From: an uncultured Woeseiaceae bacterium
GTDB taxonomy: Bacteria > Pseudomonadota > Gammaproteobacteria > Steroidobacterales > Woeseiaceae
DNA: 64,000 nt
Reading direction: 5' to 3'
Assembly (NCBI GenBank): GCA_945787845.1
Contig: CALZJH010000001.1
Location: 186,001-250,000 of the forward strand
Positions within the stretch are counted from its first letter, which is position 1. Every line of letters begins with the position of its first letter. The translations under genes were made by a program, and so were the position numbers. Below the pieces are notes generated by a model. That model did no database searches, was not told the origin of the DNA, and was given only the letters and a program-made list of their open reading frames with translations. Of the stretch, positions 1-64,000 are shown piece after piece.

Positions 1-1156
1 CGGCCTGGCTGCAGCCGCTGCGTCCGCCGGTTCGATATTCGAGGCCCCAGGTCTCGAACAACGCCGCCAGTGCATATTCGGTGTTCGTCAGTTCGGCCGC
101 GAGCTGCAGCTGTTCGTCGAGCGTGGGCACCGGCTCTGGCTCTGGCGCGGGTTCTTCGACGGGTGCTTCTTTCACGACAGGTTGCGGGGTTGGCTGCGCC
201 TCGATGATCTCCGGTTCCGCCGCAACGATTTCGGGTTGCGCGAACTTCTCCTGTTGGATGATCGACCAGGCGCTGGCAGCGAGCAGTGCGGCGCCCACCA
301 CGCCGGCCGCGATCGCGGTTCGTCCGACCCAGGGTGATCGTTCCAGCTGGCCTTTGACTTCCGCGGCAGCCTGGCGGATCAGGCGCGCATTGATACGGCG
401 TGATTCTTTCGCGTAGCCACCCAGGAGCGCCCGATCGCAAATGACATTGATGAGCCTCGGTACGCCCTGTGACAGGCGAAATGCTTCCTTTTTTGCGCCT
501 GCATCGAAGACCTCACCGACCGCACCTGCGACCTTGAGACGATGCTCGATGTAGCTGGAGGTCTCCTCGATCGTCAGTGGCTCGAGGTGATAGCGCCCCG
601 TGATGCGCTGCGCCAGCTGGCGCAGGTCGTTCCGTGCGAGCAGCTCGCGTAACTCGGGCTGACCGATCAGGATGATCTGCAGCAATTTCTGCTTGGCCGT
701 TTCCAGGTTGGTTAGCAGCCGGACCTGCTCGAGAACGGCCGGCGCGAGATTCTGGGCTTCGTCAACTACCAGTATGGTGCGGCGGCCCGCCGCATGTGCC
801 TTGAGCAAGTGCCGGTTGAGCGCATCGGTAAGGGCCTTGACGCTACCCTTGTTGTGCAGCACCTCGATATGCAACTCCTCGCAGATCGTGGCCAGGAATT
901 CGATGACCGACAGCTGCGGGTTCAGGACGACGGCAACATCGGCATTGTCCGGCATGCGGTTGAGAAGCAGGGAGCGGACGAGCGTCGTCTTGCCAGTGCC
1001 TACTTCGCCGGTGAGCTGAATGAAGCCGCCACTTTCGGTAACGCCATAGACCAGGTGCGCGAGTGCCTCTCCATGGCGTTCGCTCAGGAAAAGGTAACGC
1101 GGATCAGGCGTTATCGAAAACGGTTTCTCGTTCAGGCCATAAAAGCTGGTGTACAT
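1..1156 (-). CDS. ExeA/GspA-like AAA+ ATPase (3' end beyond window)
   Basis: Starts at ATG 1156 with MYTSFYGLNEKPF, the typical N-terminus of ExeA/GspA-family ATPases, and runs open to base 1, so the C-terminus is missing. About 385 codons are visible. Walker A GEVGTGKTT lies near residue 50 and Walker B ILVVDEAQN near residue 125. A single membrane segment follows at about residues 276-296, then a Pro/Glu-rich periplasmic-looking linker. In this family the cytoplasmic ATPase half and a periplasmic, peptidoglycan-interacting C-terminal half help to insert the type II secretion secretin; other members have unassigned roles. No secretion genes are in the window, so the pathway is not established. 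It is transcribed away from dinB/ispA on the same strand and could be the distal gene of that run. Confidence 0.85.
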   Translation of the reverse strand, partial: MYTSFYGLNEKPFSITPDPRYLFLSERHGEALAHLVYGVTESGGFIQLTGEVGTGKTTLVRSLLLNRMPDNADVAVVLNPQLSVIEFLATICEELHIEVLHNKGSVKALTDALNRHLLKAHAAGRRTILVVDEAQNLAPAVLEQVRLLTNLETAKQKLLQIILIGQPELRELLARNDLRQLAQRITGRYHLEPLTIEETSSYIEHRLKVAGAVGEVFDAGAKKEAFRLSQGVPRLINVICDRALLGGYAKESRRINARLIRQAAAEVKGQLERSPWVGRTAIAAGVVGAALLAASAWSIIQQEKFAQPEIVAAEPEIIEAQPTPQPVVKEAPVEEPAPEPEPVPTLDEQLQLAAELTNTEYALAALFETWGLEYRTGGRSGCSQA

Positions 1157-1222
1157 GGAATGGTTTCAAGTCCCTTGCCGGAGCCGAGTCGGACCCCCGA
1201 TTCTACCCTAAGGAGCCGCTCA

Positions 1223-2389
1223 TCAGCGACGGTCGAGTGTTCTTGCGCGACCCAGCACGTCGACGCCAAAACGATCACGTATGGCGTCCACGGTCTTATC
1301 CACACCGGTTTCGGCTGTTTGTGTCGCGAACAGGTCCGTTTGCGCGGCCGGCGCAAGATCGCTGCCGCCGACACCGAGCAGGCGGATTTTCGCACCCGGG
1401 TTGCGGGTGAGCCAGACGCTCAACAGGTCGCGCGCCATGGCGTAAATCGAGTCCGTGCCGCTTACGGGCGGCTGCGCTTTTCGCTGGCGCGTAAAGGTCT
1501 TGAAGTCCGACTGGCGGATCTTGATCTGTACGGTGCCCGCCGCCAGCCCGGCTCTTCGCAAGCGGGTCGCGGTGCGTTCCGTCAGTCGCAATAACTCGCG
1601 CTCCATGGCATCGATCGCGGTGAGGTCCTCGTCGTAGGTTTCCTCGGCACTAATCGACTTTTCGGCGCGCGACGGTATCACCGGGCGATCGTCGATTCCC
1701 GACGCGCGTTCGCGCGTCCTCCGCGTGTAGCGGCCAAATACGGGTTCGAGCTGCCTGTCAGTGGCCAGCCTCAGGTCCCGAACCGTGCGTATGGCGGTGC
1801 CCGCGAGCCGCTTTAGCGTTTCACGGCCGATCCCCGGAATGACGGAAACCGGCAGGGAATCGAGTCGGGACGGGTAATCGTCCGGCAGAACGATAGTGAG
1901 GCCGTCAGGCTTGTCGAGATCGGATGCGATCTTGGCCACCAGTTTGTTCTGCGCGACGCCAACGGATGCAGTCAGACAGGTTTCTGTCTGGATTCTTTCC
2001 TTTATTGCCTGGGCAATGTCGAGCGGCGTGCCGAACAGGGCCACGCTGGCCGTGACGTCGAGGAATGCCTCATCCAGTGAAAGTCCTTCGACAAGCGGCG
2101 TGAAGCTATGGAAGATCTCGAATATCTGCCGGGATACGGATTTGTAGTGCGCCATACGTGGCCGCACGCGAAGCAAATCGGGGCATCGCCGGAGGGCGTC
2201 GCGCATCGGCATCGCCGAGTGGATGCCGAACTTGCGTGATTCGTAGCTGGCTGCCGCGACGACACCGCGGTTGCTCGTGCCGCCAACGACGAGCGGTTTG
2301 CCGCGCAACTCCGGGTTGTCGCGCTGTTCGACGGATGCATAGAACGCATCCATATCAACATGCAGGATGCTGCGTGCTGATCCAGCCAC
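1223..2389 (-). CDS. dinB: DNA polymerase IV (Y family, translesion)
   Basis: Error-prone Y-family polymerase for bypass of damaged template. The N-terminus carries HVDMDAFYASVEQ (first catalytic Asp and the steric gate region), followed by LSLDEAFLDV with the other catalytic acidic pair. A helix-hairpin-helix region IPGIGRETLKRL and the little-finger domain follow. Near the C-terminus QTDLF fits a beta-clamp binding motif, ahead of a DAIRDRFG tail seen in many DinB proteins. The start is placed at GTG 2389, three bases after the ispA stop, giving 388 residues. An upstream in-frame ATG at 2428 would add 13 poorly conserved residues inside ispA. Tight linkage suggests co-transcription with ispA; I see no LexA box in front of that unit. 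Confidence 0.93.
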   Translation of the reverse strand: MAGSARSILHVDMDAFYASVEQRDNPELRGKPLVVGGTSNRGVVAAASYESRKFGIHSAMPMRDALRRCPDLLRVRPRMAHYKSVSRQIFEIFHSFTPLVEGLSLDEAFLDVTASVALFGTPLDIAQAIKERIQTETCLTASVGVAQNKLVAKIASDLDKPDGLTIVLPDDYPSRLDSLPVSVIPGIGRETLKRLAGTAIRTVRDLRLATDRQLEPVFGRYTRRTRERASGIDDRPVIPSRAEKSISAEETYDEDLTAIDAMERELLRLTERTATRLRRAGLAAGTVQIKIRQSDFKTFTRQRKAQPPVSGTDSIYAMARDLLSVWLTRNPGAKIRLLGVGGSDLAPAAQTDLFATQTAETGVDKTVDAIRDRFGVDVLGRARTLDRR

Positions 2390-2391
2390 GA

Positions 2392-3282
2392 CTACTTGCC
2401 GCGTTCGACGATGTACCGCGCCAGCCACTCGAGCGGCGCCGCGGATTCGCCGAAGATACCAAGGTCTTTGATGGCGCTTTGCAGCAGCTCATCGCAGCGT
2501 TTGCGAGATGCATCGATGCCGAACAGGGCGGGGTAAGTTGCCTTGGCGAGCCTTGCATCCGAACCGGACGGCTTGCCGATGACGTGGGTCTCGCCCTCGA
2601 CGTCGAGGATGTCGTCCTGGATTTGAAAGGCCACGCCAATGTCTTTCCCGAAGTCGTCCAGCGCTGCAGCGTGCGCACTGTCGAGGTCCTCCCGCAGCAG
2701 GCACGCCGATACGATGGCGGCATGAATCAGTGCGCCTGTTTTGAGGGCATACATGTGTTCGAGTTCAGCGGCGCTCAGCGTCTTGCCTTCCGCGGCCAGG
2801 TCGATCGACTGGCCGCCGGTCATGCCCACCGAACCGCAGGCTCCGGCGATCAGGCGGACGAGCGCAGCCCGGGCATCCGCGCTTGCCTGCTCGATGTCCG
2901 TGAGTACGGCAAACGCCAGTGGCTGCAGCGCATCGGCGGCCAGAATGGCCGTCGCTTCATCGTACTGGATGTGAACGGTTGGCTGGCCGCGGCGCAGGTC
3001 GTCGTCATCCATCGCCGGCAGGTCGTCATGCACCAGCGAAAAGGCGTGGATCAGTTCAATCGCGACGGCCGGCCCGTCGAGGAGATCAGGGGCGACACCC
3101 AGGCATTCGCCGGTTGCGTAGACGAGCAATGGCCGCACGCGTTTGCCGCCGTTGAACACCGCATATCGCATCGCATCGTGCAGGCGTTCAGGCGCGACCG
3201 TCTTCGGTGGCAAGGCCGCATCCAGGCAGGCATCAACGCGTTCCTGGTAAGTGGCTATGCGCTGGCTGAACTTGTGAGGCAA
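2392..3282 (-). CDS. ispA: Farnesyl diphosphate synthase (polyprenyl synthetase)
   Basis: Condenses IPP with DMAPP and GPP to make FPP in the cytoplasm. The 296 residues match the usual IspA length. The first Asp-rich motif DDLPAMDDDD is at residues 86-95 and the second, QDDILD, near 222-227; both bind the Mg-diphosphate. GGKRVRP near residue 46 is the conserved IPP-binding stretch. It lies divergent from mvaD with about 117 bp between them, so it takes the IPP/DMAPP made by the mevalonate genes on the other strand. The short residues upstream of the first motif favour a C15 rather than a longer product, but chain length is inferred from the family. Confidence 0.93.
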   Translation of the reverse strand: MPHKFSQRIATYQERVDACLDAALPPKTVAPERLHDAMRYAVFNGGKRVRPLLVYATGECLGVAPDLLDGPAVAIELIHAFSLVHDDLPAMDDDDLRRGQPTVHIQYDEATAILAADALQPLAFAVLTDIEQASADARAALVRLIAGACGSVGMTGGQSIDLAAEGKTLSAAELEHMYALKTGALIHAAIVSACLLREDLDSAHAAALDDFGKDIGVAFQIQDDILDVEGETHVIGKPSGSDARLAKATYPALFGIDASRKRCDELLQSAIKDLGIFGESAAPLEWLARYIVERGK

Positions 3283-3355
3283 CGTGCTGGATCCTGCTTT
3301 ACCGGGGGATGTAGCCTACACCGAAACGAGGCTCTGTGCGCGTGCCGGGCTGGGC

Positions 3356-3361
3356 TATAAT
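3356..3361 (+). promoter_or_regulatory. Candidate -10 element of the mevalonate operon
   Basis: A perfect TATAAT sits 38 bases before the mvaD start codon. I see no convincing -35 hexamer at 16-18 bases upstream, so it is a candidate only. A similar GGGCTATAAA lies just upstream of the HMG-CoA synthase start on the opposite strand (9467-9475). Confidence 0.4.
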
Positions 3362-3399
3362 TCGCGTCCTTTGCTCACATTTCGAAGGACTATCGGGGA

Positions 3400-4362
3400 A
3401 TGCAGGGAACGGCGATCGCACGGCCGAACATCGCGCTGATCAAGTACTGGGGCAAGCGCGACACGAAGCGTAATCTGCCCGCGGTAGGCTCGATCTCGAT
3501 TACGCTACGTGAGCTGTTTACGCGCATGGCGGTCGAGTTCGATGCGTCACTGGGAGCCGACACCCTCACCGTAAACGGCACGCCGGACAACGCGATGTTG
3601 CCGCGGCTGGCATCCTGCCTCGATCGTATTGCAGGGCCCGATCGCCATCGTGCACACATTGCAAGCGACTGCAATTTTCCGATCGCAGCCGGTCTCGCCT
3701 CGTCTGCATCGGCTTTCGCAGCCATTACGGTGGCGGCCGCGGCTGCGGCGGGCAAGGAGCTCGAGCGGGACTCCCTGGCAAGCCTCGCCGGACAGGCGTC
3801 GGGATCGGCGGCGCGTTCGCTCTTCGGCGGATTCGTCGAGTTGAAAAACATGGACGACGATATTCGCTGCGCCACCATATTGGACGCGGCGGACTGGCCG
3901 TTGTCGGTGATTGTCGCGATTACCGAGACTGGTCCGAAGGCGGTCGGGTCGACCGAGGCCATGGAAATCAGCCGCAGGACATCGCCATTTTACTCGACCT
4001 GGATACAGCAGCAGGAACAGGATCTCGCGACGGCGCGGTCGGCCATAGCCGAGCGCGACTTCGAAAAGCTTGCTGCCGTTACTGAACACAACTGTCTCAA
4101 GATGCACTCGATCATGTGGGCATCCCGACCACCGCTGGTCTATTGGAACGCAGCAACCATGCGTTGCCTCGAGACAGTGCGGCAGCTGCAGGGGCAGAGT
4201 CTCGGCGTGTTCTTCACGATCGATGCCGGCCCGCAGGTGAAAGCCGTGTGTCTGCCCGAACATTCCGACGCCGTGGCGAACGCGTTGCGAGCGACAGCCG
4301 GCGTAACGGACCTCATGGTGACCGGCCTCGGTGACGGCGCGAAGCTGGAGACGGATGCGTGA
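3400..4362 (+). CDS. mvaD: Diphosphomevalonate decarboxylase
   Basis: ATP-dependent decarboxylation of mevalonate 5-diphosphate to isopentenyl diphosphate. This 320-residue GHMP-fold protein begins with RPNIALIKYWGKR, diagnostic of MvaD. It has the ATP-binding GLASSASAF loop (about residues 98-106) and SGSAARSLFGGF (about 135-144). The catalytic Asp in TIDAGP, about residue 275, is present, which favours true decarboxylase activity over a mevalonate-3-kinase relative. It is the first gene of the mevalonate operon. Its TGA overlaps the GTG of the next gene by four bases (GTGA), so translation is probably coupled. Confidence 0.93.
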   Translation: MQGTAIARPNIALIKYWGKRDTKRNLPAVGSISITLRELFTRMAVEFDASLGADTLTVNGTPDNAMLPRLASCLDRIAGPDRHRAHIASDCNFPIAAGLASSASAFAAITVAAAAAAGKELERDSLASLAGQASGSAARSLFGGFVELKNMDDDIRCATILDAADWPLSVIVAITETGPKAVGSTEAMEISRRTSPFYSTWIQQQEQDLATARSAIAERDFEKLAAVTEHNCLKMHSIMWASRPPLVYWNAATMRCLETVRQLQGQSLGVFFTIDAGPQVKAVCLPEHSDAVANALRATAGVTDLMVTGLGDGAKLETDA

Positions 4363-5264
4363 AGACCGTCGCGAGCGCGCCCGGGAAGATCGTGTTGTCG
4401 GGCGAGTACGCCGTGCTGTTCGGCGCGCCGGCGATCTGTATGGCCATACAGCGGCGGGCCATTGTGACTATTACCGACGGTCCCGGCGCAGTGGGATCAA
4501 TAACGACACCAGGATACGTTGGTGCCGATGCCGCTGCGATTATCGAGGCGGTCAGCACGCAGCGGCGACAGGCCCGGAATTTCGAGCTCGACACGCGCGC
4601 GTTTTCGCTGCAAGGGAGCAAGATTGGCCTGGGTTCGAGTGCGGCTCTCGTTGTCGCGCTCGTGGCGGCGTTGGAAAACTCGACCGATGTCTTTCCCGCT
4701 GCGCTCGAGGCGCACCGCAGATTTCAGGGTGGGGCGGGAAGCGGTGTTGATGTGGCGGCGGCCGTGCACGGCGGGCTGATCGAATATGCGATGAAACCGG
4801 GACACTTGCGATCGCTTGCGTGGCCCAGGGAACTGGCGATGCGCGTACTGTGGACGGGGGTTTCCGCCAGCACGAGCGCCAAGCTGGACAAACTGGCGGC
4901 AACTCCGGAGCAACCATCACGCGCGGCCCTCGGTGAGAGTGCGGAACACATGGCGAAGGCCTGGTGTTCCGGTGATGCCGGCGCAATCCTCGACGGGTAT
5001 GCCTCTTACGTCAACGTGCTTAGGCAGTTCAGCCTTGACCACGATCTCGGCATATTTGATGCTGGTCACGATGAATTGACGGACGCAGCGAATATCCACA
5101 ACCTCGTCTATAAACCCGCGGGTGCCGGAGGTGGCGATGTCGGCGTCCTGTTTGGCAAGGACCCGGCGGCACTCGACGTTTTTGTCGGGGAACACGGGCA
5201 CCTGATTCATGATGTCGTCGCCTGCGAGCTGGATCTTACTGGCGTGCGCGTGGACTCCGCATGA
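4359..5264 (+). CDS. Phosphomevalonate kinase (GHMP family)
   Basis: GHMP kinase of 301 residues, GTG start. It has the N-terminal APGKIVLSGEYAVLFG motif, the ATP loop KIGLGSSAALVVAL, and GAGSGVDVAAAVHGG, which resembles phosphomevalonate kinases more than mevalonate kinases. The C-terminal glycine motif is GAGGGDVG. It would phosphorylate mevalonate 5-phosphate to the diphosphate, the substrate of the upstream mvaD product. The mevalonate kinase step is covered by the fused domain in the next gene, so by elimination this one is the phosphomevalonate kinase. Start and stop overlap both neighbours by four bases. Substrate assignment is by family and context. Confidence 0.82.
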   Translation: MKTVASAPGKIVLSGEYAVLFGAPAICMAIQRRAIVTITDGPGAVGSITTPGYVGADAAAIIEAVSTQRRQARNFELDTRAFSLQGSKIGLGSSAALVVALVAALENSTDVFPAALEAHRRFQGGAGSGVDVAAAVHGGLIEYAMKPGHLRSLAWPRELAMRVLWTGVSASTSAKLDKLAATPEQPSRAALGESAEHMAKAWCSGDAGAILDGYASYVNVLRQFSLDHDLGIFDAGHDELTDAANIHNLVYKPAGAGGGDVGVLFGKDPAALDVFVGEHGHLIHDVVACELDLTGVRVDSA

Positions 5265-7405
5265 ACGATTCCCGTATTTCCGGTCTGTACCGGCTCGACG
5301 TAGCGGCGCGAATCGCGAAGCTCGAAGAGCTTGGATGGCTGGCCCCTGCCGACGCCGCGCGCCTGCGAGAAGGCCGTCATGTCCTGTCGGCAGCCGCGGC
5401 CGACCATATGATCGAGAACGTGATCGGCGTATTTGGCCTGCCATTGGCGATCGCGCCGAACTTCATCGTTAATGGCCGCGAGCACATCGTGCCGCTGGTC
5501 GTCGAGGAACCATCGATTACGGCCGGTCTGAGTGCCGCCGCGGCCATGGCACGTCAGTCCGGCGGATTCGAAGTCGCCAGCGACAGCTCGCTGCTTATCG
5601 GGCAGGTGCATGTCACCGACATGGCCGATGCCGACCATGCGATTGCGGCGGTCAGTGATGCGAAGGCGTCGCTGGTCGAGGCGGCAAACGCCGTGCATCC
5701 GCGTCTTGTGGCACGCGGCGGCGGCGTGCGCGATATCGAAGTGCGCCTGTTCGGGCTGCCCGACAACAAGCCCCTGCTCGCGGTCCACGTGCTTGTGGAT
5801 ACCTGCGACGCGATGGGTGCCAACCTTGTGAATTCGATTTGTGAAGCGATCGCACCCAAGGTTGCGGCGCTGTGCAGTGGGCGCGTCGCTCTGCGGATTC
5901 TGTCCAATCTCGCGGATCGGTCGCTATTTACCGCGCGCGTGCGCTACAGCCTGCCTGAGGAAGAGCGCGACGCGATTGTCGAGGCCAATGACATCGCGTG
6001 CGTCGATCCGTATCGGGCCACGACCCATAACAAGGGCGTGATGAACGGCGTCGATGCCCTTGCGATCGCCACCGGGAATGACTGGCGGGCTATTGAGGCC
6101 GGCGTGCATGCCTTCGCGGCGGCGACGGGTCGCTACCAGGCGCTAACGCGCTGGTATACCGACGCAGACGGTATGCTGGTCGGTGAGATCAAGTTACCGC
6201 TCAAGGTCGGCACGGTCGGTGGCACGCTGGCGAACAATCCTGCCGCCGCCCTCGGTCTTGCGCTGACGGGTGTGAAGAATGCTCGGGAGCTGGCGGAACT
6301 CATGGCAGCAGTCGGGCTGGCCCAGAACTTCGCTGCCTTGCGCGCGCTCGCGACCAGCGGTATCCAGGCCGGCCACATGAAACTGCATGCGCGCAGTGTT
6401 GCAGCATCCGCCGGCGCGCCCGATACCCTCTTTGATGTGGTTGTCGAGAAGCTCATTGAGAGCGGCGAAATCAAGACATGGAAGGCCCGGGAAATTATTG
6501 CGGCGCTGCAAAGCGACGTCGACGAATATGACGCTCCGGGGGCAAGTGCAGCGGGGAAGGTCATCCTGTTGGGAGAGCATGGTGTCGTTTACGGTCGGCA
6601 TGCGCTGGCGCTGCCGATTCCCGATGCGGTTCGCGTCACGCTGACAAAGGCAGATGCACTGACCCACGATTTACCCGAAGAATTTGTCGCGTGCCTGTTG
6701 CGGGAACTCGATGCTGAGGATGCCAGGGTCAGAATCACCCTGGACTCACGGTTGCCTTTTGGTAAGGGGCTGGGCTCGTCGGCCGCAATTGCCGTGGCGG
6801 TCGCGAGGGCGTTCGACGCCTATCTCGATCTTGGTCTCGACGATGAGCGCATCAACGAGGTCGCGTTCGCCAGCGAGAAGCTGGCGCACGGGACCCCGTC
6901 GGGCATCGACAATACACTCGCCACGTACGCGCGGCCGATGTTGTTCAACAGACAGGCGGGCCTGCAGATCGAGTTCCTCGAACTCGACCACTTGCCGCCG
7001 CTGCTCGTCGCCTGGGGAGAAAAAACCGGGAAGACGAATGAGCTGGTGGCCGCTGTACGCGCAAGGCGCGAGCGCTCGCTAGAGCAGTTTGATCGTGTGT
7101 TCGACCAGATGGATGCGCTGAGCCTGAGCGGCGCCGATGCGCTGCGTGCCGGAAACTGGGGGGAGCTGGGCACGGCGATGAATCTCTGCCATGGCCTGTT
7201 GAACGCGATCGGCGTGTCGACGCCGGAACTCGAACACATGGTGTTCCTCGCGAGACAGAGTGGGGCCGTGGGCGCCAAACTGACGGGTGCTGGCGGCGGC
7301 GGATCGATTGTCGCCCTGTGTCCGCAGGGGATCATCGAGGTTCGGGATGCAATGCGAGCGGCCGGTTACCATACGCTGGTGCTCGCGAACGAGGACAGGA
7401 CTTGA
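5261..7405 (+). CDS. HMG-CoA reductase / mevalonate kinase fusion protein
   Basis: A single 714-residue frame joins two mevalonate-pathway enzymes. Residues 1 to about 425 are a class II HMG-CoA reductase: EEPSITAGLSAAA with the catalytic Glu, VDTCDAMGAN, THNKGVMNG with the catalytic Lys, GNDWRAIEAG with the catalytic Asp, and GHMKLHAR with the catalytic His. Residues about 427-714 are a mevalonate kinase: GKVILLGEHGVVYG, PFGKGLGSSAA near residue 500, GTPSGIDNT with the catalytic Asp near 549, and KLTGAGGGGS near 672. HMG-CoA would therefore go to mevalonate and then 5-phosphomevalonate on one polypeptide. The junction is in-frame with no internal stop, so this is a true fusion. It overlaps the upstream gene by ATGA and the downstream idi by TTGA. 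Confidence 0.92.
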   Translation: MNDSRISGLYRLDVAARIAKLEELGWLAPADAARLREGRHVLSAAAADHMIENVIGVFGLPLAIAPNFIVNGREHIVPLVVEEPSITAGLSAAAAMARQSGGFEVASDSSLLIGQVHVTDMADADHAIAAVSDAKASLVEAANAVHPRLVARGGGVRDIEVRLFGLPDNKPLLAVHVLVDTCDAMGANLVNSICEAIAPKVAALCSGRVALRILSNLADRSLFTARVRYSLPEEERDAIVEANDIACVDPYRATTHNKGVMNGVDALAIATGNDWRAIEAGVHAFAAATGRYQALTRWYTDADGMLVGEIKLPLKVGTVGGTLANNPAAALGLALTGVKNARELAELMAAVGLAQNFAALRALATSGIQAGHMKLHARSVAASAGAPDTLFDVVVEKLIESGEIKTWKAREIIAALQSDVDEYDAPGASAAGKVILLGEHGVVYGRHALALPIPDAVRVTLTKADALTHDLPEEFVACLLRELDAEDARVRITLDSRLPFGKGLGSSAAIAVAVARAFDAYLDLGLDDERINEVAFASEKLAHGTPSGIDNTLATYARPMLFNRQAGLQIEFLELDHLPPLLVAWGEKTGKTNELVAAVRARRERSLEQFDRVFDQMDALSLSGADALRAGNWGELGTAMNLCHGLLNAIGVSTPELEHMVFLARQSGAVGAKLTGAGGGGSIVALCPQGIIEVRDAMRAAGYHTLVLANEDRT

Positions 7406-7974
7406 ACAACCAGCACAGAATCGTCTCGTCGGAGAGCGAAGAGCTTATCCTCGTCGACAGCGACGACAACGAAATCGGCTATGCGTCAAAGGCCGAGGCG
7501 CACGACGGTGGTGGTATCCGGCACCGCGCCTTCTCCCTGTTTCTGTTCAATGACGATGGTGAACTGCTGCTGCAGCAACGTGCACCGTCGAAACGCCTAT
7601 GGGGCGGATTCTGGTCCAACAGCTGTTGCAGTCATCCGCGGCGCGGCGAATCGCTGGCGGTGGCGACATCGAGGCGGCTGCTCGATGAGCTCAATTTCGA
7701 AGCCGAACTCGAATACGTCTACCGCTTCTGCTACGTCGCACAGTTCGGCGATGCCGGGTCGGAAAACGAGCTATGTCATGTCTTCCTGGGCAGAGCCGGC
7801 CGCGAGATTCGCCCCAACGACAGCGAAATAGCCGGCGTTCGATACCTGACCGCGACTGCGTTGGCCGAGGGGTTCGAGCGGTATCCGGACCGCTTCACGC
7901 CCTGGTTCAAACAGGAGTGGCAGGAGCTGAACAGAAATTACGCGGAGCAGCTGGCTCGCTACTGCGCGCTTTAG
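7402..7974 (+). CDS. idi: Isopentenyl-diphosphate delta-isomerase, type I (Nudix)
   Basis: Interconverts IPP and DMAPP. Placed at TTG 7402, which overlaps the upstream TGA by four bases (TTGA) and gives 190 residues, close to the 182 of E. coli Idi; the ATG 84 bases upstream lies inside the previous gene. Visible hallmarks are HRAFSLFLF, the metal/Nudix region with NSCCSHPRRGE containing the catalytic Cys, and ENELCHVF containing the catalytic Glu. It is the last gene of the plus-strand mevalonate operon. Its stop codon interlocks with the stop of the convergent HMG-CoA synthase gene. Confidence 0.92.
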   Translation: MNNQHRIVSSESEELILVDSDDNEIGYASKAEAHDGGGIRHRAFSLFLFNDDGELLLQQRAPSKRLWGGFWSNSCCSHPRRGESLAVATSRRLLDELNFEAELEYVYRFCYVAQFGDAGSENELCHVFLGRAGREIRPNDSEIAGVRYLTATALAEGFERYPDRFTPWFKQEWQELNRNYAEQLARYCAL

Positions 7975-9455
7975 GCAATGTACTTGTAGTACTCGATGCC
8001 GAGGTCGGCGAAATGGCGCTCGTCGGAGCCACCGACCCGTTCAATGACAAACTCGTTGTTCGGTACGTAGTCGAGACCGGCAACGCGCCGCCCGTCGTGC
8101 AGGGCTTTGTACTGGTCAAACGTGAGATCGACCGCGAGCTGCATGGCATCGCCGAAGCGAATCTTGCGCGTCGCCTCCTGCCAGCCCTCGGCCATGAAAA
8201 ACGGAATGACTTCGGCCGCGTCACCGCTGCCGTAGCCAAGCGTCAGTACCTCCTGGCCCACCTCGAGCGAGTTCTCATCCAGCGCCTGCTCGAATCCGGC
8301 CGCCATCCATGCGGGCAGCGCCGCGGTGTAGAGATTGCCGAGGTCCAGCATGGTGTCACTGCCGAGCTTCATCTTGTCGAGAATTTCGCGGCGGAAGTGG
8401 CGCGATGCGCGGAAGGCACGCAGTGCCGCCATGGTCATCGGGTAGGCCTCATAGCTTAGCGTGTCGGGCTGCGCGAGGCCGGCAACTTCCGGCTTGGATG
8501 CCATTTCCTTGAGCATTAGTTCAACATCGATGCCGGCTTCGTAGCAATAGGACGCGAGTTCAGCCTTGTCCTCACCGTTGCCATGGCCCAGTGCGAACAG
8601 GTACGAGACCGCCCACCCTGTCTCGGGCATGCGGCGATACGGGCGATGCATGAATACGGTGCGCAGCGACCGCAGGTAATCGCTCGGGTCGAGTTTGCGC
8701 TTGTCGTACATGTCCTGCAGTGCATGCAGCGTCTCGTCGATGTAACAGGTCGTCGAATACTTGCCGTTGAATACCGGGAAGTCCTGGACCTGGTGCGTCT
8801 CCGAGCGGTCCTGCCCGCAAAAACGCGCCATCGGCTTGCGGAAGTCCATGATGCGGTAGTCGGACGCGGATCCGGAACCGACCAGGTCAACGATGGCCAG
8901 TTTCGGGTCTTCCTCGAGCAACATCGCGACAGCGCCGGCGCCCTGGGTAGGCTCACCCGAACTACCGCGCGCGTATTCAGCGATATCGGCGCAGACAACA
9001 ATTGCCTGGCTGCCGGCACCGTCGAGCGCAAGATGACGAATGGCGCCCTTCATGCCGTAGACACCACCGAGGCAGGCGTGCTTGAACTCGGGGACTTCGC
9101 AGCTGCGGGAAATGGGCGGCTTGCCACGCGAGATCAGGGCGTCATCGACCATTCCCTTGATTATGATCGCGCCGGCCGAGTTGTCGGTACTCGACTCGGT
9201 GCCGAGCCCCAGGAACTTGACCCTGGCCGGATCGACGTCGTACTGGTCGATCAGGCGCAGGACCGCATTGGCGGCCATGGTATAGACGCTGTGATCCGGG
9301 CCGCGAACGCGAAAGCTGCGACCCACGACTTCACGAATCTTGGGCCACTGGTTGTCGGTCCAGTCACACCAATCCTCCAGCCATACGCGGTATGGCGGGA
9401 TATAGGCGGCGAGGCCGCTGATACCGATGGGTCGTGTGTTTAGGGGCTGTGTCAT
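7971..9455 (-). CDS. Hydroxymethylglutaryl-CoA synthase family protein
   Basis: Thiolase-fold enzyme that would condense acetyl-CoA with acetoacetyl-CoA to HMG-CoA, the first committed mevalonate step. The catalytic Cys is C128 in FKHACLGGVYG. A Glu lies in GTESSTDNS (about residue 87) and a catalytic His in FMHRPYRRMPETG (H270). At 494 residues it is about 100 longer than the usual Gram-positive MvaS of about 390. It sits convergent to idi with a four-base stop overlap (7971-7974), so it is transcribed separately from the rest of the pathway. A TATAAA about 12 bases upstream of the start could be its -10. A related acyl-condensing role cannot be excluded, but context strongly favours HMGS. 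Confidence 0.87.
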   Translation of the reverse strand: MTQPLNTRPIGISGLAAYIPPYRVWLEDWCDWTDNQWPKIREVVGRSFRVRGPDHSVYTMAANAVLRLIDQYDVDPARVKFLGLGTESSTDNSAGAIIIKGMVDDALISRGKPPISRSCEVPEFKHACLGGVYGMKGAIRHLALDGAGSQAIVVCADIAEYARGSSGEPTQGAGAVAMLLEEDPKLAIVDLVGSGSASDYRIMDFRKPMARFCGQDRSETHQVQDFPVFNGKYSTTCYIDETLHALQDMYDKRKLDPSDYLRSLRTVFMHRPYRRMPETGWAVSYLFALGHGNGEDKAELASYCYEAGIDVELMLKEMASKPEVAGLAQPDTLSYEAYPMTMAALRAFRASRHFRREILDKMKLGSDTMLDLGNLYTAALPAWMAAGFEQALDENSLEVGQEVLTLGYGSGDAAEVIPFFMAEGWQEATRKIRFGDAMQLAVDLTFDQYKALHDGRRVAGLDYVPNNEFVIERVGGSDERHFADLGIEYYKYIA

Positions 9456-9486
9456 TGGATAAATTCTTTATAGCCCGGCGATTTTA

Positions 9487-9507
9487 GAGTGCCAGGCCTT
9501 GGCACTC
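9487..9507 (-). terminator. Hairpin between the DUF4399 and HMGS genes
   Basis: Perfect 8-bp stem GAGTGCCA / TGGCACTC around a GGCCT loop, seven bases after the stop of the DUF4399 gene. It lacks a convincing T-run on the minus strand (TAAAAT follows). It may be a weak terminator or an RNA-stabilising hairpin. Confidence 0.4.
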
Positions 9508-9513
9508 AACACC

Positions 9514-9990
9514 TTATTCAACCTGAATCGTAATTTGCTCCGAAATCAGGGGCGGGTCGTGGGGAATGTGCAGGTGGTCGCCAAGCAACATTTGCAGCGT
9601 ATGCTCGCCGGGTTCCAGCGTAATCTCGGTTTCCGTGCGGCCATCCCCGAAGTGCACGTGCTGTGCGTCGCTCGGGATGGGCAGGCCCAGCTCCGGGAGG
9701 CCCGTGTCGATCAGGAGGTGGTGGTGTCCCGTATGCGGTGTGTCGTCGCCGGCGGCAACGACCGTCATGCCCTCGATCCCGAAGACGACCTTGACCGGGT
9801 TGGTGACGGTTTCGCCGTCGGCCGGGCTTATGAAAAACACGCTTGCGCCGGACACGGAGGCTGTGCGCGGGAGCGTTGTGGTCACGGGCTCCTCCGGCGC
9901 GGCCTCGACCGCGGCCTGCTCAGGCGCCTCCTGGCCGCAAGCTGCGACGAGCGCAATGAAAAAAAGGGCGGACAGTATTCTGGTTTTCAT
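9514..9990 (-). CDS. DUF4399 lipoprotein
   Basis: 158-residue exported protein. The start at ATG 9990 is preceded by GGAGG at good spacing and gives a clean lipoprotein signal, MKTRILSALFFIALVAAC, with the lipidated Cys at residue 18. A Glu/Ala/Pro-rich linker follows. The globular domain contains FFISPADGETVTNPVKV and a His-rich stretch HTGHHHLLID, then HVHFGDG, typical of DUF4399. The histidines could bind a metal, but no activity is established for the family. It is followed by the HMGS gene and preceded by a membrane protein on the same strand. Confidence 0.82.
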   Translation of the reverse strand: MKTRILSALFFIALVAACGQEAPEQAAVEAAPEEPVTTTLPRTASVSGASVFFISPADGETVTNPVKVVFGIEGMTVVAAGDDTPHTGHHHLLIDTGLPELGLPIPSDAQHVHFGDGRTETEITLEPGEHTLQMLLGDHLHIPHDPPLISEQITIQVE

Positions 9991-10009
9991 TGTTGAGCCT
10001 CCGAAAGCG

Positions 10010-11098
10010 TCACACGGAAACGAGCGCGAACAGCAATGCACCCAGCATCGTAAACGTGGCACCAATCATATAAGCGACCACGAGGACGACATACTTGGTG
10101 AGCGTGAAGAAATGACCCTGTTCGTAAACCTGCCGCATCGCCTTGTACAGGTAAACGGGTATGTAAAATGCGGCGGCAACGAGCACAAGGACTTTGATGA
10201 CCCCGGGCAAGTGTATACGGTCCGCGATACTGGCGAACAGGAGCTGCAGGGTCAGCATGAGGAAGAAGAACGCGTGGAAGTGCACGAAGAACAGCAAGTG
10301 TTCCACGAAGTAACGTCGTGAGAGCGGGTACAAGGCCTTCAGCACCATCGCCATGATCGGCAGCAGCACGATCAGCGCGACCGGGATGTTGTCGGCCACC
10401 AGGTTGCCCAGCGTCTTGCCCTCGTCGGCGCCAATACGCTCGCACAGTTCCTTGAGGCGCTCCGGGGTCAGGCGGCGCTGCAGCCAGCCCGGCAGGTCCT
10501 CCTCACCGGTGACCGTGCATTCGCCCGTTTCCTCGTCGATCTGGAAATTGAGCCCGTCATCCGGGTCGTCCGACGTGATCCTGAAATTTGTCCCTTCGGC
10601 TTTTTCGGCCGCCTCGCGCGTATCCGCCGAGATGATGCCCTCGTCGGCCAGTTCCTGCAGGACTTCATTGACCTCGGCCTCGGTCTCTTTCCGTCTTTCA
10701 GCGGCCGCCTGCTCCTGCTCGGCTATCTCCTCGGGCGTCGGCGCGGGCTCAGGTTCGAACAGCAGGCTGAGATCGTCCGCGGGATCGAAGAACGCAACGA
10801 CGAAGAAAATGACGCTGAGTACGAGATACATGCGAAACGGCGGCATGTACCTCGCGCGACGTCCTTCGAGATAGTCCTTCGTCAGGCGCCCGGGGCGCAG
10901 GAGCAATGGAATCAGGGTGCGCCAGAGTCGCGAGTCGAGCTCGAACAAATCGCCAAACGCATCCTGGAGCAATTCCCAGAGACTGATCAGCCTGCCGCGC
11001 GCGCGTTGACCGCAGTTGCCACAATACTGCCCGCGCAGTTCCGTACCGCAGTTAAGGCAGTTCGGGTGATCGGGCGCTGGCGAGGGCTTCCTTGCCAT
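10010..11098 (-). CDS. Zinc-ribbon and DUF3667 membrane protein
   Basis: About 362 residues, ATG 11098 just after the FadE stop (a TTG at 11101 is the alternative). The N-terminus has two CxxC knuckles, CLNCG and CGNCGQ, a zinc ribbon. A DUF3667-type region follows: ELDSRLWRTLIPLLLRPGRLT and YLEGRRARYMPPFRMYLVLS entering the first membrane segment. A long acidic, probably soluble segment is in the middle, rich in Glu/Ala and coiled-coil-like. Four more hydrophobic segments are at the C-terminus. The function of this family is unknown. The close spacing to fadE upstream and the lipoprotein gene downstream suggests one transcript. Confidence 0.8.
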   Translation of the reverse strand: MARKPSPAPDHPNCLNCGTELRGQYCGNCGQRARGRLISLWELLQDAFGDLFELDSRLWRTLIPLLLRPGRLTKDYLEGRRARYMPPFRMYLVLSVIFFVVAFFDPADDLSLLFEPEPAPTPEEIAEQEQAAAERRKETEAEVNEVLQELADEGIISADTREAAEKAEGTNFRITSDDPDDGLNFQIDEETGECTVTGEEDLPGWLQRRLTPERLKELCERIGADEGKTLGNLVADNIPVALIVLLPIMAMVLKALYPLSRRYFVEHLLFFVHFHAFFFLMLTLQLLFASIADRIHLPGVIKVLVLVAAAFYIPVYLYKAMRQVYEQGHFFTLTKYVVLVVAYMIGATFTMLGALLFALVSV

Positions 11099-11101
11099 CA
11101 A

Positions 11102-13663
11102 TCAGGCTTTTGAGGTCTTCTTTTTGCTCGCCTTCTTGCGCGATGCACCTTTCTTTGCCGCCGTCTTTTTTGTGGCTGGCTTCCTGGTAGCGGCCTTCTT
11201 CGTGGCGGGTTCCGTGGATTCCGCGACGCGCCGCAGTTCGTCCGGCGCGAAATCATCGACGTCGAGAAGTGCAGCGACCTTGCCGTGATAGTCGCGAAGG
11301 CTGTTGGCCTCGGCCTTGCTGATTACCTGGGCTTTCTCGGCCTCGTCGATTTGCAGGCCGAGGTACTCGGCCGCAATCAGGCCTTCCTTGCTCGCCTGGC
11401 GCAGCCGCTTCTCGAGCGGCGCGTGCTCTGATGCCAGTTCCAGTGCTTCCTGCAATTTGCCGAGCGGGTTACCGTCCTCGAGCGTCGTATAGGCGAACTC
11501 ACTAAGACGCTCGCGCGCTTCTCCGGGCGTCGTCACCAGTGTCACTATCTTGTGTCCGAGTTCATCCGACGGTGTCTTGTAAGTGCGGCCGCGCGGGAAG
11601 ATGAAGAAGCGCAGGAACCAGGCGACCCAGCGATTCGGGAAATTGAGCAGGAATGCATGCAGCGCTTCCTGTGCCTGGTACATCAGCGTGCGCACCGACC
11701 ATTCGACGAGCGGCAGATCGGTGGCGCGACGTCCCTGGTTCTCGAAGTGCTTGAGCACGCAGGAGGCCAGGTACATCGAGCTGAGGACATCGCCGAGCCG
11801 TGCCGACAGCAACTCCCGTTTCTTGAGACCGCCGCCGAGCGTCAGCATGGCGAAGTCGGACGCGAGTGCGAACGCGGCCGTGTAGCGATTGATGTTCTGG
11901 TAATAGCGTCGCGTCGGTGTATTCAGGGGCACCTGGCTGAATTTGGCATGGGTCAATGCGAGGAACACCGACCGCGCCATGTTACTGATGGCGTAGCCAA
12001 TATGCCCGAACAGCGCGTCGTCGAACTCGATCAATCCACGATCATGATCTTCGTCGCCCGCCGCCTGCAGCTCGCGCAGGACGAACGGATGACAGCGGAT
12101 TGCGCCCTGTCCATAAATAATGAGGCTGCGCGTCAGGATATTCGCGCCTTCAACCGTAATCGCGATCGGCGTAGCCATGTAAGCCCGGCCCAGGTAGTTG
12201 TTCGGCCCCATCATGACGGCCTTGCCGCCATGCACGTCCATCGTGTCATTCGAGATTTTGCGGCCCAGCTCGGTGCAGTGGTATTTGAGAATGGCCGACG
12301 GCACCGCGGGCTTTTCGCCCTGGTCAATGGCTCCGGCCGTTACCGAAAGCGCGGAATTGACGATATACGTGTGGCCCGCGATCCGCGTAATCGCCTCGCC
12401 GACGCCCTCGAAATTCGCGATAGAGGTATTGAACTGCTTGCGGATCTTCGCGTAGGCACCGGTTGCATAGCTTGCAGCCTGCCCGCCACCGCAGGAGGCC
12501 GCCGGCAGCGAGATTGCGCGCCCAACCGACAGGAGTTCGACCAGCATTTTCCAGCCGCGCCCGGCCTGCTCCACGCCACCGATGATGTAGTCGAGCGGGA
12601 CAAAGACATCCTTACCCGAGGTCGGACCGTTCTGGAACGCAATCGTCAGCGGGTAATGGCGCCGGCCGATCTCAACGCCTTTCGTGTCGGCCGGAATCAG
12701 GGCGGCGGTAATACCGTATTCGTCCTGGTCGCCAATCAGGTGGTCCGGGTCGTACAGCTTGAAGGCCAGCCCGAGGACCGTAGCGACGGGTGCCAGCGTG
12801 ATGTAGCGCTTGTTCCAGTTGAGCCTGATGCCCGTGATCGTCTTGCCGTTCCATTTGCCCTTGCACACCACACCATTGTCGATCAGCGCCGCGGCGTCCG
12901 ATCCGGCTTGCGGCGAGGTCAGGGCGAAGCACGGAATCTCCTCGCCGGACGCCAGTCCGGGAAGGTAACGCTGCTTCTGCTCCTCGGTACCGTAGTGCAA
13001 CAACAGCTCGGCGGGACCCAGCGAGTTTGGCACGCCAATGGTCGATCCGACGGACGCGCTGCGACCGCCGATCTTGGCGAGGACCATCGCCTGCGCGTAC
13101 GCCGAGAACTCGAGACCGCCGTATTGCTTCGGGATGATCATCGCGAAGAAGCGATGCCTGATGATGAAGTCCCAGACCGGCCTGGGCATGTCGGCGAGTT
13201 CGTGGCAGATCTCCCAGTCGTCGATCATGCGGCACAGTTCTTCGCACGGACCGTCGATAAATGCCTGCTCTTCGTCGGACAGCTTTGGTGCCGGGAAGGA
13301 CATGAGCTTGTCCCACTCGGGCATACCCGAGAACAACTCGCCGTCCCACCAGACGTTGCCGGCTTCGAGGGCCTCGCGCTCGGTGTCGGACATCGACGGC
13401 AACATCTTGCGATACATCGCAAGCAGCGGCTTTGTGATCTTTTCGCGCCGGACTTCGACGAGGTTGGGTACGACCATCAGGCCAAACAGCACCCAGAGGA
13501 TAATCAGCCACCACCAGGCGCCACTGCCAAACACCGTGTACACAGCGAGGGCTACGCCCGTCGCGATCGTCGATGTACGCAGATCAATGCGCTGGTAAGC
13601 GAGGAAAATACCGCCACCGATAAACAGCAGCGCCCAAAACAAACTAACGGTGAAACCGGCCAA
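11102..13663 (-). CDS. fadE: FadE-type acyl-CoA dehydrogenase with lysine-rich tail
   Basis: Membrane-associated acyl-CoA dehydrogenase of beta-oxidation, oxidising acyl-CoA to trans-2-enoyl-CoA with FAD. Start chosen at TTG 13663 because AAAGGGAG stands seven bases upstream, giving 853 residues; TTG 13690 would be further up without a site. Two N-terminal membrane segments precede the catalytic region (PKQYGGLEFSAYAQ, FALTSPQAGSDAA, DVHGGKAVMMGP). The C-terminal DUF1974 region follows, as in E. coli FadE (814 residues). The last 35 or so residues are an Ala/Lys/Thr repeat of the kind found in histone H1-like proteins, which E. coli FadE lacks. Directly downstream of mdh on the same strand. 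Confidence 0.9.
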   Translation of the reverse strand: MAGFTVSLFWALLFIGGGIFLAYQRIDLRTSTIATGVALAVYTVFGSGAWWWLIILWVLFGLMVVPNLVEVRREKITKPLLAMYRKMLPSMSDTEREALEAGNVWWDGELFSGMPEWDKLMSFPAPKLSDEEQAFIDGPCEELCRMIDDWEICHELADMPRPVWDFIIRHRFFAMIIPKQYGGLEFSAYAQAMVLAKIGGRSASVGSTIGVPNSLGPAELLLHYGTEEQKQRYLPGLASGEEIPCFALTSPQAGSDAAALIDNGVVCKGKWNGKTITGIRLNWNKRYITLAPVATVLGLAFKLYDPDHLIGDQDEYGITAALIPADTKGVEIGRRHYPLTIAFQNGPTSGKDVFVPLDYIIGGVEQAGRGWKMLVELLSVGRAISLPAASCGGGQAASYATGAYAKIRKQFNTSIANFEGVGEAITRIAGHTYIVNSALSVTAGAIDQGEKPAVPSAILKYHCTELGRKISNDTMDVHGGKAVMMGPNNYLGRAYMATPIAITVEGANILTRSLIIYGQGAIRCHPFVLRELQAAGDEDHDRGLIEFDDALFGHIGYAISNMARSVFLALTHAKFSQVPLNTPTRRYYQNINRYTAAFALASDFAMLTLGGGLKKRELLSARLGDVLSSMYLASCVLKHFENQGRRATDLPLVEWSVRTLMYQAQEALHAFLLNFPNRWVAWFLRFFIFPRGRTYKTPSDELGHKIVTLVTTPGEARERLSEFAYTTLEDGNPLGKLQEALELASEHAPLEKRLRQASKEGLIAAEYLGLQIDEAEKAQVISKAEANSLRDYHGKVAALLDVDDFAPDELRRVAESTEPATKKAATRKPATKKTAAKKGASRKKASKKKTSKA

Positions 13664-13690
13664 AGCGAAGCTCCCTTTCAGCGGGTACAA

Positions 13691-13708
13691 GGCAGCAATA
13701 TTGCTGCC
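13691..13708. promoter_or_regulatory. Perfect 18-bp palindrome between mdh and fadE
   Basis: GGCAGCAAT followed directly by ATTGCTGCC, a perfect dyad with no spacer, seven bases after the mdh stop and 27 bases before the fadE start. There is no T-run after it, and a zero-loop dyad makes a poor RNA terminator. A protein-binding operator for fadE is a reasonable guess. It does not match the E. coli FadR or PsrA consensus that I know. Confidence 0.5.
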
Positions 13709-13715
13709 TCACACT

Positions 13716-14693
13716 TTATAGGAGTTCTTCGATCGCGGCACGTTCCTCGCGTAATTCCGCTTCCGTCTGGTCCATGCGTTCGCGACTGAACTCATCGATT
13801 TCCAGCCCCTGCACGATTTCGTAGTCGCCGCCACTGCAGCGTACGGGGTAGGAGTAAATAATTCCGGGCTCAATGCCGTAGCTGCCGTCCGCGGGAATGG
13901 CCATGCTGACCCAGTCCTCGCCGGGGGTGCCGAGGACCCAGTCATGCATGTGGTCGATCGCCGCCGAGGCCGCGGAAGCGGCCGAAGACGCACCACGGGC
14001 TTTGATGATGGCGGCGCCTCGCTGCTGTACGACCGGAATGAACTCGCTCGTTAGCCAGTCACTGTCAACGAGGCTACTGGCGCTCTCACCATTCACCGAT
14101 GCGTGGTTGATGTCCGGGTATTGCGTCGCCGAGTGGTTGCCCCAGATCGTCATCTGCTTGATGTCATTCACGTGGCTGTTGGTCTTGGCGGCGAGCTGGG
14201 CCATGGCGCGGTTGTGGTCGAGGCGCGTCATGGCGGTGAAATTGCGCGGGTTTAGGTTCGGTGCGTTGGCCTGGGCGATCAGTGAATTCGTATTAGCCGG
14301 GTTGCCGACAACCAGCACCTTGATGCCGCGGCTCGCGTGCTCGTTCATGGCCTTGCCCTGCACGGAGAAGATGGCCGCATTGGCCTCGAGCAGGTCCTTG
14401 CGTTCCATGCCGGGCCCCCTGGGGCGCGCGCCGACGAGCAGGGCGTAATCGGCATCCTTGAACGCGAGGTCCGGACTGTCTGTGGCGACGATGCCGGCGA
14501 GTGTGCCGAATGCGCAATCGTCGAGTTCCATCACAACGCCTTCCAGCGCAGGCAGCGCAGGCGGTATCTCGAGTAGCTGGAGAATGACCGGTTGGTCGTT
14601 ACCCAACATCTGGCCTGAAGCAATGCGGAAGGCGAGCTGATAGCCGATCTGGCCGGCGGCGCCGGTAATTGTGACGCGAACGGGTGCTTTCAT
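13716..14693 (-). CDS. mdh: Malate dehydrogenase
   Basis: NAD-dependent interconversion of malate and oxaloacetate in the TCA cycle. The 325 residues match the cytosolic-type Mdh family: [18 protein letters not shown] is the dinucleotide-binding loop. [14 protein letters not shown] carries the substrate Arg, MTRLDHNRA the Asp of the catalytic pair, and [12 protein letters not shown] the catalytic His. ATG 14693 with AGGAC upstream. It precedes fadE on the same strand, a plausible link between fatty acid oxidation and the TCA cycle, although the palindrome between them may separate their control. Confidence 0.96.
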
Positions 14694-14773
14694 TATTGTA
14701 GTCCTGGCAAGGTATTCGTTGAAACCGGGGCGGCGATTTTAGCATCGGGCGGCTCGCCAGGCACTTTCGGCAT

Positions 14774-15493
14774 TTACCTGCTTGGCGTCGGTTCCTGAAA
14801 ATCGGGGTACTCGGCCCGCAGTGACTCGAGTTCCACGGCCGCCATGTCGGACAGCCCCGATTCACGCAGTGCTTCAATGCAGGCAAACCAGGTTTCGGCG
14901 GCTGAGCGGGCGTCGGCATCACAGCTGTCCACCTGTTCCTTGTCTTCGACCAGCGCCGAAAACTCTGCGGCGCGCGCAGCAGGGCGGCTCTCCCCGGATT
15001 GCAGCCTGGCCCGCTGCTCGGCTTCCTGGAGCAGGTTCATGTCGTCGACTTCGAAATCGGCCGAGGCAGAGTCCCTGTCCGGCGCGGGCTCCGCGGCGGC
15101 CGGCGGGGCGCTGAGATCCGTCACCGCCGGGCTGTCCGAACGCTTCTCGCGTTCCTGGCGCACCGCCGTATCGCTCTTCGCCGTGGCTGCGGCCTCTTCG
15201 CTGACGACGCCTTCCTCAAGGACCTCAAAGGTATCGCCGTCACTGCCACCGGCGCTCAGTGGTGCTTTGTCGGCCACCTGGGACAGCTCGAGAACGAAGG
15301 CGAGGCTCAAGCCGATCGTAGCTGCCCACGCAACGGGGCGAACCCATGCACGTGCCTTGCCGTAGGGTGAGCGCTGCGTACCCGCAGCCATCGACAGGAT
15401 CGTCCTGTCGAGTTCAGCGGGGGTCTTTTCCGACGCGAGGTCGCGGTATGCGTCCGCAACACGCGAGTCGATGTCATTTGATTCAGTGGTCAT
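14774..15493 (-). CDS. Probable membrane anti-sigma factor
   Basis: 239 residues with no family I can name from sequence alone. The N-terminus (VADAYRDLASEKTPAELDRTIL) looks like the short cytoplasmic part of anti-sigma proteins. One membrane segment at about residues 51-69 (VRPVAWAATIGLSLAFVLEL) is followed by a Ser/Glu/Ala/Pro-rich extracytoplasmic linker. The C-terminal domain has two cysteines (DSCDADARSAAETWFACIEAL) that could form a disulfide. Its ATG overlaps the stop of the upstream ECF sigma gene by four bases. That arrangement and topology are the grounds for calling it the cognate anti-sigma factor. Confidence 0.7.
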   Translation of the reverse strand: MTTESNDIDSRVADAYRDLASEKTPAELDRTILSMAAGTQRSPYGKARAWVRPVAWAATIGLSLAFVLELSQVADKAPLSAGGSDGDTFEVLEEGVVSEEAAATAKSDTAVRQEREKRSDSPAVTDLSAPPAAAEPAPDRDSASADFEVDDMNLLQEAEQRARLQSGESRPAARAAEFSALVEDKEQVDSCDADARSAAETWFACIEALRESGLSDMAAVELESLRAEYPDFQEPTPSR

Positions 15494-16047
15494 GATGTTT
15501 CTGCCGGTTCGTCAATCGCGGTCCGCAATTTGTTGACTGCATAGCGCAGTCGACTTTTTGCCGTTTCGCGGTTGCAGCCGGTAACGGCTGCGATCTGGTC
15601 GACGCTGAGTCCACCTTCTTCACGTAGCAGGAACGCATCCCGCTGTTCGTCGGGAAGCGTACCCAATGCGACCTCGAGCCGTTCCCGGGCCAGGCTTCTT
15701 TCGGTCGCGTCTTCGAGCGACTCGCCCGGGTCGCTATGAAGTTCGGGTTCGAGCGCCGTGTTGGCCGAGTGGCGCTTGTTGCGCCGCACGTAGTCTATAA
15801 AACAGTTGTGCGCGACGCGGTATAGAAAGGTGGTGAACTTTGCCGTGGGGCGATAGGTCGCGCGCGCCTTGATGATCTTGCCCCAGACATCCTGGAAAAT
15901 ATCGTCGGCGCTGTCGCGATGGCCGGAGAGCCGCAGGAGGTAGCGGTAGATCGCGTCGTTATGACGCCGGTACAGGCGTTCAAACGCCTGCACGTCACCG
16001 TCCCCGTAACGCAACATCAGGGCACTGTCATCCGGAGTGTGGGCCAT
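15490..16047 (-). CDS. ECF RNA polymerase sigma factor
   Basis: 185 residues from ATG 16047. Region 2 reads FERLYRRHNDAIYRYLLRLSGHRDSADDIFQDVWGKI, cut by typical sigma-70 helices, followed by TTFLYRVAHNCFIDYVRR. Region 4 is LPDEQRDAFLLREEGGLSVDQIAAVTGCNRETAKSRLRYAVNKLR, whose helix-turn-helix recognises -35 promoter DNA. An in-frame ATG at 16137 would add 30 residues of low-complexity sequence; neither has a strong ribosome-binding site. The open frame continues to 16422 but that extension crosses a promoter region and is unlikely to be translated. The anti-sigma gene follows with a four-base overlap. Confidence 0.87.
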   Translation of the reverse strand: MAHTPDDSALMLRYGDGDVQAFERLYRRHNDAIYRYLLRLSGHRDSADDIFQDVWGKIIKARATYRPTAKFTTFLYRVAHNCFIDYVRRNKRHSANTALEPELHSDPGESLEDATERSLARERLEVALGTLPDEQRDAFLLREEGGLSVDQIAAVTGCNRETAKSRLRYAVNKLRTAIDEPAETS

Positions 16048-16210
16048 GGCCTGAGCATAGGGGAGCGCTGACTCGCTGCAAAGTGTGGCAGTGCCCCGTC
16101 GCAGCGGCGCGGGCATGGGTTGTAGGTTGGCGGCCATCGGCGATCCCGTTGTGGTTTCACGTGTAAACGCGTTCCGCCGGCCCCCAGGGTTAAAATTTTT
16201 ATCGAAAGGC

Positions 16211-16250
16211 TTGCAAATAATAAAACTAGTGTTATAGTTGACTATAACAC
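16211..16250 (+). promoter_or_regulatory. Promoter and GntR-type operator of the small ORF/gntR/ABC operon
   Basis: -35 TTGCAA (16211-16216), 16-bp spacer, -10 TATAGT (16233-16238). A perfect inverted repeat covers the -10: GTGTTATAGT (16229-16238), two bases TG, ACTATAACAC (16241-16250). A repressor bound here would block RNA polymerase. A near copy with the same spacing lies upstream of the RND efflux operon at 61309-61348. Binding by the GntR protein encoded just downstream is inferred from autoregulation being common in YtrA-type loci. Confidence 0.78.
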
Positions 16251-16303
16251 CAACGCACCAAGCTTCTAAGGGGAAGGCCCCGGCACTACCGGGAGAAAAG
16301 AAA

Positions 16304-16477
16304 ATGAGCAAGCTGTCACCGTATATCAATGAAATTATTAGCTTTATCGTTATGCTGCTGATGCTGGTTGCCCTGGTTGCCGCACAGGCAAACGCCAGAG
16401 ACATCCGGCTCGCTGCGCTCAATGCAGCCGACGATGAAGGCGCACGAATCAGTCATTTCCGTCTCGAAGACGAGTAA
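16304..16477 (+). CDS. Small membrane or secreted protein, 57 residues
   Basis: Starts at ATG 16304 behind GGGAGAAAAG, first gene after the operator-promoter. It has one strongly hydrophobic segment, about residues 8-27 (NEIISFIVMLLMLVALVAAQ), ending in an AQA-type site that could be cleaved by signal peptidase. A charged 28-residue tail rich in Asp, Glu, Ala and Arg follows. No family recognised. It is separated from gntR by a strong terminator, so it may be the most abundant product of the operon. It could be a small envelope-stress peptide or a leader; neither is shown. A longer upstream frame (from 16238) would overlap the promoter and is rejected. Confidence 0.65.
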   Translation: MSKLSPYINEIISFIVMLLMLVALVAAQANARDIRLAALNAADDEGARISHFRLEDE

Positions 16478-16494
16478 AGTAGCGACGGAATTTT

Positions 16495-16523
16495 GCGCCG
16501 GCCCGCGTGGCCGGCGCTTTTTT
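16495..16523 (+). terminator. Rho-independent terminator between small ORF and gntR
   Basis: A 9-bp perfect GC stem GCGCCGGCC / GGCCGGCGC, loop CGCGT, then six T residues. It lies 17 bases after the small ORF and 42 bases before gntR, so read-through or a second start is needed for gntR and the ABC genes. Confidence 0.85.
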
Positions 16524-16564
16524 AAGCGCCCAGGCGCGGAACTGCAGCAGGAACCGGAATATTC

Positions 16565-16945
16565 ATGGATCCCAAATGGAATGAAGACCAGCCGATCTAT
16601 CGTCAGCTGCGCGATCGCGTAGTCGCGATGATACTGGAGGGTGTCCTCGGCGAAGGCGATGCATTGCCGTCGGTCAGGAACGTGGCGGCAGAGTACCGGC
16701 TCAATCCGCTGACCGTGTTGAAGGGATACCAGGAGCTCGTTGATGAAGGCCTGGTGGAAAAGAAGCGCGGTCGCGGCATGTTCGTGAACGAAGGTGCCCG
16801 CACTGAGCTGCTCAAGGCTGAGCGCGGACGTTTCCTGAACAAAGAGTGGCCCAAAATCATTGCGACCATCGACCGTCTGGGACTCGATGCGGCGGATCTC
16901 TTGCAACAAGAAACCAAAAAGGACACAGGAGTGGACAATGACTAG
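16565..16945 (+). CDS. GntR-family repressor, YtrA subfamily
   Basis: 126 residues: an N-terminal winged helix (DQPIYRQLRDRVVAMILEG, LPSVRNVAAEYRLNPLTVLKGYQELVDEG, VEKKRGRGMFV) and only a short helical C-terminal tail. The small size is the mark of YtrA-type GntR proteins, which lack a large ligand-binding domain and usually sit with ABC transporters and repress them. Here it is followed by an ABC ATPase (eight-base overlap) and a permease. The likely operator is the inverted repeat at 16229-16250, with a second site at 61309-61330 in front of the RND efflux operon. The inducing signal is unknown; cell-envelope antibiotics induce some relatives. Confidence 0.9.
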   Translation: MDPKWNEDQPIYRQLRDRVVAMILEGVLGEGDALPSVRNVAAEYRLNPLTVLKGYQELVDEGLVEKKRGRGMFVNEGARTELLKAERGRFLNKEWPKIIATIDRLGLDAADLLQQETKKDTGVDND

Positions 16946-17795
16946 CCTGGTCAACGCCCGGAATGTCTCCAAGCACTTTGGCTCGGTTCGCGCCGTCGAC
17001 AACGTCAGCTTTGAGATAGAACAGGGAAAGATACTTGGGTTGATCGGTCCGAATGGTGCCGGCAAAACGACGCTGCTGAAAGCCGTCCTGGGATTGACCG
17101 ATTGCGATGGCGATCTTTCGGTTCTCGGTTTCGACCCGTTCAAGCAGCGCAAGCAGCTCATGCAGAACATCTGCTTCATCGCCGATGTCGCGGTCCTGCC
17201 CCGCTGGATCAAGGTGTCGCAGATGCTCGATTTCGTCGAGTCCATCCACCCCAACTTCTCACGGGCACGCGCCGAGGAGCTGCTGCAGCAGACCAAGGTC
17301 CAGCCGGGGGCTCGCGTCAAGGAGCTGTCCAAGGGCATGGTTACCCAGCTGCACCTGTCCATCATCATGGCTATCGATGCCAAGCTGCTGGTCCTCGATG
17401 AGCCGACGCTGGGTCTCGATATCCTGTTTCGCAAAGAGTTCTACGCGAATCTTCTGAACGATTACTTTGACGAGGAACGCACGATTTTGATTACGACGCA
17501 CCAGGTTGAGGAGGTCGAGAATCTGCTCACCGACGTGATGTTCATCAACGATGGCAAGATCCTGCTGGACTCGACGATGGATTCGCTGAGTGATACCTAC
17601 GTCGAGGTCATGGCATCCGGTGAAAACGCCCAGAAGGCCCGTGGGCTTGGGCCAATTGCGGAACACGAGATGTTCGGCAAGTCCGTCATGCTGTTCGAAG
17701 GCGTCAGCCGCGAACACCTCGAGGGTCTCGGCGAAATTCGCATCCCGTCGGTGGCCGACCTGTTTGTGGCGAAGATCAAGGAGGCGCGCAGATGA
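16938..17795 (+). CDS. ABC transporter ATP-binding protein
   Basis: 285 residues from ATG 16938 (MTSLVNARNVSKHFG). Walker A GPNGAGKTTLL is at about residue 39, signature ELSKGMVTQ, Walker B LLVLDEPTLGLD, and the switch His in TTHQVEEVE. The signature is degenerate (LSKGM rather than LSGGQ), as in other YtrB-like ATPases. The C-terminal 80 residues beyond the nucleotide domain are typical of ABC-2 exporters. The start overlaps gntR by eight bases and the end overlaps the permease by four, so the three are coexpressed. Substrate unknown. Confidence 0.92.
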   Translation: MTSLVNARNVSKHFGSVRAVDNVSFEIEQGKILGLIGPNGAGKTTLLKAVLGLTDCDGDLSVLGFDPFKQRKQLMQNICFIADVAVLPRWIKVSQMLDFVESIHPNFSRARAEELLQQTKVQPGARVKELSKGMVTQLHLSIIMAIDAKLLVLDEPTLGLDILFRKEFYANLLNDYFDEERTILITTHQVEEVENLLTDVMFINDGKILLDSTMDSLSDTYVEVMASGENAQKARGLGPIAEHEMFGKSVMLFEGVSREHLEGLGEIRIPSVADLFVAKIKEARR

Positions 17796-18709
17796 TTGCT
17801 AATCAACCTGCCCTGATCCGACGGGAACTCTGGGAACACCGTTCAATTTACGTAACGCCGGCGGCCATCGGGGTCATCGTGACGCTCGGTGTACTGGCGA
17901 TGCTCATGATGGCATCGGGGTTCGCGAAAGAACTCGATCTCGCCATTTTCGGCGCGCAGAACCTTGCAGGTGATGCGGAGCGCAAAGCGGCATTGACCGT
18001 CTTTTTCCTCGGCACCTCGTGGGTCTTTCTCGTCGCCTTGATGTTCCTGACCGTTTTCTACAGCCTCGATTCCCTGTACGCGGAGCGCAAGGACAAGAGC
18101 ATACTGTTCTGGCGTTCGATGCCGGCTACGGATGCTGAAACCGTGATTTCCAAGCTCCTGACGGCGGCGATTGTCATTCCGTCCATCACGGCGGTGGGCA
18201 TCTGGCTGACGCACCTGGTTAATCTGATCGTGACCAGTCTCTGGGTTTCGGCGAAGGGCGGCGACGCCGGCACGCTGATCTGGGGGTCGATATCGTTGTT
18301 CGACAACTGGCTTGCCGCATTGATCGTGGTCGTTGCGTCGGGCCTCTGGATGTCACCGTTTATCGCCTGGTTCCTCTTCGTTTCGACGTGGGCCAAGCGC
18401 ATGCCGATTCTCATGGCATTCATGCCGCCCATCGTGCTCGGCTTGCTTGAATGGATCATATTCCGCAGCAGGTATTTCCTGACGACGGTCGGCGAGCGCG
18501 GCGACATGACGCCCTTGTTCCACGGCATGAGCCTCGAGCGGTTCTTCGAAGAAGAACAATGGCACGACGGTGTCGGGAACATCAGTCTGCTGGAGCACAT
18601 GGACCTGGTGGGATTCGTGACTGACCCCGGCTTCTGGAGCGGCTTGCTGGTCTGCGGCATCCTGACGACCGCGGCAATCTATGTCCGCCGCTATCGCGAC
18701 GACAGCTGA
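17792..18709 (+). CDS. ABC-2 type permease
   Basis: 305-residue inner membrane protein with about six hydrophobic segments. The first is near residues 24-44; the last, GLLVCGILTTAAIYV, is followed by a positive C-terminal RRYRDD. ERKDKSILFWRSMPATDAETVISKLLTA is the cytoplasmic coupling-type loop seen in ABC-2 permeases. It overlaps the ATPase gene (ATGA) and probably forms the membrane half of the exporter. Its stop is immediately adjacent to the stop of convergent pspF, with no terminator between. Confidence 0.87.
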   Translation: MIANQPALIRRELWEHRSIYVTPAAIGVIVTLGVLAMLMMASGFAKELDLAIFGAQNLAGDAERKAALTVFFLGTSWVFLVALMFLTVFYSLDSLYAERKDKSILFWRSMPATDAETVISKLLTAAIVIPSITAVGIWLTHLVNLIVTSLWVSAKGGDAGTLIWGSISLFDNWLAALIVVVASGLWMSPFIAWFLFVSTWAKRMPILMAFMPPIVLGLLEWIIFRSRYFLTTVGERGDMTPLFHGMSLERFFEEEQWHDGVGNISLLEHMDLVGFVTDPGFWSGLLVCGILTTAAIYVRRYRDDS

Positions 18710-19729
18710 CTACACCGTTCCGGGCCGGCTGCTGATATTCAGTTTCCGCAGTCTGCCGCGGAACTGGTGATAGCTGAGCCCAAGCAAGTCTGCGGCGAGG
18801 CGCTGGTTGTAGCGCGCTTTCTCCAGCGCCGCTTCGAGCAAGTCCACTTCGGTATCGATGAGTCGCTGTTTGAGATCGGCAGGCAGCAACGGCGTTTTGC
18901 GCCGCGTGATGGCCGGGCGGTCTTTCGCAGGCGCCTCCGCAATCTTGTACGGCGAATCGAAGGGGTCCAGCGAGATTTCCACCATCGGTTTGTCGGGATC
19001 GGCTGACCGATACACGGAACGCTCGATGGCAAATTTGAGTTCGCGCACGTTGCCAGGCCATTTATTCCTGAGCAATGCCGACGTTGCGCGTGCGCTGAAT
19101 CCCGGAAATAGACTCCACTTCAATTCGCTGGCCATGTTGATCGCAAACGCATGTGCCAGCGGCAATATGTCCTCCACCCGTTCTCGCAGCGGCGGCACGG
19201 TAATGACGTCGAACGCAAGCCGATCGAGCAGGTCCTTGCGAAAACGCCCATCGGCCGCCAGCGACTGCAGGTCGGCATTCGTTGAACCGACAATGCGCAC
19301 ATCGACGCGCAGTGTCTCGTTGCCACCGACGCGCTGAATTTCACCGTATTCGATCGTCCTCAGGATCTTCTCCTGCATGCGCAGCGAGATGGTGGCGAGT
19401 TCGTCCAGGATCAGGGTACCGCCATCGGCGCGCTCGAAATGCCCGATGTGCGTCCTGGCGGCCCCCGTGAATGCGCCGGCCTCGTGGCCGAACAGCTCCG
19501 ATTCGAGGATGGACTCCGTGAGAGCGGCGCAGTTGACCTTGACGACACGCTGCTCCCAGCGGTCCGACAGGAAGTGCAGTCGCGACGCGATGAGCTCCTT
19601 GCCTGTTCCCCGTTCACCGACGACCAGGACCGGCTTGGATAAGGTTGCGGCGCGCGATACGTGCTCCAGCATTTCCAGAAACGCCGGCGCTTCGCCAATG
19701 ATGGGTTGCGATTCCGGTGAGGTCGCCAT
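18710..19729 (-). CDS. pspF: Phage shock operon activator PspF
   Basis: Sigma-54 enhancer-binding protein that activates the psp operon and is inhibited by PspA. 339 residues from ATG 19729 (MATSPESQPIIGEAP). There is no N-terminal receiver domain, as expected for PspF. AAA+ domain: Walker A GERGTGKE, the sigma-54 contact loop GHEAGAFTGAART, Walker B GGTLILDELA, and NKWPGNVRELKFAIERS. The C-terminal Fis-type helix-turn-helix is YNQRLAADLLGLSYHQFRGRL. Divergent from pspA across a 187-bp regulatory region. E. coli PspF is about 325 residues. Confidence 0.93.
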   Translation of the reverse strand: MATSPESQPIIGEAPAFLEMLEHVSRAATLSKPVLVVGERGTGKELIASRLHFLSDRWEQRVVKVNCAALTESILESELFGHEAGAFTGAARTHIGHFERADGGTLILDELATISLRMQEKILRTIEYGEIQRVGGNETLRVDVRIVGSTNADLQSLAADGRFRKDLLDRLAFDVITVPPLRERVEDILPLAHAFAINMASELKWSLFPGFSARATSALLRNKWPGNVRELKFAIERSVYRSADPDKPMVEISLDPFDSPYKIAEAPAKDRPAITRRKTPLLPADLKQRLIDTEVDLLEAALEKARYNQRLAADLLGLSYHQFRGRLRKLNISSRPGTV

Positions 19730-19862
19730 GCGCAGATTAGGCCAGAAATTAGGCAAAAAGACCAATAGTTAGTCAAATCAACCAACTACAAGCGTTCTTT
19801 TCTGATGTTCTTCTAATTATTTATTCTTTACTTATCAATGGTTTAACAGCTTTTCTCTGAGT

Positions 19863-19880
19863 TGGCACGGATGCTGCAAT
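19863..19880 (+). promoter_or_regulatory. Sigma-54 promoter of the psp operon
   Basis: TGGCAC, five bases, then CTGCAAT: the -24 GG and -12 GC elements have the exact sigma-54 spacing. It lies 37 bases before the pspA start. The AT-rich 19740-19850 upstream region would hold PspF and IHF sites. Two TTAGGC copies (19737-19742 and 19749-19754) are seen there but cannot be assigned. Confidence 0.85.
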
Positions 19881-19916
19881 AACACAGACAGGATTTAACG
19901 AACAAGAGGGAAAACC

Positions 19917-20597
19917 ATGGGTATTTTCACGAGATTCAGCGACATCGTGAATTCGAATATCAACGCAATCCTGGACAAGGCAGAGGATCCCGAGAAAATC
20001 GTTCGCCTGATGATCCAGGAGATGGAAGACACGCTCGTCGAGGTTCGCTCTGCCGCCGCGCGCTCCATTGCAGACAAGAAGGATCTCAATCGCAAGATCG
20101 AGGCGCTCGATCGCGAACAGAATGATTGGGAAGACAAGGCGGAGCTGGCCATGCGCAAGGGCCGTGAGGACCTGGCAAAGGCCGCGCTGGTCGAGAAGTC
20201 TCGAGTCGTGTCGGCGGTTGACGTGTTGAAAGCCGACTACGCTGCGGTCGACGAGGGCCTGGCGAAACTCAACGAGGATATCGCGCGGCTTGAAAGCAAA
20301 CTGGAGGACGCCAAAACGCGGCAGAAAGCGCTGCTCGCCCGTCACAAGACGGCAAACAGTCGGCTGGCTGCACGCAAGAAGATCCACGACTACAAGATCG
20401 ACGATGCGATGGTGAGGTTTGAGGCTTATACGCGGCGCATCGACGATGTGGAAGGTCGAGTCGAAGCCTACGACCTTGGTTTGCCCAAGGACCTCAACCA
20501 TGAGTTTGCGAGCCTCGAGGCCGAAGAGTCAGTCAAAAAGGAACTCGATGCGCTGAAGGCGCGGGTTGCGGCCGAGCGTACCGCGGAGGCTGAGTAA
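19917..20597 (+). CDS. pspA: Phage shock protein A
   Basis: Peripheral inner-membrane stress protein of the PspA/Vipp1/ESCRT-III family. 226 residues, nearly all helical: the amphipathic N-terminus MGIFTRFSDIVNSNINAILDKAEDPEKIVRLMIQEMED is nearly the family consensus, and a long coiled coil follows. It stabilises a damaged membrane and binds PspF to keep the operon off. First gene after the sigma-54 promoter, with GAGGGAAAACC upstream of the ATG. The length matches E. coli PspA (222). Confidence 0.95.
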   Translation: MGIFTRFSDIVNSNINAILDKAEDPEKIVRLMIQEMEDTLVEVRSAAARSIADKKDLNRKIEALDREQNDWEDKAELAMRKGREDLAKAALVEKSRVVSAVDVLKADYAAVDEGLAKLNEDIARLESKLEDAKTRQKALLARHKTANSRLAARKKIHDYKIDDAMVRFEAYTRRIDDVEGRVEAYDLGLPKDLNHEFASLEAEESVKKELDALKARVAAERTAEAE

Positions 20598-20642
20598 GGC
20601 GGGGCTTCCGGCAGAATAAGAGACAGAATTACGGAGGAAAGA

Positions 20643-20912
20643 ATGAGTCGAGAAACGTGGAATATTGATTACGGCCCTTTGCGAGGCTTCTATCGAGATC
20701 GCGAAAACGGCTGGATATTCGGCGTCTGTGCGGGCATTGCGGAGCGCTTCAATTTCAAGCTCGGTACGGTCCGGGTTATTGCGGTCATCAGCCTGTTGCT
20801 GTTCTTCTGGGTAACTGCGGCGATCTACATTGGCCTGACCTTACTCATCAAGGAGAAGCCCCTTGTGTATTCCGGTCGCCGCAGTGAGTACGAGTTCTGG
20901 AGGCGTGTATGA
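20643..20912 (+). CDS. PspC-domain membrane protein (first copy)
   Basis: 89 residues. FYRDRENGWIFGVCAGIAERFNFKLGTVRVIAVIS is the PspC domain, with the GVCAGIA turn, then one membrane segment (LLLFFWVTAAIYIGLTLLI) and a short charged tail. In E. coli PspC relays the inducing signal from the membrane to PspA. Ribosome-binding site ACGGAGGAAAG before the ATG. It lacks the leucine-zipper-like tail of the second copy next door, so the two may have split functions. The stop overlaps the next ATG by four bases. Confidence 0.87.
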   Translation: MSRETWNIDYGPLRGFYRDRENGWIFGVCAGIAERFNFKLGTVRVIAVISLLLFFWVTAAIYIGLTLLIKEKPLVYSGRRSEYEFWRRV

Positions 20913-21307
20913 CTACCTTTGCCGGCGTGACGGAGCGACGCCTTTACCGTGACGCAGACAGGGCCGTACTGGGCGGCGTCTGCGCAGGGCTGGCCCGGTA
21001 TCTCGGATTCAATCTGAAGGTCACGCGCTTCCTCGCGGTTATTGCGTTCCTTTGCGCGATGCCGTTCGCGATCGTCGGGTATCTTGCCGCCGTGTTCCTT
21101 ATCCCGTCATCGTCGTCCAGGATCTATGATGCCGCTGCAGACGACGAGTTACGCAAGGAAACGCTGCGTGAAGAAATTCGGCGTGCCAAGCCGACTGTCG
21201 AGGAGGTGCGCAGACGCTACGAGTCGATGGACGAACGCCTCGCCAAAATAGAAAAATACGTCACGTCGTCGCGCTATGAGCTCGACGAGAAGTTTCGCAG
21301 ACTTTGA
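20909..21307 (+). CDS. pspC: PspC-domain membrane protein (second copy)
   Basis: 132 residues. The PspC domain RRLYRDADRAVLGGVCAGLARYLGFNLKVTRFLAVIAF is followed by a membrane segment (MPFAIVGYLAAVFLIP). A long charged helical C-terminus (EELRREEIRRAK-like, VEEVRRRYESMDERLAKIEKYV) suits coiled-coil contact with the PspB-like partner or PspA. This copy is the closer match to classical PspC in length (E. coli 119). Overlaps the shorter PspC gene upstream by ATGA. Confidence 0.88.
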   Translation: MTTFAGVTERRLYRDADRAVLGGVCAGLARYLGFNLKVTRFLAVIAFLCAMPFAIVGYLAAVFLIPSSSSRIYDAAADDELRKETLREEIRRAKPTVEEVRRRYESMDERLAKIEKYVTSSRYELDEKFRRL

Positions 21308-21327
21308 TAAACGCATAGGGGCCGTCA

Positions 21328-21549
21328 ATGAACACGATGTTTTGGGTCGTCTGTATTGTGGCAATCGTCTTTACGGCCGATACCATTCAGAGGTATCTGA
21401 AAGTGAAAGAAAAGAAGAAAGAGCAGGATCCCGAGCTGGAAGAAACGCTCGCGCATATCGAACGACTCGAAGAACGCATTCGGGTTCTTGAGCGCATTGT
21501 CACCGAGAACAAGTTTGATCTGGGTCGCGAAATCGACAAGCTCAAGTAA
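21328..21549 (+). CDS. PspB-like small membrane protein
   Basis: 73 residues: an N-terminal membrane segment (MFWVVCIVAIVFTADTIQRYL), then a highly charged coiled coil IERLEERIRVLERIVTENK. That architecture and the RIRVLERI stretch resemble PspB (RIQALESIL in E. coli). It ends the psp operon instead of lying between pspA and pspC as in E. coli. A strong terminator follows 21 bases after the stop. The PspB assignment is by topology and context and needs a profile search. Confidence 0.72.
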   Translation: MNTMFWVVCIVAIVFTADTIQRYLKVKEKKKEQDPELEETLAHIERLEERIRVLERIVTENKFDLGREIDKLK

Positions 21550-21570
21550 AGCCGCATACGCAGGACAAAA

Positions 21571-21597
21571 AAAAGCCCGTTCAGGACGGGCTTTTTC
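21571..21597. terminator. Bidirectional terminator after the psp operon
   Basis: Stem AAAAGCCCGT / ACGGGCTTTT (10 bp) with loop TCAGG, T-rich on the plus strand and A-rich before it. It ends the psp operon and also the convergent gene at 21614-21973. Confidence 0.9.
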
Positions 21598-21613
21598 TCA
21601 TTTGAATTAGGCC

Positions 21614-21973
21614 TTAGCGGTTGCGGTCCTTGTAAGCGCGAACCTGCATATTGAATTCTTCCGCAACGAGGTTCATTTCCTCAACAGCCGCGTTGTACTT
21701 CTTGTTGAACATCTCTTCCTGTTGGCGCTTCGTTTTGTCGTCAACATCCCCGAGTCCCATTACTCGCTGGGCCTCATCAGCCTCGATGCACGACAGGTAT
21801 TCTTCCATCGATGCCATGTAGGACTTGACGCCTTTCTGCCCGGCAATCATGTCGTCCTTGGATGCCGTTGCGCCGTCGGGAACGGAGACACGCTGCGGGT
21901 AGTCGCAGGCAAACGCACCCTGTGTGGCAAACAACAGGGCAACTGCTGCGGTTGTCTTAATCAGTCTGTTCAT
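21614..21973 (-). CDS. Hypothetical exported protein
   Basis: 119 residues from ATG 21973, with GGA just upstream. A Sec signal peptide MNRLIKTTAAVALLFATQGAFA ends at about residue 22. The mature part starts CDYPQRVSVPDGATASKDDMIAGQKGVKSYMASMEEYLSCIE and has two cysteines (about 23 and 60) that could pair. The rest is charged and helical (QQEEMFNKKYNAAVEEMNLVAEEFN). No named family recognised. It shares only a terminator with the psp operon, so a functional link is not indicated. Confidence 0.75.
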   Translation of the reverse strand: MNRLIKTTAAVALLFATQGAFACDYPQRVSVPDGATASKDDMIAGQKGVKSYMASMEEYLSCIEADEAQRVMGLGDVDDKTKRQQEEMFNKKYNAAVEEMNLVAEEFNMQVRAYKDRNR

Positions 21974-22156
21974 TGGTTCCACTTCTTCGGGCCCACGCCT
22001 CTAGCGATACTGGCAGGGCGGGTTTGTTAGATCGGTAATTTAAGCATGTTGCCGGGTTCGAGTGAAGCCGGGCAAAAGCTTCTCTTAAATCAATTGCTTG
22101 CATTATGTATTGCCGATTGTCGCAGGATCGGCCTGAACCGGGCATGAATGGCCGGA

Positions 22157-24604
22157 TCAGGCAAACAGGGCGCGGTGAGTATCGGTGCCCTCGGCCTGGG
22201 AGAGCAGGAGTTCGAGGTAGTTATCAGCGCTCATCGGATCGCCAAAGAGCAGTCCCTGCACGTAGGTGCAACCCAGTTTTTGCAGGAAATTGAGCTGGCT
22301 TTCTTCCTCGACGCCCTCAGCAACGACGTCCATGTGCAGGTTGCGTCCCATTTTGATGATCGTATCGACAATGGTGGCGTCATCCGGATCGCTTACGATG
22401 TTCCGGACAAACGACTTGTCGATCTTGAGCGTGCTGATTGGAAACTGTTGCAGCGCACTGAGCGAGGAATAGCCCGTGCCAAAGTCGTCGATCGCAAGGT
22501 GCAGACCGAGGCCATACAGCTGGTCGAGGAGCCTGATCGTGCGTTCCGGGTTTTCCATCAGCGTGGTTTCCGTAATCTCGAGCTCCAGTGATGTCGGAGA
22601 AACCTCGTGGCTGCGCAATATCGATCCGATGCGATTGATGAAATTCAGCTGCCGTAATTGTTTTAGCGAGAGATTCACGGAGACGCGGCCGGGCGACCCG
22701 ACACTACGTTGCCAGACTTTGAAGTCTTCGCAGACCTTGTCCAGTACCCATTCGCCAATCTCGATGATCAGGCTGGTTTCCTCGGCGATGGGAATGAAGT
22801 CAGACGGCAGAATAAGGCCGCGCTCGGGCAGTTCCCAACGCACCAGCGCCTCAGCACCGAAGACCTCCCCGGTTTCCAGGTTGTACTTGGGCTGGTAATG
22901 AACCAGGAGTTCATCGCGCTCGAACGCGCGCTTCAGTTTGCTCTTGGTGATGAGTCGCTCGACGGATGCCTCGTTCATCTCCGGCACGTAGAAAGAAAAC
23001 AAGTTGCCACCGGCCTTCTTGGCGCTGTAAAGGGCCGCGTCGGCATTGCGTATCAGATCGATGACGTTCGGCGCGTCTTTCGGGTAATAGGCAACCCCCA
23101 TGCTGGCGGTCATGAAGACCTCATGGCCCTGGACGAAGAAGGGATCGGCCAGTCGATTCAGCAGCGTCTGCGCAAGCTCCGAGGTTTCTCTCTGCCCGTC
23201 CTTGTCCGGTGACAGCCCATCCACGATGACGGCAAATTCGTCGCCGGCCAGGCGCCCGATAATTGTGCGCGGGGGCAGGGCAGCACTGAGTCTTTCGGCG
23301 ACGGTTTCAAGCGTTGTGTCACCGGCAAGATGACCAAACGTGTCGTTGATCTCCTTGAAGTGATCGATATCAATGTAGAACAGGGACAGGGCCTTGCCTG
23401 CGCGCCGTGCCCTGGCGATACCGCGTTGCAGCAGGTGCTGGAACTGCATCCGGTTCGGGATCTTGGTGAGCGCATCAATGCGAGCGAGATACCGAATCCG
23501 TTTTTCAGCGCGTCGTCGTTCCGTAATATTCTGCGCGGCATAGACTCGATTGGTGTTACCGGCATCATCCTGAATGACTGAGCACGTATACGAGACCGGA
23601 ATCGACTCGCCGAACTTGTTCTCGAATACCGCCTCATGGGGCAGACGCGACGGCGCATCGTCCGCCAACGACCGGTTCTTCTTTGAATTGATGACAAAAT
23701 CAATTGACGTGCCGACGAGTTCGTCTTCCTCGTAGCCCAGCAAATGCGTCATTGCGGTGTTGATACGGGTGATCTGGCCGCCGTCGGTGGTAACGATAAT
23801 GGCCTCATTCATCCCCGACAGGATGCTGTCGACGTAGTTCCGTGAGTGCGTCGTGGTGCGTAGCTTGTCCCGCATATCGTTGAACACGCTGGCAAGTGCG
23901 CCGAGCTCGTCATCGCGCGCCGTGGGCAGCGGCTCGCCGAAATCCGCGTCGCGAAAGCGTTCCGCCTGCGCCTTCAGTTGCCGAATACGCCGCGTCTGCT
24001 CCCGAACGATCAGCCAGACGACGGCGCCGCACAGGAGCAATACCGCCAGCGTGCCACCACCTATCCATAAGATACTGGCGCGCCGGCTTTCGCCTTCCTC
24101 GGCTCTCAATTGTCTCGCGAAGCCCCTGAGATCCCCGCGCAGCGAGGTCAGCTCAAACGCACCTGATATCCGCCCGATCTCTATGGAATCCGTGGTCACC
24201 GGGTACGACAACAGAAGATACTCGTCGAGCCAGGTGGTTTCGGTCACATCATCGAACTGGTGGTAATTGCCGCTCGACCAGGACTCGCCCGCATCGGTGG
24301 TGAGGCGCAAGCCCGTGAGTTCGGGATGTTCGGCAAGTGAATCACTGAGTGCGGTGGTAACCGCCGTCGCGTTGCTGACGTCCAGATCAGGTGGAAGCGC
24401 ATCGGCAATGGCGTGCAGGTCGGCTCGTGCGCGACGCTCAAAGCTCTCCTCAAGCAGCGTACGATGCTCTTCGAAGCTCGTCGACATGATCTGTCGGGCG
24501 AGCCAGCGATACTGCCCGTAGAACATGGACAGCATGATCACGCCGACCACGGTGCCCAGCACCGTCGCATAGAGTATGAACCGCGGAATCCTGCTGCCGA
24601 TCAT
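22157..24604 (-). CDS. Membrane PAS-GGDEF-EAL cyclic-di-GMP protein
   Basis: 815 residues. A membrane segment at about 10-30, a periplasmic sensory region, a second membrane segment near 178-200, HAMP (about 203-255), and PAS (about 262-380) are followed by GGDEF (about 385-545) and EAL (about 555-805). The GGDEF signature reads RLAGDEF, with Ala for the first Gly; such variants can be active or can act as GTP sensors. The EAL half keeps GAEALVRW, NLSLKQL, ETTLMEN, DDFGTGYSSL and KIDKSFV, so c-di-GMP phosphodiesterase activity is likely. Monocistronic by position. Net activity cannot be read from sequence. Confidence 0.92.
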   Translation of the reverse strand: MIGSRIPRFILYATVLGTVVGVIMLSMFYGQYRWLARQIMSTSFEEHRTLLEESFERRARADLHAIADALPPDLDVSNATAVTTALSDSLAEHPELTGLRLTTDAGESWSSGNYHQFDDVTETTWLDEYLLLSYPVTTDSIEIGRISGAFELTSLRGDLRGFARQLRAEEGESRRASILWIGGGTLAVLLLCGAVVWLIVREQTRRIRQLKAQAERFRDADFGEPLPTARDDELGALASVFNDMRDKLRTTTHSRNYVDSILSGMNEAIIVTTDGGQITRINTAMTHLLGYEEDELVGTSIDFVINSKKNRSLADDAPSRLPHEAVFENKFGESIPVSYTCSVIQDDAGNTNRVYAAQNITERRRAEKRIRYLARIDALTKIPNRMQFQHLLQRGIARARRAGKALSLFYIDIDHFKEINDTFGHLAGDTTLETVAERLSAALPPRTIIGRLAGDEFAVIVDGLSPDKDGQRETSELAQTLLNRLADPFFVQGHEVFMTASMGVAYYPKDAPNVIDLIRNADAALYSAKKAGGNLFSFYVPEMNEASVERLITKSKLKRAFERDELLVHYQPKYNLETGEVFGAEALVRWELPERGLILPSDFIPIAEETSLIIEIGEWVLDKVCEDFKVWQRSVGSPGRVSVNLSLKQLRQLNFINRIGSILRSHEVSPTSLELEITETTLMENPERTIRLLDQLYGLGLHLAIDDFGTGYSSLSALQQFPISTLKIDKSFVRNIVSDPDDATIVDTIIKMGRNLHMDVVAEGVEEESQLNFLQKLGCTYVQGLLFGDPMSADNYLELLLSQAEGTDTHRALFA

Positions 24605-24728
24605 GTCATCGTTATTATTCGGCCAAAACTGCGCTCCAGTTTAGCACCCTGACTTTGCCGGGGGCCTTATATTTCCAAATCGGAATATAAATACGGGCCG
24701 AGATGCCCACGTACAGCCGCGGTGGGGG

Positions 24729-25133
24729 TTAGTCGTCGTCTTTGCTGCGCTTCTCGACGAAGCCTACAGGCTCCGGCTGCAACGTGGTTTTCATAACGCC
24801 CTCGACGACAGCCCCTTCAGCAACGGCGATGGCTGCCCCGGTGACGGTACCCGTAATTTTGGCGGACTCCGCAATTTCGACCTTTCCGGACGCGACGATA
24901 TCCCCCTCGACGTGCCCGGATATCGCTACGTTGCTGGCTTTGACCGTTCCCGCCCAGAAGCCATTCCTGGCCAGAATGACGTTGCCGTCAATGTCGCAGT
25001 CACCGTCGATTTCACCGCTGACCTGGTAGTCACCCCGGCCGGAAATCAACCCGCTTATCTTGCAGCCCTCATTAATCAGGGTCGGTGCACCTGAGGTGCG
25101 GTCGCGAAAGCGTCTGCGCTTCGAATCATTCAT
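24729..25133 (-). CDS. Bactofilin-family protein
   Basis: 134 residues from ATG 25133. The body is a right-handed beta-helix of repeated short strands (ISGLISGRGDYQVSGEIDG, VAISGHVEGDIVASGKVEIAESAKITGTVTG), the signature of bactofilins (DUF583). They polymerise without nucleotide and act as cytoskeletal scaffolds, often at poles or for wall enzymes. The N-terminal basic segment (MNDSKRRRFRDR) could contact membrane. No M23 peptidase partner is next to it. A longer frame from 25169 adds 12 residues without a better site. Confidence 0.88.
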   Translation of the reverse strand: MNDSKRRRFRDRTSGAPTLINEGCKISGLISGRGDYQVSGEIDGDCDIDGNVILARNGFWAGTVKASNVAISGHVEGDIVASGKVEIAESAKITGTVTGAAIAVAEGAVVEGVMKTTLQPEPVGFVEKRSKDDD

Positions 25134-25258
25134 GCCGTGTCGGCTCCGGTCGGTGGGAAGAGAAAGCAAGAGCGCATAGTACCCGCTGAGGCGCGCCCTG
25201 TTAATATGGCAAAAATGCGCGCGCGTTCGTGACGCGCAGCTGGTCGAGAGGAATTGAA

Positions 25259-26824
25259 TTGAGGCAGGGGTTTGAACAGCGGCTGGCAGCTATCGCCGCC
25301 GCCGGCAGCGACGTACTTCGTGGCGGACTAAAGGGTGTCGAAAAAGAATCCCTGCGCGTCAGCCCCGAAGGGTTCCTGGCGCAGACACCTCATCCGGCCG
25401 CGCTCGGCTCGGCATTGACGAATCGATACATCACGACGGATTTCTCGGAAGCGCTCCTCGAATTCGTCACGCCGGCCTTCACAACAACCTGGGAGGCGCT
25501 GCGCTGCATTTGTGACATTCACCAGTTCACGTACGCGCATCTCGACGACGAGTTGCTGTGGACCGCGAGCATGCCGTGCCGCATACCCGGCGATCGTGAG
25601 ATCCCGCTCGCTCGATATGGTGAGTCGAATGTCGGCCGGATGAAAACGATCTATCGGCGCGGCCTGGGGCATCGCTATGGTCGCCAGATGCAGGTGATCG
25701 CGGGAGTGCATTTCAATTACTCGCTGCCCGCCACGTTCTGGCCGGCCTACCGCAGCGTGCTGCAGGACGAGCGAGACGATAAATCGTTTCGCTCTGATCA
25801 CTACCTTCGCATGATCCGGAATTTTCGCCGTATGGGGTGGATAATCCTGTACCTGTTTGGGGCATCGCCCGCGGTTTGCAAGTCGTTCGCGGGTGCCGCG
25901 GCAAAGCTGCCGTCGCTAAATGCCGATACCTGGTTCGAACCTTTTGCGACGTCATTGCGGATGAGTGATCTGGGCTACAGCAACCAGAATCAATCTCGGA
26001 TCGATATTTCACTAAACAGTCTCGACGAATACGTCCGTGACCTCAGTAACGCCATTTGCACGCCCGAGCCCTCTTACGAGGACATCGGCATCAAGGTTGA
26101 CGGCAGGTACCGGCAACTGAACGCGAACCTGCTGCAGATTGAAAACGAGTATTACTCGTCAGTGAGGCCGAAGCGCATTGCCCGGTCAGGGGAGCAGCCA
26201 ACGGCAGCGCTGCGTCGCGATGGTATTGAGTACGTCGAGATTCGCTCACTCGATATCAATTTGTTCGACCCGTCGGGAATTAACCAGAACACGATGCGTT
26301 TTATCGAGGCGTTTCTGATCTACTGCCTGCTCGAAGACAGCCCGAATCTCGATGGCGCCGAGTACGAAGATATTCGTCACAATCACACCGGCACCGCCAA
26401 GCGTGGTCGTGACCCGGAATTTCGTTTACGCAGAAACGGCAAGCCGGTTGAACTGCGGGACTGGGCCAATGAGATCCTGCAAAACGTTCTGTCGGTCGCC
26501 GAGACGATCGACCGACACGAAGGGGACGGAAGTTACGCGGCCGCTGTGGGCGCGCTCCGGAAGACCGTGGCCAACCCGGACCGTACGCTATCAGCACGCA
26601 TTATTGCGGAGCTCGAAAAAACCGGCAGCAGCTTTTTTGAGTTTGCCCTGGGAATGGCAAAATGCCACCGTGACTACTTCGCCTCGATCGCGCCGTTGCG
26701 CGACGCCCAGGAGCAGGTCCTGTCCACCGAGGCCGCGGAGTCCATGCTAAGACAGCGCCAGATCGAGGAAGCCGATGAAATCTCGCTGGACGATTACCTG
26801 CAGCGGTATTTCACATCCTGCTAG
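25259..26824 (+). CDS. gshA: Glutamate-cysteine ligase (proteobacterial type)
   Basis: ATP-dependent ligation of Glu and Cys, first step of glutathione synthesis. Start placed at TTG 25259, five bases after GAGAGGAA, giving 521 residues (E. coli 518); GTG 25229 is the longer alternative. Conserved stretches include GLKGVEKESLRVSPEG, TTDFSEALLEFVTP, QVIAGVHFNYSLP, LGYSNQNQSRIDISLNSL, and YVEIRSLDINLFDPSGIN. The terminal QRQIEEADEISLDDYLQRYF also fits the family. Monocistronic; no gshB here. Confidence 0.94.
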   Translation: MRQGFEQRLAAIAAAGSDVLRGGLKGVEKESLRVSPEGFLAQTPHPAALGSALTNRYITTDFSEALLEFVTPAFTTTWEALRCICDIHQFTYAHLDDELLWTASMPCRIPGDREIPLARYGESNVGRMKTIYRRGLGHRYGRQMQVIAGVHFNYSLPATFWPAYRSVLQDERDDKSFRSDHYLRMIRNFRRMGWIILYLFGASPAVCKSFAGAAAKLPSLNADTWFEPFATSLRMSDLGYSNQNQSRIDISLNSLDEYVRDLSNAICTPEPSYEDIGIKVDGRYRQLNANLLQIENEYYSSVRPKRIARSGEQPTAALRRDGIEYVEIRSLDINLFDPSGINQNTMRFIEAFLIYCLLEDSPNLDGAEYEDIRHNHTGTAKRGRDPEFRLRRNGKPVELRDWANEILQNVLSVAETIDRHEGDGSYAAAVGALRKTVANPDRTLSARIIAELEKTGSSFFEFALGMAKCHRDYFASIAPLRDAQEQVLSTEAAESMLRQRQIEEADEISLDDYLQRYFTSC

Positions 26825-26943
26825 TGCCGTTAACCCGGGTTCCACGAGGTTTGGTGCCAGGTTGTTGAAATCGTGTGCGTTCCGTCACAAAAAATAGCCG
26901 CGCCGGTAGGCCGTCGGCTGCAATTTAACTAAACTCCCTGCAT

Positions 26944-27573
26944 GTGCCTGATTTATTGGGCGAATTGAATATTGGTGAATCAGTCTTGCTGAAGACCTTT
27001 CTTGTTGGAATCGTGCTCGGGCTGGCGGCTGCGGCAGGCGTGCTGTATGCCGTTCCGGTGGTGGACCAGGTGCGCGAAGCGTCCATCGTGACGGTTGCCC
27101 CGAACGGCGGCAATACAGAGGTGTTCCACGTCAACATACCGATGGACCGGATCATGAGCGGGGCACCCGGGCGGGTGACCGTGCCGCCGGGCCTGAAATG
27201 GCCTGCGGACGAGGCCCTGGCCGGTATCCGTACGGAGCTATTCAAGATCCGCAATGCCCGGGATGCCGTTGTGGGCGTGGCGGTCCGGGCAGCCGCAGAA
27301 AACGGCGGCGAGAATGTCATTGACTGGGTCTTGCACCTGCCCGCTCGCGGCTCGATGTTCGTCAATATGGACGTTACCCCCCGCGAAGGCGGCTTTCGTA
27401 TCGGCGAGATTCGGGCCGGATCGCAGGAATTCGCAACCATGAGCGGCGTCATGACGGAACACTGGATCGTCAATGAAGCCGCTGACGAGGACGCGCCGGC
27501 CGGCCGCATTGAGTTGCAGGCGACGTATGTCGGGCAGCTGGAGCCACTGGATCCCGTGGAGTCGAGCGAATGA
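26944..27573 (+). CDS. Hypothetical membrane-anchored protein A of a duplicated pair
   Basis: 209 residues, GTG start. One membrane segment at about 16-38 (LLKTFLVGIVLGLAAAAGVLYAVPVV), then an extracytoplasmic domain. The stretch IRNARDAVVGVAVRA and LHLPARGSMFVNM aligns well with MRDARNRVAGIGVKF and IYLPEHGSLFVEQ in the next gene, so the two are homologous. No known family recognised. The pair overlaps by four bases (ATGA) and is probably made as two partners. The 119 bases before it hold no feature that I can name. Confidence 0.72.
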   Translation: MPDLLGELNIGESVLLKTFLVGIVLGLAAAAGVLYAVPVVDQVREASIVTVAPNGGNTEVFHVNIPMDRIMSGAPGRVTVPPGLKWPADEALAGIRTELFKIRNARDAVVGVAVRAAAENGGENVIDWVLHLPARGSMFVNMDVTPREGGFRIGEIRAGSQEFATMSGVMTEHWIVNEAADEDAPAGRIELQATYVGQLEPLDPVESSE

Positions 27574-28280
27574 AATATGTCATTTCACTCGTTCTCGGCT
27601 TACTGGTCGGTGCCGGCTTGTTTGCTGCCGGGCTGCTTTTCAACCCGTTTGCCGCCGCCGGCGGATTGTCGCCCTTGTCGGTGTCCAAGTCAGAGGTGAT
27701 CGCACTGAACTTCGCGAACGTGCCGGCGGAGAGCATCGCCTATACCAATGACGGCGAGTCTGTGCAGCAGCCCCACCCCGAGAAGGTTCTGCAGCTCTGG
27801 GAAGCACCGATTCGCACGACCAGCGCCATGACGACCGTGATGCGCGATGCCCGCAATCGCGTAGCCGGCATCGGCGTGAAATTCATGTCCGACTCCGAAA
27901 CTACGCGATTGCTGCAACGCGACATGATCGTGGACAGCGTCTGGTACATCTATCTGCCGGAGCACGGCAGCCTGTTCGTCGAGCAGACCGAGAACTACTT
28001 TCCGTTTGTGCGCGAGGTTGTGTTTCCTGCCTGGCGCAGTTCAGCGAACGGCTGGCGAGGAAACTGGCGTGGCGACCTGAGTACGGGTCCCGGAGCGCTC
28101 GGCACAGCCAAAGTGATCGGTGGCTCCGGCAGGATAGAAGGGCTCAGAATGGAAGGCGTCGAAGCGATGACCGTGCAGGCATTCTCACTGGATAAAGGCC
28201 TGGTCTCGGCTGAGGGCAGTCTTCTTATCGAGTTGCCGGCGAGCCGGGTCGCAGATGACGAGGTAATGGATCTGCCCTGA
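27570..28280 (+). CDS. Hypothetical membrane-anchored protein B of a duplicated pair
   Basis: 236 residues. N-terminal membrane segment MKYVISLVLGLLVGAGLFAAGLLFNPF, uncleaved or poorly cleavable, then a periplasmic-looking domain with VWYIYLPEHGSLFVEQTENYFPFVREVVFPAW. Compared with its upstream paralogue it has an extra Trp-rich loop (NGWRGNWRGDLSTGPG). It ends two bases before the stop of the convergent flavoprotein gene. Function unknown; the conserved LPxxGSxFV core suggests a small family worth a profile search. Confidence 0.72.
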   Translation: MKYVISLVLGLLVGAGLFAAGLLFNPFAAAGGLSPLSVSKSEVIALNFANVPAESIAYTNDGESVQQPHPEKVLQLWEAPIRTTSAMTTVMRDARNRVAGIGVKFMSDSETTRLLQRDMIVDSVWYIYLPEHGSLFVEQTENYFPFVREVVFPAWRSSANGWRGNWRGDLSTGPGALGTAKVIGGSGRIEGLRMEGVEAMTVQAFSLDKGLVSAEGSLLIELPASRVADDEVMDLP

Positions 28281-28282
28281 AT

Positions 28283-29500
28283 TCAGGCAAGCATGTCCTT
28301 GAGCGCGACGTCCGGATTGGCGAGCTTCTCTACTGCGATCAGGGCCTGGTCCGCTATTAGTTGTTTTGACTGCACGAAATCCCGCGGCGCATTGATTGCG
28401 TCGCAGGCGATCAGGCACCCGTCTCTCAGGTAGAGACAGGAGAAGGACCGCTCGGCGGGGTTGCCGCGAATGGCGACGTCATCGTAACCCTCGGACAAGC
28501 CGGCAATCTGCAGCTTGAGATCGTATTGATCGGACCAGAACCAGGGCACCTGCGAGTACGCCGTGTCCTTGCCACAGATATTGGCCGCTGCCGTTTTCGC
28601 CTGCTCGAGCGCGTTGTGCACGGACTCCAGTCGGAGTTGCCTGCCGTAAATGGCGTTGGGGTGAATGGTGCAGTCACCCACGGCAAAGATGTCGGGATCC
28701 TCCGTGCGGCAGTGATCGTCGACGACGATCCCGTTATCCACGGGCAGCCCTGCATCGGCCGCGAGCTGGGTGTTGGGCACGATGCCGATGCCAATCACAA
28801 CGAGGTCGGCAGGGATGTCCTCGCCGTCCGATGTCGTGACCGACTTGACGCGCTTTTTGCCGGTCAGGGCGTCCACGCCTGTCGACAGTCGAAACCTGAC
28901 GCCCTGTTCGGTGTGCTGGATCTGGTAGAAATCCGAGATTTCCGGCGACACGACACGGCTCATGACACGATCGGCCATTTCAATTACCGTAACCTCGAGC
29001 CCGGCCTGTCGTGCTACGGCGGCGACTTCGAGCCCAATGTAACCCGCGCCGATGACGACGAGCCGATGGCCGGGTTCCAGGCCGCCACGGATGCCCTCGA
29101 CATCGGCAATGCTGCGCAGGTAATGGACGCCACCCAGAGCAGCACCCTCGAGGGGGAGCCGGCGGACGTGCGCGCCGAGCGCAAGGACCAGCCTGTCGTA
29201 AGCAACCGGTTCGCCGGCGTCGGTTTCCAGGTTTTTCGCTGCTCGATCGATCGCGTTGACCCGCGTGTCGAGATGCAGCTCCACGTTGGCATCCTCATAG
29301 AATGAAGCCGGCTTGACATACAGCCGCTCAGCGGGCATTTCGCCGGCAAGGAATTTCTTTGACAGCGGCGGGCGCTGATACGGCAGGTAAGGTTCATCAC
29401 CCACCAGCACGATCTGACCCTCAAACTTGTGTTGTCGCAGGCTTGTGACAAGCTGGCCGGCCGCATGACCGGCGCCGGCGATGACGACTCTCTCACTCAC
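28283..29500 (-). CDS. Ferredoxin/rubredoxin reductase-like FAD oxidoreductase
   Basis: 405 residues from GTG 29500, preceded by GGGAG. FAD-binding GAGHAAGQLVTSLR at the N-terminus, PYQRPPLSKKFLAGE, an NAD-binding IGAGYIGLEVAAVARQAGLEVTVIE centre, and FAVGDCTIHPN near residue 280. The C-terminal reductase domain has PWFWSDQYDLKLQIAG. This is the putidaredoxin-reductase type, passing electrons from NAD(P)H to a ferredoxin, often for P450 or dioxygenase systems. No ferredoxin or oxygenase gene is adjacent, so the partner is unknown. Ten bases separate it from the transporter gene upstream on the same strand. Confidence 0.9.
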   Translation of the reverse strand: MSERVVIAGAGHAAGQLVTSLRQHKFEGQIVLVGDEPYLPYQRPPLSKKFLAGEMPAERLYVKPASFYEDANVELHLDTRVNAIDRAAKNLETDAGEPVAYDRLVLALGAHVRRLPLEGAALGGVHYLRSIADVEGIRGGLEPGHRLVVIGAGYIGLEVAAVARQAGLEVTVIEMADRVMSRVVSPEISDFYQIQHTEQGVRFRLSTGVDALTGKKRVKSVTTSDGEDIPADLVVIGIGIVPNTQLAADAGLPVDNGIVVDDHCRTEDPDIFAVGDCTIHPNAIYGRQLRLESVHNALEQAKTAAANICGKDTAYSQVPWFWSDQYDLKLQIAGLSEGYDDVAIRGNPAERSFSCLYLRDGCLIACDAINAPRDFVQSKQLIADQALIAVEKLANPDVALKDMLA

Positions 29501-29510
29501 TTGAATCTCC

Positions 29511-31877
29511 CTACACGGGTACCAAAGGCCACAAGATGGGCAGCAGCACCATGACCGTGATAAATACAACAATGGTCAGCGGTACGCCGACTTTGAGGTA
29601 GTCGATGAAACGATAGCCACCCGGGCCCATGACCAGGATATTGGCCGGATGCGATATCGGGCTGGTGAAACTCGCCGATGCCGCCATGGCAACGGCCATC
29701 ATTGCCGTCTCCGGTGCCACCCCAAGATCGCCCATTGCGGAGAGCACAATCGGTGACATCAGGACCACGAGCGCCGCGGTCGGGATGATCATCGTTGCCA
29801 TTGCCGTGAGAATGTAAAGGCCCATGATGACCGGCCACGGCCCTGCGTCACCGAGCAGGCCCATGACCTGGTTGGCGAGGTATTCCGCAGCCCCGGTGTC
29901 CTGCATGGCCGTTCCCAGCGGCAGCATGCCGGCGATCAGGAAAATCGCGCGCCAGTCGATCGCGCGGTAGGCCTGTTCCATATTCAGGCACCGGGTCAGC
30001 ACCATGATAGTGCCGCCGATGACGGCCGCTATGGAAATGGGCGCATACCCGAACATGACGGTCAGCACAACGCCAAGCATGATGGCCGCGGCCAGCGGCG
30101 CGCGCCGGGTGTCGGGTGGTTCCTGGCCGAGCGGCGTCAGTATCAGGAAGTCGGAGTCGGACGACAGGAGTTGCAGTCGATCCCGCGGGCCGAGCAGCAA
30201 CAGTGCATCGCCGACCTGCAGGCGCTCGTCGGCCAGTTCGGTCCCGACGGTCTCGCCTTCCCGCCAGATGCCGGCCAGTTCTATGCCGTAGCGCTCGCGG
30301 AAATTCAGCTCGCCAACCGTCCTGCCCCCCAGCGTGGAGCGGGGGTCCAGCGTGGCGTCCATCAGTGTCAGTCGTTCAGACTCGAACGGCCTGACGCTGG
30401 CGGGCACTTTGGTGTCAATCTCCAGCTCCTGCAGGCCGCGCAGAACATCGAGGTCGCTGTGCTGGCCCTCGATCAGGAGCAGGTCTCCGCCGAGCAGGAC
30501 TTCGTCGCCGCGCGGCATGACCCTGAGTTCGCCATCGCGAAATACCGCGAGTACGCGAAAGTCGAAAACGTCGGCGAGCCGGCTCTTGGCCAGCGTCTCT
30601 TCCGCGAGTCCGCTGTGCTTGGGCAGGCGCACGACGAACATGCGCTCGTCCGCATGGTATTCGCTGCTGAGCTTTTCCTGGTCGTAGATGTCGACTGAGG
30701 TAAAGTCGGAAAACTTCTCGAGTTGCGTTATCGCTTCCACTTCGCCCTGCACCAGGACCTGGTCGCCAGCCTTGATCGGTACATAGGCAAGATTGGTCAG
30801 GCGATACGAGCCGCGTCGCATGATACCCACCACGGCGACGTCGAAACGTGTCCGAAAGGCGGCATGCCGCACGAGTTCAGATACAACCGGCGAGTTGTCG
30901 GCAATCGTGACCGAGGCATACATGACTTTGGACGCGACCATGGATTTCAGGACCGGCGCCTCACGCTCAATGACAAGGTCCGACCAGCGACGCAGCTCCC
31001 GGAACTGGTCGACACGTCCCTGCACCAGGAGGCCGTCGCCGGCACGCAGCACGGTCTGGCGACCCGGCAGCGTCTCACTGCGACCATTGCGAAACAGGGA
31101 GAGGATGATCAGACCGGTTGATGCGCCGATGCGGCTCTCGGCCAGCGTCTTGCCAACGAGGATCGAGTCGGTCGGCACGCGCATCATGAAGGTCCGCTCC
31201 TGCAGCTTGTAGCGGGCGCGCAGGCTGCGCTGGCTGACGTGCTTGTCGCGAGCCGCTTTCTGCCTTGGCAGCATGAAGCGGCCTGCCAGCGCAATGAAGA
31301 GCACGCCAACGACCATGACGACACCGCCTATCGGGGTGAAGTCGAACAGCCCGAACGGCTCGTATCCCTGCAACGACATGGATTCGGAGATCAGCAGGTT
31401 GGGGGGCGTACCGATCAACGTCATCAGGCCGCCGAGCAGGGTCGAGTAGGCCAGCGGCATCAGGAGTCTGGATGCGGCGATTCTCGTGCGCCGCGCGACT
31501 TCGACGACGACAGGCAGCATCAGGGCCGCGACACCGATGTTGTTCATAAACGCAGACAGAACGGCGCCGGTGATCATGATGACGATGATCAATGTGATCT
31601 CGCGGCGACCGCCGATGCGCATGACCTGGCGGCCGATAATATCGGCGATACCGGTGCGCGTCAGGCCCTCGGAAAGGATGAACATCGCCCAGACCGTGAT
31701 GACGGCGCTGTTACTGAATCCGGCGAAGGCCTTGTCCGAGGTGACGATATCGGGGAGGCCGATGGCCAGCGCACCGAGCACGAGCATTGCCACAAGGTCC
31801 ATGCGAATGATTTCGCTGATAAACAGCACGAGCGAAATTGCGAGGATGCCGAGTACCAGTGCGATTTCGAACGTCAT
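29511..31877 (-). CDS. SLC13/DASS-type transporter with four RCK_C domains
   Basis: 788 residues from ATG 31877; ATG 31922 would add 15 residues. Hydrophobic halves at both ends (TNPPN-like GTPPNLLIS, and SFTSPISHPANILVMGPGGY) form the sodium-coupled anion transporter fold. Between them lie four TrkA-C (RCK_C) modules of about 70 residues, each ending in a GDxLLVQG/GDALLLLG-type strand. The family includes sulfate and dicarboxylate carriers; the substrate cannot be called. The soluble repeats could bind a nucleotide or other ligand and gate transport. An ORF extending to 32312 crosses into the divergent gene and is not supported. Confidence 0.88.
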   Translation of the reverse strand: MTFEIALVLGILAISLVLFISEIIRMDLVAMLVLGALAIGLPDIVTSDKAFAGFSNSAVITVWAMFILSEGLTRTGIADIIGRQVMRIGGRREITLIIVIMITGAVLSAFMNNIGVAALMLPVVVEVARRTRIAASRLLMPLAYSTLLGGLMTLIGTPPNLLISESMSLQGYEPFGLFDFTPIGGVVMVVGVLFIALAGRFMLPRQKAARDKHVSQRSLRARYKLQERTFMMRVPTDSILVGKTLAESRIGASTGLIILSLFRNGRSETLPGRQTVLRAGDGLLVQGRVDQFRELRRWSDLVIEREAPVLKSMVASKVMYASVTIADNSPVVSELVRHAAFRTRFDVAVVGIMRRGSYRLTNLAYVPIKAGDQVLVQGEVEAITQLEKFSDFTSVDIYDQEKLSSEYHADERMFVVRLPKHSGLAEETLAKSRLADVFDFRVLAVFRDGELRVMPRGDEVLLGGDLLLIEGQHSDLDVLRGLQELEIDTKVPASVRPFESERLTLMDATLDPRSTLGGRTVGELNFRERYGIELAGIWREGETVGTELADERLQVGDALLLLGPRDRLQLLSSDSDFLILTPLGQEPPDTRRAPLAAAIMLGVVLTVMFGYAPISIAAVIGGTIMVLTRCLNMEQAYRAIDWRAIFLIAGMLPLGTAMQDTGAAEYLANQVMGLLGDAGPWPVIMGLYILTAMATMIIPTAALVVLMSPIVLSAMGDLGVAPETAMMAVAMAASASFTSPISHPANILVMGPGGYRFIDYLKVGVPLTIVVFITVMVLLPILWPLVPV

Positions 31878-31999
31878 TCGGTGATTCTTGGGATCTGCTG
31901 TTGAGTCATTGCCGTGATTCATTCTGTTTATACACGACCTGAGCGTCAAAAGCGTAATACGCATGCACAGCGCCGCCGCCTTGGGCAGAATCGATAAGC

Positions 32000-32857
32000 A
32001 TGAACGACGACGCGACTTACAGACCGTCCCGACGGGGCACACGACGCACGCTCGATATTCGGCAGGTGCGCTACAACGTGACGGAGTGGGGAGATCCGGC
32101 GGCACCGACCTTCGTTTACCTGCATGGCTGGGCGGATACCGGGGAGAGCTTTCAGTTCGTGGTCGACGCCCTGCAGGGCGACTGGCATGTCGTTGCCCCG
32201 GACTGGCGCGGGTTCGGTCGCTCAGCAGTCGAGTGCTCGTCCTACTGGTTCCCGGATTATCTCGCCGACCTGCATGCGTTGCTGGATGTGTATTCGCCTG
32301 CCGAGCCCGCACGCCTGGTCGGCCACAGCATGGGCGCGAACGTGGTGGGGCTCTATGCTGGAGCGATGCCGGAACGGGTGCGTGCTTTCGTCAATGTCGA
32401 AGGCTTCGGTCTTGCTGACTCCGACCCGGCCGATGCACCGCAACGCTATCGACAGTGGCTGGAGCAGGCGCAGGCAGGTCCCGCGTTCCTGACCTATCCC
32501 GACATGGACTCGCTGGCGCTGCGGATTGCGCGGCGTAGCCCGCTTCTGACGGCGGCCCAGGCCAACTTCGTCGCCCGGGCGTGGGCGCGCGTCCGTGACG
32601 ACGGGCGCGTCGAACTGCGCGCCGACCCGCAGCACAAACTGCCAAACCCGGTCCTGTACCGTCGCGCCGAAGCCCAGGCCTGCTGGCGTGCGATGATGGC
32701 GGACGTATTGCTGGTTTCGGGAGAGACCAGCGGTTTCTCGCCGGACCAGGAAGGGGCTCAGGCGGTGGAGATTGCGGGTGCGGGTCACATGCTGCACTTC
32801 GACGCACCGGCGGCGCTGGCGGCTACCCTCGAGGCGTTCCTCAGCAAATACTTGTAA
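32000..32857 (+). CDS. Alpha/beta hydrolase
   Basis: 285 residues. YLHGWADTGESF carries the oxyanion motif, PDWRGFGRSA the next conserved strand, VGHSMGANVV the nucleophile elbow (Ser), and GAGHMLHFDAP the catalytic His. Asp is probably in the VSGETSGFSPDQEG region. This is the esterase/epoxide-hydrolase-like branch; substrate unknown. It begins divergent from the SLC13-type transporter and is followed by a helicase gene with its own LexA-like site, so probably not in one regulon with it. Confidence 0.88.
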   Translation: MNDDATYRPSRRGTRRTLDIRQVRYNVTEWGDPAAPTFVYLHGWADTGESFQFVVDALQGDWHVVAPDWRGFGRSAVECSSYWFPDYLADLHALLDVYSPAEPARLVGHSMGANVVGLYAGAMPERVRAFVNVEGFGLADSDPADAPQRYRQWLEQAQAGPAFLTYPDMDSLALRIARRSPLLTAAQANFVARAWARVRDDGRVELRADPQHKLPNPVLYRRAEAQACWRAMMADVLLVSGETSGFSPDQEGAQAVEIAGAGHMLHFDAPAALAATLEAFLSKYL

Positions 32858-32869
32858 ATACATCCAGTA

Positions 32870-32885
32870 CTGTATAAAACTACAC
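32870..32885 (+). promoter_or_regulatory. Near-consensus LexA box before the helicase gene
   Basis: CTGT, eight bases ATAAAACT, ACAC: seven of the eight defining bases of the CTGT-N8-ACAG SOS box. The left half TACTGTATA is perfect. A candidate -10 TATAAA (32873-32878) is inside it and TTGTAA (32852-32857) is 15 bases upstream, so LexA would occlude the promoter. It lies 20 bases before the helicase start. Confidence 0.5.
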
Positions 32886-32904
32886 CCTTTTCCGGGAGTG
32901 TTGT

Positions 32905-34998
32905 GTGCAGGCCGCCGAACAGGAATTCGACCACCTGGCGTCGCTGAACGCCGCTCAGCGTCAGGCCGCCGAATACGGTGAGGAGCAGGACGCGGGCGCC
33001 TTCCGGGCGGGGCCCCTGCTCGTTATCGCGGGCGCGGGCACGGGCAAAACGATGACCCTGGCGCATCGCGTCGCCCATTTGTTGCTCATGGGTGTCAGTC
33101 CCGAGCGAGTCCTGCTGCTTACCTTCACGCGGCGCGCGGCCCAGGAAATGACGCGCCGGGTCGAAAATATCGTGCGGGCGTCCACACGTGACGCCCAACC
33201 CCTGCCATCCGGCGGGCTGCCGTGGTCGGGTACGTTCCATTCGATTGCCAACCGCCTGCTGCGGCGCTTTGCTCGCAATCTCGGGCTCGACCCCGGATTC
33301 TCGGTATTGGATCGCGGCGACGCGGCCGACATGCTGGATGTCGTGCGCCACGAGCAGAAGCTGACGAAAACCTCGCGTCGCTTTCCGAAAAAAGACACAT
33401 GCCTCGCCATTTATTCGCGTTGCGTGAACACGCAGAAGCCGCTGGCGGAAATACTCGACCAAACCTATCCCTGGTGTTCCGACTGGAGCGATGAACTTGG
33501 CGAGCTGTTTCGGCATTACGTGTTGCGCAAGCAGCAGAGCCAGTCGCTCGATTACGACGACCTGCTGCTCTACTGGAGCCACCTTGTCGCCGAACCGGAG
33601 TTCGCACAGGAAATTGGTGCCTGGTTCGACCACGTGCTGGTGGACGAGTACCAGGATACGAATCTCGTGCAGGCGCAAATCCTGAATGCGCTCAAGCCGA
33701 GCGGCGATGGGCTGACCGTGGTCGGTGACGATGCGCAGTCGATCTATTCGTTTCGAGCCGCCGAGGTCGAGAACATTCTCGGATTCCCCGACCAGTACAT
33801 GCCGTCGGCCAGGGTAATTACCCTTGAGCAGAACTACCGCTCGAACCAGCCGATCCTCGATTCGGCGAACTGCCTGATCGCAGAGAGCGAACGGCAGTAC
33901 CGCAAGAACCTGTTTTCGGAGCGTAAGGATGGGAGTAAGCCGCGATACGTAACCGTCGAGGACGGCGATGCCGAAGCCGAATTTGTGGTGACGTCGATTC
34001 TTGCGAACCGCGAGCTCGGTATGCAGCTCAAGGAGCAGGCGGTTCTGTTCCGCGGCGCGCACCACAGCGACAGGCTCGAACTGGAACTCGTGCGCCGCAA
34101 TATCCCCTATGTGAAATACGGCGGGCTCAAATTTCTCGAGGCCGCGCACGTGAAGGACCTGTTGTCCACACTGAAGTGGGCCGAAAACCCCAGGAACGAG
34201 ATTGCGGCTTTTCGTGTATTGAGATTGTTGCCGGGAATGGGACCAGCGACGGCAGCCAAGTGCTTCGAGCATCTCGCGGTTAACGATCATGCGTTGACCG
34301 CGCTATCGGACTTTCGACCGCCAGCCGCTGCGGCCGACGACTGGCCGATGTTTTGTGAGCTGTTAGTGTCGCTGTCAGGTGCCGAGGTCGATGACCACGG
34401 CTGGCAGTCGCAGCTGGGCGCGGCACGGCGCTGGTATCAGCCACACCTCGAACGAATCTACGATGCACTGGATACGCGTGAGGCAGACCTTGAACAACTC
34501 GAGCAGATTTCGGGGCGCTACCCGACGCGTGAGCGGTTTCTGACGGAACTCACGCTGGATCCGCCGAGCGCTGCGGGCGACCTGGCGGGCGACCCTCTGC
34601 TCGACGAAGACTATCTCATCCTGTCGACGGTACATTCCGCCAAGGGCCAGGAGTGGGAGTCCGTTTTTATTCTCAACGTCACGGACGGCAATTTTCCTTC
34701 CGAGTTCGCAACGGGAAAGCCCGAGATGATCGAGGAGGAGCGACGCCTCTTGTACGTTGCGATGACGCGCGCGAAGCAATCGCTGTCGCTTATTTCGCCG
34801 CTGCGATTTCATGTTACGCAGCAGCGTCGCGATGGTGACCGGCACGTCTACGGTGCCCGCAGTCGCTTCATGTCGGATCGCCTGCTTGGAACGATGGAGA
34901 ACCGGTTTGCGGGACGGCCCGAAAATGAGGGCGGTGCGTTCAGGGTACGATCTGACAAACGCATTGATGTTGCCGAACGCATGCGGCGAATGTGGTAG
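32905..34998 (+). CDS. UvrD/Rep-family ATP-dependent DNA helicase
   Basis: 697 residues, GTG start. Superfamily 1A motifs in order: LNAAQRQAA (Q motif), GAGTGKTMTLAHR (I), TFTRRAAQEM (Ia), TFHSIANRLLRRFA, DEYQDTN (II), VGDDAQSIYSFRAA (III), LEQNYRSNQPIL (IV), TVHSAKGQEWESVFILNVTDGNFPS (V), EEERRLLYVAMTRAK (VI). 3'-5' helicase, probably in repair or replication restart. It differs from canonical UvrD/Rep in length and in the C-terminal end after motif VI. The LexA-like box just upstream suggests SOS control. Confidence 0.92.
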   Translation: MQAAEQEFDHLASLNAAQRQAAEYGEEQDAGAFRAGPLLVIAGAGTGKTMTLAHRVAHLLLMGVSPERVLLLTFTRRAAQEMTRRVENIVRASTRDAQPLPSGGLPWSGTFHSIANRLLRRFARNLGLDPGFSVLDRGDAADMLDVVRHEQKLTKTSRRFPKKDTCLAIYSRCVNTQKPLAEILDQTYPWCSDWSDELGELFRHYVLRKQQSQSLDYDDLLLYWSHLVAEPEFAQEIGAWFDHVLVDEYQDTNLVQAQILNALKPSGDGLTVVGDDAQSIYSFRAAEVENILGFPDQYMPSARVITLEQNYRSNQPILDSANCLIAESERQYRKNLFSERKDGSKPRYVTVEDGDAEAEFVVTSILANRELGMQLKEQAVLFRGAHHSDRLELELVRRNIPYVKYGGLKFLEAAHVKDLLSTLKWAENPRNEIAAFRVLRLLPGMGPATAAKCFEHLAVNDHALTALSDFRPPAAAADDWPMFCELLVSLSGAEVDDHGWQSQLGAARRWYQPHLERIYDALDTREADLEQLEQISGRYPTRERFLTELTLDPPSAAGDLAGDPLLDEDYLILSTVHSAKGQEWESVFILNVTDGNFPSEFATGKPEMIEEERRLLYVAMTRAKQSLSLISPLRFHVTQQRRDGDRHVYGARSRFMSDRLLGTMENRFAGRPENEGGAFRVRSDKRIDVAERMRRMW

Positions 34999-35021
34999 AT
35001 CAGTAACGTTGTTGCGGCATT

Positions 35022-35050
35022 AAAAAAAGGCGGTGACAAATGCCACCGCC
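35022..35050 (-). terminator. Terminator of the periplasmic protein gene
   Basis: On the minus strand a 7-bp stem GGCGGTG / CACCGCC with an 8-base loop is followed by seven T residues. It lies 33 bases after the stop of the gene at 35083. Confidence 0.82.
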
Positions 35051-35082
35051 AGTCGGAACGAAACAAACAGCATAAGGGATAG

Positions 35083-35664
35083 TTAGTTTGTTACGTCAAT
35101 CTCCTTCTTGATGATGCGCACCTCACGATTTCCGTGAACCTGCTCACCACCACCTATTTCACTGCCGTCAATAAAGACGATGTCGCCGTCTTTGCCGGCA
35201 TCCCTGAGGACTTTCTCGAGCGCCGCCCGTGTGTCGGCGTCAATCTCGTCGCCCGTGATAATCGTTACACCATTCGTGTCGTGTGATTTGATCACGCGCA
35301 CCTGCTTGTGCTTTTCGACGATGACGTCATCGACATCATGAGCGCCATGCAGCATGGCAAAATCGTGATCACCGTGAAGTCCGGCGATTTCAATTTTTTC
35401 GCCTTCAACGTTGATCTCAAAACCGTCTTCCGTACGCAGCACCGTCACTTCGTTGCCGTCACTGTCGGTAATGACCTGGCTTTCGCCGACGGCCATGCTT
35501 TCGATGTCGACGTCGGAGTCGGCGCTGTCAAAGCGAAAAGCCGTGTGTTCCCCGGCGTCGCCATCGACGGCGATCTTGATTTCCGTCCGCCGTTCTTCGC
35601 CGGCGACCGCGGCCGTGGCGATAAGGCATACCCAAACAACCAGAACAAAAGCGCGTGCTGTCAC
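35083..35664 (-). CDS. Hypothetical periplasmic acidic protein
   Basis: 193 residues, GTG start behind AGGGGATC. Signal peptide MTARAFVLVVWVCLIATAAVAG, then a very acidic mature protein rich in Asp, Glu and His (GLHGDHDFAMLHGAHDVDDVIVEKHK). It could bind a metal, but no catalytic motif is seen. EIDADTRAALEKVLRDAGKDGDIVFIDGSEIGGGE at the C-terminus resembles a compact beta domain. Followed by its own terminator, so likely monocistronic. No family recognised. Confidence 0.72.
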   Translation of the reverse strand: MTARAFVLVVWVCLIATAAVAGEERRTEIKIAVDGDAGEHTAFRFDSADSDVDIESMAVGESQVITDSDGNEVTVLRTEDGFEINVEGEKIEIAGLHGDHDFAMLHGAHDVDDVIVEKHKQVRVIKSHDTNGVTIITGDEIDADTRAALEKVLRDAGKDGDIVFIDGSEIGGGEQVHGNREVRIIKKEIDVTN

Positions 35665-35775
35665 ATTGATCCCCTAATTTCTCGGTAACGAGTTTGTCGT
35701 TATTGATAGCTATTTGATGCGCTGGGCCCGAAAAAGGTTGCAACCAAAAAGGCATAAGATCGGTAACGCATGTAA

Positions 35776-37293
35776 CTATCCCAGGAACATCGTGTAGGCG
35801 GGATTGTCGCTTTCCTCCCAGTGGGCGTAGCCGAGCTCCGCAAGATGTGCTTCGAGCGTGTCGGTCTCATCCTCGGGCACGTCGATTCCCGCCAGGATGC
35901 GGCCGTAGTCCGATCCGTGGTTACGGTAGTGAAACAGGCTGATGTTCCAGTCCGTGCCGATCGCGTCCAGGAAGTCGAGGAGCGCCCCAGGTCGCTCCGG
36001 GAACTCGAAGCGAAACAGGCGTTCGTTGCGAATTCCGGGCGAGCGACCTCCGACCATGTGCCGGACGTGCAGCTTGGCCATCTCGTTGTCACTCAGGTCC
36101 TCGACCGGAAACCCCCCCGCACGCAAGGTATCGAGCAACTCGGTGCGTTCCTGCAGGCCACCGCTCAGCTGGATGCCCGCGAAGATATGCGCCTTGCGAT
36201 CATCGGCGTAGCGATAATTGAATTCGGTTATGCCGCGCCGACCAACCGCCTGGCAGAATTTGCGGAAGCTGCCCGGCTTCTCCGGAATCTCGGCTGCGAG
36301 GAGCATTTCGGTCTGCTCACCCACTGCGGCACGTTCGGCGATATGACGCAGGCGATCGAAATTGACATTGGCGCCGCAGCTGATCGTCACCAGGGTCTGC
36401 CCGGACACGTTGTTTTCCGCGACATACTTCTTGGCTGCAGCAACGGCCAGTCCGCCGGCAGGCTCGACGATGGACCGAGTGTCCTCAAAAATGTCGCGAA
36501 TCGCGGCGCAGATCTGGTCGGTGTCGACGGTCATGAACTCGTCGACGAGTTCCTTACAGAGCCGGAAGGTTTCGTCGCCGACCCGGCGAACCGCAACGCC
36601 GTCGGCGAAAATGCCCACGTGATCCAGCGTCACGGGATGGCCGGCCTCGAGCGACGCCTGCATGGCCGCGGAGTCTTCGGGCTCGACGCCGATGATTCGA
36701 ATACCGGGTTGCGTCTGCTTGACCCAGGCGGCGATTCCCGCGATGAGGCCACCCCCGCCGATCGGCACGAACAAGGCGTCGATCGTCTCGTCGCATTGTT
36801 CCAGGATTTCCTTGCCGATCGTGCCCTGGCCCGCAATGACCTGCGGGTCGTCAAAGGGATGGATAAAAACCAGGCCCTCTTCGTCGGCAAGCTGGCAAGC
36901 ACGCGCATAGGCGTCGTCGTAGGCGTCGCCGTGGAGCACGACCTCGCCCCCCAGCGATGCGACGGCCTCGGTCTTTATTGACGGTGTCGTGACCGGCATC
37001 ACGATGACCGCACGCACGCCTCGCCGCCTGGCCGCGAGCGCGACGCCCTGCGCATGGTTGCCGGCCGAACTGCAGATGACGCCGGTCTTCAGCTCGTCAT
37101 CGGGAAGGCTGGCGATCTTGTTGTAGGCGCCGCGCAGCTTGAACGAAAACACAGGCTGCAGGTCTTCACGCTTCATAAAGACGCGATTGTCCAGGCGTGC
37201 GGAAAGATTGGCCGCCAGGTCCAGCGGCGTTTCGTCCGCAACATCATAGACTTGTGAGCCGCGAATCAGGTCGAGGTAGTCGCTCGTGTTCAT
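35776..37293 (-). CDS. ilvA: Threonine dehydratase, biosynthetic
   Basis: PLP enzyme turning Thr into 2-oxobutanoate, first step of isoleucine synthesis. 505 residues from ATG 37293. The Lys that binds PLP is K52 in VFSFKLRGAYNK. SSAGNHAQGVALAA and PIGGGGLIAGIAAW are the cofactor phosphate loops. The C-terminal third holds two ACT-like regulatory domains for Ile/Val feedback, which marks the biosynthetic form. The longer frame to 37311 adds six residues. Divergent from the dihydroorotase gene, starts 101 bases apart. Confidence 0.94.
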   Translation of the reverse strand: MNTSDYLDLIRGSQVYDVADETPLDLAANLSARLDNRVFMKREDLQPVFSFKLRGAYNKIASLPDDELKTGVICSSAGNHAQGVALAARRRGVRAVIVMPVTTPSIKTEAVASLGGEVVLHGDAYDDAYARACQLADEEGLVFIHPFDDPQVIAGQGTIGKEILEQCDETIDALFVPIGGGGLIAGIAAWVKQTQPGIRIIGVEPEDSAAMQASLEAGHPVTLDHVGIFADGVAVRRVGDETFRLCKELVDEFMTVDTDQICAAIRDIFEDTRSIVEPAGGLAVAAAKKYVAENNVSGQTLVTISCGANVNFDRLRHIAERAAVGEQTEMLLAAEIPEKPGSFRKFCQAVGRRGITEFNYRYADDRKAHIFAGIQLSGGLQERTELLDTLRAGGFPVEDLSDNEMAKLHVRHMVGGRSPGIRNERLFRFEFPERPGALLDFLDAIGTDWNISLFHYRNHGSDYGRILAGIDVPEDETDTLEAHLAELGYAHWEESDNPAYTMFLG

Positions 37294-37393
37294 TCGGCCC
37301 TTATCGCACACCGGGCGGAGTTCCGCAAAGTGCCGGAAAAGCGCATTGATGGTTACGGTGGTAATCGACTCCGTGCCCTTTCATAATAAGGAC

Positions 37394-38734
37394 GTGAAGA
37401 GACTCCTGATCAGCAACGCGCGACTCGTTAATGAAGGCGAGATTAGGGACGTCGATGTACTGGTCGAAGACGATCGCATCGCGCGCATCGACAGCGGTAT
37501 CGCGGCACCTGACCGCGCCACGGTGATCGACGCGTCCGGCCAGTTCCTGCTGCCCGGCATGATTGACGACCAGGTACATTTCCGGGAGCCCGGGCTGACA
37601 CAGAAGGGCGATCTCGCTACCGAATCGGCAGCGGCCGCAGCTGGTGGCATCACCAGCTTCATGGACATGCCCAACGTCAAGCCACTTACAACGACACGGG
37701 CGGTCCTGGCGGATAAGTACGAGCTTGCGGCGGGCCGGTGCACAGGTAACTACGGCTTCTACCTGGGTGCGACCAATAACAATATTGAAGAGATTCGGGC
37801 ATTGCAGATTGGCGAAGCCTGCGGCATCAAGGCGTTCATGGGCGCGTCGACGGGCGATATGCTGGTCGACGATCCTGAGGCGCTCGACCAGATTTTCGAA
37901 CACGCGCCCATCATCGTCGATACGCATTGCGAGGATTCGCCGATGATCTGGGCGAATGAGGATGCTGCGCGCGAGAAATACGGCGACAATGTTCCCTTTG
38001 CCGAACACCCCTACATCCGTTCGGCCGATGCCTGCTATGCGTCATCGAGCTTCGCCATCGAGCTCGCCCGCAAGCACGATGCGCTGCTGCATGTCCTGCA
38101 CCTGACGACTGCAAAAGAGATGGCGCTGTTCTCGAATGCGCACCGCTCGGCGAAGCGCATCACGGCGGAAGTCTGCGTGCATCACCTCTGGTTCGATGAG
38201 TCCCGCTATGACGAGATGGGTTCGAGGATAAAGTGCAACCCGGCCATCAAGCGCCGAGAAGACAGGGATGCGCTGATTGCCGCGCTCAATGACGGCCGCA
38301 TCGATGTCATCGCGACCGACCATGCGCCGCACACGGCCGTCGAAAAGCAGGGCACCTATTTTCAGGCCCCTGCGGGCCTGCCTCTCGTGCAGCATGCACT
38401 CCTCACGCTGTTTGACCTGGTCGCTGCGGGGAAGATCAGCATCGAGTTACTTGTCGATCGCGCGTGCCATGCGTCGGCTGACATCTTCGGTGTCAAGGAA
38501 CGCGGCTACGTGCGCGAGGGCTGGTTTGCCGACCTGGTACTGGTCGACACGGCCCGGCCGTTCCGTGTCAGTGCAGACAACGTGCTCTACAAGTGTGGCT
38601 GGTCACCGTTTGAGGGGCACGAATTCTCGTCCTCGATCGATACGACCATCGTCAACGGTGACATTGTCTATCGCGACGGCCAGCTCACGGGCAGTATCGC
38701 CGGACGGCGACTCGACTTTGGTCGAGCGCGGTAG
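37394..38734 (+). CDS. Dihydroorotase (DDQVHFREPG subtype)
   Basis: Zinc amidohydrolase that closes carbamoyl aspartate to dihydroorotate in pyrimidine synthesis. 446 residues from GTG 37394, where VKRLLISNARLVNEG aligns with other dihydroorotase starts; upstream starts (37286, 37349) overlap ilvA or lack support. Metal motif is DDQVHFREPG, with Gln in place of the first His of the usual HxH; this subtype is also known in Bacteroidetes. GIKAFMGASTG holds the carboxylated Lys, DTHCED a metal ligand, ATDHAPHT the catalytic Asp. An allantoinase or hydantoinase-like role is less likely because of the KAFMGASTG and ATDHAPH stretches. Confidence 0.87.
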   Translation: MKRLLISNARLVNEGEIRDVDVLVEDDRIARIDSGIAAPDRATVIDASGQFLLPGMIDDQVHFREPGLTQKGDLATESAAAAAGGITSFMDMPNVKPLTTTRAVLADKYELAAGRCTGNYGFYLGATNNNIEEIRALQIGEACGIKAFMGASTGDMLVDDPEALDQIFEHAPIIVDTHCEDSPMIWANEDAAREKYGDNVPFAEHPYIRSADACYASSSFAIELARKHDALLHVLHLTTAKEMALFSNAHRSAKRITAEVCVHHLWFDESRYDEMGSRIKCNPAIKRREDRDALIAALNDGRIDVIATDHAPHTAVEKQGTYFQAPAGLPLVQHALLTLFDLVAAGKISIELLVDRACHASADIFGVKERGYVREGWFADLVLVDTARPFRVSADNVLYKCGWSPFEGHEFSSSIDTTIVNGDIVYRDGQLTGSIAGRRLDFGRAR

Positions 38735-38748
38735 GCCTTTCCCAGCTG

Positions 38749-38776
38749 TTTACTTTCCAGTCGATCCCGTTATGCT
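38749..38776 (+). promoter_or_regulatory. Candidate promoter of the 2-oxoacid:ferredoxin oxidoreductase operon
   Basis: TTTACT (38749-38754), 16-base spacer, TATGCT (38771-38776), 11 bases before the first start. Both hexamers match four of six consensus bases. Confidence 0.4.
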
Positions 38777-38787
38777 AGCGCGAGCCT

Positions 38788-40605
38788 ATGAAGCCGACAG
38801 ATACCTCTAATCCCGAGTACTTTCACAAGGTCGTCGATTGCCAGTGGGGCTGTCCGGCACACACTGACGTTCCCGAATACATCCGCATGATCGCCCAGGG
38901 GCGCTTCAGCGATGCGTACATGGAGAACCGCAAATCGAATGTCTTCCCGGGCATCCTCGGGCGCGTTTGCGATCGACCCTGTGAACCGGCCTGCCGCCGC
39001 GGACGCGTGGAAGACAAGCCGGTGGCAATTTGCCGTCTCAAGCGTGTCGCCGCGGACCACCGTGACGATATAAGCGAACGCCTGCCCAAAGCGCCGGAGC
39101 AAACGAACGGCAAGAAGGTCGCCTTGCTAGGCGCCGGTTGCGCGTCGCTGACCGTCGCCAACGACCTGGCGCCGCTGGGCTACGAAGTGACGATATTCGA
39201 AGCGCTCGATACGACGGGTGGCCTGATGCGAACCAATATCCCGTCGTTTCGGCTGCCACCCAAAGTCCTCGACGAGGAAATCGGTTACATCCTCGACATG
39301 GGTGTTGACCTCAGGCTCGGGCATCGCATCGACAGCATGAAGGACCTGCTGGAAGAGGGCTTCGACGCCGTGTTCGTCGGGACCGGCGCACCGAAGGGCA
39401 AGAATCTTGAGCTGCCGGGTCGGTACGATTCGGATCGTATTCACATCGGCATCGATTGGCTCGAATCGGTGGCTTTCGAGCATACGAAAGAAATCGGCAA
39501 GCGCGTCCTGATCATCGGCGTGGGCAATACGGCAATGGACTGCTGCCGCACGTCCCTCAGGCTGGGTGCAGAAGACGTCAAGGTCATGGCCCGTAAGCCA
39601 CGCGGTTTCTTCAAGGCATCCGATTGGGAACTCGAAGATGCCGAGGAAGAGAACGTCGAAATTCTTGTGAATCATTCGCCGAAAGAATTCGTCTACGAGG
39701 ACGGCAAGCTGGCCGGCATGAAGTTCGACCTCATGGACTACAAGATCGATGAGGACGGCCGCATCGATCGTGGCACGTCAACGGGTGAGGTGATTATCCC
39801 CTGTGACGACGTCGTGCTGGCCATCGGTCAGGACAATGCCTTCCCATGGGTCGAACGCGACATCGGCATCGAGTTTGACAAGTGGGACTGCCCGGTGGTC
39901 GACGAGACAACCATGATGTGTTCGCGTGAGGGAATTTTCTTTGGCGGCGATTCTGCTTTCGGCCCCAAGAACATCATATGGGCCGTCGAGCATGGCCACC
40001 AGGCGGCCATCTCGATGCACAAGTACTGCCAGAGCGAGGACCTGCATGATCGGCTGCCGATGGGCCTGAACCTGTCCTCACAGAAGATGGGCATGCACGA
40101 GTGGAGCTACTCGAACGACTACGACGGGGCGGTTCGGCGCCTGATGCCGCATGTGGACCTCAAGGAGCGTTTCAATAAGCTCGACATCGAGGTTGAGCTC
40201 GGCTTCACGGCCGAGCAGGTGGTTGAAGAGGTCGAGCGTTGTCTCAACTGCGACATCCAGACCGTGTTTACCGAGAAGCTGTGCATCGAGTGCGACGCGT
40301 GCATTGATATCTGTCCCGTAAACTGTCTTACGATTACGCCAAACGGCGAAGAGGACGAGATTCGCTCGCGACTGAAGGCTCCGGCGCTGAATCCGGAGCA
40401 GGCGCTGTATGTATCCGATGCGCTCCCACACACGGCGCGCGTCATGGTTAAGGATGAAGACCTTTGTGTACATTGCGGTCTGTGCGCGGAGCGCTGTCCG
40501 ACCGGGGCGTGGGACATGCAGAAGTCAACCATTCTTATTCCATATGCTACTGATGAAGCAGAACCCGAGCAGCGACAGGCTGCGGCAGGCGGCTCGGCGA
40601 AGTAG
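38788..40605 (+). CDS. GltD-like NAD(P)H oxidoreductase fused to two 4Fe-4S domains
   Basis: 605 residues. An N-terminal Fe-S region like the glutamate synthase small subunit (DCQWGCPAH, GRVCDRPCEPACRRG), an FAD/NAD(P)H oxidoreductase core (LLGAGCASLTVANDL, IIGVGNTAMDCCR, FFGGDSAFGPKNIIWAVEHG), and two ferredoxin-type clusters near the C-terminus (CIECDACIDICPVNCL and CVHCGLCAERCPTGAW). It can carry electrons between NAD(P)H, FAD and 4Fe-4S centres. Followed by 2-oxoacid oxidoreductase subunits 9 bases on, so it probably serves as their electron acceptor module in place of free ferredoxin. Substrate and direction are inferred. Confidence 0.9.
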   Translation: MKPTDTSNPEYFHKVVDCQWGCPAHTDVPEYIRMIAQGRFSDAYMENRKSNVFPGILGRVCDRPCEPACRRGRVEDKPVAICRLKRVAADHRDDISERLPKAPEQTNGKKVALLGAGCASLTVANDLAPLGYEVTIFEALDTTGGLMRTNIPSFRLPPKVLDEEIGYILDMGVDLRLGHRIDSMKDLLEEGFDAVFVGTGAPKGKNLELPGRYDSDRIHIGIDWLESVAFEHTKEIGKRVLIIGVGNTAMDCCRTSLRLGAEDVKVMARKPRGFFKASDWELEDAEEENVEILVNHSPKEFVYEDGKLAGMKFDLMDYKIDEDGRIDRGTSTGEVIIPCDDVVLAIGQDNAFPWVERDIGIEFDKWDCPVVDETTMMCSREGIFFGGDSAFGPKNIIWAVEHGHQAAISMHKYCQSEDLHDRLPMGLNLSSQKMGMHEWSYSNDYDGAVRRLMPHVDLKERFNKLDIEVELGFTAEQVVEEVERCLNCDIQTVFTEKLCIECDACIDICPVNCLTITPNGEEDEIRSRLKAPALNPEQALYVSDALPHTARVMVKDEDLCVHCGLCAERCPTGAWDMQKSTILIPYATDEAEPEQRQAAAGGSAK

Positions 40606-40614
40606 AGGGTTCCC

Positions 40615-42417
40615 GTGGCATCAATAAACGACGTCGTCATCAAGATAGGCACGGTCAACGGCACCGGTTCGGCGAGTGCCAACGGCCTGCTGCGCAAGGC
40701 GATCTTTCGCATGGGCGTGCCGGTCGTCGGTAAGAACTACTTTCCATCCAATATCCAGGGGCTGCCAACCTGGTATGAGATCCGCGTAACGGGTGATGGC
40801 TACAGTTGTCGTTCCGATCGTGTGGACATGATGGTGGCGATGAACGCGCAGACCTATGCGCGGGACCTGGCCGAGGTGGAGCCGGGCGGTTGCCTCATTT
40901 ACGACTCCACCTGGCCGCGCAGCAGGCTGCTGAATCGCGACGACATCACGATCATCGGAATCCCGCTCTCGAAGATGTGCAACGAACATTTCGACGGTGC
41001 ACGCGCGCGGATCCTGATGAAGAACATTGCCTATGTTGGCGCTATTGCGGCGCTGCTCGATGTCGACCTCGAGATCATCAAGAGCCTGCTCGAAGAGACT
41101 TTCTCAACGAAGCAGCACCTGATCGCGTCGAACATGGAAGCTATCCACCTGGGCTACGACCACGCGTCGCAGAATTTCCCGTGCCCCCTGCCGGCCCGCG
41201 TCGAGAAAATGGACGCGACCAAGGGGCACATCGTGATCGACGGCAACACGGCTGCGGGACTGGGGTGCATGTACGCCGGTGCGACCGTCGGCGCGTGGTA
41301 TCCGATTACACCGTCGACGTCGCTGATGGACGCGTTCAGGACATTTTGCAGTCGCTACCGCGTCGACCCGGAAACCGGCAAGCGCACCTATTGCATTATC
41401 CAGGCGGAAGATGAGCTGGCGGCTATCGGCATGGTGCTTGGAGCCAGCTGGAACGGCGCACGCTCTTTTACGCCGACGAGCGGACCGGGCATCTCGCTGA
41501 TGAGCGAGTTCATTGGTTTCGCCTACTACGCCGAGATTCCGGCGGTGATTTTTGACGTTCAACGTACCGGTCCTTCGACCGGTATGCCGACGCGCACGCA
41601 GCAGTGCGACCTGATCAGCTGCGCCTACGCGTCACACGGTGACACCAAGCACGTGTTGCTTTTCCCGGCAGACCCGGCGGAGTGCTTCTACATGTCGCCC
41701 CAGGCATTCGATCTTGCCGAGCGCCTGCAGACGCCCGTCATGGTGCTGACTGATCTCGATATCGGCATGAACGACTGGATGATCCCGGAGCTCGAGTGGG
41801 ACGAATCGTATGTGCCGGACCGCGGCAAGGTTTACGACGCCGAGGACCTGGAGAAAATGGAGAAGTTCTACCGCTACCTGGACGTTGATGGCGACGGGAT
41901 TACATACCGCACTCTGCCCGGCGTACACCCCAAGGGCGCCTATTTTACGCGGGGCTCCGGCCATACGAAGCTCGGCGCTTACACTGAGGACTCCGCCGAA
42001 TACCAGGAAGTTGTCGATCGCCTGCTCGTGAAGTGGGAGACGACGCGCACCATGGTCCCTGATGCCGAAATTCGATATTCGAAGTTCAACAAGGCGGCGA
42101 TTCTTACGTTGGGGAGCTGCGACGGCGCATGCAAGGAGGCGCTTGATCGACTCGAGCAACAGAAAGTCGGCTTGAACTACTGCCGCGTGAAGGCGTTTCC
42201 TTTTACCGCCGCCGTGCGCGAATTCATCGACCAGCACGAGGTTGTCTACGTTGTTGAGCAGAATCGCGACGCACAGCTCAGGACGCTGTTGATCAACGAT
42301 ATTGAGGCCGACCAGAAAAAGCTCGTGCCGCTGTTGCACTATGACGGTATGCCCATTAACGCGGGCTCTGTCGTCGCGGGAGTGCTCGAAGAAATCGCGA
42401 AGGGGCGAGCCGCCTGA
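40615..42417 (+). CDS. 2-oxoacid:acceptor oxidoreductase, fused gamma-alpha subunit
   Basis: 600 residues, GTG start behind GAGGG. Residues 1 to about 190 are the gamma domain (KIGTVNGTGSASANGLLRKAIFRMG, SNIQGLPTWYEIRV); about 205-590 the alpha domain with the YPITPSTSLMDAF substrate-binding loop and GPGISLMSEFIGFA. The gamma-alpha fusion is the form found in KorA-type 2-oxoglutarate:ferredoxin oxidoreductases. With the downstream beta subunit it forms the thiamine-diphosphate enzyme that oxidatively decarboxylates a 2-oxoacid to acyl-CoA. Whether the substrate is 2-oxoglutarate, pyruvate or a branched-chain oxoacid cannot be told from sequence. Confidence 0.9.
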   Translation: MASINDVVIKIGTVNGTGSASANGLLRKAIFRMGVPVVGKNYFPSNIQGLPTWYEIRVTGDGYSCRSDRVDMMVAMNAQTYARDLAEVEPGGCLIYDSTWPRSRLLNRDDITIIGIPLSKMCNEHFDGARARILMKNIAYVGAIAALLDVDLEIIKSLLEETFSTKQHLIASNMEAIHLGYDHASQNFPCPLPARVEKMDATKGHIVIDGNTAAGLGCMYAGATVGAWYPITPSTSLMDAFRTFCSRYRVDPETGKRTYCIIQAEDELAAIGMVLGASWNGARSFTPTSGPGISLMSEFIGFAYYAEIPAVIFDVQRTGPSTGMPTRTQQCDLISCAYASHGDTKHVLLFPADPAECFYMSPQAFDLAERLQTPVMVLTDLDIGMNDWMIPELEWDESYVPDRGKVYDAEDLEKMEKFYRYLDVDGDGITYRTLPGVHPKGAYFTRGSGHTKLGAYTEDSAEYQEVVDRLLVKWETTRTMVPDAEIRYSKFNKAAILTLGSCDGACKEALDRLEQQKVGLNYCRVKAFPFTAAVREFIDQHEVVYVVEQNRDAQLRTLLINDIEADQKKLVPLLHYDGMPINAGSVVAGVLEEIAKGRAA

Positions 42418-42430
42418 CCAGGATGACACA

Positions 42431-43486
42431 GTGACCTATATCGCCAAACCGAAAATTTCACACCCGAGCCTGCCGAAGAACCAACTCGGTCTGACTACGC
42501 GCGACTACGAGGGTGTCGTCTCGACCTTGTGTGCCGGCTGCGGTCACGACTCCGTAACGGCGGCCCTGATCCAGGCCGTATTCGAGCTGGATATCGAACC
42601 CCACATGCTGGCCAAGATGAGCGGCATTGGCTGTTCCTCCAAAACACCCGCCTATTTCGTCAGCCAGGCACACGGATTCAACTCGGTCCACGGGCGTATG
42701 CCATCGGTTACGACCGGCGCCTACGCCGCCAACCGGGATATGACGTACGTCGGTGTCAGTGGTGACGGTGATTCGCTGTCGATTGGCGTGGGCCAGTTCG
42801 TGCATGCGATTCGCCGCAATCTCAACATGTGCTACCTGATTGAAAACAACGGCGTGTATGGGCTCACCAAAGGGCAGTTTTCGGCGTCGGCCGACATTGG
42901 CAGCAAGCCAAAGAAAGGCCTCCCCAATCAGCAGGAACCCATTGATCCCGCGAGTGCGGCATTGGCGCTCGGCGCAACCTACATTGCGCGGAGTTTTTCG
43001 GGTGACAAGGAACAGCTTGTGCCGTTGATCAAGGGCGCCATCATGCACTCGGGCTTCTCGCTGGTCGATGTGATCAGCCCGTGCGTGACCTTCAACGACC
43101 ATGAGGGCTCGACCAAGAGCTACGCGCATACCCGCGAGTTCTACAAGCACGTTGCCAATATCGACTACATCCATCCGTCAGAAGAGATCAAGGCGTCCTA
43201 CGCCGAGGGCGATGCGATGCCCATTCACCTGCACGGCGGCGACACGATCGTATTGCGCAAGGTCGATCGTGCCTACGACCCGACCAGTCGCGCGGAGGCC
43301 TTCAAGCTCCTGCGTGAGCGCTACAATGCGGGCGAAATCACGACGGGCTTGCTGTACGTCAATGACGAGCGCGCGGAAATGCACGAGCTCATGCACAATA
43401 TTGATACGCCGCTGGCGCAGTTACCGTATGAGGGCCTGCACCCCGGCAGCGATGAGCTGCGGAAGTTGCAGAGTCGTTATCGCTAG
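42431..43486 (+). CDS. 2-oxoacid:acceptor oxidoreductase, beta subunit
   Basis: 351 residues from GTG 42431, with AGGA upstream. TLCAGCGHDSV and SGIGCSSKTP are the Fe-S and thiamine-region cysteines of KorB-type subunits. GVSGDGDSLSIGVGQFVHAIRRNLNMCYLIENNGVYGLTKGQ is the thiamine diphosphate/Mg motif (GDG...NN), and CVTFNDHEGSTKSY follows. Twelve bases after the alpha subunit. Longer frames from 42302 run back into that gene and are not supported. The operon is flavoprotein, gamma-alpha, beta, ending at the weak hairpin at 43509. Confidence 0.9.
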   Translation: MTYIAKPKISHPSLPKNQLGLTTRDYEGVVSTLCAGCGHDSVTAALIQAVFELDIEPHMLAKMSGIGCSSKTPAYFVSQAHGFNSVHGRMPSVTTGAYAANRDMTYVGVSGDGDSLSIGVGQFVHAIRRNLNMCYLIENNGVYGLTKGQFSASADIGSKPKKGLPNQQEPIDPASAALALGATYIARSFSGDKEQLVPLIKGAIMHSGFSLVDVISPCVTFNDHEGSTKSYAHTREFYKHVANIDYIHPSEEIKASYAEGDAMPIHLHGGDTIVLRKVDRAYDPTSRAEAFKLLRERYNAGEITTGLLYVNDERAEMHELMHNIDTPLAQLPYEGLHPGSDELRKLQSRYR

Positions 43487-43508
43487 GTCCGTGCTAGTAT
43501 AAAAGTCC

Positions 43509-43526
43509 ACGCACCGCTCGGTGCGT
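43509..43526 (+). terminator. Hairpin after the oxidoreductase operon
   Basis: ACGCACCG, CT, CGGTGCGT: 8-bp perfect arms with a two-base centre, 22 bases after the beta-subunit stop and 37 bases before exbD. No T-run follows, so it may be a weak terminator, a processing hairpin or an operator. Confidence 0.4.
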
Positions 43527-43563
43527 AACAACCAGGCGGGAATCCTCACAACAGGAGTTTGTG

Positions 43564-43968
43564 ATGAGTCGATTCCATGCTGTATTTCCCGAAGACCGTG
43601 CCGAGATCAATTTGTCCCCGATGCTGGACGTGGTCTTCATCATGCTGATCTTCTTTATCGTCGTTGCGACGTTCGTCAGGGAACAGGCAATTCCCATCGC
43701 TGTGCAGGACGATCATGAACCGCGACCCGACGTCGTCGAATCCATTGTTGTAAAGATTGAATCCGAGGGCGTTTTCCTGGTCAACGGGAGGGTCATGAGT
43801 CGCGGCAGCGTGCTGCCGTATGTACAGGCGCTGCACGGCGAGAACCCGGAGGCGTCGTTTGCCGTGGCAGCAGCAAAGGATGTGCCAATACGGGATACGG
43901 TCGTCGCCATCGACGCTGGTCATGCCATCGGCTTTGAGGTTATAACGATATTGCCCATCAGCGAGTAA
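43564..43968 (+). CDS. ExbD/TolR-family protein (orphan)
   Basis: 134 residues from ATG 43564 (GTG 43561 is closer to the AGGAG site). EINLSPMLDVVFIMLIFFIVVATFV is the single membrane segment with the conserved Asp of the proton channel (PMLDVVFIMLIF). The periplasmic C-terminal domain follows. ExbD works with ExbB and TonB to energise outer membrane uptake, or as TolR. No exbB or tonB gene is adjacent, so it is an orphan copy, perhaps serving a complex encoded elsewhere. Confidence 0.9.
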   Translation: MSRFHAVFPEDRAEINLSPMLDVVFIMLIFFIVVATFVREQAIPIAVQDDHEPRPDVVESIVVKIESEGVFLVNGRVMSRGSVLPYVQALHGENPEASFAVAAAKDVPIRDTVVAIDAGHAIGFEVITILPISE

Positions 43969-43983
43969 GCAAAGGGGAGAGGT

Positions 43984-45090
43984 TTGAAGAACAGTCGACG
44001 GGATTTCATAAAAGCCGGCGCGATCGGCGCCGCCTTGGCCGCCACGGGCTTTTCCGCGACCGGCTACGCGGTCGACAATGAACCCGTGTCGAAAAAGGGC
44101 CTCAAGCTTCTCATCCTGGGTGGCACAGGGTTCATCGGGCCGCACATGGTTCGGGAAGCTCTGCGCCGCGGGCACTCCGTGACGCTATTCAACCGGGGCC
44201 GCAGCAATGCATCGCTGTTCCCGGATCTCGAGACGATCAGGGGCGACAGGGACGGTGGCCTCAGTGGCTTGCAGGGCCGCAAGTGGGATGCCGTGATCGA
44301 TAACTCCGGCTACGTGCCGCGGCACGTGGCGGATTCGGCGCACCTGCTGGCGCCCAACGTCGGGCGCTATGTGTTTGTCTCGTCCGTTTCCGTCTACGCC
44401 GATTTCGACATCGTGAACAACGAAGATTCGCGGCTCGCGACTATCGCCGACGAGACGGTCGAGGAAGTGACCGGCGAGACCTACGGGCCACTCAAGGCAC
44501 TGTGCGAACAGGCGGCGGCCTCCGAGATCAGTAACGACAAACTCACCGTGCTGCGACCTACCTACATATGCGGTCCCGGGGATCACACGGATCGGTTTGT
44601 CTACTGGCCGCTGCGCGCGCGCCGGGCCGGCCGCATGCTGTGGCCCGGGACGCCGCAGGACATCATCCAGGTGATCGATGTGCGGGACCTCGCACACTTC
44701 ACGATCGATAGCATCGAACGGCAGGTGCAAGGTGTCTACAACCTGGTGAATCCGCGCGGCGCGAGCACGATGGGTACCTTGCTTCGCGATTGCCAGGCGA
44801 TCACCGCGCGTGGTGGCGAGGCCATCTGGATCGACGAGGCATTCCTGGCGTCGCAAGGAGTGCATGGTGGCGTCGATCTGCCGATCTGGTTTAACTCGAA
44901 CCCTGCGATAGGTTTTACCGCGGACCGGGCATTACGGGCCGGTCTGCACAATCGCCCTGTCCGCGAAACGGCTCGCGATCTGCTTGCCTGGTGGGATTCC
45001 CTGCCCAGGCAGCGGACCGCGAAACCGCGTGCCGGATTGTCGCCGATGAAGGAAGCCGAGGTGATCGCGGCGTGGCGCAAGCGACGCTAG
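43984..45090 (+). CDS. Tat-exported NAD-dependent epimerase/dehydratase
   Basis: 368 residues, TTG start behind GGGGAG. A twin-arginine signal (NSRRDFIKAGAIGAALAATG) is followed by the dinucleotide fold LILGGTGFIGPHMVREALRRGHSVTLFNRGR. It lacks a clear YxxxK; the region VSSVSVYADF aligns with the catalytic Ser/Tyr part of extended SDR proteins. Export by Tat fits a cofactor-bearing protein folded before transport. The substrate is unknown; relatives act on isoflavone-like or nucleotide-sugar substrates. It stands between exbD and a convergent DUF2330 gene. Confidence 0.85.
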   Translation: MKNSRRDFIKAGAIGAALAATGFSATGYAVDNEPVSKKGLKLLILGGTGFIGPHMVREALRRGHSVTLFNRGRSNASLFPDLETIRGDRDGGLSGLQGRKWDAVIDNSGYVPRHVADSAHLLAPNVGRYVFVSSVSVYADFDIVNNEDSRLATIADETVEEVTGETYGPLKALCEQAAASEISNDKLTVLRPTYICGPGDHTDRFVYWPLRARRAGRMLWPGTPQDIIQVIDVRDLAHFTIDSIERQVQGVYNLVNPRGASTMGTLLRDCQAITARGGEAIWIDEAFLASQGVHGGVDLPIWFNSNPAIGFTADRALRAGLHNRPVRETARDLLAWWDSLPRQRTAKPRAGLSPMKEAEVIAAWRKRR

Positions 45091-45093
45091 TAC

Positions 45094-46434
45094 CTAGTTC
45101 CAGATACGTTTCCACCAGGGCTCGTTTTCGCTTACAGGCCGAACGCCGCCGGCGAAGGGTATTTTTTTCCTGATATCGCCGATATCCCAGCCGGTCATGC
45201 TGGCGAGGAGCTGCGCCTCGCGCTCCTGGCGTTCGCGTACGGAGGCTTCGTACTGCGTGATGTCGCAGCTCGCTTCGCCTTTCCACGGATGACGAATCAC
45301 ATAGCGCCCCTGGTAGTTCTGGCGGTCGCCGGTTTCCTGGAACATCAGGTCCTCGGGGAAGTGCTCGGCGTCGTAGCGCACGTGGAGCCGGGTGACAAAG
45401 ACATTCTGCGCCTGCGGCATGATGCTGCGTTTGTCCCGGGCGCCGCGCTCATCGATCCAGAACACACCCAACTGGCGCAGCTCCTTGCTGCTCAGCGGAT
45501 CGGCGGCGCAGGGGTCGCACCAGGCCATGTCCCACGCGTATTCCAGGAATACGGCGCGTTCGTTTTCCTTTTTCGTCTGGCGGGCAAACATGTCGCGATA
45601 GAAGTCGGCGAACTCGCCCTCGACAAACTCGGGCACCTCGACGTTAGTGGGTAACTTGACCGTGCGGTAGTTCGTCGTCTCGACGCGGCCTGTGCGCGTC
45701 AGTGCGTACACGTATAACTCCTGCTTGCCTTTGGCATTCAGGGTGCCGAGCCGGATCGGTAGCATGAACTTGTTGCTCTCGTACGCAACCTGCAGCGGCC
45801 TGAGGTACTGGTAGCCGAGCTTTGACTGTTCTTCCACATTGACCCTGGCAACGAAGAAGCGCATGCCCTGTCCGAGGTAACTGTCGACGACGCGTTTCGC
45901 GCCGCGCGGGATCTTGTAGTCATTATCGTTCAGCCAGCGAATCAGGCCGCTGCTTTCCTCGGCGGACAGGATAAGGATGTCGTACTCGCCGACCGTGTAG
46001 CTGGCTTCGATCGTGACGCCCTGTGATTTCGCGGAGCGCCGCAGCTGCGCGGCGGCTGCAGGCAGGTCGGCATCGCTCTTCATACGCTCCTCGAGTTCAT
46101 AGCGATGACACGGGTTGCCGTCGTGATACTCGACGAGACGGGGTGACGTGTAGGCATCGAGGTGCTGAATAACGGCGCGGTCGCCAACGTTGATTTGTTC
46201 GCGCTCAATCCTGGTCGGCACGGGAATCACAACAGCGAAATCCTCGACCTCGCCTTCGAAGTCGTTCGCCATGGTGATGACGGTCCGGTTGTCGTCCCGG
46301 ACAAGTACGACCTGCGACGCACGATTGAAGAGGCTGGTGTCGGCCTTGGCCACGTAGAAGCCGCAGAAGGCCTGGGCCGTCGTCGTGACCATCACGGTCA
46401 CCAGGGCCGTGACCAGGGTAATCAGGTATTTCAT
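45094..46434 (-). CDS. DUF2330 exported protein
   Basis: 446 residues from ATG 46434. Signal peptide MKYLITLVTALVTVMVTTTAQAFCGFYVA, then DTSLFNRASQVVLVRDDNRTVITMANDFEGEVEDFAVVIPVP, the hallmark start of DUF2330. Three cysteine pairs (FCGFY, PCHRYE, MAWCDPCAAD) suggest disulfides. The family has no known activity. It is two bases downstream of an RnfD-like membrane gene on the same strand, so they are probably co-expressed; a shared role in an electron-transfer or surface process is only a guess. The extended frame from 46485 overlaps that gene and is rejected. Confidence 0.86.
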   Translation of the reverse strand: MKYLITLVTALVTVMVTTTAQAFCGFYVAKADTSLFNRASQVVLVRDDNRTVITMANDFEGEVEDFAVVIPVPTRIEREQINVGDRAVIQHLDAYTSPRLVEYHDGNPCHRYELEERMKSDADLPAAAAQLRRSAKSQGVTIEASYTVGEYDILILSAEESSGLIRWLNDNDYKIPRGAKRVVDSYLGQGMRFFVARVNVEEQSKLGYQYLRPLQVAYESNKFMLPIRLGTLNAKGKQELYVYALTRTGRVETTNYRTVKLPTNVEVPEFVEGEFADFYRDMFARQTKKENERAVFLEYAWDMAWCDPCAADPLSSKELRQLGVFWIDERGARDKRSIMPQAQNVFVTRLHVRYDAEHFPEDLMFQETGDRQNYQGRYVIRHPWKGEASCDITQYEASVRERQEREAQLLASMTGWDIGDIRKKIPFAGGVRPVSENEPWWKRIWN

Positions 46435-46436
46435 GT

Positions 46437-47267
46437 CTAAACTCCTTTGAGATGAGCGCTCGAATGCGCGTCGGGCTTTTCCCACCGGTAATGCGTTCCT
46501 TGCAGTAAGGCATCGATGACGGGCACGAGCGGTGCGCAGAGAATCAGCGCGAGTATCGGCCCGTTCGGTTGGTAGAAAATGAACTGGATGGTGAACGCCA
46601 CGGCTGCGACGAGCATCGCGTAGGCGACTCGGCCCCGGGCAGCGTCCGGCGTCGTCTTCGGGTCGGAAATCATGAAGAATGCGAAGATCAGCAGCGCACC
46701 GTTCTGCAGCTGGTGCACAGGGATCGACAGCGGGTCACCTAGCCACAAGGCGCGTCCGAACAGCATCGCGGCGTAGCCGATGAGGAATGCAATGGTCGTT
46801 TCGGCGCGTTTCGCACGCGTCAGTACGAGGAAGCCCAGGCAGGCGAGGCCGAAAGCGCCGATCGTTGCGCTGCCCCATTGGCCTGACGATACCCAGGCCC
46901 GGTCGCTCAGCAACATCAGCGTAACCAGGGCGACATTGGCCGGGTTGAACACGTGCTTTCCCCGAACCCGCACCAGGAACTTGCTGCCGATTGCGATCGT
47001 GGCGGCGGCCACGGCCAGCAACGGCAATTCTGTACGCAGCAACAGGGTCAGGGACAGCGACGTAATCAGCGCGCTCAGAGGATCGAAGCGAGGGAGGCCC
47101 GCGAGGCGGGTACCGAGATACTGCACGGCCTGGGCTGTCAGCATGATGGCGACGGCATTTTGCCAGTGAATACCGAAATCGAGTGCCAGCACGCCGATGC
47201 CCAGCAGGGTGGACAATACGGCGACCTGGTAGTAGCGCGGATCGCGTAGTCGGGATATCGAAACCAT
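46437..47267 (-). CDS. RnfD/NqrB-like membrane protein
   Basis: 276 residues, about eight hydrophobic segments. VFNPANVALVTLMLLSDRAWVSSGQWGS resembles the FNPxN region of NqrB/RnfD, and MISDPKTTPDAARGRVAYAM is the typical C-terminal membrane loop of that family. In Rnf and Nqr complexes this subunit binds FMN covalently and helps to pump Na+. No other rnf or nqr gene is present, so it is a stand-alone member. It lies upstream of the DUF2330 gene and divergent from a small membrane protein gene. Confidence 0.82.
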   Translation of the reverse strand: MVSISRLRDPRYYQVAVLSTLLGIGVLALDFGIHWQNAVAIMLTAQAVQYLGTRLAGLPRFDPLSALITSLSLTLLLRTELPLLAVAAATIAIGSKFLVRVRGKHVFNPANVALVTLMLLSDRAWVSSGQWGSATIGAFGLACLGFLVLTRAKRAETTIAFLIGYAAMLFGRALWLGDPLSIPVHQLQNGALLIFAFFMISDPKTTPDAARGRVAYAMLVAAVAFTIQFIFYQPNGPILALILCAPLVPVIDALLQGTHYRWEKPDAHSSAHLKGV

Positions 47268-47435
47268 GCCTGTTGTTAACGGCGGCTTCCGGAGTTTGGG
47301 TCTAACTGGGCCCTGCGTGCTACACTAATAGCAATAAAAACAATAACTTAAATATCTGCATCCAAATGCTCATCGACGCGCATCTAACAGGTGAAGACTG
47401 CTGATGCAGACGTTTGATTAACGGGAGATAAGACA

Positions 47436-47795
47436 GTGACACCACAGTGGATTGGATTTGCGGCCGTGGTTGCGCCGGCAATTTTGTTGGGAGTATTTTT
47501 CTGGCTTCGTGCGCGTGGCCGCAGGGACATGCAGGACACGATTCGCGTCGCCCTGGATAAGGGCCACGAGTTGAGCCCGGAACTGATTGATCGCCTGGGG
47601 CACCCGAAGGCGCCCAAGGATAAGGACTTCCGACTAGGGGTAATCTGGCTGGCCGTAGCGATCGGTATCGCGATGTTCGGTTTTGCGATCCCCGACGAGG
47701 ATGCGTTCGGGCCGTTACTCGGCATCTCCGCGTTCCCGTGCGTGATTGGCATCGCCTACCTGATTCTTCACAAGTTCGCCAAGCGAGACGACTGA
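47436..47795 (+). CDS. Small membrane protein (DUF6249-like)
   Basis: 119 residues, GTG start behind GGGAG. Three hydrophobic segments: at about 5-24, then LGVIWLAVAIGIAMFGFAI and LLGISAFPCVIGIAYLILH. Between the first and second is a cytoplasmic helix MQDTIRVALDKGHELSPELIDRLGHP. This arrangement, including the helix, is common in small proteins found before ECF sigma genes. The sigma gene starts 12 bases downstream, so the three-gene run (this gene, sigma, anti-sigma) is likely one transcript. Function unknown. Confidence 0.75.
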   Translation: MTPQWIGFAAVVAPAILLGVFFWLRARGRRDMQDTIRVALDKGHELSPELIDRLGHPKAPKDKDFRLGVIWLAVAIGIAMFGFAIPDEDAFGPLLGISAFPCVIGIAYLILHKFAKRDD

Positions 47796-47806
47796 GGCTC
47801 ACGGTC

Positions 47807-48358
47807 TTGGCCTGGGGTGAAGATCATGAGCTCGTCGCAAGAGTCGTATCCGTCCAGGATACGCGCGCTTTTGGCGAGCTCATCAGGCGCCACCAGTCGC
47901 ATGTGCGAAATTTCCTGCGCAAGCTGAGCGGTGATATGAGCGCTGCCGACGATCTCGCACAGGACTGTTTCATGCGAGCCTGGGACAAGCTGCACACCTA
48001 CTCGGGCCGCGGCTCATTTATCGGCTGGTTATTGAAGATCGCGTACACGACCTTTCTGCAATCCAAACGCAAGTCGAAGCGCTACGCGGAGATTCTGGAG
48101 CAGGTCGGTCATGCGTCGGAAGCGGAATCGCGTACACATACGATGCAGGCCGACGAGACTGGCGACCTGGACAAGTTCCTCGCCGTGCTGTCGGAGGAGG
48201 AACGCGCGGTCATGGTTATGTCGTATGCCTGCGGCTTGTCGCATCGTGAAATCAGTGAAGCGACCGCCATGCCGGTTGGCAGCGTGAAATCGGTGATATT
48301 TCGTGGTAAAGAAAAGATCAGGACGAGTTTTGACATCAAAGATCATCAACATGGCTGA
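47807..48358 (+). CDS. ECF RNA polymerase sigma factor (second)
   Basis: 183 residues from TTG 47807, behind GAGG. Region 2: FGELIRRHQSHVRNFLRKLSGDMSAADDLAQDCFMRAWDKL and FIGWLLKIAYTTFLQSKRK. Region 4: LSEEERAVMVMSYACGLSHREISEATAMPVGSVKSVIFRGKEKIR. The frame opens earlier at 47738, but that part overlaps the preceding gene. Followed by its probable anti-sigma factor, with an overlap of up to 29 bases depending on the start chosen there. Confidence 0.87.
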   Translation: MAWGEDHELVARVVSVQDTRAFGELIRRHQSHVRNFLRKLSGDMSAADDLAQDCFMRAWDKLHTYSGRGSFIGWLLKIAYTTFLQSKRKSKRYAEILEQVGHASEAESRTHTMQADETGDLDKFLAVLSEEERAVMVMSYACGLSHREISEATAMPVGSVKSVIFRGKEKIRTSFDIKDHQHG

Positions 48359-48689
48359 GCGCATCAAAGACGCAGAAGACCGAGTGCTCGAATCGATGTT
48401 CGACGCGGCACCGATTGCCGACAATGGTTTCAGCGGGCAGATCGTGAAACGGATTCGGCGGAAGCTCTGGATTCGGCGGGTTACGCTGCCGCTAGCGGTG
48501 CTTCTCGGGCTCCTCGTGGCATTTCGACCGATGGCGGCCGTTGTGAAAGGCGTGTATGACCTGTTGCTCAGTATGCCGGGAGACCTGGTGCCGTCCCTGG
48601 CGGGCACGTTGCCGTCGCTACAGATTATTGTCACCGGGGCCCTGATTCTCGTGGTTGCCATGTTTTCGCTGAGCATGCTCGAGGATTAG
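48330..48689 (+). CDS. Probable anti-sigma factor, small membrane protein
   Basis: 119 residues from TTG 48330, with AGGA six bases upstream; ATG 48351 (112 residues, overlapping the sigma stop) is the alternative. The cytoplasmic N-terminal helix MAERIKDAEDRVLESMFDAAPIADNGFSGQIVKRIRRK is followed by two hydrophobic segments (LPLAVLLGLLVAF and IIVTGALILVVAMFSLSML). The position and topology match membrane anti-sigma proteins, although no zinc-binding anti-sigma motif is seen. Homology would need to be checked by profile search. Confidence 0.68.
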   Translation: MTSKIINMAERIKDAEDRVLESMFDAAPIADNGFSGQIVKRIRRKLWIRRVTLPLAVLLGLLVAFRPMAAVVKGVYDLLLSMPGDLVPSLAGTLPSLQIIVTGALILVVAMFSLSMLED

Positions 48690-48699
48690 ACCTGTTTCA

Positions 48700-48728
48700 T
48701 TGTCTTGGCGTGAGCGCTCGGTTACATT
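48700..48728 (+). promoter_or_regulatory. Candidate promoter before the small hypothetical gene
   Basis: TTGTCT (48700-48705), 17-base spacer, TACATT (48723-48728). It starts 11 bases after the anti-sigma stop and ends seven bases before the next ATG, a short leader. Confidence 0.35.
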
Positions 48729-48734
48729 GCGCCC

Positions 48735-48941
48735 ATGACACTTCGCGACAAAGTCGAGGCCCATCTGCCAAACTGGGAACGCTGGTACCCCAGTCTGTTC
48801 GATGCTGCCAGTGACCTCGGCATCATCAAAGCCGAAGTATGCGACCCCAATTCTCTGTTGCTGACACGCCGGCACGCGAAAGTTCGTCAGCGCGCCGAAG
48901 ATGCGCACCGTGAGAAGTGGGGCGGTAACGCGCAGGAATAG
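48735..48941 (+). CDS. Small hypothetical protein, 68 residues
   Basis: 68 residues, soluble and charged: MTLRDKVEAHLPNWERWYPS, then LFDAASDLGIIKAEVCDPNSLLLTRRHAKVRQRAEDAH and a Gly/Asn tail. No membrane segment and one Cys. No family recognised. It is 3 bases upstream of the cysteine-desulfurase-like gene and is probably cotranscribed with it. Confidence 0.6.
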   Translation: MTLRDKVEAHLPNWERWYPSLFDAASDLGIIKAEVCDPNSLLLTRRHAKVRQRAEDAHREKWGGNAQE

Positions 48942-48944
48942 CCT

Positions 48945-50192
48945 ATGTCCTTTGACCTCGATGCCGTGCGAGCGCAGTTTCCGGCGCTCGCGATTCAGGA
49001 TAACGGTCGACGCCGTATCTACTTCGACAATCCGGCCGGAACCCAGGTGCCGGGTGGTGTCGCTGAAGCCATGTCCGACTGCCTGCTGCGGAGCAACGCA
49101 AATCTCGGCGGCTACTTTTCGTCGTCAGCTGCCGCAGATGAGGTTGTCGAGTCTGCACGTGAGGCGATGGCGGACCTTCTCAACGCGCCATCGGCCCGGG
49201 AGATCGTCTTCGGTCAGAACATGACGACGATTACGATGCACCTGTCGCGTTCGATCGGAGCCCTGTTCCAGGCGGGTGACGAAATCATTCTGTCGCGCAT
49301 GGATCACGATGCCAACGTATGGCCCTGGGTGCTGATGGCAAAGGACCTCGACCTTAACGTTCGGTGGTTGCCCTTTAGTCCTGAAAGCTTTGAATTCGAC
49401 CTGAACGATCTGGATGAGTTGCTGACTGACAAAACGCGGCTCATCTGTGTCGGCGGCGCCAGCAACCTGACCGGTACCTTGAACGACGTCACGTCAATCT
49501 GTGCGCGAGCCCGTGCGGCCGGTGTGCTCACTTATGTCGATGCGGTCCAGTCAGTGCCACATGTCGCGACGGACGTGCAGGCGATCGGCTGCGACTTCCT
49601 CGTTTGTTCGCCTTACAAGTTTTTCGGACCGCACCAGGGCGTGCTGTGGGGTCGCCTCGATGTGCTTGAGCAACTCGAGCCCTATAAGGTCAGGCCTGCG
49701 CCGAAAGATGTACCGGGCTGCTTCGAGACCGGGACGCAAAGTCATGAAGGCTTCGCGGGCATCAAGGCGGCTGTCGACTATTTCGAGTGGATCGGCACAT
49801 CGATGACCGGGGCCGAAGGCGGACGAGCGGCACTGGTCGCGGCGATGGAGCTGTTGTTCGACTATGAGAAGTCGCTCACTGAACATCTGGTCGAAGGGCT
49901 ACAGGGTCTTGATGGAGTGAAGGTGCTGGGAATCACGGCCGCCGACGCCATGGATCGGCGCGTGCCCACGGTCGCATTCGCTCATTCGAGTCACGCACCT
50001 GCCCACATTGCCGAGTCGCTCGGCCGGCAGAATATTTTTGTCTGGAGTGGCCACAACTACGCTGTGGAAGTCGCCAAGACCCTCGGCATCTACGAGTCGG
50101 GCGGCGCCGTGCGCGTCGGACCGGTGCACTACAACAGCCTCGACGAAATCGACGAATTGCTTGCAGAATTGCGGCAGATTCTGGCCGCATAA
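48945..50192 (+). CDS. Cysteine desulfurase-like PLP enzyme (TIGR01976 type)
   Basis: 415 residues. Class V aminotransferase fold: IYFDNPAGTQVP, DHDANVWPW, GGASNLTGTLNDVTSIC, YVDAVQSVPHVATDVQAIGCDFLVCSPYKFFGPHQGVLWG with the PLP Lys in SPYKFFGPH. This subgroup, related to NifS/SufS, often lacks the cysteine loop needed for sulfur transfer; I see no clear SxHxxSxxx active Cys here, so the substrate may not be cysteine. Followed by a short GC hairpin terminator. Confidence 0.88.
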   Translation: MSFDLDAVRAQFPALAIQDNGRRRIYFDNPAGTQVPGGVAEAMSDCLLRSNANLGGYFSSSAAADEVVESAREAMADLLNAPSAREIVFGQNMTTITMHLSRSIGALFQAGDEIILSRMDHDANVWPWVLMAKDLDLNVRWLPFSPESFEFDLNDLDELLTDKTRLICVGGASNLTGTLNDVTSICARARAAGVLTYVDAVQSVPHVATDVQAIGCDFLVCSPYKFFGPHQGVLWGRLDVLEQLEPYKVRPAPKDVPGCFETGTQSHEGFAGIKAAVDYFEWIGTSMTGAEGGRAALVAAMELLFDYEKSLTEHLVEGLQGLDGVKVLGITAADAMDRRVPTVAFAHSSHAPAHIAESLGRQNIFVWSGHNYAVEVAKTLGIYESGGAVRVGPVHYNSLDEIDELLAELRQILAA

Positions 50193-50198
50193 ACAAAG

Positions 50199-50222
50199 AA
50201 GGCCGCCTGCCGGCGGCCTTCC
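50199..50222 (+). terminator. Terminator after the desulfurase-like gene
   Basis: Stem AAGGCCGCC / GGCGGCCTT with loop TGCC, seven bases after the stop. The T-run is short (TTCC), but the 9-bp GC stem is strong. Confidence 0.65.
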
Positions 50223-50249
50223 GTGGAATCAAATACCTGAAAAGGAGGA

Positions 50250-50330
50250 CTAGCGAAGCGAGTAGCGGTGCTCCATCTTTCGCGTCAGACCCACAGGTTT
50301 TTCAGATACCTTTGTTATCCCACGAGACAT
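50250..50330 (-). CDS. 26-residue micro-ORF with an ideal Shine-Dalgarno
   Basis: ATG 50330 to TAG 50250, encoding 26 residues beginning MSRGITKVSEKPVG and ending KMEHRYSLR; basic, no hydrophobic segment. Directly upstream, AAAAGGAGGTGATCC contains AAGGAGGTGATCC, fully complementary to the 3' end of 16S rRNA, with AGGAGG six bases from the ATG. Such a match is rare even in highly expressed genes. A -35 TTGGAA / -10 CATACT pair with 17-base spacing lies just upstream. No family recognised. It could be a small regulatory protein, a leader peptide, or an element that engages the ribosome without an important product. Confidence 0.55.
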   Translation of the reverse strand: MSRGITKVSEKPVGLTRKMEHRYSLR

Positions 50331-50363
50331 GGATCACCTCCTTTTATTTGTTTGCCCGAAGTC

Positions 50364-50393
50364 AGTATGTCTTGGAAATCAACAAATTCCAAG
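50364..50393 (-). promoter_or_regulatory. Candidate promoter and dyad of the micro-ORF
   Basis: On the minus strand TTGGAA (50392-50387), 17 bases, CATACT (50369-50364). The -35 lies in an inverted repeat, CTTGGAA (50371-50377) and TTCCAAG (50387-50393), a possible operator. Confidence 0.45.
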
Positions 50394-50499
50394 CGAAAAC
50401 GTAAGTAATAAATAAGCCTTCAACTCGACGCATTTTGTGGGTTATTATTGACGGCCTGCCTCGGGATGCAGCCCGCAATAAAATATAAGAGAGTAGAAA

Positions 50500-50943
50500 A
50501 TGGCAATCGCAGATCTCAATTACGTACTCAAATTGTTCAGTGGCTCCGAAATCAGTCCGGAGAACGAGAACGATCTGTTCGAAGAAGTCCTGCTGATGAC
50601 GTTGGCGCGCGCTGCCAATGCGGACGTGAGTATCCAGCACGTCGAGGTTGAAAGTATCCAGGCTATTCTCAAGAACCATACGGGCAAAGACTTCAGTTCT
50701 GCGGACATTCGTGTCGCGGCGCGCGAAGAGCTATACGCGGAGGCGACGCTGGTGAAGTATTTGCGCGGCGCTCAGAAAAAGTTGAGTGATGAACATCGCG
50801 TGGAAGTCGTTGAGGCGCTCACCGAGGTATTTCGAAGTGATTCGACGGTGAGTGGGCTTGAAGTCGATTTCTTCAATAATGTGGTTGTCGCGTTGAACGT
50901 TACGCCGGCGCAAATAGCCGGACTGGTCGCTGGCGACGTTTGA
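50500..50943 (+). CDS. TerB-family protein
   Basis: 147 residues, soluble and helical. FEEVLLMTLARAANADVSIQHVEVESIQAILKNH and the RVEVVEALTEVFRSDSTVSGLEVDFFNNVV repeat match the tellurite-resistance TerB fold, which has two acidic helical repeats and may bind metal. TerB proteins occur outside ter operons and their role is poorly known; here the gene is alone, between an intergenic region with the micro-ORF and a strong terminator. Ribosome-binding site GAGAGTAGAAA. Confidence 0.8.
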   Translation: MAIADLNYVLKLFSGSEISPENENDLFEEVLLMTLARAANADVSIQHVEVESIQAILKNHTGKDFSSADIRVAAREELYAEATLVKYLRGAQKKLSDEHRVEVVEALTEVFRSDSTVSGLEVDFFNNVVVALNVTPAQIAGLVAGDV

Positions 50944-50966
50944 GGCAAGACATCAAGATTAGGAAA

Positions 50967-50991
50967 ACGGGCCTGACGGCCCGTTTTTTTT
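50967..50991. terminator. Bidirectional terminator between terB-like and EamA genes
   Basis: Stem ACGGGCC / GGCCCGT, loop TGAC, then T-run of 8 on the plus strand; preceded by AAAA, so it can act on the minus strand also. Serves the convergent genes on each side. Confidence 0.88.
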
Positions 50992-50998
50992 GCGCCGA

Positions 50999-51889
50999 TT
51001 ATTCCCGGGCGTCGACATTCTGAATGCTGCTGCGATACACAACGAAGACTCCTGAAGCCATGATGATAATGGCGCCCACTACGACCCACCGGTCGGGTAC
51101 CTCGTCCCAGATCATAAATCCCGCGATGGCGCCCGCCACCAGGGCAAGGTATTCGAGGGGCGCAAGTATCGCCGGCGACACAGCACGATAGCCGTTGACG
51201 AATCCGATCCAGGCGAAGATCGAGCACACAGCTGCGCCCAGGATGAGAGTCCAGCCGCTGACATCCGGAGACAGCCAGGTGTCGGTGTCGTACAGGGCAA
51301 CAGCGACTATCAGCGGACCCACGACGACGTAGAAGGCCAGGGAAAACGTGGACTCGGTTCTACCGAGCCGCCGGGCAGTGATCGCCTGGCATGCGTAGCA
51401 GAAGGCGGCGATCAGAACAGCTATCGCGGCAAACGAGAATTCGCCGCGCCCCGGTCGCAACATCACGAGCACGCCGATGAAGCCCAGGCCAACGGCGAGC
51501 CATCGGCGCCAGCCGATCTCATCGCCGAGAAAGACAGCGGACAGGGCGGTCATGATGAGCGGTGCCGTGTAACCCAGGGTCAGAGCATTGACGAGCGGCA
51601 TTCGAGCCAGCCCATAGAAAAAGCCGAACATCGCACCAATCGCGAACACCGACCGCAATACGTGCCAGCCGATTTCCCGGGTGTGTAGCGCCTGCAAACC
51701 GCCAAACTGCGGCGCTATTGACAGCATGATGGCGATCGCAATAAGGCTGCGCAGCAAAATGAACTGCACGAGCGAGTAGGTTTCGAGAATTTCCTTGGCG
51801 CAGAGATCGAGACCAAGCCCGCCGGCAACACCGAGTAACAGCCAGGCAGCTGCTTTCGGCACGTTCTCGGAGTCGATTGTCGCCGCCAT
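50999..51889 (-). CDS. EamA/DMT-family transporter
   Basis: 296 residues from ATG 51889 (longer frames to 51928 or 51940 add basic residues without a better site). Ten hydrophobic segments in two homologous halves, the EamA repeat: WLLLGVAGGLGLDLCAKEILETY begins the first, FAAIAVLIAAFCYACQAITAR the second. Family members export amino acids, nucleotides or other metabolites. No clustered biosynthetic gene hints at its substrate. Confidence 0.86.
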   Translation of the reverse strand: MAATIDSENVPKAAAWLLLGVAGGLGLDLCAKEILETYSLVQFILLRSLIAIAIMLSIAPQFGGLQALHTREIGWHVLRSVFAIGAMFGFFYGLARMPLVNALTLGYTAPLIMTALSAVFLGDEIGWRRWLAVGLGFIGVLVMLRPGRGEFSFAAIAVLIAAFCYACQAITARRLGRTESTFSLAFYVVVGPLIVAVALYDTDTWLSPDVSGWTLILGAAVCSIFAWIGFVNGYRAVSPAILAPLEYLALVAGAIAGFMIWDEVPDRWVVVGAIIIMASGVFVVYRSSIQNVDARE

Positions 51890-52022
51890 CGTTGAATCTT
51901 GTCCGTAATGTGAATGCGAGCTGAACATGGTCGCATGCAATTGCGCGCAAGCCCATAGGGTTCAGCCTCGATTCAGTGTGATGGGTGCTAAATGACACTG
52001 TAAGCAACGAGAGGACGTCGTT

Positions 52023-52778
52023 ATGAAAAACGTGACCCGCACAACCTTATCAATAGTTCTGCTCATGCTGGCGAGCGCTGGCATGGCGGAAACGAATGCC
52101 GAGCCCCGGCAAAGCATGACGTCGCAAGGATCGGATATTCCGCGCGGCCGAGTCGCTACCGACAATGCAACCTTCGATGAGTACGCGCCGTTGCGGACAG
52201 AGGGAACGCGAAGCAAGAAGGACACGCGTTCGGCACAGCTCAAGTCCGGTGGTGTCGTTGCCCAGTCCGGGGATCCCAACTTCTGGTTCTACGATGTGGA
52301 TCTGCAGCTGTTTGCCGATCATGATCGGGACGGCTATTTCACCGGCATCGATCTCCTGTTTGACGCCGATACGACCTATGCCGTTGCTGATGTCTATGCA
52401 GTGCTCTACCTCAGCTATGAGCTGGGACCCTGGGAAGAGTACGCGGCGACCGATGATTTCACGCTGTTTGGCAGCACGAGCGCCGATGACTACATCGTCG
52501 AAACCGAGCTCGTGTCGGGCTACCCCACGGGACACTACGACCTGCTGATCGAGCTGTTCGACGCCTATGACGGAACCTACCTCACGAGTATCGGGCCGGA
52601 CGAAACATCCGAGCTGTCAATCATTCCGCTTGAGGATGCGTCTCGTGACGTGTTCTACGGGGGCGACACCATCGTTGTCGTCGATTCGGGTGGCGGTTCC
52701 TTCGGCTTGTTCCTGCTCTTCGGACTCCTGGCCTTGCGCATGACCGTTCGGCCCCACGCGGCAAGATCGTCGAAGTAG
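52023..52778 (+). CDS. GlyGly-CTERM surface protein
   Basis: 251 residues. Signal peptide MKNVTRTTLSIVLLMLASAGMA, an extracytoplasmic domain with FYDVDLQLFADHDRDGYFTGIDLLFDADT, then the GlyGly-CTERM sorting tail: GGGSFGLFLLFGLLALR and a basic end. Such proteins are cut by rhombosortase and handed to type II secretion or the surface. The domain resembles choice-of-anchor H proteins. Its last 124 bases overlap the end of the convergent RND gene. Confidence 0.83.
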   Translation: MKNVTRTTLSIVLLMLASAGMAETNAEPRQSMTSQGSDIPRGRVATDNATFDEYAPLRTEGTRSKKDTRSAQLKSGGVVAQSGDPNFWFYDVDLQLFADHDRDGYFTGIDLLFDADTTYAVADVYAVLYLSYELGPWEEYAATDDFTLFGSTSADDYIVETELVSGYPTGHYDLLIELFDAYDGTYLTSIGPDETSELSIIPLEDASRDVFYGGDTIVVVDSGGGSFGLFLLFGLLALRMTVRPHAARSSK

Positions 52779-55777
52779 ATATACAGGGCGGGCACGACGA
52801 GCAGAGATACGACTGTTGAGAATGCGAGCCCGCCGATGATAGCTCTCGCCATCGGGTAGTACGGAGGACCGTCTCCCCCGACCTGCGTGGTACCCATGGC
52901 GAGCGGTGTCAGCCCGACAATCGTCGTGGCGACCGTCATCAGGATCGGGCGCAGGCGGTCACGGCCGGCGATCACGATCGAGCGGTTCCGCGGCACCCCT
53001 TCCTGGCGCAGGTTGTTCACGTGGTCGACGAGCACGATCCCGTTATTCACGACCACGCCGATCAGGATCATAATGCCGATCATCGCCATGAAGGAAAACG
53101 TCGTACCGGTTGCTGCAAAGAACAGAAACACGCCGAAAATCGAGAAGACGATGGAGCCGAGAATGATCGAAAACGGCAGCAGCATGGACTCGAACAGGGC
53201 CGCCATTACGAGGAAGATGCAGGCTACGCCAAGAATGATGTTGGTCATCATCATGCCGGCCGTTTCGTCCTGGCGTTCGAAGCCACGGCCTTCTTTCCAG
53301 CTGTAGCCCGGGGGCAGGTCCATCTGGCTCATCAGGCTCTTGACGCGCGGCCGAACGTCGTCAGGACTAACGTCGTCCTCGAGATTGCCCGATATGATGA
53401 CCGCGGTTTGCCGGTCGGTCCGACGGATCGTGTCGGGTGACTTGCTGATGTGCATTGTCGCCACACTGCCGAGCGTGATGCGCTGGCCATCAGGCGTGTA
53501 CAAGGGTAAGTCGGCGAGCTGCTCGATGCTTTGCTTGTCGTCCTCGCGGAACGCCAGGCGAACATCGACTTCACCCGAGCTGCCGCGGAACTCCCTCAGG
53601 TTTTCACCACGCATCGCAATCGCGATCGATTGCGCGATCTCCGCGGTCGTCAGTCCTGTATTTGCAGCGCGTGCACGGTCGATGCTGACACGAATCTCCT
53701 TATCACCGGATTCCGAGTCTGCCTGCACGTCTTTCAGCCCTTCGACCGACGACAGCGCACGTGCAATATCGACGCCCAGTTCGTTCAGGATCTCGGTCGA
53801 ATCGCCGCTGATCTGTATCGAAAAGCCTTCGCCTCCCCCTTGCTGATCAAACTGGAAGCTCGGTTTGCCGATCGCGATGGCCGGCAGGTCTTTCTCGATG
53901 CGTTCAATGATCTCGCGCGTCGACAGCGTTGCGTCATCTTCGTCGGTCAGCAGGATGGTCGACTCGGCCCGGCCCTGGTCGTAGTAGCTGTAGACCGACC
54001 GAATATTGAACTCTTCCTTGCGCGAATACAGGTAGTCTTCAATGGTGTCGACCGTGTCTTCGATCCGTTCGAGCGAGTGCTGACCCTGGACGTGATAGGG
54101 CATGAACAGGCGCCGCCCGACGTCCTGCGGGAACATGTCGAACTTCACCAGATCCTGGCCCAATGGCGGGGGCAATGGCTGCACGCCGATAATACAGATC
54201 ATGAGGATACCGAACCCGGTCCACCAGCGGTGCCCGATGATCCACTCGAGGGCGCGCACATAGCGATTGGTGAGCCGCGTGATCCAGGCGCCCGCCTTGG
54301 GCTGGGGCGGAACCGCAACCCGCGCGGCCAGCATGGGCACGAGCGTCTGCGCGATGAGCAGGGACGCGAGTAAGGCGACGATAATCGTAATCGCAACGTG
54401 CGTCAGGAAAATTGTAATGTCTACCTGCGCACCGAATACGATCGGTGCGAATACGATGATGGTGGTGAACGTGCCCGCGATAACAGCGAGTCCGACTTCC
54501 TTCACACCACTGATCGTTGCGGTGAACGGCTTGTCCGGTTCCTCACTTCGATGTCGGAAGATGCTCTCGGTAATGACGACCGCGTTGTCCACGAGCATGC
54601 CGACCGCGAGCATGAGGCCCATCATGGACAGGATATTCAGCGTCAGCCCGGCGAAGTACAGGGCGCCGAGGGTGATTAACAGGGAAAACGGAACAGACGC
54701 GGTGACAATCAGTGTCGTCGTAACCTGGCGCAGGAACAGGTAGAGCACGAGCAGCGCCAGCAGGCCACCGAGCGCTCCGGCGGTCAGCAGGTCCGACAGG
54801 GACTCGCGCACGCTTTCACCCTGGTTGTCGAGTGAGAAAATATTAATGCCCTGCATCTGCGGCAGTTTTCCGATCTTCTCGACTTCGGCGATAACGCGAT
54901 CGGTGACGTCGACAAGATTGGATCCGGTGGTTTTACTAATGGCGACGCCGATGGCGTAGTCCTGGTCGAGATGGCGACCGTAATTGCGCTCCGGAGTGCG
55001 TAACTCGACATCGGCAATGTCCTGCAGGGTCAACCCGGACGCATTGACGACGAGGGTACGGATCTCCTCGACCGAGGAGAACTCGCCGCTGGGCCGCACG
55101 CTGAAGCGTTCGCCGCCCGCCGTAATCTTGCCGGCGCTGACAGCGAAGTTGCTGCTGAGCAGGAGGTCCCTGACGCTGGCGATATCGACGCCGTAAGCGG
55201 CCAGCATGTCGGGTTTCAACAGAATACGAATTTCACGCGGGTCGACACCCTGGAGGTCGACCCGGGAGACGCCGTCGAGTCGCTCAAGACGGCGTTTCAG
55301 AATACGGTCCAGCAGTTCGTGGCTGTCGGACAGGTCGCGTTCACTTGAGATACGTAGCTGCAGAACAGGCTGGTCGCCGAGCGACCCTGTGAACACGAAA
55401 ATGCGGCGCACGTCTTCGGGCAGCAGGTCCCGAATTCCGTCAACCTTGGCGCGGGCCTCGATGCCCTTGGCGCCCATGCTGCTGTCCCAGCCGAATTGCA
55501 GGAAGATCTGCGACTGGCCTTCGCTGGAACTTGAGAACATGCGCTCGACACCGGACAAGGTCGCCAGGGCTTCCTCGACCGGGCGGGTGATCAGTCGCTC
55601 TACTTCTTCAGGCGTTGAACCGGCATACGGTATCTGGATGAAAATGCCCGGGAACTCGATATCCGGAAACTTTTCGAGCGGTAGCAATCGCGACGCAATC
55701 AGCCCCACCATGGCGAGGGCGACGAACACGACGACGGTCGTCACGGGTCGGTGTAATGCGATCTCGGTGTGCTTCAT
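52655..55777 (-). CDS. RND-family efflux pump, inner membrane subunit (second)
   Basis: 1040 residues, HAE1/AcrB-like in layout: two halves each with six membrane segments and a large periplasmic loop. LRQVTTTLIVTASVPFSLLITLGALYFAGLTLNILSMMGLMLAVGMLVDNAVVITESIF contains the conserved Asp of proton relay, and the second half has FMAMIGIMILIGVVVNNGIVLVDH. Fourth gene of the operon, its ATG overlapping the stop of the first pump by four bases. The 3' end overlaps the GlyGly-CTERM gene. Substrate unknown; paired pumps and adaptors suggest heteromeric assembly as in MdtBC. Confidence 0.93.
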   Translation of the reverse strand: MKHTEIALHRPVTTVVVFVALAMVGLIASRLLPLEKFPDIEFPGIFIQIPYAGSTPEEVERLITRPVEEALATLSGVERMFSSSSEGQSQIFLQFGWDSSMGAKGIEARAKVDGIRDLLPEDVRRIFVFTGSLGDQPVLQLRISSERDLSDSHELLDRILKRRLERLDGVSRVDLQGVDPREIRILLKPDMLAAYGVDIASVRDLLLSSNFAVSAGKITAGGERFSVRPSGEFSSVEEIRTLVVNASGLTLQDIADVELRTPERNYGRHLDQDYAIGVAISKTTGSNLVDVTDRVIAEVEKIGKLPQMQGINIFSLDNQGESVRESLSDLLTAGALGGLLALLVLYLFLRQVTTTLIVTASVPFSLLITLGALYFAGLTLNILSMMGLMLAVGMLVDNAVVITESIFRHRSEEPDKPFTATISGVKEVGLAVIAGTFTTIIVFAPIVFGAQVDITIFLTHVAITIIVALLASLLIAQTLVPMLAARVAVPPQPKAGAWITRLTNRYVRALEWIIGHRWWTGFGILMICIIGVQPLPPPLGQDLVKFDMFPQDVGRRLFMPYHVQGQHSLERIEDTVDTIEDYLYSRKEEFNIRSVYSYYDQGRAESTILLTDEDDATLSTREIIERIEKDLPAIAIGKPSFQFDQQGGGEGFSIQISGDSTEILNELGVDIARALSSVEGLKDVQADSESGDKEIRVSIDRARAANTGLTTAEIAQSIAIAMRGENLREFRGSSGEVDVRLAFREDDKQSIEQLADLPLYTPDGQRITLGSVATMHISKSPDTIRRTDRQTAVIISGNLEDDVSPDDVRPRVKSLMSQMDLPPGYSWKEGRGFERQDETAGMMMTNIILGVACIFLVMAALFESMLLPFSIILGSIVFSIFGVFLFFAATGTTFSFMAMIGIMILIGVVVNNGIVLVDHVNNLRQEGVPRNRSIVIAGRDRLRPILMTVATTIVGLTPLAMGTTQVGGDGPPYYPMARAIIGGLAFSTVVSLLVVPALYIYFDDLAAWGRTVMRKARSPKSRNKPKEPPPESTTTMVSPP

Positions 55778-58700
55778 CGCGCGACCGTGGCTTCGTCGGT
55801 TGCGCCGGCCGGCCAGCGCTTGCGGTCCATCAGCGAATAGACGACCGGGATGACCAGCAGGGTAAGCATTGTCGAAACAACGAGTCCACCAATGACGGTA
55901 ATGGCCATCGGCGTGCGCACTTCGGAGCCCTCACCAAAGCCCATCGCCATGGGCATCAGCCCGAGTGCTGTTGTTAGTGACGTCATGAGAATCGGCCGCA
56001 GGCGGGCGCTTCCCGCCTCCATGATGGCATCAACGCGTGCAATGCCTTGCGCCCGTAGCTGGTTGATCAGGTCGACCAGCACGATAGCGTTGTTGACGAC
56101 GATACCCGCGAGCATGATCACGCCAATCAAGGCCACGATGTTGATCGTGGTTCCGGTTATGAACAGTGCAAGGACGGCGCCGACAAGTGCCAGTGGAATC
56201 GTAAACAGGATAACGAAGGGATGAATAAGCGATTCAAATTGTGATGCCATCACCAGGTAGACGAGGAAGATGGCAAGCAGTAACGCAAATTGCATCGATT
56301 CAAACGACTCCTGCATTTCCTCGCTCTGTCCCGAGACAATCGCAGTGACACCGTTGGGCATTGGAATGCGACTCACGATGGCACCGGCTTCGGCCGCGGC
56401 AGCACCGAGGTCGCCATACGCGAGATTGGTCGTGATGATGGCAACCCGCTCCTGCGCAACGCGGCGGATTTCGGCCGGGCCCTGCGAGACAACGACGTCA
56501 GCAACGGCATCGAGCGTCACGGGGCGGTCGGACATCGGGTTGACGATCAGTCGACGGATTTCATCAATGCTCGACTCCCGCGTATCGACACTGCGGACCA
56601 GGACGTCGATCTTCTTGTCGCGCCACGTGTAACGCGTGGCGAGTTCGCCGCGAACATTGGCGACGACACGGTTGGCGATATCGCGAACGGCGAGGCCAAG
56701 CTTCGCGGCCCGTTCCTGGTCGAACACGATCTGGATTTCCGGGTTACCGCGCTCCACGGTCGTTTTGATGTCTGTGAAGCGGTCCGAAGAGGACATTTCC
56801 TGGATAACGGCATTACTGACGCGTGCCAGTGCGTCCAGGTCATATCCCGAAATTTCAACCTGCAGCGGACTGGCGAAAGACAGCAACGCCGGCCTGCTGA
56901 ATTCATACTGCACGCCGGGCAGGCGCGACAGCTCGTCGCGCATGACGTCCATCGCCGCATTCTCCGCGTCGCGGCCGGCTCCGGGCGCGAGCTGCACGCT
57001 CAATGAGCCCGTGTTGTCACCGGCGTCCACGGGATTCGCGTCGAGGCGGTTGCCAGTGCCCGCGACAGAGTAGTTCAGGGCAACGGCATCGATACCACTG
57101 GCAGCACGTTGCGCGACCTGGATAGCTCTGTCGGTTTCCGACAATGGCGCGCCCGGCGCCAGCCGCAGGTCGACATCAAATTCGCCCTGCGAGAACTGTG
57201 GAATAAGCTCTGTGCCGAGACGCGGCACCAAAGACATGGTCGCCGCGAATATTGCCACGGCCATGGTCACGACAGCCCAGCGGTGGTGCAGCGACCAGCG
57301 CAGCATGCGTGGATAAACGGCTGCGACCAGCGCGTAAAGTCGCTGAAAAATCCAGGTGGGGATCCACAGCAGGGCCCACATGACCCAGCTGATCACCATG
57401 AACAGGAAGCCGAATACGCGCACTATAAATGCAGACACTGCGGTGATTACGCTGACGACAAAGCGGACGATCCGTTTCAGAAACCGCACGAATGCCGACT
57501 TCGGCTCGACTTCGTAATCAGCGCTGTCGATCTCGCCTTCGTAACGGCCGCGAGCGCCGAGTGATGCGAGCATCGGGATCAGCGTCAGCGCGACGATCAG
57601 TGAAAAGACCAGCGCGAAGGTCACGGTCAGCGCCTGGTCGCGGAACAGCTGTCCTGCGATGCCGCTGATAAACACCATCGGGAAAAAGACGGCGATCGTT
57701 GTCAGGGTTGCGGCGACCACGGCAGAGGCAACCTCGGTCGTCCCGTTCTGCGCCGCCTCCACGAGACTTTGCCCCTGCTCCTTTTTCCGCACGATATTTT
57801 CGAGAACGACAATGGAGTTATCGACCAGCATCCCGACTGCGAGCGCAATGCCGCCAAGCGACATGATGTTGAGCGAAATGTCGTTGGTATACATCAACAG
57901 GAATGTGCCAATGACCGATACCGGGATGGCAATCCCCACGATAGTCGTGGACCGCGAATCCTGCAGGAACCCGTACAGGACGAGAATCGCGATCAGGCCA
58001 CCATAAATCGCGGCAAGGCGCACATCGTCCACGGCCGACGATATAAATGTGGATTGGTCGTGGACTGTGACGATGTCGATATTGTCCGGGAGGCTGTCAC
58101 GCAGCGCTTCGAGACGTCGTTCGATGCGACCCGCAACCTGGACCGTGTTGGCGTCGCCCTCCTTGTAGACGGCAAGTTCGACGGATTCCTGGCCACGGAC
58201 CCGTGTAATTGCCTCGCGCTCCTTGTAGCCGCGTTCAACGGTTGCCACGTCGCGCAGGTATACCGGGCGGTCCGCCACATAAGCGACGATGGCGTCGCGA
58301 AACTCGTCGACAGTCTGGAATTCGTTCAGCGTGCGTACGAGGAAACGCTGGTTGCCTTCCTCGAGGCGACCACCCGACAGGTTGACATTCTCGGCACGAA
58401 TGCGGGCTGCGATCTGGTCGATGCTAATACCAAGCTGGGACAGTTTTTGCTGGTCGACGCGAACCTGGATTTCGTCCTCGAGGCCACCGCTGACTTTCAC
58501 AGCAGCGGTGCCTTCCTGGGCCTCGAGGTCGGTCTTGATCCGGTCTTCGGCCAGGCGGCGCAGCGCTTTCAGCCGAGCCTCACTGGTCTCCCCGGGCGTT
58601 TCAGCCGATTCCTTGTAGAGAAGACCCAGGCGGACGATCGGTTCCGACGACGGGTCAAATCGCAGGAGCAGGGGGCGGCTGGCCTCCAGCGGCAGGAACA

Positions 58701-59049
58701 GCACGTCGAGCTTCTCGCGGACATCGACCCCGGCAATGTCCATGTCGGTGCCCCAGAGAAACTCGACCGTGACATCCGACTGACCCGAGCGTGAGACAGA
58801 GCGTACGAGGCGGACATTGCGCACCACGCCGACGGATTCCTCGATAGGTTTGGTAAGGAGGTTCTCGATTTCAACCGGCGCTGCGCCGGTCAGCTCGGTG
58901 CGTACCGTGATTGTGGGGTAGGAAATGTCCGGGAGCAGGTTCAGCTTCAGTCGCGACAGCGACACCATGCCGAACAGCACGATGGCCACCATGAACATCA
59001 CAATTGTGACGCGACGCTGTGTAGCGATTTCTATCAGGCGGCGCATCAT
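55774..59049 (-). CDS. RND-family efflux pump, inner membrane subunit (first)
   Basis: 1091 residues, HAE1-type. GTEL/TVRTELTGAAPVEIENLLTKPIEE is the typical porter start, and SLGGIALAVGMLVDNSIVVLENI has the relay Asp. About residues 500-580 is an inserted stretch not usual in this family: acidic (EIDSADYEVEPK), then extra hydrophobic segments (FVVSVITAVSAFIVRVFGFLFMVISWVMWALLWIPTW) before the second half. Third gene of the operon; overlaps the adaptor gene and the next pump gene by four bases. Confidence 0.92.
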   Translation of the reverse strand: MMRRLIEIATQRRVTIVMFMVAIVLFGMVSLSRLKLNLLPDISYPTITVRTELTGAAPVEIENLLTKPIEESVGVVRNVRLVRSVSRSGQSDVTVEFLWGTDMDIAGVDVREKLDVLFLPLEASRPLLLRFDPSSEPIVRLGLLYKESAETPGETSEARLKALRRLAEDRIKTDLEAQEGTAAVKVSGGLEDEIQVRVDQQKLSQLGISIDQIAARIRAENVNLSGGRLEEGNQRFLVRTLNEFQTVDEFRDAIVAYVADRPVYLRDVATVERGYKEREAITRVRGQESVELAVYKEGDANTVQVAGRIERRLEALRDSLPDNIDIVTVHDQSTFISSAVDDVRLAAIYGGLIAILVLYGFLQDSRSTTIVGIAIPVSVIGTFLLMYTNDISLNIMSLGGIALAVGMLVDNSIVVLENIVRKKEQGQSLVEAAQNGTTEVASAVVAATLTTIAVFFPMVFISGIAGQLFRDQALTVTFALVFSLIVALTLIPMLASLGARGRYEGEIDSADYEVEPKSAFVRFLKRIVRFVVSVITAVSAFIVRVFGFLFMVISWVMWALLWIPTWIFQRLYALVAAVYPRMLRWSLHHRWAVVTMAVAIFAATMSLVPRLGTELIPQFSQGEFDVDLRLAPGAPLSETDRAIQVAQRAASGIDAVALNYSVAGTGNRLDANPVDAGDNTGSLSVQLAPGAGRDAENAAMDVMRDELSRLPGVQYEFSRPALLSFASPLQVEISGYDLDALARVSNAVIQEMSSSDRFTDIKTTVERGNPEIQIVFDQERAAKLGLAVRDIANRVVANVRGELATRYTWRDKKIDVLVRSVDTRESSIDEIRRLIVNPMSDRPVTLDAVADVVVSQGPAEIRRVAQERVAIITTNLAYGDLGAAAAEAGAIVSRIPMPNGVTAIVSGQSEEMQESFESMQFALLLAIFLVYLVMASQFESLIHPFVILFTIPLALVGAVLALFITGTTINIVALIGVIMLAGIVVNNAIVLVDLINQLRAQGIARVDAIMEAGSARLRPILMTSLTTALGLMPMAMGFGEGSEVRTPMAITVIGGLVVSTMLTLLVIPVVYSLMDRKRWPAGATDEATVAR

Positions 59050-60155
59050 TCGGTCCCGTTGGCGACAGTCCCCGAGGCGTCGTCGGACTCTGTGGGTTCA
59101 GTCTCAGGCGGCGCGTTAATCACCGTGACCGTGGCATCCGGCTTCAGGCCGACCTGGCCAACGGTAATGACGTTGTCGGTCTCTTCGAGTCCCTCAACAA
59201 TTTCGATCATGCCGTTCTCGCCGTAGCCGGTCGTGACAGGCCGTCGAACGGCCTTGCCATCTTCTACGACAAACACACTCTCCGATCCCAGTTCCTCGAT
59301 GATCGCGCTGCGCGGTACCTGGAGCACATTGAAATGGCTGTCGTACACGATACTCAAACGACCAAACATGCCGGGTTTGATACGGCGTTCGTCGTCGTGA
59401 ATTTCTATGCTTATTTTGAATGTCCCGGTCGCGGGATCGACCACGGGACTCACGCGCGTCACGCTCGCCAGGATCCTCTGGCCGGCGAGAGCGTCGATAT
59501 CGATGGCGACCGGCTGCCCGGGCGCAATCTGTCGGTATTCGCGTTCGGGAACGTGCAGATACACTACCAGCGGATCGAGACCCGTGACGCGGTAAAGCGG
59601 ATCGCCGACCTTGATCGTATTGCCGAGCTTTATGTAGCGCTCGGAGATAACGCCGTTGATGGGCGCTCGGATCTGGGTGTAGTTCAGCTCGAGACTCGCG
59701 AGATTGTAGGAGGCCTGCAGTGCCTCCAGGTCGAAACGCAGTTTTTCGTAGTCACCTTCAGACAAGAGGCCCTTTTCTCTTAAGTCCTTATTGCGTTCGA
59801 AATCGCGCTGCATCTTGCGCAGGCGCGCACTCGACTCATTGAGTTCCAGGCGCAGGCGGTCGCCGTCAAGGCGCGCCATAACCTGACCCTTGGTCACTTC
59901 ATCGCCTTCCTCGACAAGCACCTCGCGAATCTCACCCTCAACTTTGGCAATGACATCCGCTTCTGCGAAAGCTTCAATGGGCGCGGTGCCGGAATAGACG
60001 GCCATGACGTCGCCACGCACGGGAGTGCTGGTTTCAACAGGAATCGGAGGCGATTCTTCTTCCTCCTCCGGTGTCTCGTTCTCGGCTCCCTGCTGGCAGG
60101 CGCTCAGCAGCAAGACGCACGCAATCGCTGCCGAGCTAATGCGATGTAGCTTCAT
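59046..60155 (-). CDS. RND efflux membrane-fusion lipoprotein (second)
   Basis: 369 residues from ATG 60155 behind GGGAGGA. Lipoprotein signal with LLLSACQQG. The biotinyl-lipoyl domain comes in two halves (VIAKVEGEIREVLVEEGDEVTKGQVMARLDGDRL and YTQIRAPINGVISERYIKLGNTIKVGDPLYRV) around a coiled coil with ARLRKMQRDFERNKDLREKGLL. Then the beta-barrel. Joins the inner membrane pump to an outer membrane channel. No outer membrane protein gene is in the operon; a TolC-type channel elsewhere is expected. Confidence 0.93.
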   Translation of the reverse strand: MKLHRISSAAIACVLLLSACQQGAENETPEEEEESPPIPVETSTPVRGDVMAVYSGTAPIEAFAEADVIAKVEGEIREVLVEEGDEVTKGQVMARLDGDRLRLELNESSARLRKMQRDFERNKDLREKGLLSEGDYEKLRFDLEALQASYNLASLELNYTQIRAPINGVISERYIKLGNTIKVGDPLYRVTGLDPLVVYLHVPEREYRQIAPGQPVAIDIDALAGQRILASVTRVSPVVDPATGTFKISIEIHDDERRIKPGMFGRLSIVYDSHFNVLQVPRSAIIEELGSESVFVVEDGKAVRRPVTTGYGENGMIEIVEGLEETDNVITVGQVGLKPDATVTVINAPPETEPTESDDASGTVANGTE

Positions 60156-60209
60156 GAATCCTCCCTTATGCATTGCGCCAGCCGAGTGGCGTCGTGAGCG
60201 CGGCGCGCG

Positions 60210-61286
60210 TCAGCCCGTATAACGGTCCTGGGTCTTGTTGCTTGCGAGAACTTTGCTGCCGGTTCGCAGGCCCGAGTGACCAACAACGACGATGACTTCG
60301 TCCTCGCTCAATCCACCAAGGATCTCGACGTTGCCGTCTGCCTCGATGCCGATCTGGATGGTACGCAGGGAGACCTCACCGTCAACTACCACGTAAACGG
60401 TGCTCTCTTCGTCCTCGGCGAGCAGCGCCTCAGCGGGTATCACGAGCGCGTTCTTGTGTTGCTCATACGAAATCGTGAATCGGCCGAACATACCGGGCGC
60501 GAGTTCGCCACCCGCGTTGTCGATAATGGCCGTCGCGCGAAACGTGCCGTTGCGCGTATCGATCGTCGGGCTGATGCGTTCTATCGTGGCCGGGAAGCGA
60601 ATGCCCGGCATCGACGCAACCTCGATATCCGCTGCATGGCCGACGGCAAACTTCGAAAGCTCGGACTGCGGAATCTGCAGGTAGGCAATCAGCTCCGTGG
60701 TATCGGTAATACGGAAGGCGATGTCGTTGACCTTGAGATTCTGTCCTGGCTTGATTTCGCGCGCGGCAACAATGCCGTCGATCGGCGCCCGAATCTTCGA
60801 ATAGTCGTAGGTGAGTTTCGTGAGTTCGTACAGGGCCTCGAGCGCTTCGAGTTCGTACTGCAGGCTGTCAAACATCGACGCGCTGATCAGGCCGCGCTGG
60901 TTCAGGTCGACGTTACGTTCGTACTCGGTCCGCGCACGATCGAGGTTCGCCCTGGCGGCCAGCATTTCGAGTCGCAGGCGTTCGCCGTCAAGGCGCGCCA
61001 GTACCTGCCCCGCGACAACAAGGTCACCTTCTTCGACGAGGAGTTCGACGACCTCGCCGGGAACCCGTGCGATGACCGGTGCATCGGCATCGGAAGTGAT
61101 GGTCGCGGTAGCGTCGTACTTGGCAAAAATGTCCACGCGATACGGCCGCGCAACCTCGACCGGTACCGGGGTTGACGCCAGGATGGCTTCTTCGTCCGTC
61201 ACACTGGCTTCGCCCGAGCCGCAGCCCGCCAACAAGGCCGATGCAGCCAGTGTCAGTGTCGCAATGATCGATGTTGTGGCTTTCAT
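60210..61286 (-). CDS. RND efflux membrane-fusion lipoprotein (first)
   Basis: 358 residues from ATG 61286, behind GGGGATC. Lipoprotein signal ASALLAGCGSG. Same adaptor layout as the next gene: VIARVPGEVVELLVEEGDLVVAGQVLARLDGERL, a short hairpin coiled coil, and YSKIRAPIDGIVAAREIKPGQNLKVNDIAFRI. First gene of the operon. Its promoter carries the inverted repeat shared with the gntR operon, so the YtrA-type repressor may control it. Two adaptor genes followed by two pump genes is an unusual operon content. Confidence 0.92.
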   Translation of the reverse strand: MKATTSIIATLTLAASALLAGCGSGEASVTDEEAILASTPVPVEVARPYRVDIFAKYDATATITSDADAPVIARVPGEVVELLVEEGDLVVAGQVLARLDGERLRLEMLAARANLDRARTEYERNVDLNQRGLISASMFDSLQYELEALEALYELTKLTYDYSKIRAPIDGIVAAREIKPGQNLKVNDIAFRITDTTELIAYLQIPQSELSKFAVGHAADIEVASMPGIRFPATIERISPTIDTRNGTFRATAIIDNAGGELAPGMFGRFTISYEQHKNALVIPAEALLAEDEESTVYVVVDGEVSLRTIQIGIEADGNVEILGGLSEDEVIVVVGHSGLRTGSKVLASNKTQDRYTG

Positions 61287-61308
61287 GATCCCCAGGCCGT
61301 CTTGTTTA

Positions 61309-61348
61309 GTGTTGTAGTGAAGTATAACACTAGTTCGGTATAACGCAA
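61309..61348 (-). promoter_or_regulatory. Promoter and GntR-type operator of the RND efflux operon
   Basis: On the minus strand: -35 TTGCGT (61348-61343), 16-base spacer, -10 TATACT (61326-61321). The dyad GTGTTATACT, two bases, ACTACAACAC (61330-61309) overlaps the -10. A 29-base block (61335-61307) is identical at 25 positions to 16224-16252, in the same orientation to its promoter and gene. Start codon of the first gene is 22 bases downstream. Confidence 0.78.
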
Positions 61349-61504
61349 CCCGCGAATTCACAAGCTTGAATCAGTGAACGCGCGCATTGAAAATCAAAGA
61401 GTTACGGTCGTCGAAGTCGCAAAATTGCCACTTCTTGACTCTTAGATGCACGAGACAGGGATTTGGATTGATTAATTGCCGTTTAGTTTCACCGGCAGTG
61501 GCGG

Positions 61505-64000
61505 TCAGGTGGTCGAGGACGCGGGCGGGTTGGGATGCAGCGAGCGCCGCTCTCGCCAGCGGCGTATCACGTTGGCCTGGACCATCAGCAGGCTTGGCGT
61601 CAGCAGCAGGGTCAGAATCGTGGCGAAGGCGAGGCCGCCCGCGACGGACGATGCGAGTTGGGTCCACCACTGCGAGCTGGGAGCCCCGATCGATACGTCA
61701 CGATCGATCAGATTGATGTTGACGCCGAGAACCATGGGCATCAGGCCGACAATAGTCGTCACCGTTGTGAGCAGCACGGGCCGCAGGCGGATCGCGCAGG
61801 TTCGGAGAATTGCGTCGAACGGCTGATCGCCACGGCTGCGAAGCACATTGTAGGTATCGATAAAGACGATATTGTTGTTAACGACGATGCCGGCCAGCGT
61901 TATGACGCCCACGCTGCTCATGATGACGCCAAACGGCTTGCCCATGAGCAGGTGGCCGAGCAGGACGCCACCAGTGGAAAACAGAACCGCTGTCAGGATC
62001 AGCCCGGCCTGGTAAATGCTGTTGAACTGCGTGACCAGGATGATGGCCATGATGGCAAGGGCCATGAGCATTGCGCGCGCAAGAAAGTCCATGTCTTCCT
62101 GCTGGTCTTCGGTGCTGCCTCGGAACGACCAGCTGACACGGGGATCAACGCCAAGAGACGGCACTTCCGCTTTTAATTCGCTCACAATGTCGTTAACCAG
62201 TACGCCCGCTGCGACGTCGGCATCGATGGCCAGTGTGCGTCGCATATCGGTACGCTTGATCGTGCTGACTTTCTGCGCGGGCACACGCTCGATAAATGTA
62301 CTGATCGGGACAAGACCCTGTGCGGTCGGAATCCTGAGTTCATCGATCTGCGAAAGGCTGCGGCTTGCGGCGGGATAGCGCACGCGAATATCGATTTCGT
62401 CGTCGCTGTCATCCGGTCGGTATTCACCAATCTTGATGCCGTTTGTAACGAGCTGCACCATGGCACCAACCAGGGAAATGTCGGCCCCGAAGCGTGCGGC
62501 TTCTGCACGGTCGACCTGGATCTGCCATTCGATCCCGGGCAACGGACGACTGTCCTCGATATTCACGATCGAGGCGTTGGCTTCCATGTGCGAACGCACG
62601 CGGTCGACAGCATTGTCCAGTTGTTCGGGGAATCGCGACGAGAATTCGATGCGAATCGGCTTACCGAGGGGCGGCCCGGGATCCGGCTTTCGCGTTTCGA
62701 TGCGGATGCCGACCAGGTCCTTGGTGCGCTCGCGTATCTCGGCCAGGATGTCGTCTGCCGGCCGTCGTTGGCTCCAGTCGACATAATTGAGCGTCAACGT
62801 ACCGATCTGATCCTCGGCCCCCTGGTCGCTCGCACCGGTCTTGGCGTAGAGGAACTCGATCTCCGGCATGCCGAGCACGCGCTCCTCGACCTGGCCGACA
62901 AGGTGGTCGCGCTCATCGGTCGAGAGATCGCCACGCGCACGAATGTCTACCATCCCGAACGGTTGCTCGACGTCGGGGAAATATTCGACGCCTTTGCCGA
63001 AGATGAAGAACGCTGCGTATACACCAATGAGAAGACCGGTCACAGCGGCGACGTTCAGCCATGGCCGTCGCAGCGTCCTTTTCAGGAACTGGATATAGCG
63101 CCCGGTGAGACCCGTGACCTCGTCGAGATCGCCTGTTTCTGCGGCCGCGAGATTGCGCCTGGCCTCTTCGGTGTTCGCACCAGTGCGGCCGAAGATCGCT
63201 CCCAGCGTCGGCACAAACAGCAGGGCCATAAACAACGACGCCGACAGAACTGCAATCAGCGTGATGGGCAGGTACTTCATGAATTCGCCGGACGTCCCGG
63301 GCCACAGGGCGAGTGGTACGAATGCGGCGAGCGTCGTGCAGGTTGAGGCAATAATCGGCAGAGACATGCGCACTGCTGCCCGCGAATAGGCGTCGTGCCT
63401 GGAATCGCCTTCAGCCATCCGGCGGTCGGCCATTTCGGTGACGACAATGGCGCCGTCCACGAGCATGCCGACAGCCATGATCAGCGCGAACAGCACCATC
63501 ATGTTGATCGTCACGCCGAATGACCCGATCAGGAGAATGCCCATCAGGAAGCTGCCGGGAATTGCGACCCCGACCAGCAGCGCAGAGCGGATTCCGAGAA
63601 TACCGATGATGACGACGAACACGAGCAGGACGGCGGCAATCACGTTGTTCTGCAGCTCGGACAACATGTCGTTCACATCTTTGGACTTGTCACGCGATGC
63701 AACGATCTCGATGTCCGCGGGCCAGTAGGCGCGCTCCTCGTCAATAATGGCATTGACCTCGGCGATCGTATCGATGACATTCGCGCGCGATCGCTGGATG
63801 ACCTCTATTGCAAGCGCGGACTTGCCGTTCAGGCGGGCAACGCTTTCGGCATCTTTGTACGTGCGTCTTACCTGCGCGATGTCTTTGAAATGCACCACGC
63901 GTTCGCCGACGGCCTTGATCGGCATGTTGAGAACATCCTCGGCACTTTCGAAAACACCAGGCACCTTGACCGGAAATCGGCCTTCGCTGGCATGCAGGGC
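61505..64000 (-). CDS. RND-family efflux pump (5' end beyond window)
   Basis: Open frame from base 64000, so the N-terminus is missing; the 832 codons visible include RFPVKVPGVFESAEDV, LFALIMAVGMLVDGAIVVTEMADRRM with the relay Asp, and MSSVGVITLAGIVVNNNIVFIDTYN in the second half. It differs from the two downstream pumps in sequence (a different RND subfamily) and belongs to another operon, whose adaptor gene would be beyond the window. The 218 bases between it and the next operon start contain the shared operator; I see no clear terminator. Confidence 0.92.
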   Translation of the reverse strand, partial: ALHASEGRFPVKVPGVFESAEDVLNMPIKAVGERVVHFKDIAQVRRTYKDAESVARLNGKSALAIEVIQRSRANVIDTIAEVNAIIDEERAYWPADIEIVASRDKSKDVNDMLSELQNNVIAAVLLVFVVIIGILGIRSALLVGVAIPGSFLMGILLIGSFGVTINMMVLFALIMAVGMLVDGAIVVTEMADRRMAEGDSRHDAYSRAAVRMSLPIIASTCTTLAAFVPLALWPGTSGEFMKYLPITLIAVLSASLFMALLFVPTLGAIFGRTGANTEEARRNLAAAETGDLDEVTGLTGRYIQFLKRTLRRPWLNVAAVTGLLIGVYAAFFIFGKGVEYFPDVEQPFGMVDIRARGDLSTDERDHLVGQVEERVLGMPEIEFLYAKTGASDQGAEDQIGTLTLNYVDWSQRRPADDILAEIRERTKDLVGIRIETRKPDPGPPLGKPIRIEFSSRFPEQLDNAVDRVRSHMEANASIVNIEDSRPLPGIEWQIQVDRAEAARFGADISLVGAMVQLVTNGIKIGEYRPDDSDDEIDIRVRYPAASRSLSQIDELRIPTAQGLVPISTFIERVPAQKVSTIKRTDMRRTLAIDADVAAGVLVNDIVSELKAEVPSLGVDPRVSWSFRGSTEDQQEDMDFLARAMLMALAIMAIILVTQFNSIYQAGLILTAVLFSTGGVLLGHLLMGKPFGVIMSSVGVITLAGIVVNNNIVFIDTYNVLRSRGDQPFDAILRTCAIRLRPVLLTTVTTIVGLMPMVLGVNINLIDRDVSIGAPSSQWWTQLASSVAGGLAFATILTLLLTPSLLMVQANVIRRWRERRSLHPNPPASSTT

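Follow-up and report, generated by a model that had tools for sequence, protein, structure and literature searches.

In the window, by which we mean the whole stretch of 64,000 nucleotides that was analyzed, two promoter blocks of nearly the same sequence stand in front of an operon for a GntR regulator and an ABC exporter and in front of an RND efflux operon, respectively, which raises the question of whether a single regulator reads both. An earlier note had described the blocks, at positions 16224 to 16252 (plus strand) and 61335 to 61307 (minus strand), as identical at 25 of 29 positions. This identity was reproduced, and the next best reverse-strand match to the 29-mer in the window was 17/29, setting aside the palindromic site on the other strand (21/29).

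Two putative operators and the operons behind them

Both blocks contain a 22-bp dyad of the common form GTGTTATA-N6-TATAACAC. Operator 1 at 16229 to 16250 (plus strand), GTGTTATAGT-TG-ACTATAACAC, lies over an extended -10 element (TGTTATAGT; -10 at 16233 to 16238) and pairs at 10 of 11 positions, and operator 2 at 61309 to 61330 (minus strand), GTGTTATACT-TC-ACTACAACAC, lies over the -10 element of the RND operon and pairs at 8 of 11. As the earlier note had described, each site has a TTGC-type -35 element, a 16-nt spacer, a -10 element within the dyad, and the same orientation relative to the downstream genes. The elements at site 1 are TTGCAA (16211 to 16216, plus strand) and TATAGT, and those at site 2 are TTGCGT (minus strand) and TATACT. 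A promoter scan returned TTGCAA-16-TATAGT with an upstream TG at site 1 and nothing at the scan threshold at site 2. The dyad pattern, with up to three mismatches allowed, was expected 0.04 times in the window and was found twice. A weak promoter match at 16244 to 16217 points toward the ECF sigma gene (15490 to 16137, minus strand) that is divergent from the gntR-ABC operon, and a divergent promoter in the palindrome toward this gene is possible.

The first gene behind operator 1 (16304 to 16477, plus strand) encodes a small membrane peptide of 57 aa with one predicted transmembrane segment. The peptide had no Pfam match and is 41 to 72% identical to its relatives in the genus. In other families the same slot holds different small secreted or membrane proteins. 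Where a gene is present between the operator and gntR, its product was a small membrane or secreted protein (L119-L145, L259, L268, L280); the sequence of this small first gene is wholly different between families, and the gene is absent in a few. Between the small gene and gntR lies an intrinsic terminator-like hairpin (16495 to 16517, plus strand) of 9 G-C pairs followed by TTTTTT, which would keep the output of the regulator and the ABC exporter below that of the peptide. A hairpin with a T-run was detected at 37/75 gntR loci. The operon continues on the plus strand with gntR (16565 to 16945; 126 aa), an ABC exporter ATPase (16938 to 17795; Pfam ABC_tran), and an ABC-2 type permease (17792 to 18709; Pfam ABC2_membrane_5). 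The pspF (18710 to 19732) and pspA (19917 to 20597) genes directly adjoin this operon, as they do in several relatives, and no dyad was found upstream of pspF/pspA.

Behind operator 2, the minus strand carries two RND periplasmic adaptor genes, the first at 60210 to 61286 (TIGR01730 above its cut-off; HlyD_D23) and the second at 59046 to 60173 (TIGR01730 above its cut-off), followed by two RND permease genes, one of the AcrB/AcrD/AcrF family at 55774 to 59049 (PF00873, 5.4e-255) and another at 52655 to 55777 (PF00873, 1.5e-202). No channel gene is encoded in this operon. MdtABC-type RND operons have two adjacent, different RND permease genes and depend on an unlinked TolC. Two adjacent, different permease genes are likewise found here; unlike the MdtABC-type operons, the operon in the window has two adaptor genes, scores far below the MdtB/MdtC family cut-offs, and is differently regulated.

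The putative regulator and four dyad sites in the genome

The product of gntR is a YtrA-subfamily GntR protein, an assignment based on Pfam, an AF2 model, and structure matches. Its N-terminal wHTH domain matched PF00392 with an E value of 1.2e-13 (50.9 bits over a cut-off of 27), and the AF2 model (pLDDT 90) places helices at residues 78 to 104 and 109 to 119 after the wHTH. A reduced C-terminal domain of about 50 aa with two helices is given as a trait of the YtrA subfamily in PMC4494728. The model matched 3tqn most closely (Z 15.2, rmsd 2.3, 108 aligned) and 2du9 of C. glutamicum (Z 14.6), with 2ek5 also among the best matches and YtrASa (6sbs) at Z 12.9. Its gene shares an operon with an ABC transporter, a trait expected in the YtrA subfamily, and the 22-bp dyad, to which GntR is predicted to bind, has the long palindrome with GT and AC far from the center that characterizes YtrA operators. 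The PmtR model (NF047563) gave 1.7e-13 and 50.7 bits, below its curated 200-bit cut-off, indicating that the protein is not a PmtR equivalog.

The earlier note had held that occurrence of the motif at many unrelated promoters would speak against a regulon. A search of the whole 3.68-Mb genome, allowing up to three mismatches, found the pattern GTGTTATANNNNNNTATAACAC at four places only, all with zero or one mismatch and none with two or three, against a chance expectation of about 0.007 sites at up to one mismatch. All four lie just upstream of a gene, and no spread over many unrelated promoters was seen. A gene for a TolC-type outer-membrane channel lies 38 bp downstream of site 3 on contig C7 (C7:228333-228354). 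Site 4 (C4:225402-225423) precedes P0001, a 140-aa secreted protein encoded beside a Tsp-type tail-specific protease. P0001 (L003:1036-1458, genome C4) is a fast-evolving acidic protein without a Pfam match, and its homologues are highly variable, with a common C-terminal tail that ends in QM[YF]R[RK]DI or close variants. It is possible that P0001 is a Tsp substrate or partner.

The genome encodes four outer-membrane efflux (OEP) proteins alongside its RND permeases, which number about 10. Three of the four OEP proteins adjoin RND genes, and the tolC on C7 is the only one without an RND gene nearby. The parts of a tripartite RND system are all present, with adaptors, PF00873 permeases, and TolC (PF02321) at an unlinked locus that shares the operator, and their assembly is predicted.

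Recurrence of the dyad in relatives

The dyad pattern was carried by 54/60 relatives, usually in 2 to 5 copies, and a reversed control pattern occurred 0 to 1 times in nearly all. From 24 motif-bearing relatives, 75 regions were taken, in which the targets were gntR-ABC in 23 genomes, tolC in 21, and the RND operon in 18, with all three in 15. The tolC locus in the relatives lies between the PIMT gene and kdtA. One site (G053:C109, GTGTTATCGGCCGCGATAACAC) was taken as a chance occurrence, as it was off the spacer consensus and no reference gene matched.

Across 74 sites with the 22-bp GTG-N16-CAC geometry, the 16 fixed positions averaged 1.81 bits, versus about 0.1 bits in the distal flanks. 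A TTG at exactly the 16-nt spacing was present at 21/24 ABC, 18/19 RND, and 8/8 P0001 sites, but at only 3/23 tolC sites, where the left half of the dyad is also usually imperfect. Because of these two features, control of tolC may differ in strength or mechanism. Downstream of the dyad, another CAC is conserved at the ABC sites, perhaps an extra half-site of the kind that PMC4494728 and PMC6746942 describe for GntR proteins.

Since the 24 genomes had been chosen by the motif itself, the test was repeated starting from the proteins, with loci picked by protein similarity alone and the upstream dyad sought afterward. A site was found within 1 kb upstream at 75/75 testable gntR loci in the named collection (53 perfect, 20 with one mismatch, and 2 with two). 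An upstream site was likewise present at 29/30 tolC loci (up to two mismatches) and at 30/30 RND adaptor loci (up to one mismatch). Among the 60 relatives, 50 had both a GntR orthologue (E < 1e-40) and sites, none had the orthologue only, 6 had neither, and 4 had sites only (Fisher 4e-6, uncorrected for shared ancestry). The six with neither keep tolC, yet have no dyad near it. The four with one to three sites and no orthologue found (G017, G026, G036, G054) are incomplete or fragmented MAGs, 73 to 92% complete. In some members of the genus that have the regulator and a tolC site, no RND adaptor matched.

The GntR protein has its closest named relatives mostly among Woeseiaceae and MAGs of other Gammaproteobacteria. 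Of 369 genomes sampled from the class, 20 had a close relative of GntR. Three of these 20 belong to the order of the window, and several of those from other families carry the dyad at gntR-ABC, tolC, and RND or adaptor operons. Several class-level sites with two mismatches or unmatched neighbors (e.g., L263, L270, L284-L286) were left unassigned. In some of these other families the dyad was also seen before further ABC ATPase or MacAB-like adaptor genes (L266, L278, L275). The same main targets are seen all through the order Woeseiales and also in gammaproteobacterial families outside it. Most of the order's other families have the RND operon and its site directly after Tsp (L118-L192); in the window's genus the RND operon is elsewhere, and Tsp is followed by the site in front of P0001. 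The simplest reading would be that the RND operon moved with its operator and that a copy was left behind at Tsp.

This history bears on whether the sites are alike merely through recent promoter duplication or through chance, with no shared regulation. The retention of a site at Tsp while the genus RND operon lies away from it suggests that the site moved with the operon, as duplication would have it, but across many families it is the dyad that stays conserved and the flanks that have diverged, which contradicts a merely recent copy, and the sites at tolC were not copied from the ABC promoter. Chance is opposed by the expectation given above, and we see next to no prospect that either explains the sites. 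Another factor, such as the neighboring ECF sigma or an unlinked protein, might instead read the dyad, with gntR merely one of its targets, given that the ECF gene is transcribed divergently from the operon and keeps this place in many members of the genus. In other families, however, the ECF gene was not seen nearby or was kilobases away and the dyad persists, the presence of sites tracks the GntR orthologue, and a long palindrome suits a dimeric wHTH protein rather than an ECF promoter, making this very improbable.

Some weight, though small, falls on the dyad being bound by a GntR protein that does not simply repress but activates or has a dual role. HpaR1, a YtrA-subfamily protein of Xanthomonas, activates engXCA (PMC6430473), a GntR regulator in an Acinetobacter ABC-pump operon was reported as an activator (PMC13104710), and the canonical -35 element is missing at the tolC sites. 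On the other hand, the dyads at the ABC, RND, and P0001 genes contain the -10 element and have a conserved TTGC -35 element at fixed spacing, a position typical of repression, and B. subtilis YtrA, PmtR, and YtrASa are all repressors; we consider an activating role unlikely. The dyad is very probably the operator of the GntR protein at 16565 to 16945, a repressor that would cover the -10 element and jointly control the ABC exporter, the RND pump, and TolC. The idea that a YtrA-type GntR commands a shared regulon is strongly supported by the four sites, the targets recurring across families, the protein-anchored tests, and the co-occurrence of orthologue and sites. The ABC exporter, the small peptide, and the RND system all stand as probable members, as the earlier note had proposed; the regulon is larger than was claimed there, adding tolC and the Tsp-side secreted protein outside the window.

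A model for joint control of exporters and TolC

Described regulons offer parallels to several parts of this arrangement. In the B. subtilis YtrA regulon (ytrGABCDEF, ywoBCD), a small transmembrane gene (ytrG), a YtrA-type repressor, and an ABC transporter likewise share one operon, a second unlinked transporter operon is under the same repressor, and lipid II cycle inhibitors switch on the ytr operon (PMC12772383). Unlike the regulon here, it has no RND pump or TolC, the organism being Gram positive, and its ABC components and small protein differ. The operator of a Xanthomonas citri YtrA-like regulator, GGTG-N16-CACC (Zhou et al. 2017, as cited in PMC6746942), has the same geometry as GTG-N16-CAC; the papers searched showed no connection of that regulator to RND or tolC. 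PmtR of S. aureus is a YtrA-type repressor of an ABC exporter, Pmt, and is released by exported amphipathic peptides (PMC5080381), although the GntR protein here scores far below the PmtR family cut-off. The regulon of YtrASa from Sulfolobus acidocaldarius is similarly very small, with unlinked membrane-protein loci, a site over the transcription start, and extra half-sites, but it is archaeal, has a 14-bp core motif, and includes no identified exporters. PMC4494728, which draws on data that include 25 YtrA proteins from Gammaproteobacteria, describes YtrA-subfamily regulons as mostly single ABC operons. No report of YtrA joined with TolC or RND in one regulon was found in the open-licence papers searched.

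We infer direct binding by GntR, repression, and the "envelope defence" role. A GntR dimer would bind the 22-bp palindrome, with its GTG and CAC ends 16 bp apart, and, once bound, would cover the -10 element and block RNA polymerase. The dyad lies over -10 elements and over the promoter of gntR itself, which points to autorepression together with co-repression of the exporters; GntR would thus repress its own operon too. A signal, perhaps damage to the envelope or a substrate of amphipathic or antibiotic-like character if B. subtilis YtrA and S. aureus PmtR are a guide, would release GntR, upon which the ABC exporter, the RND pump, and the outer-membrane channel would be made together. In this way the channel-less RND operon would gain the one TolC-type protein of the genome whose gene has no RND gene close by. 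Probably, then, one repressor turns on the whole export network together. A broader proposal, rather doubtful at present, is a conserved gammaproteobacterial "export stimulon": one YtrA-type repressor would bring together the ABC exporter, the RND pump, and TolC from their unlinked loci, and two proteins, the fast-changing one of the small first gene, upstream of a terminator, and the secreted one beside Tsp, would sense the state of the envelope or serve as adaptors to it from within the system.

The tolC gene is the most informative addition to the regulon. Across a marine sediment lineage that is mostly uncultured, and outside it as well, a single YtrA-type repressor appears to control the ABC exporter, the RND pump, and TolC together. 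Such joint control offers a testable answer to the question of how pumps that depend on an unlinked TolC are matched with it, and the 22-bp operator provides a defined handle for finding the inducing signal.
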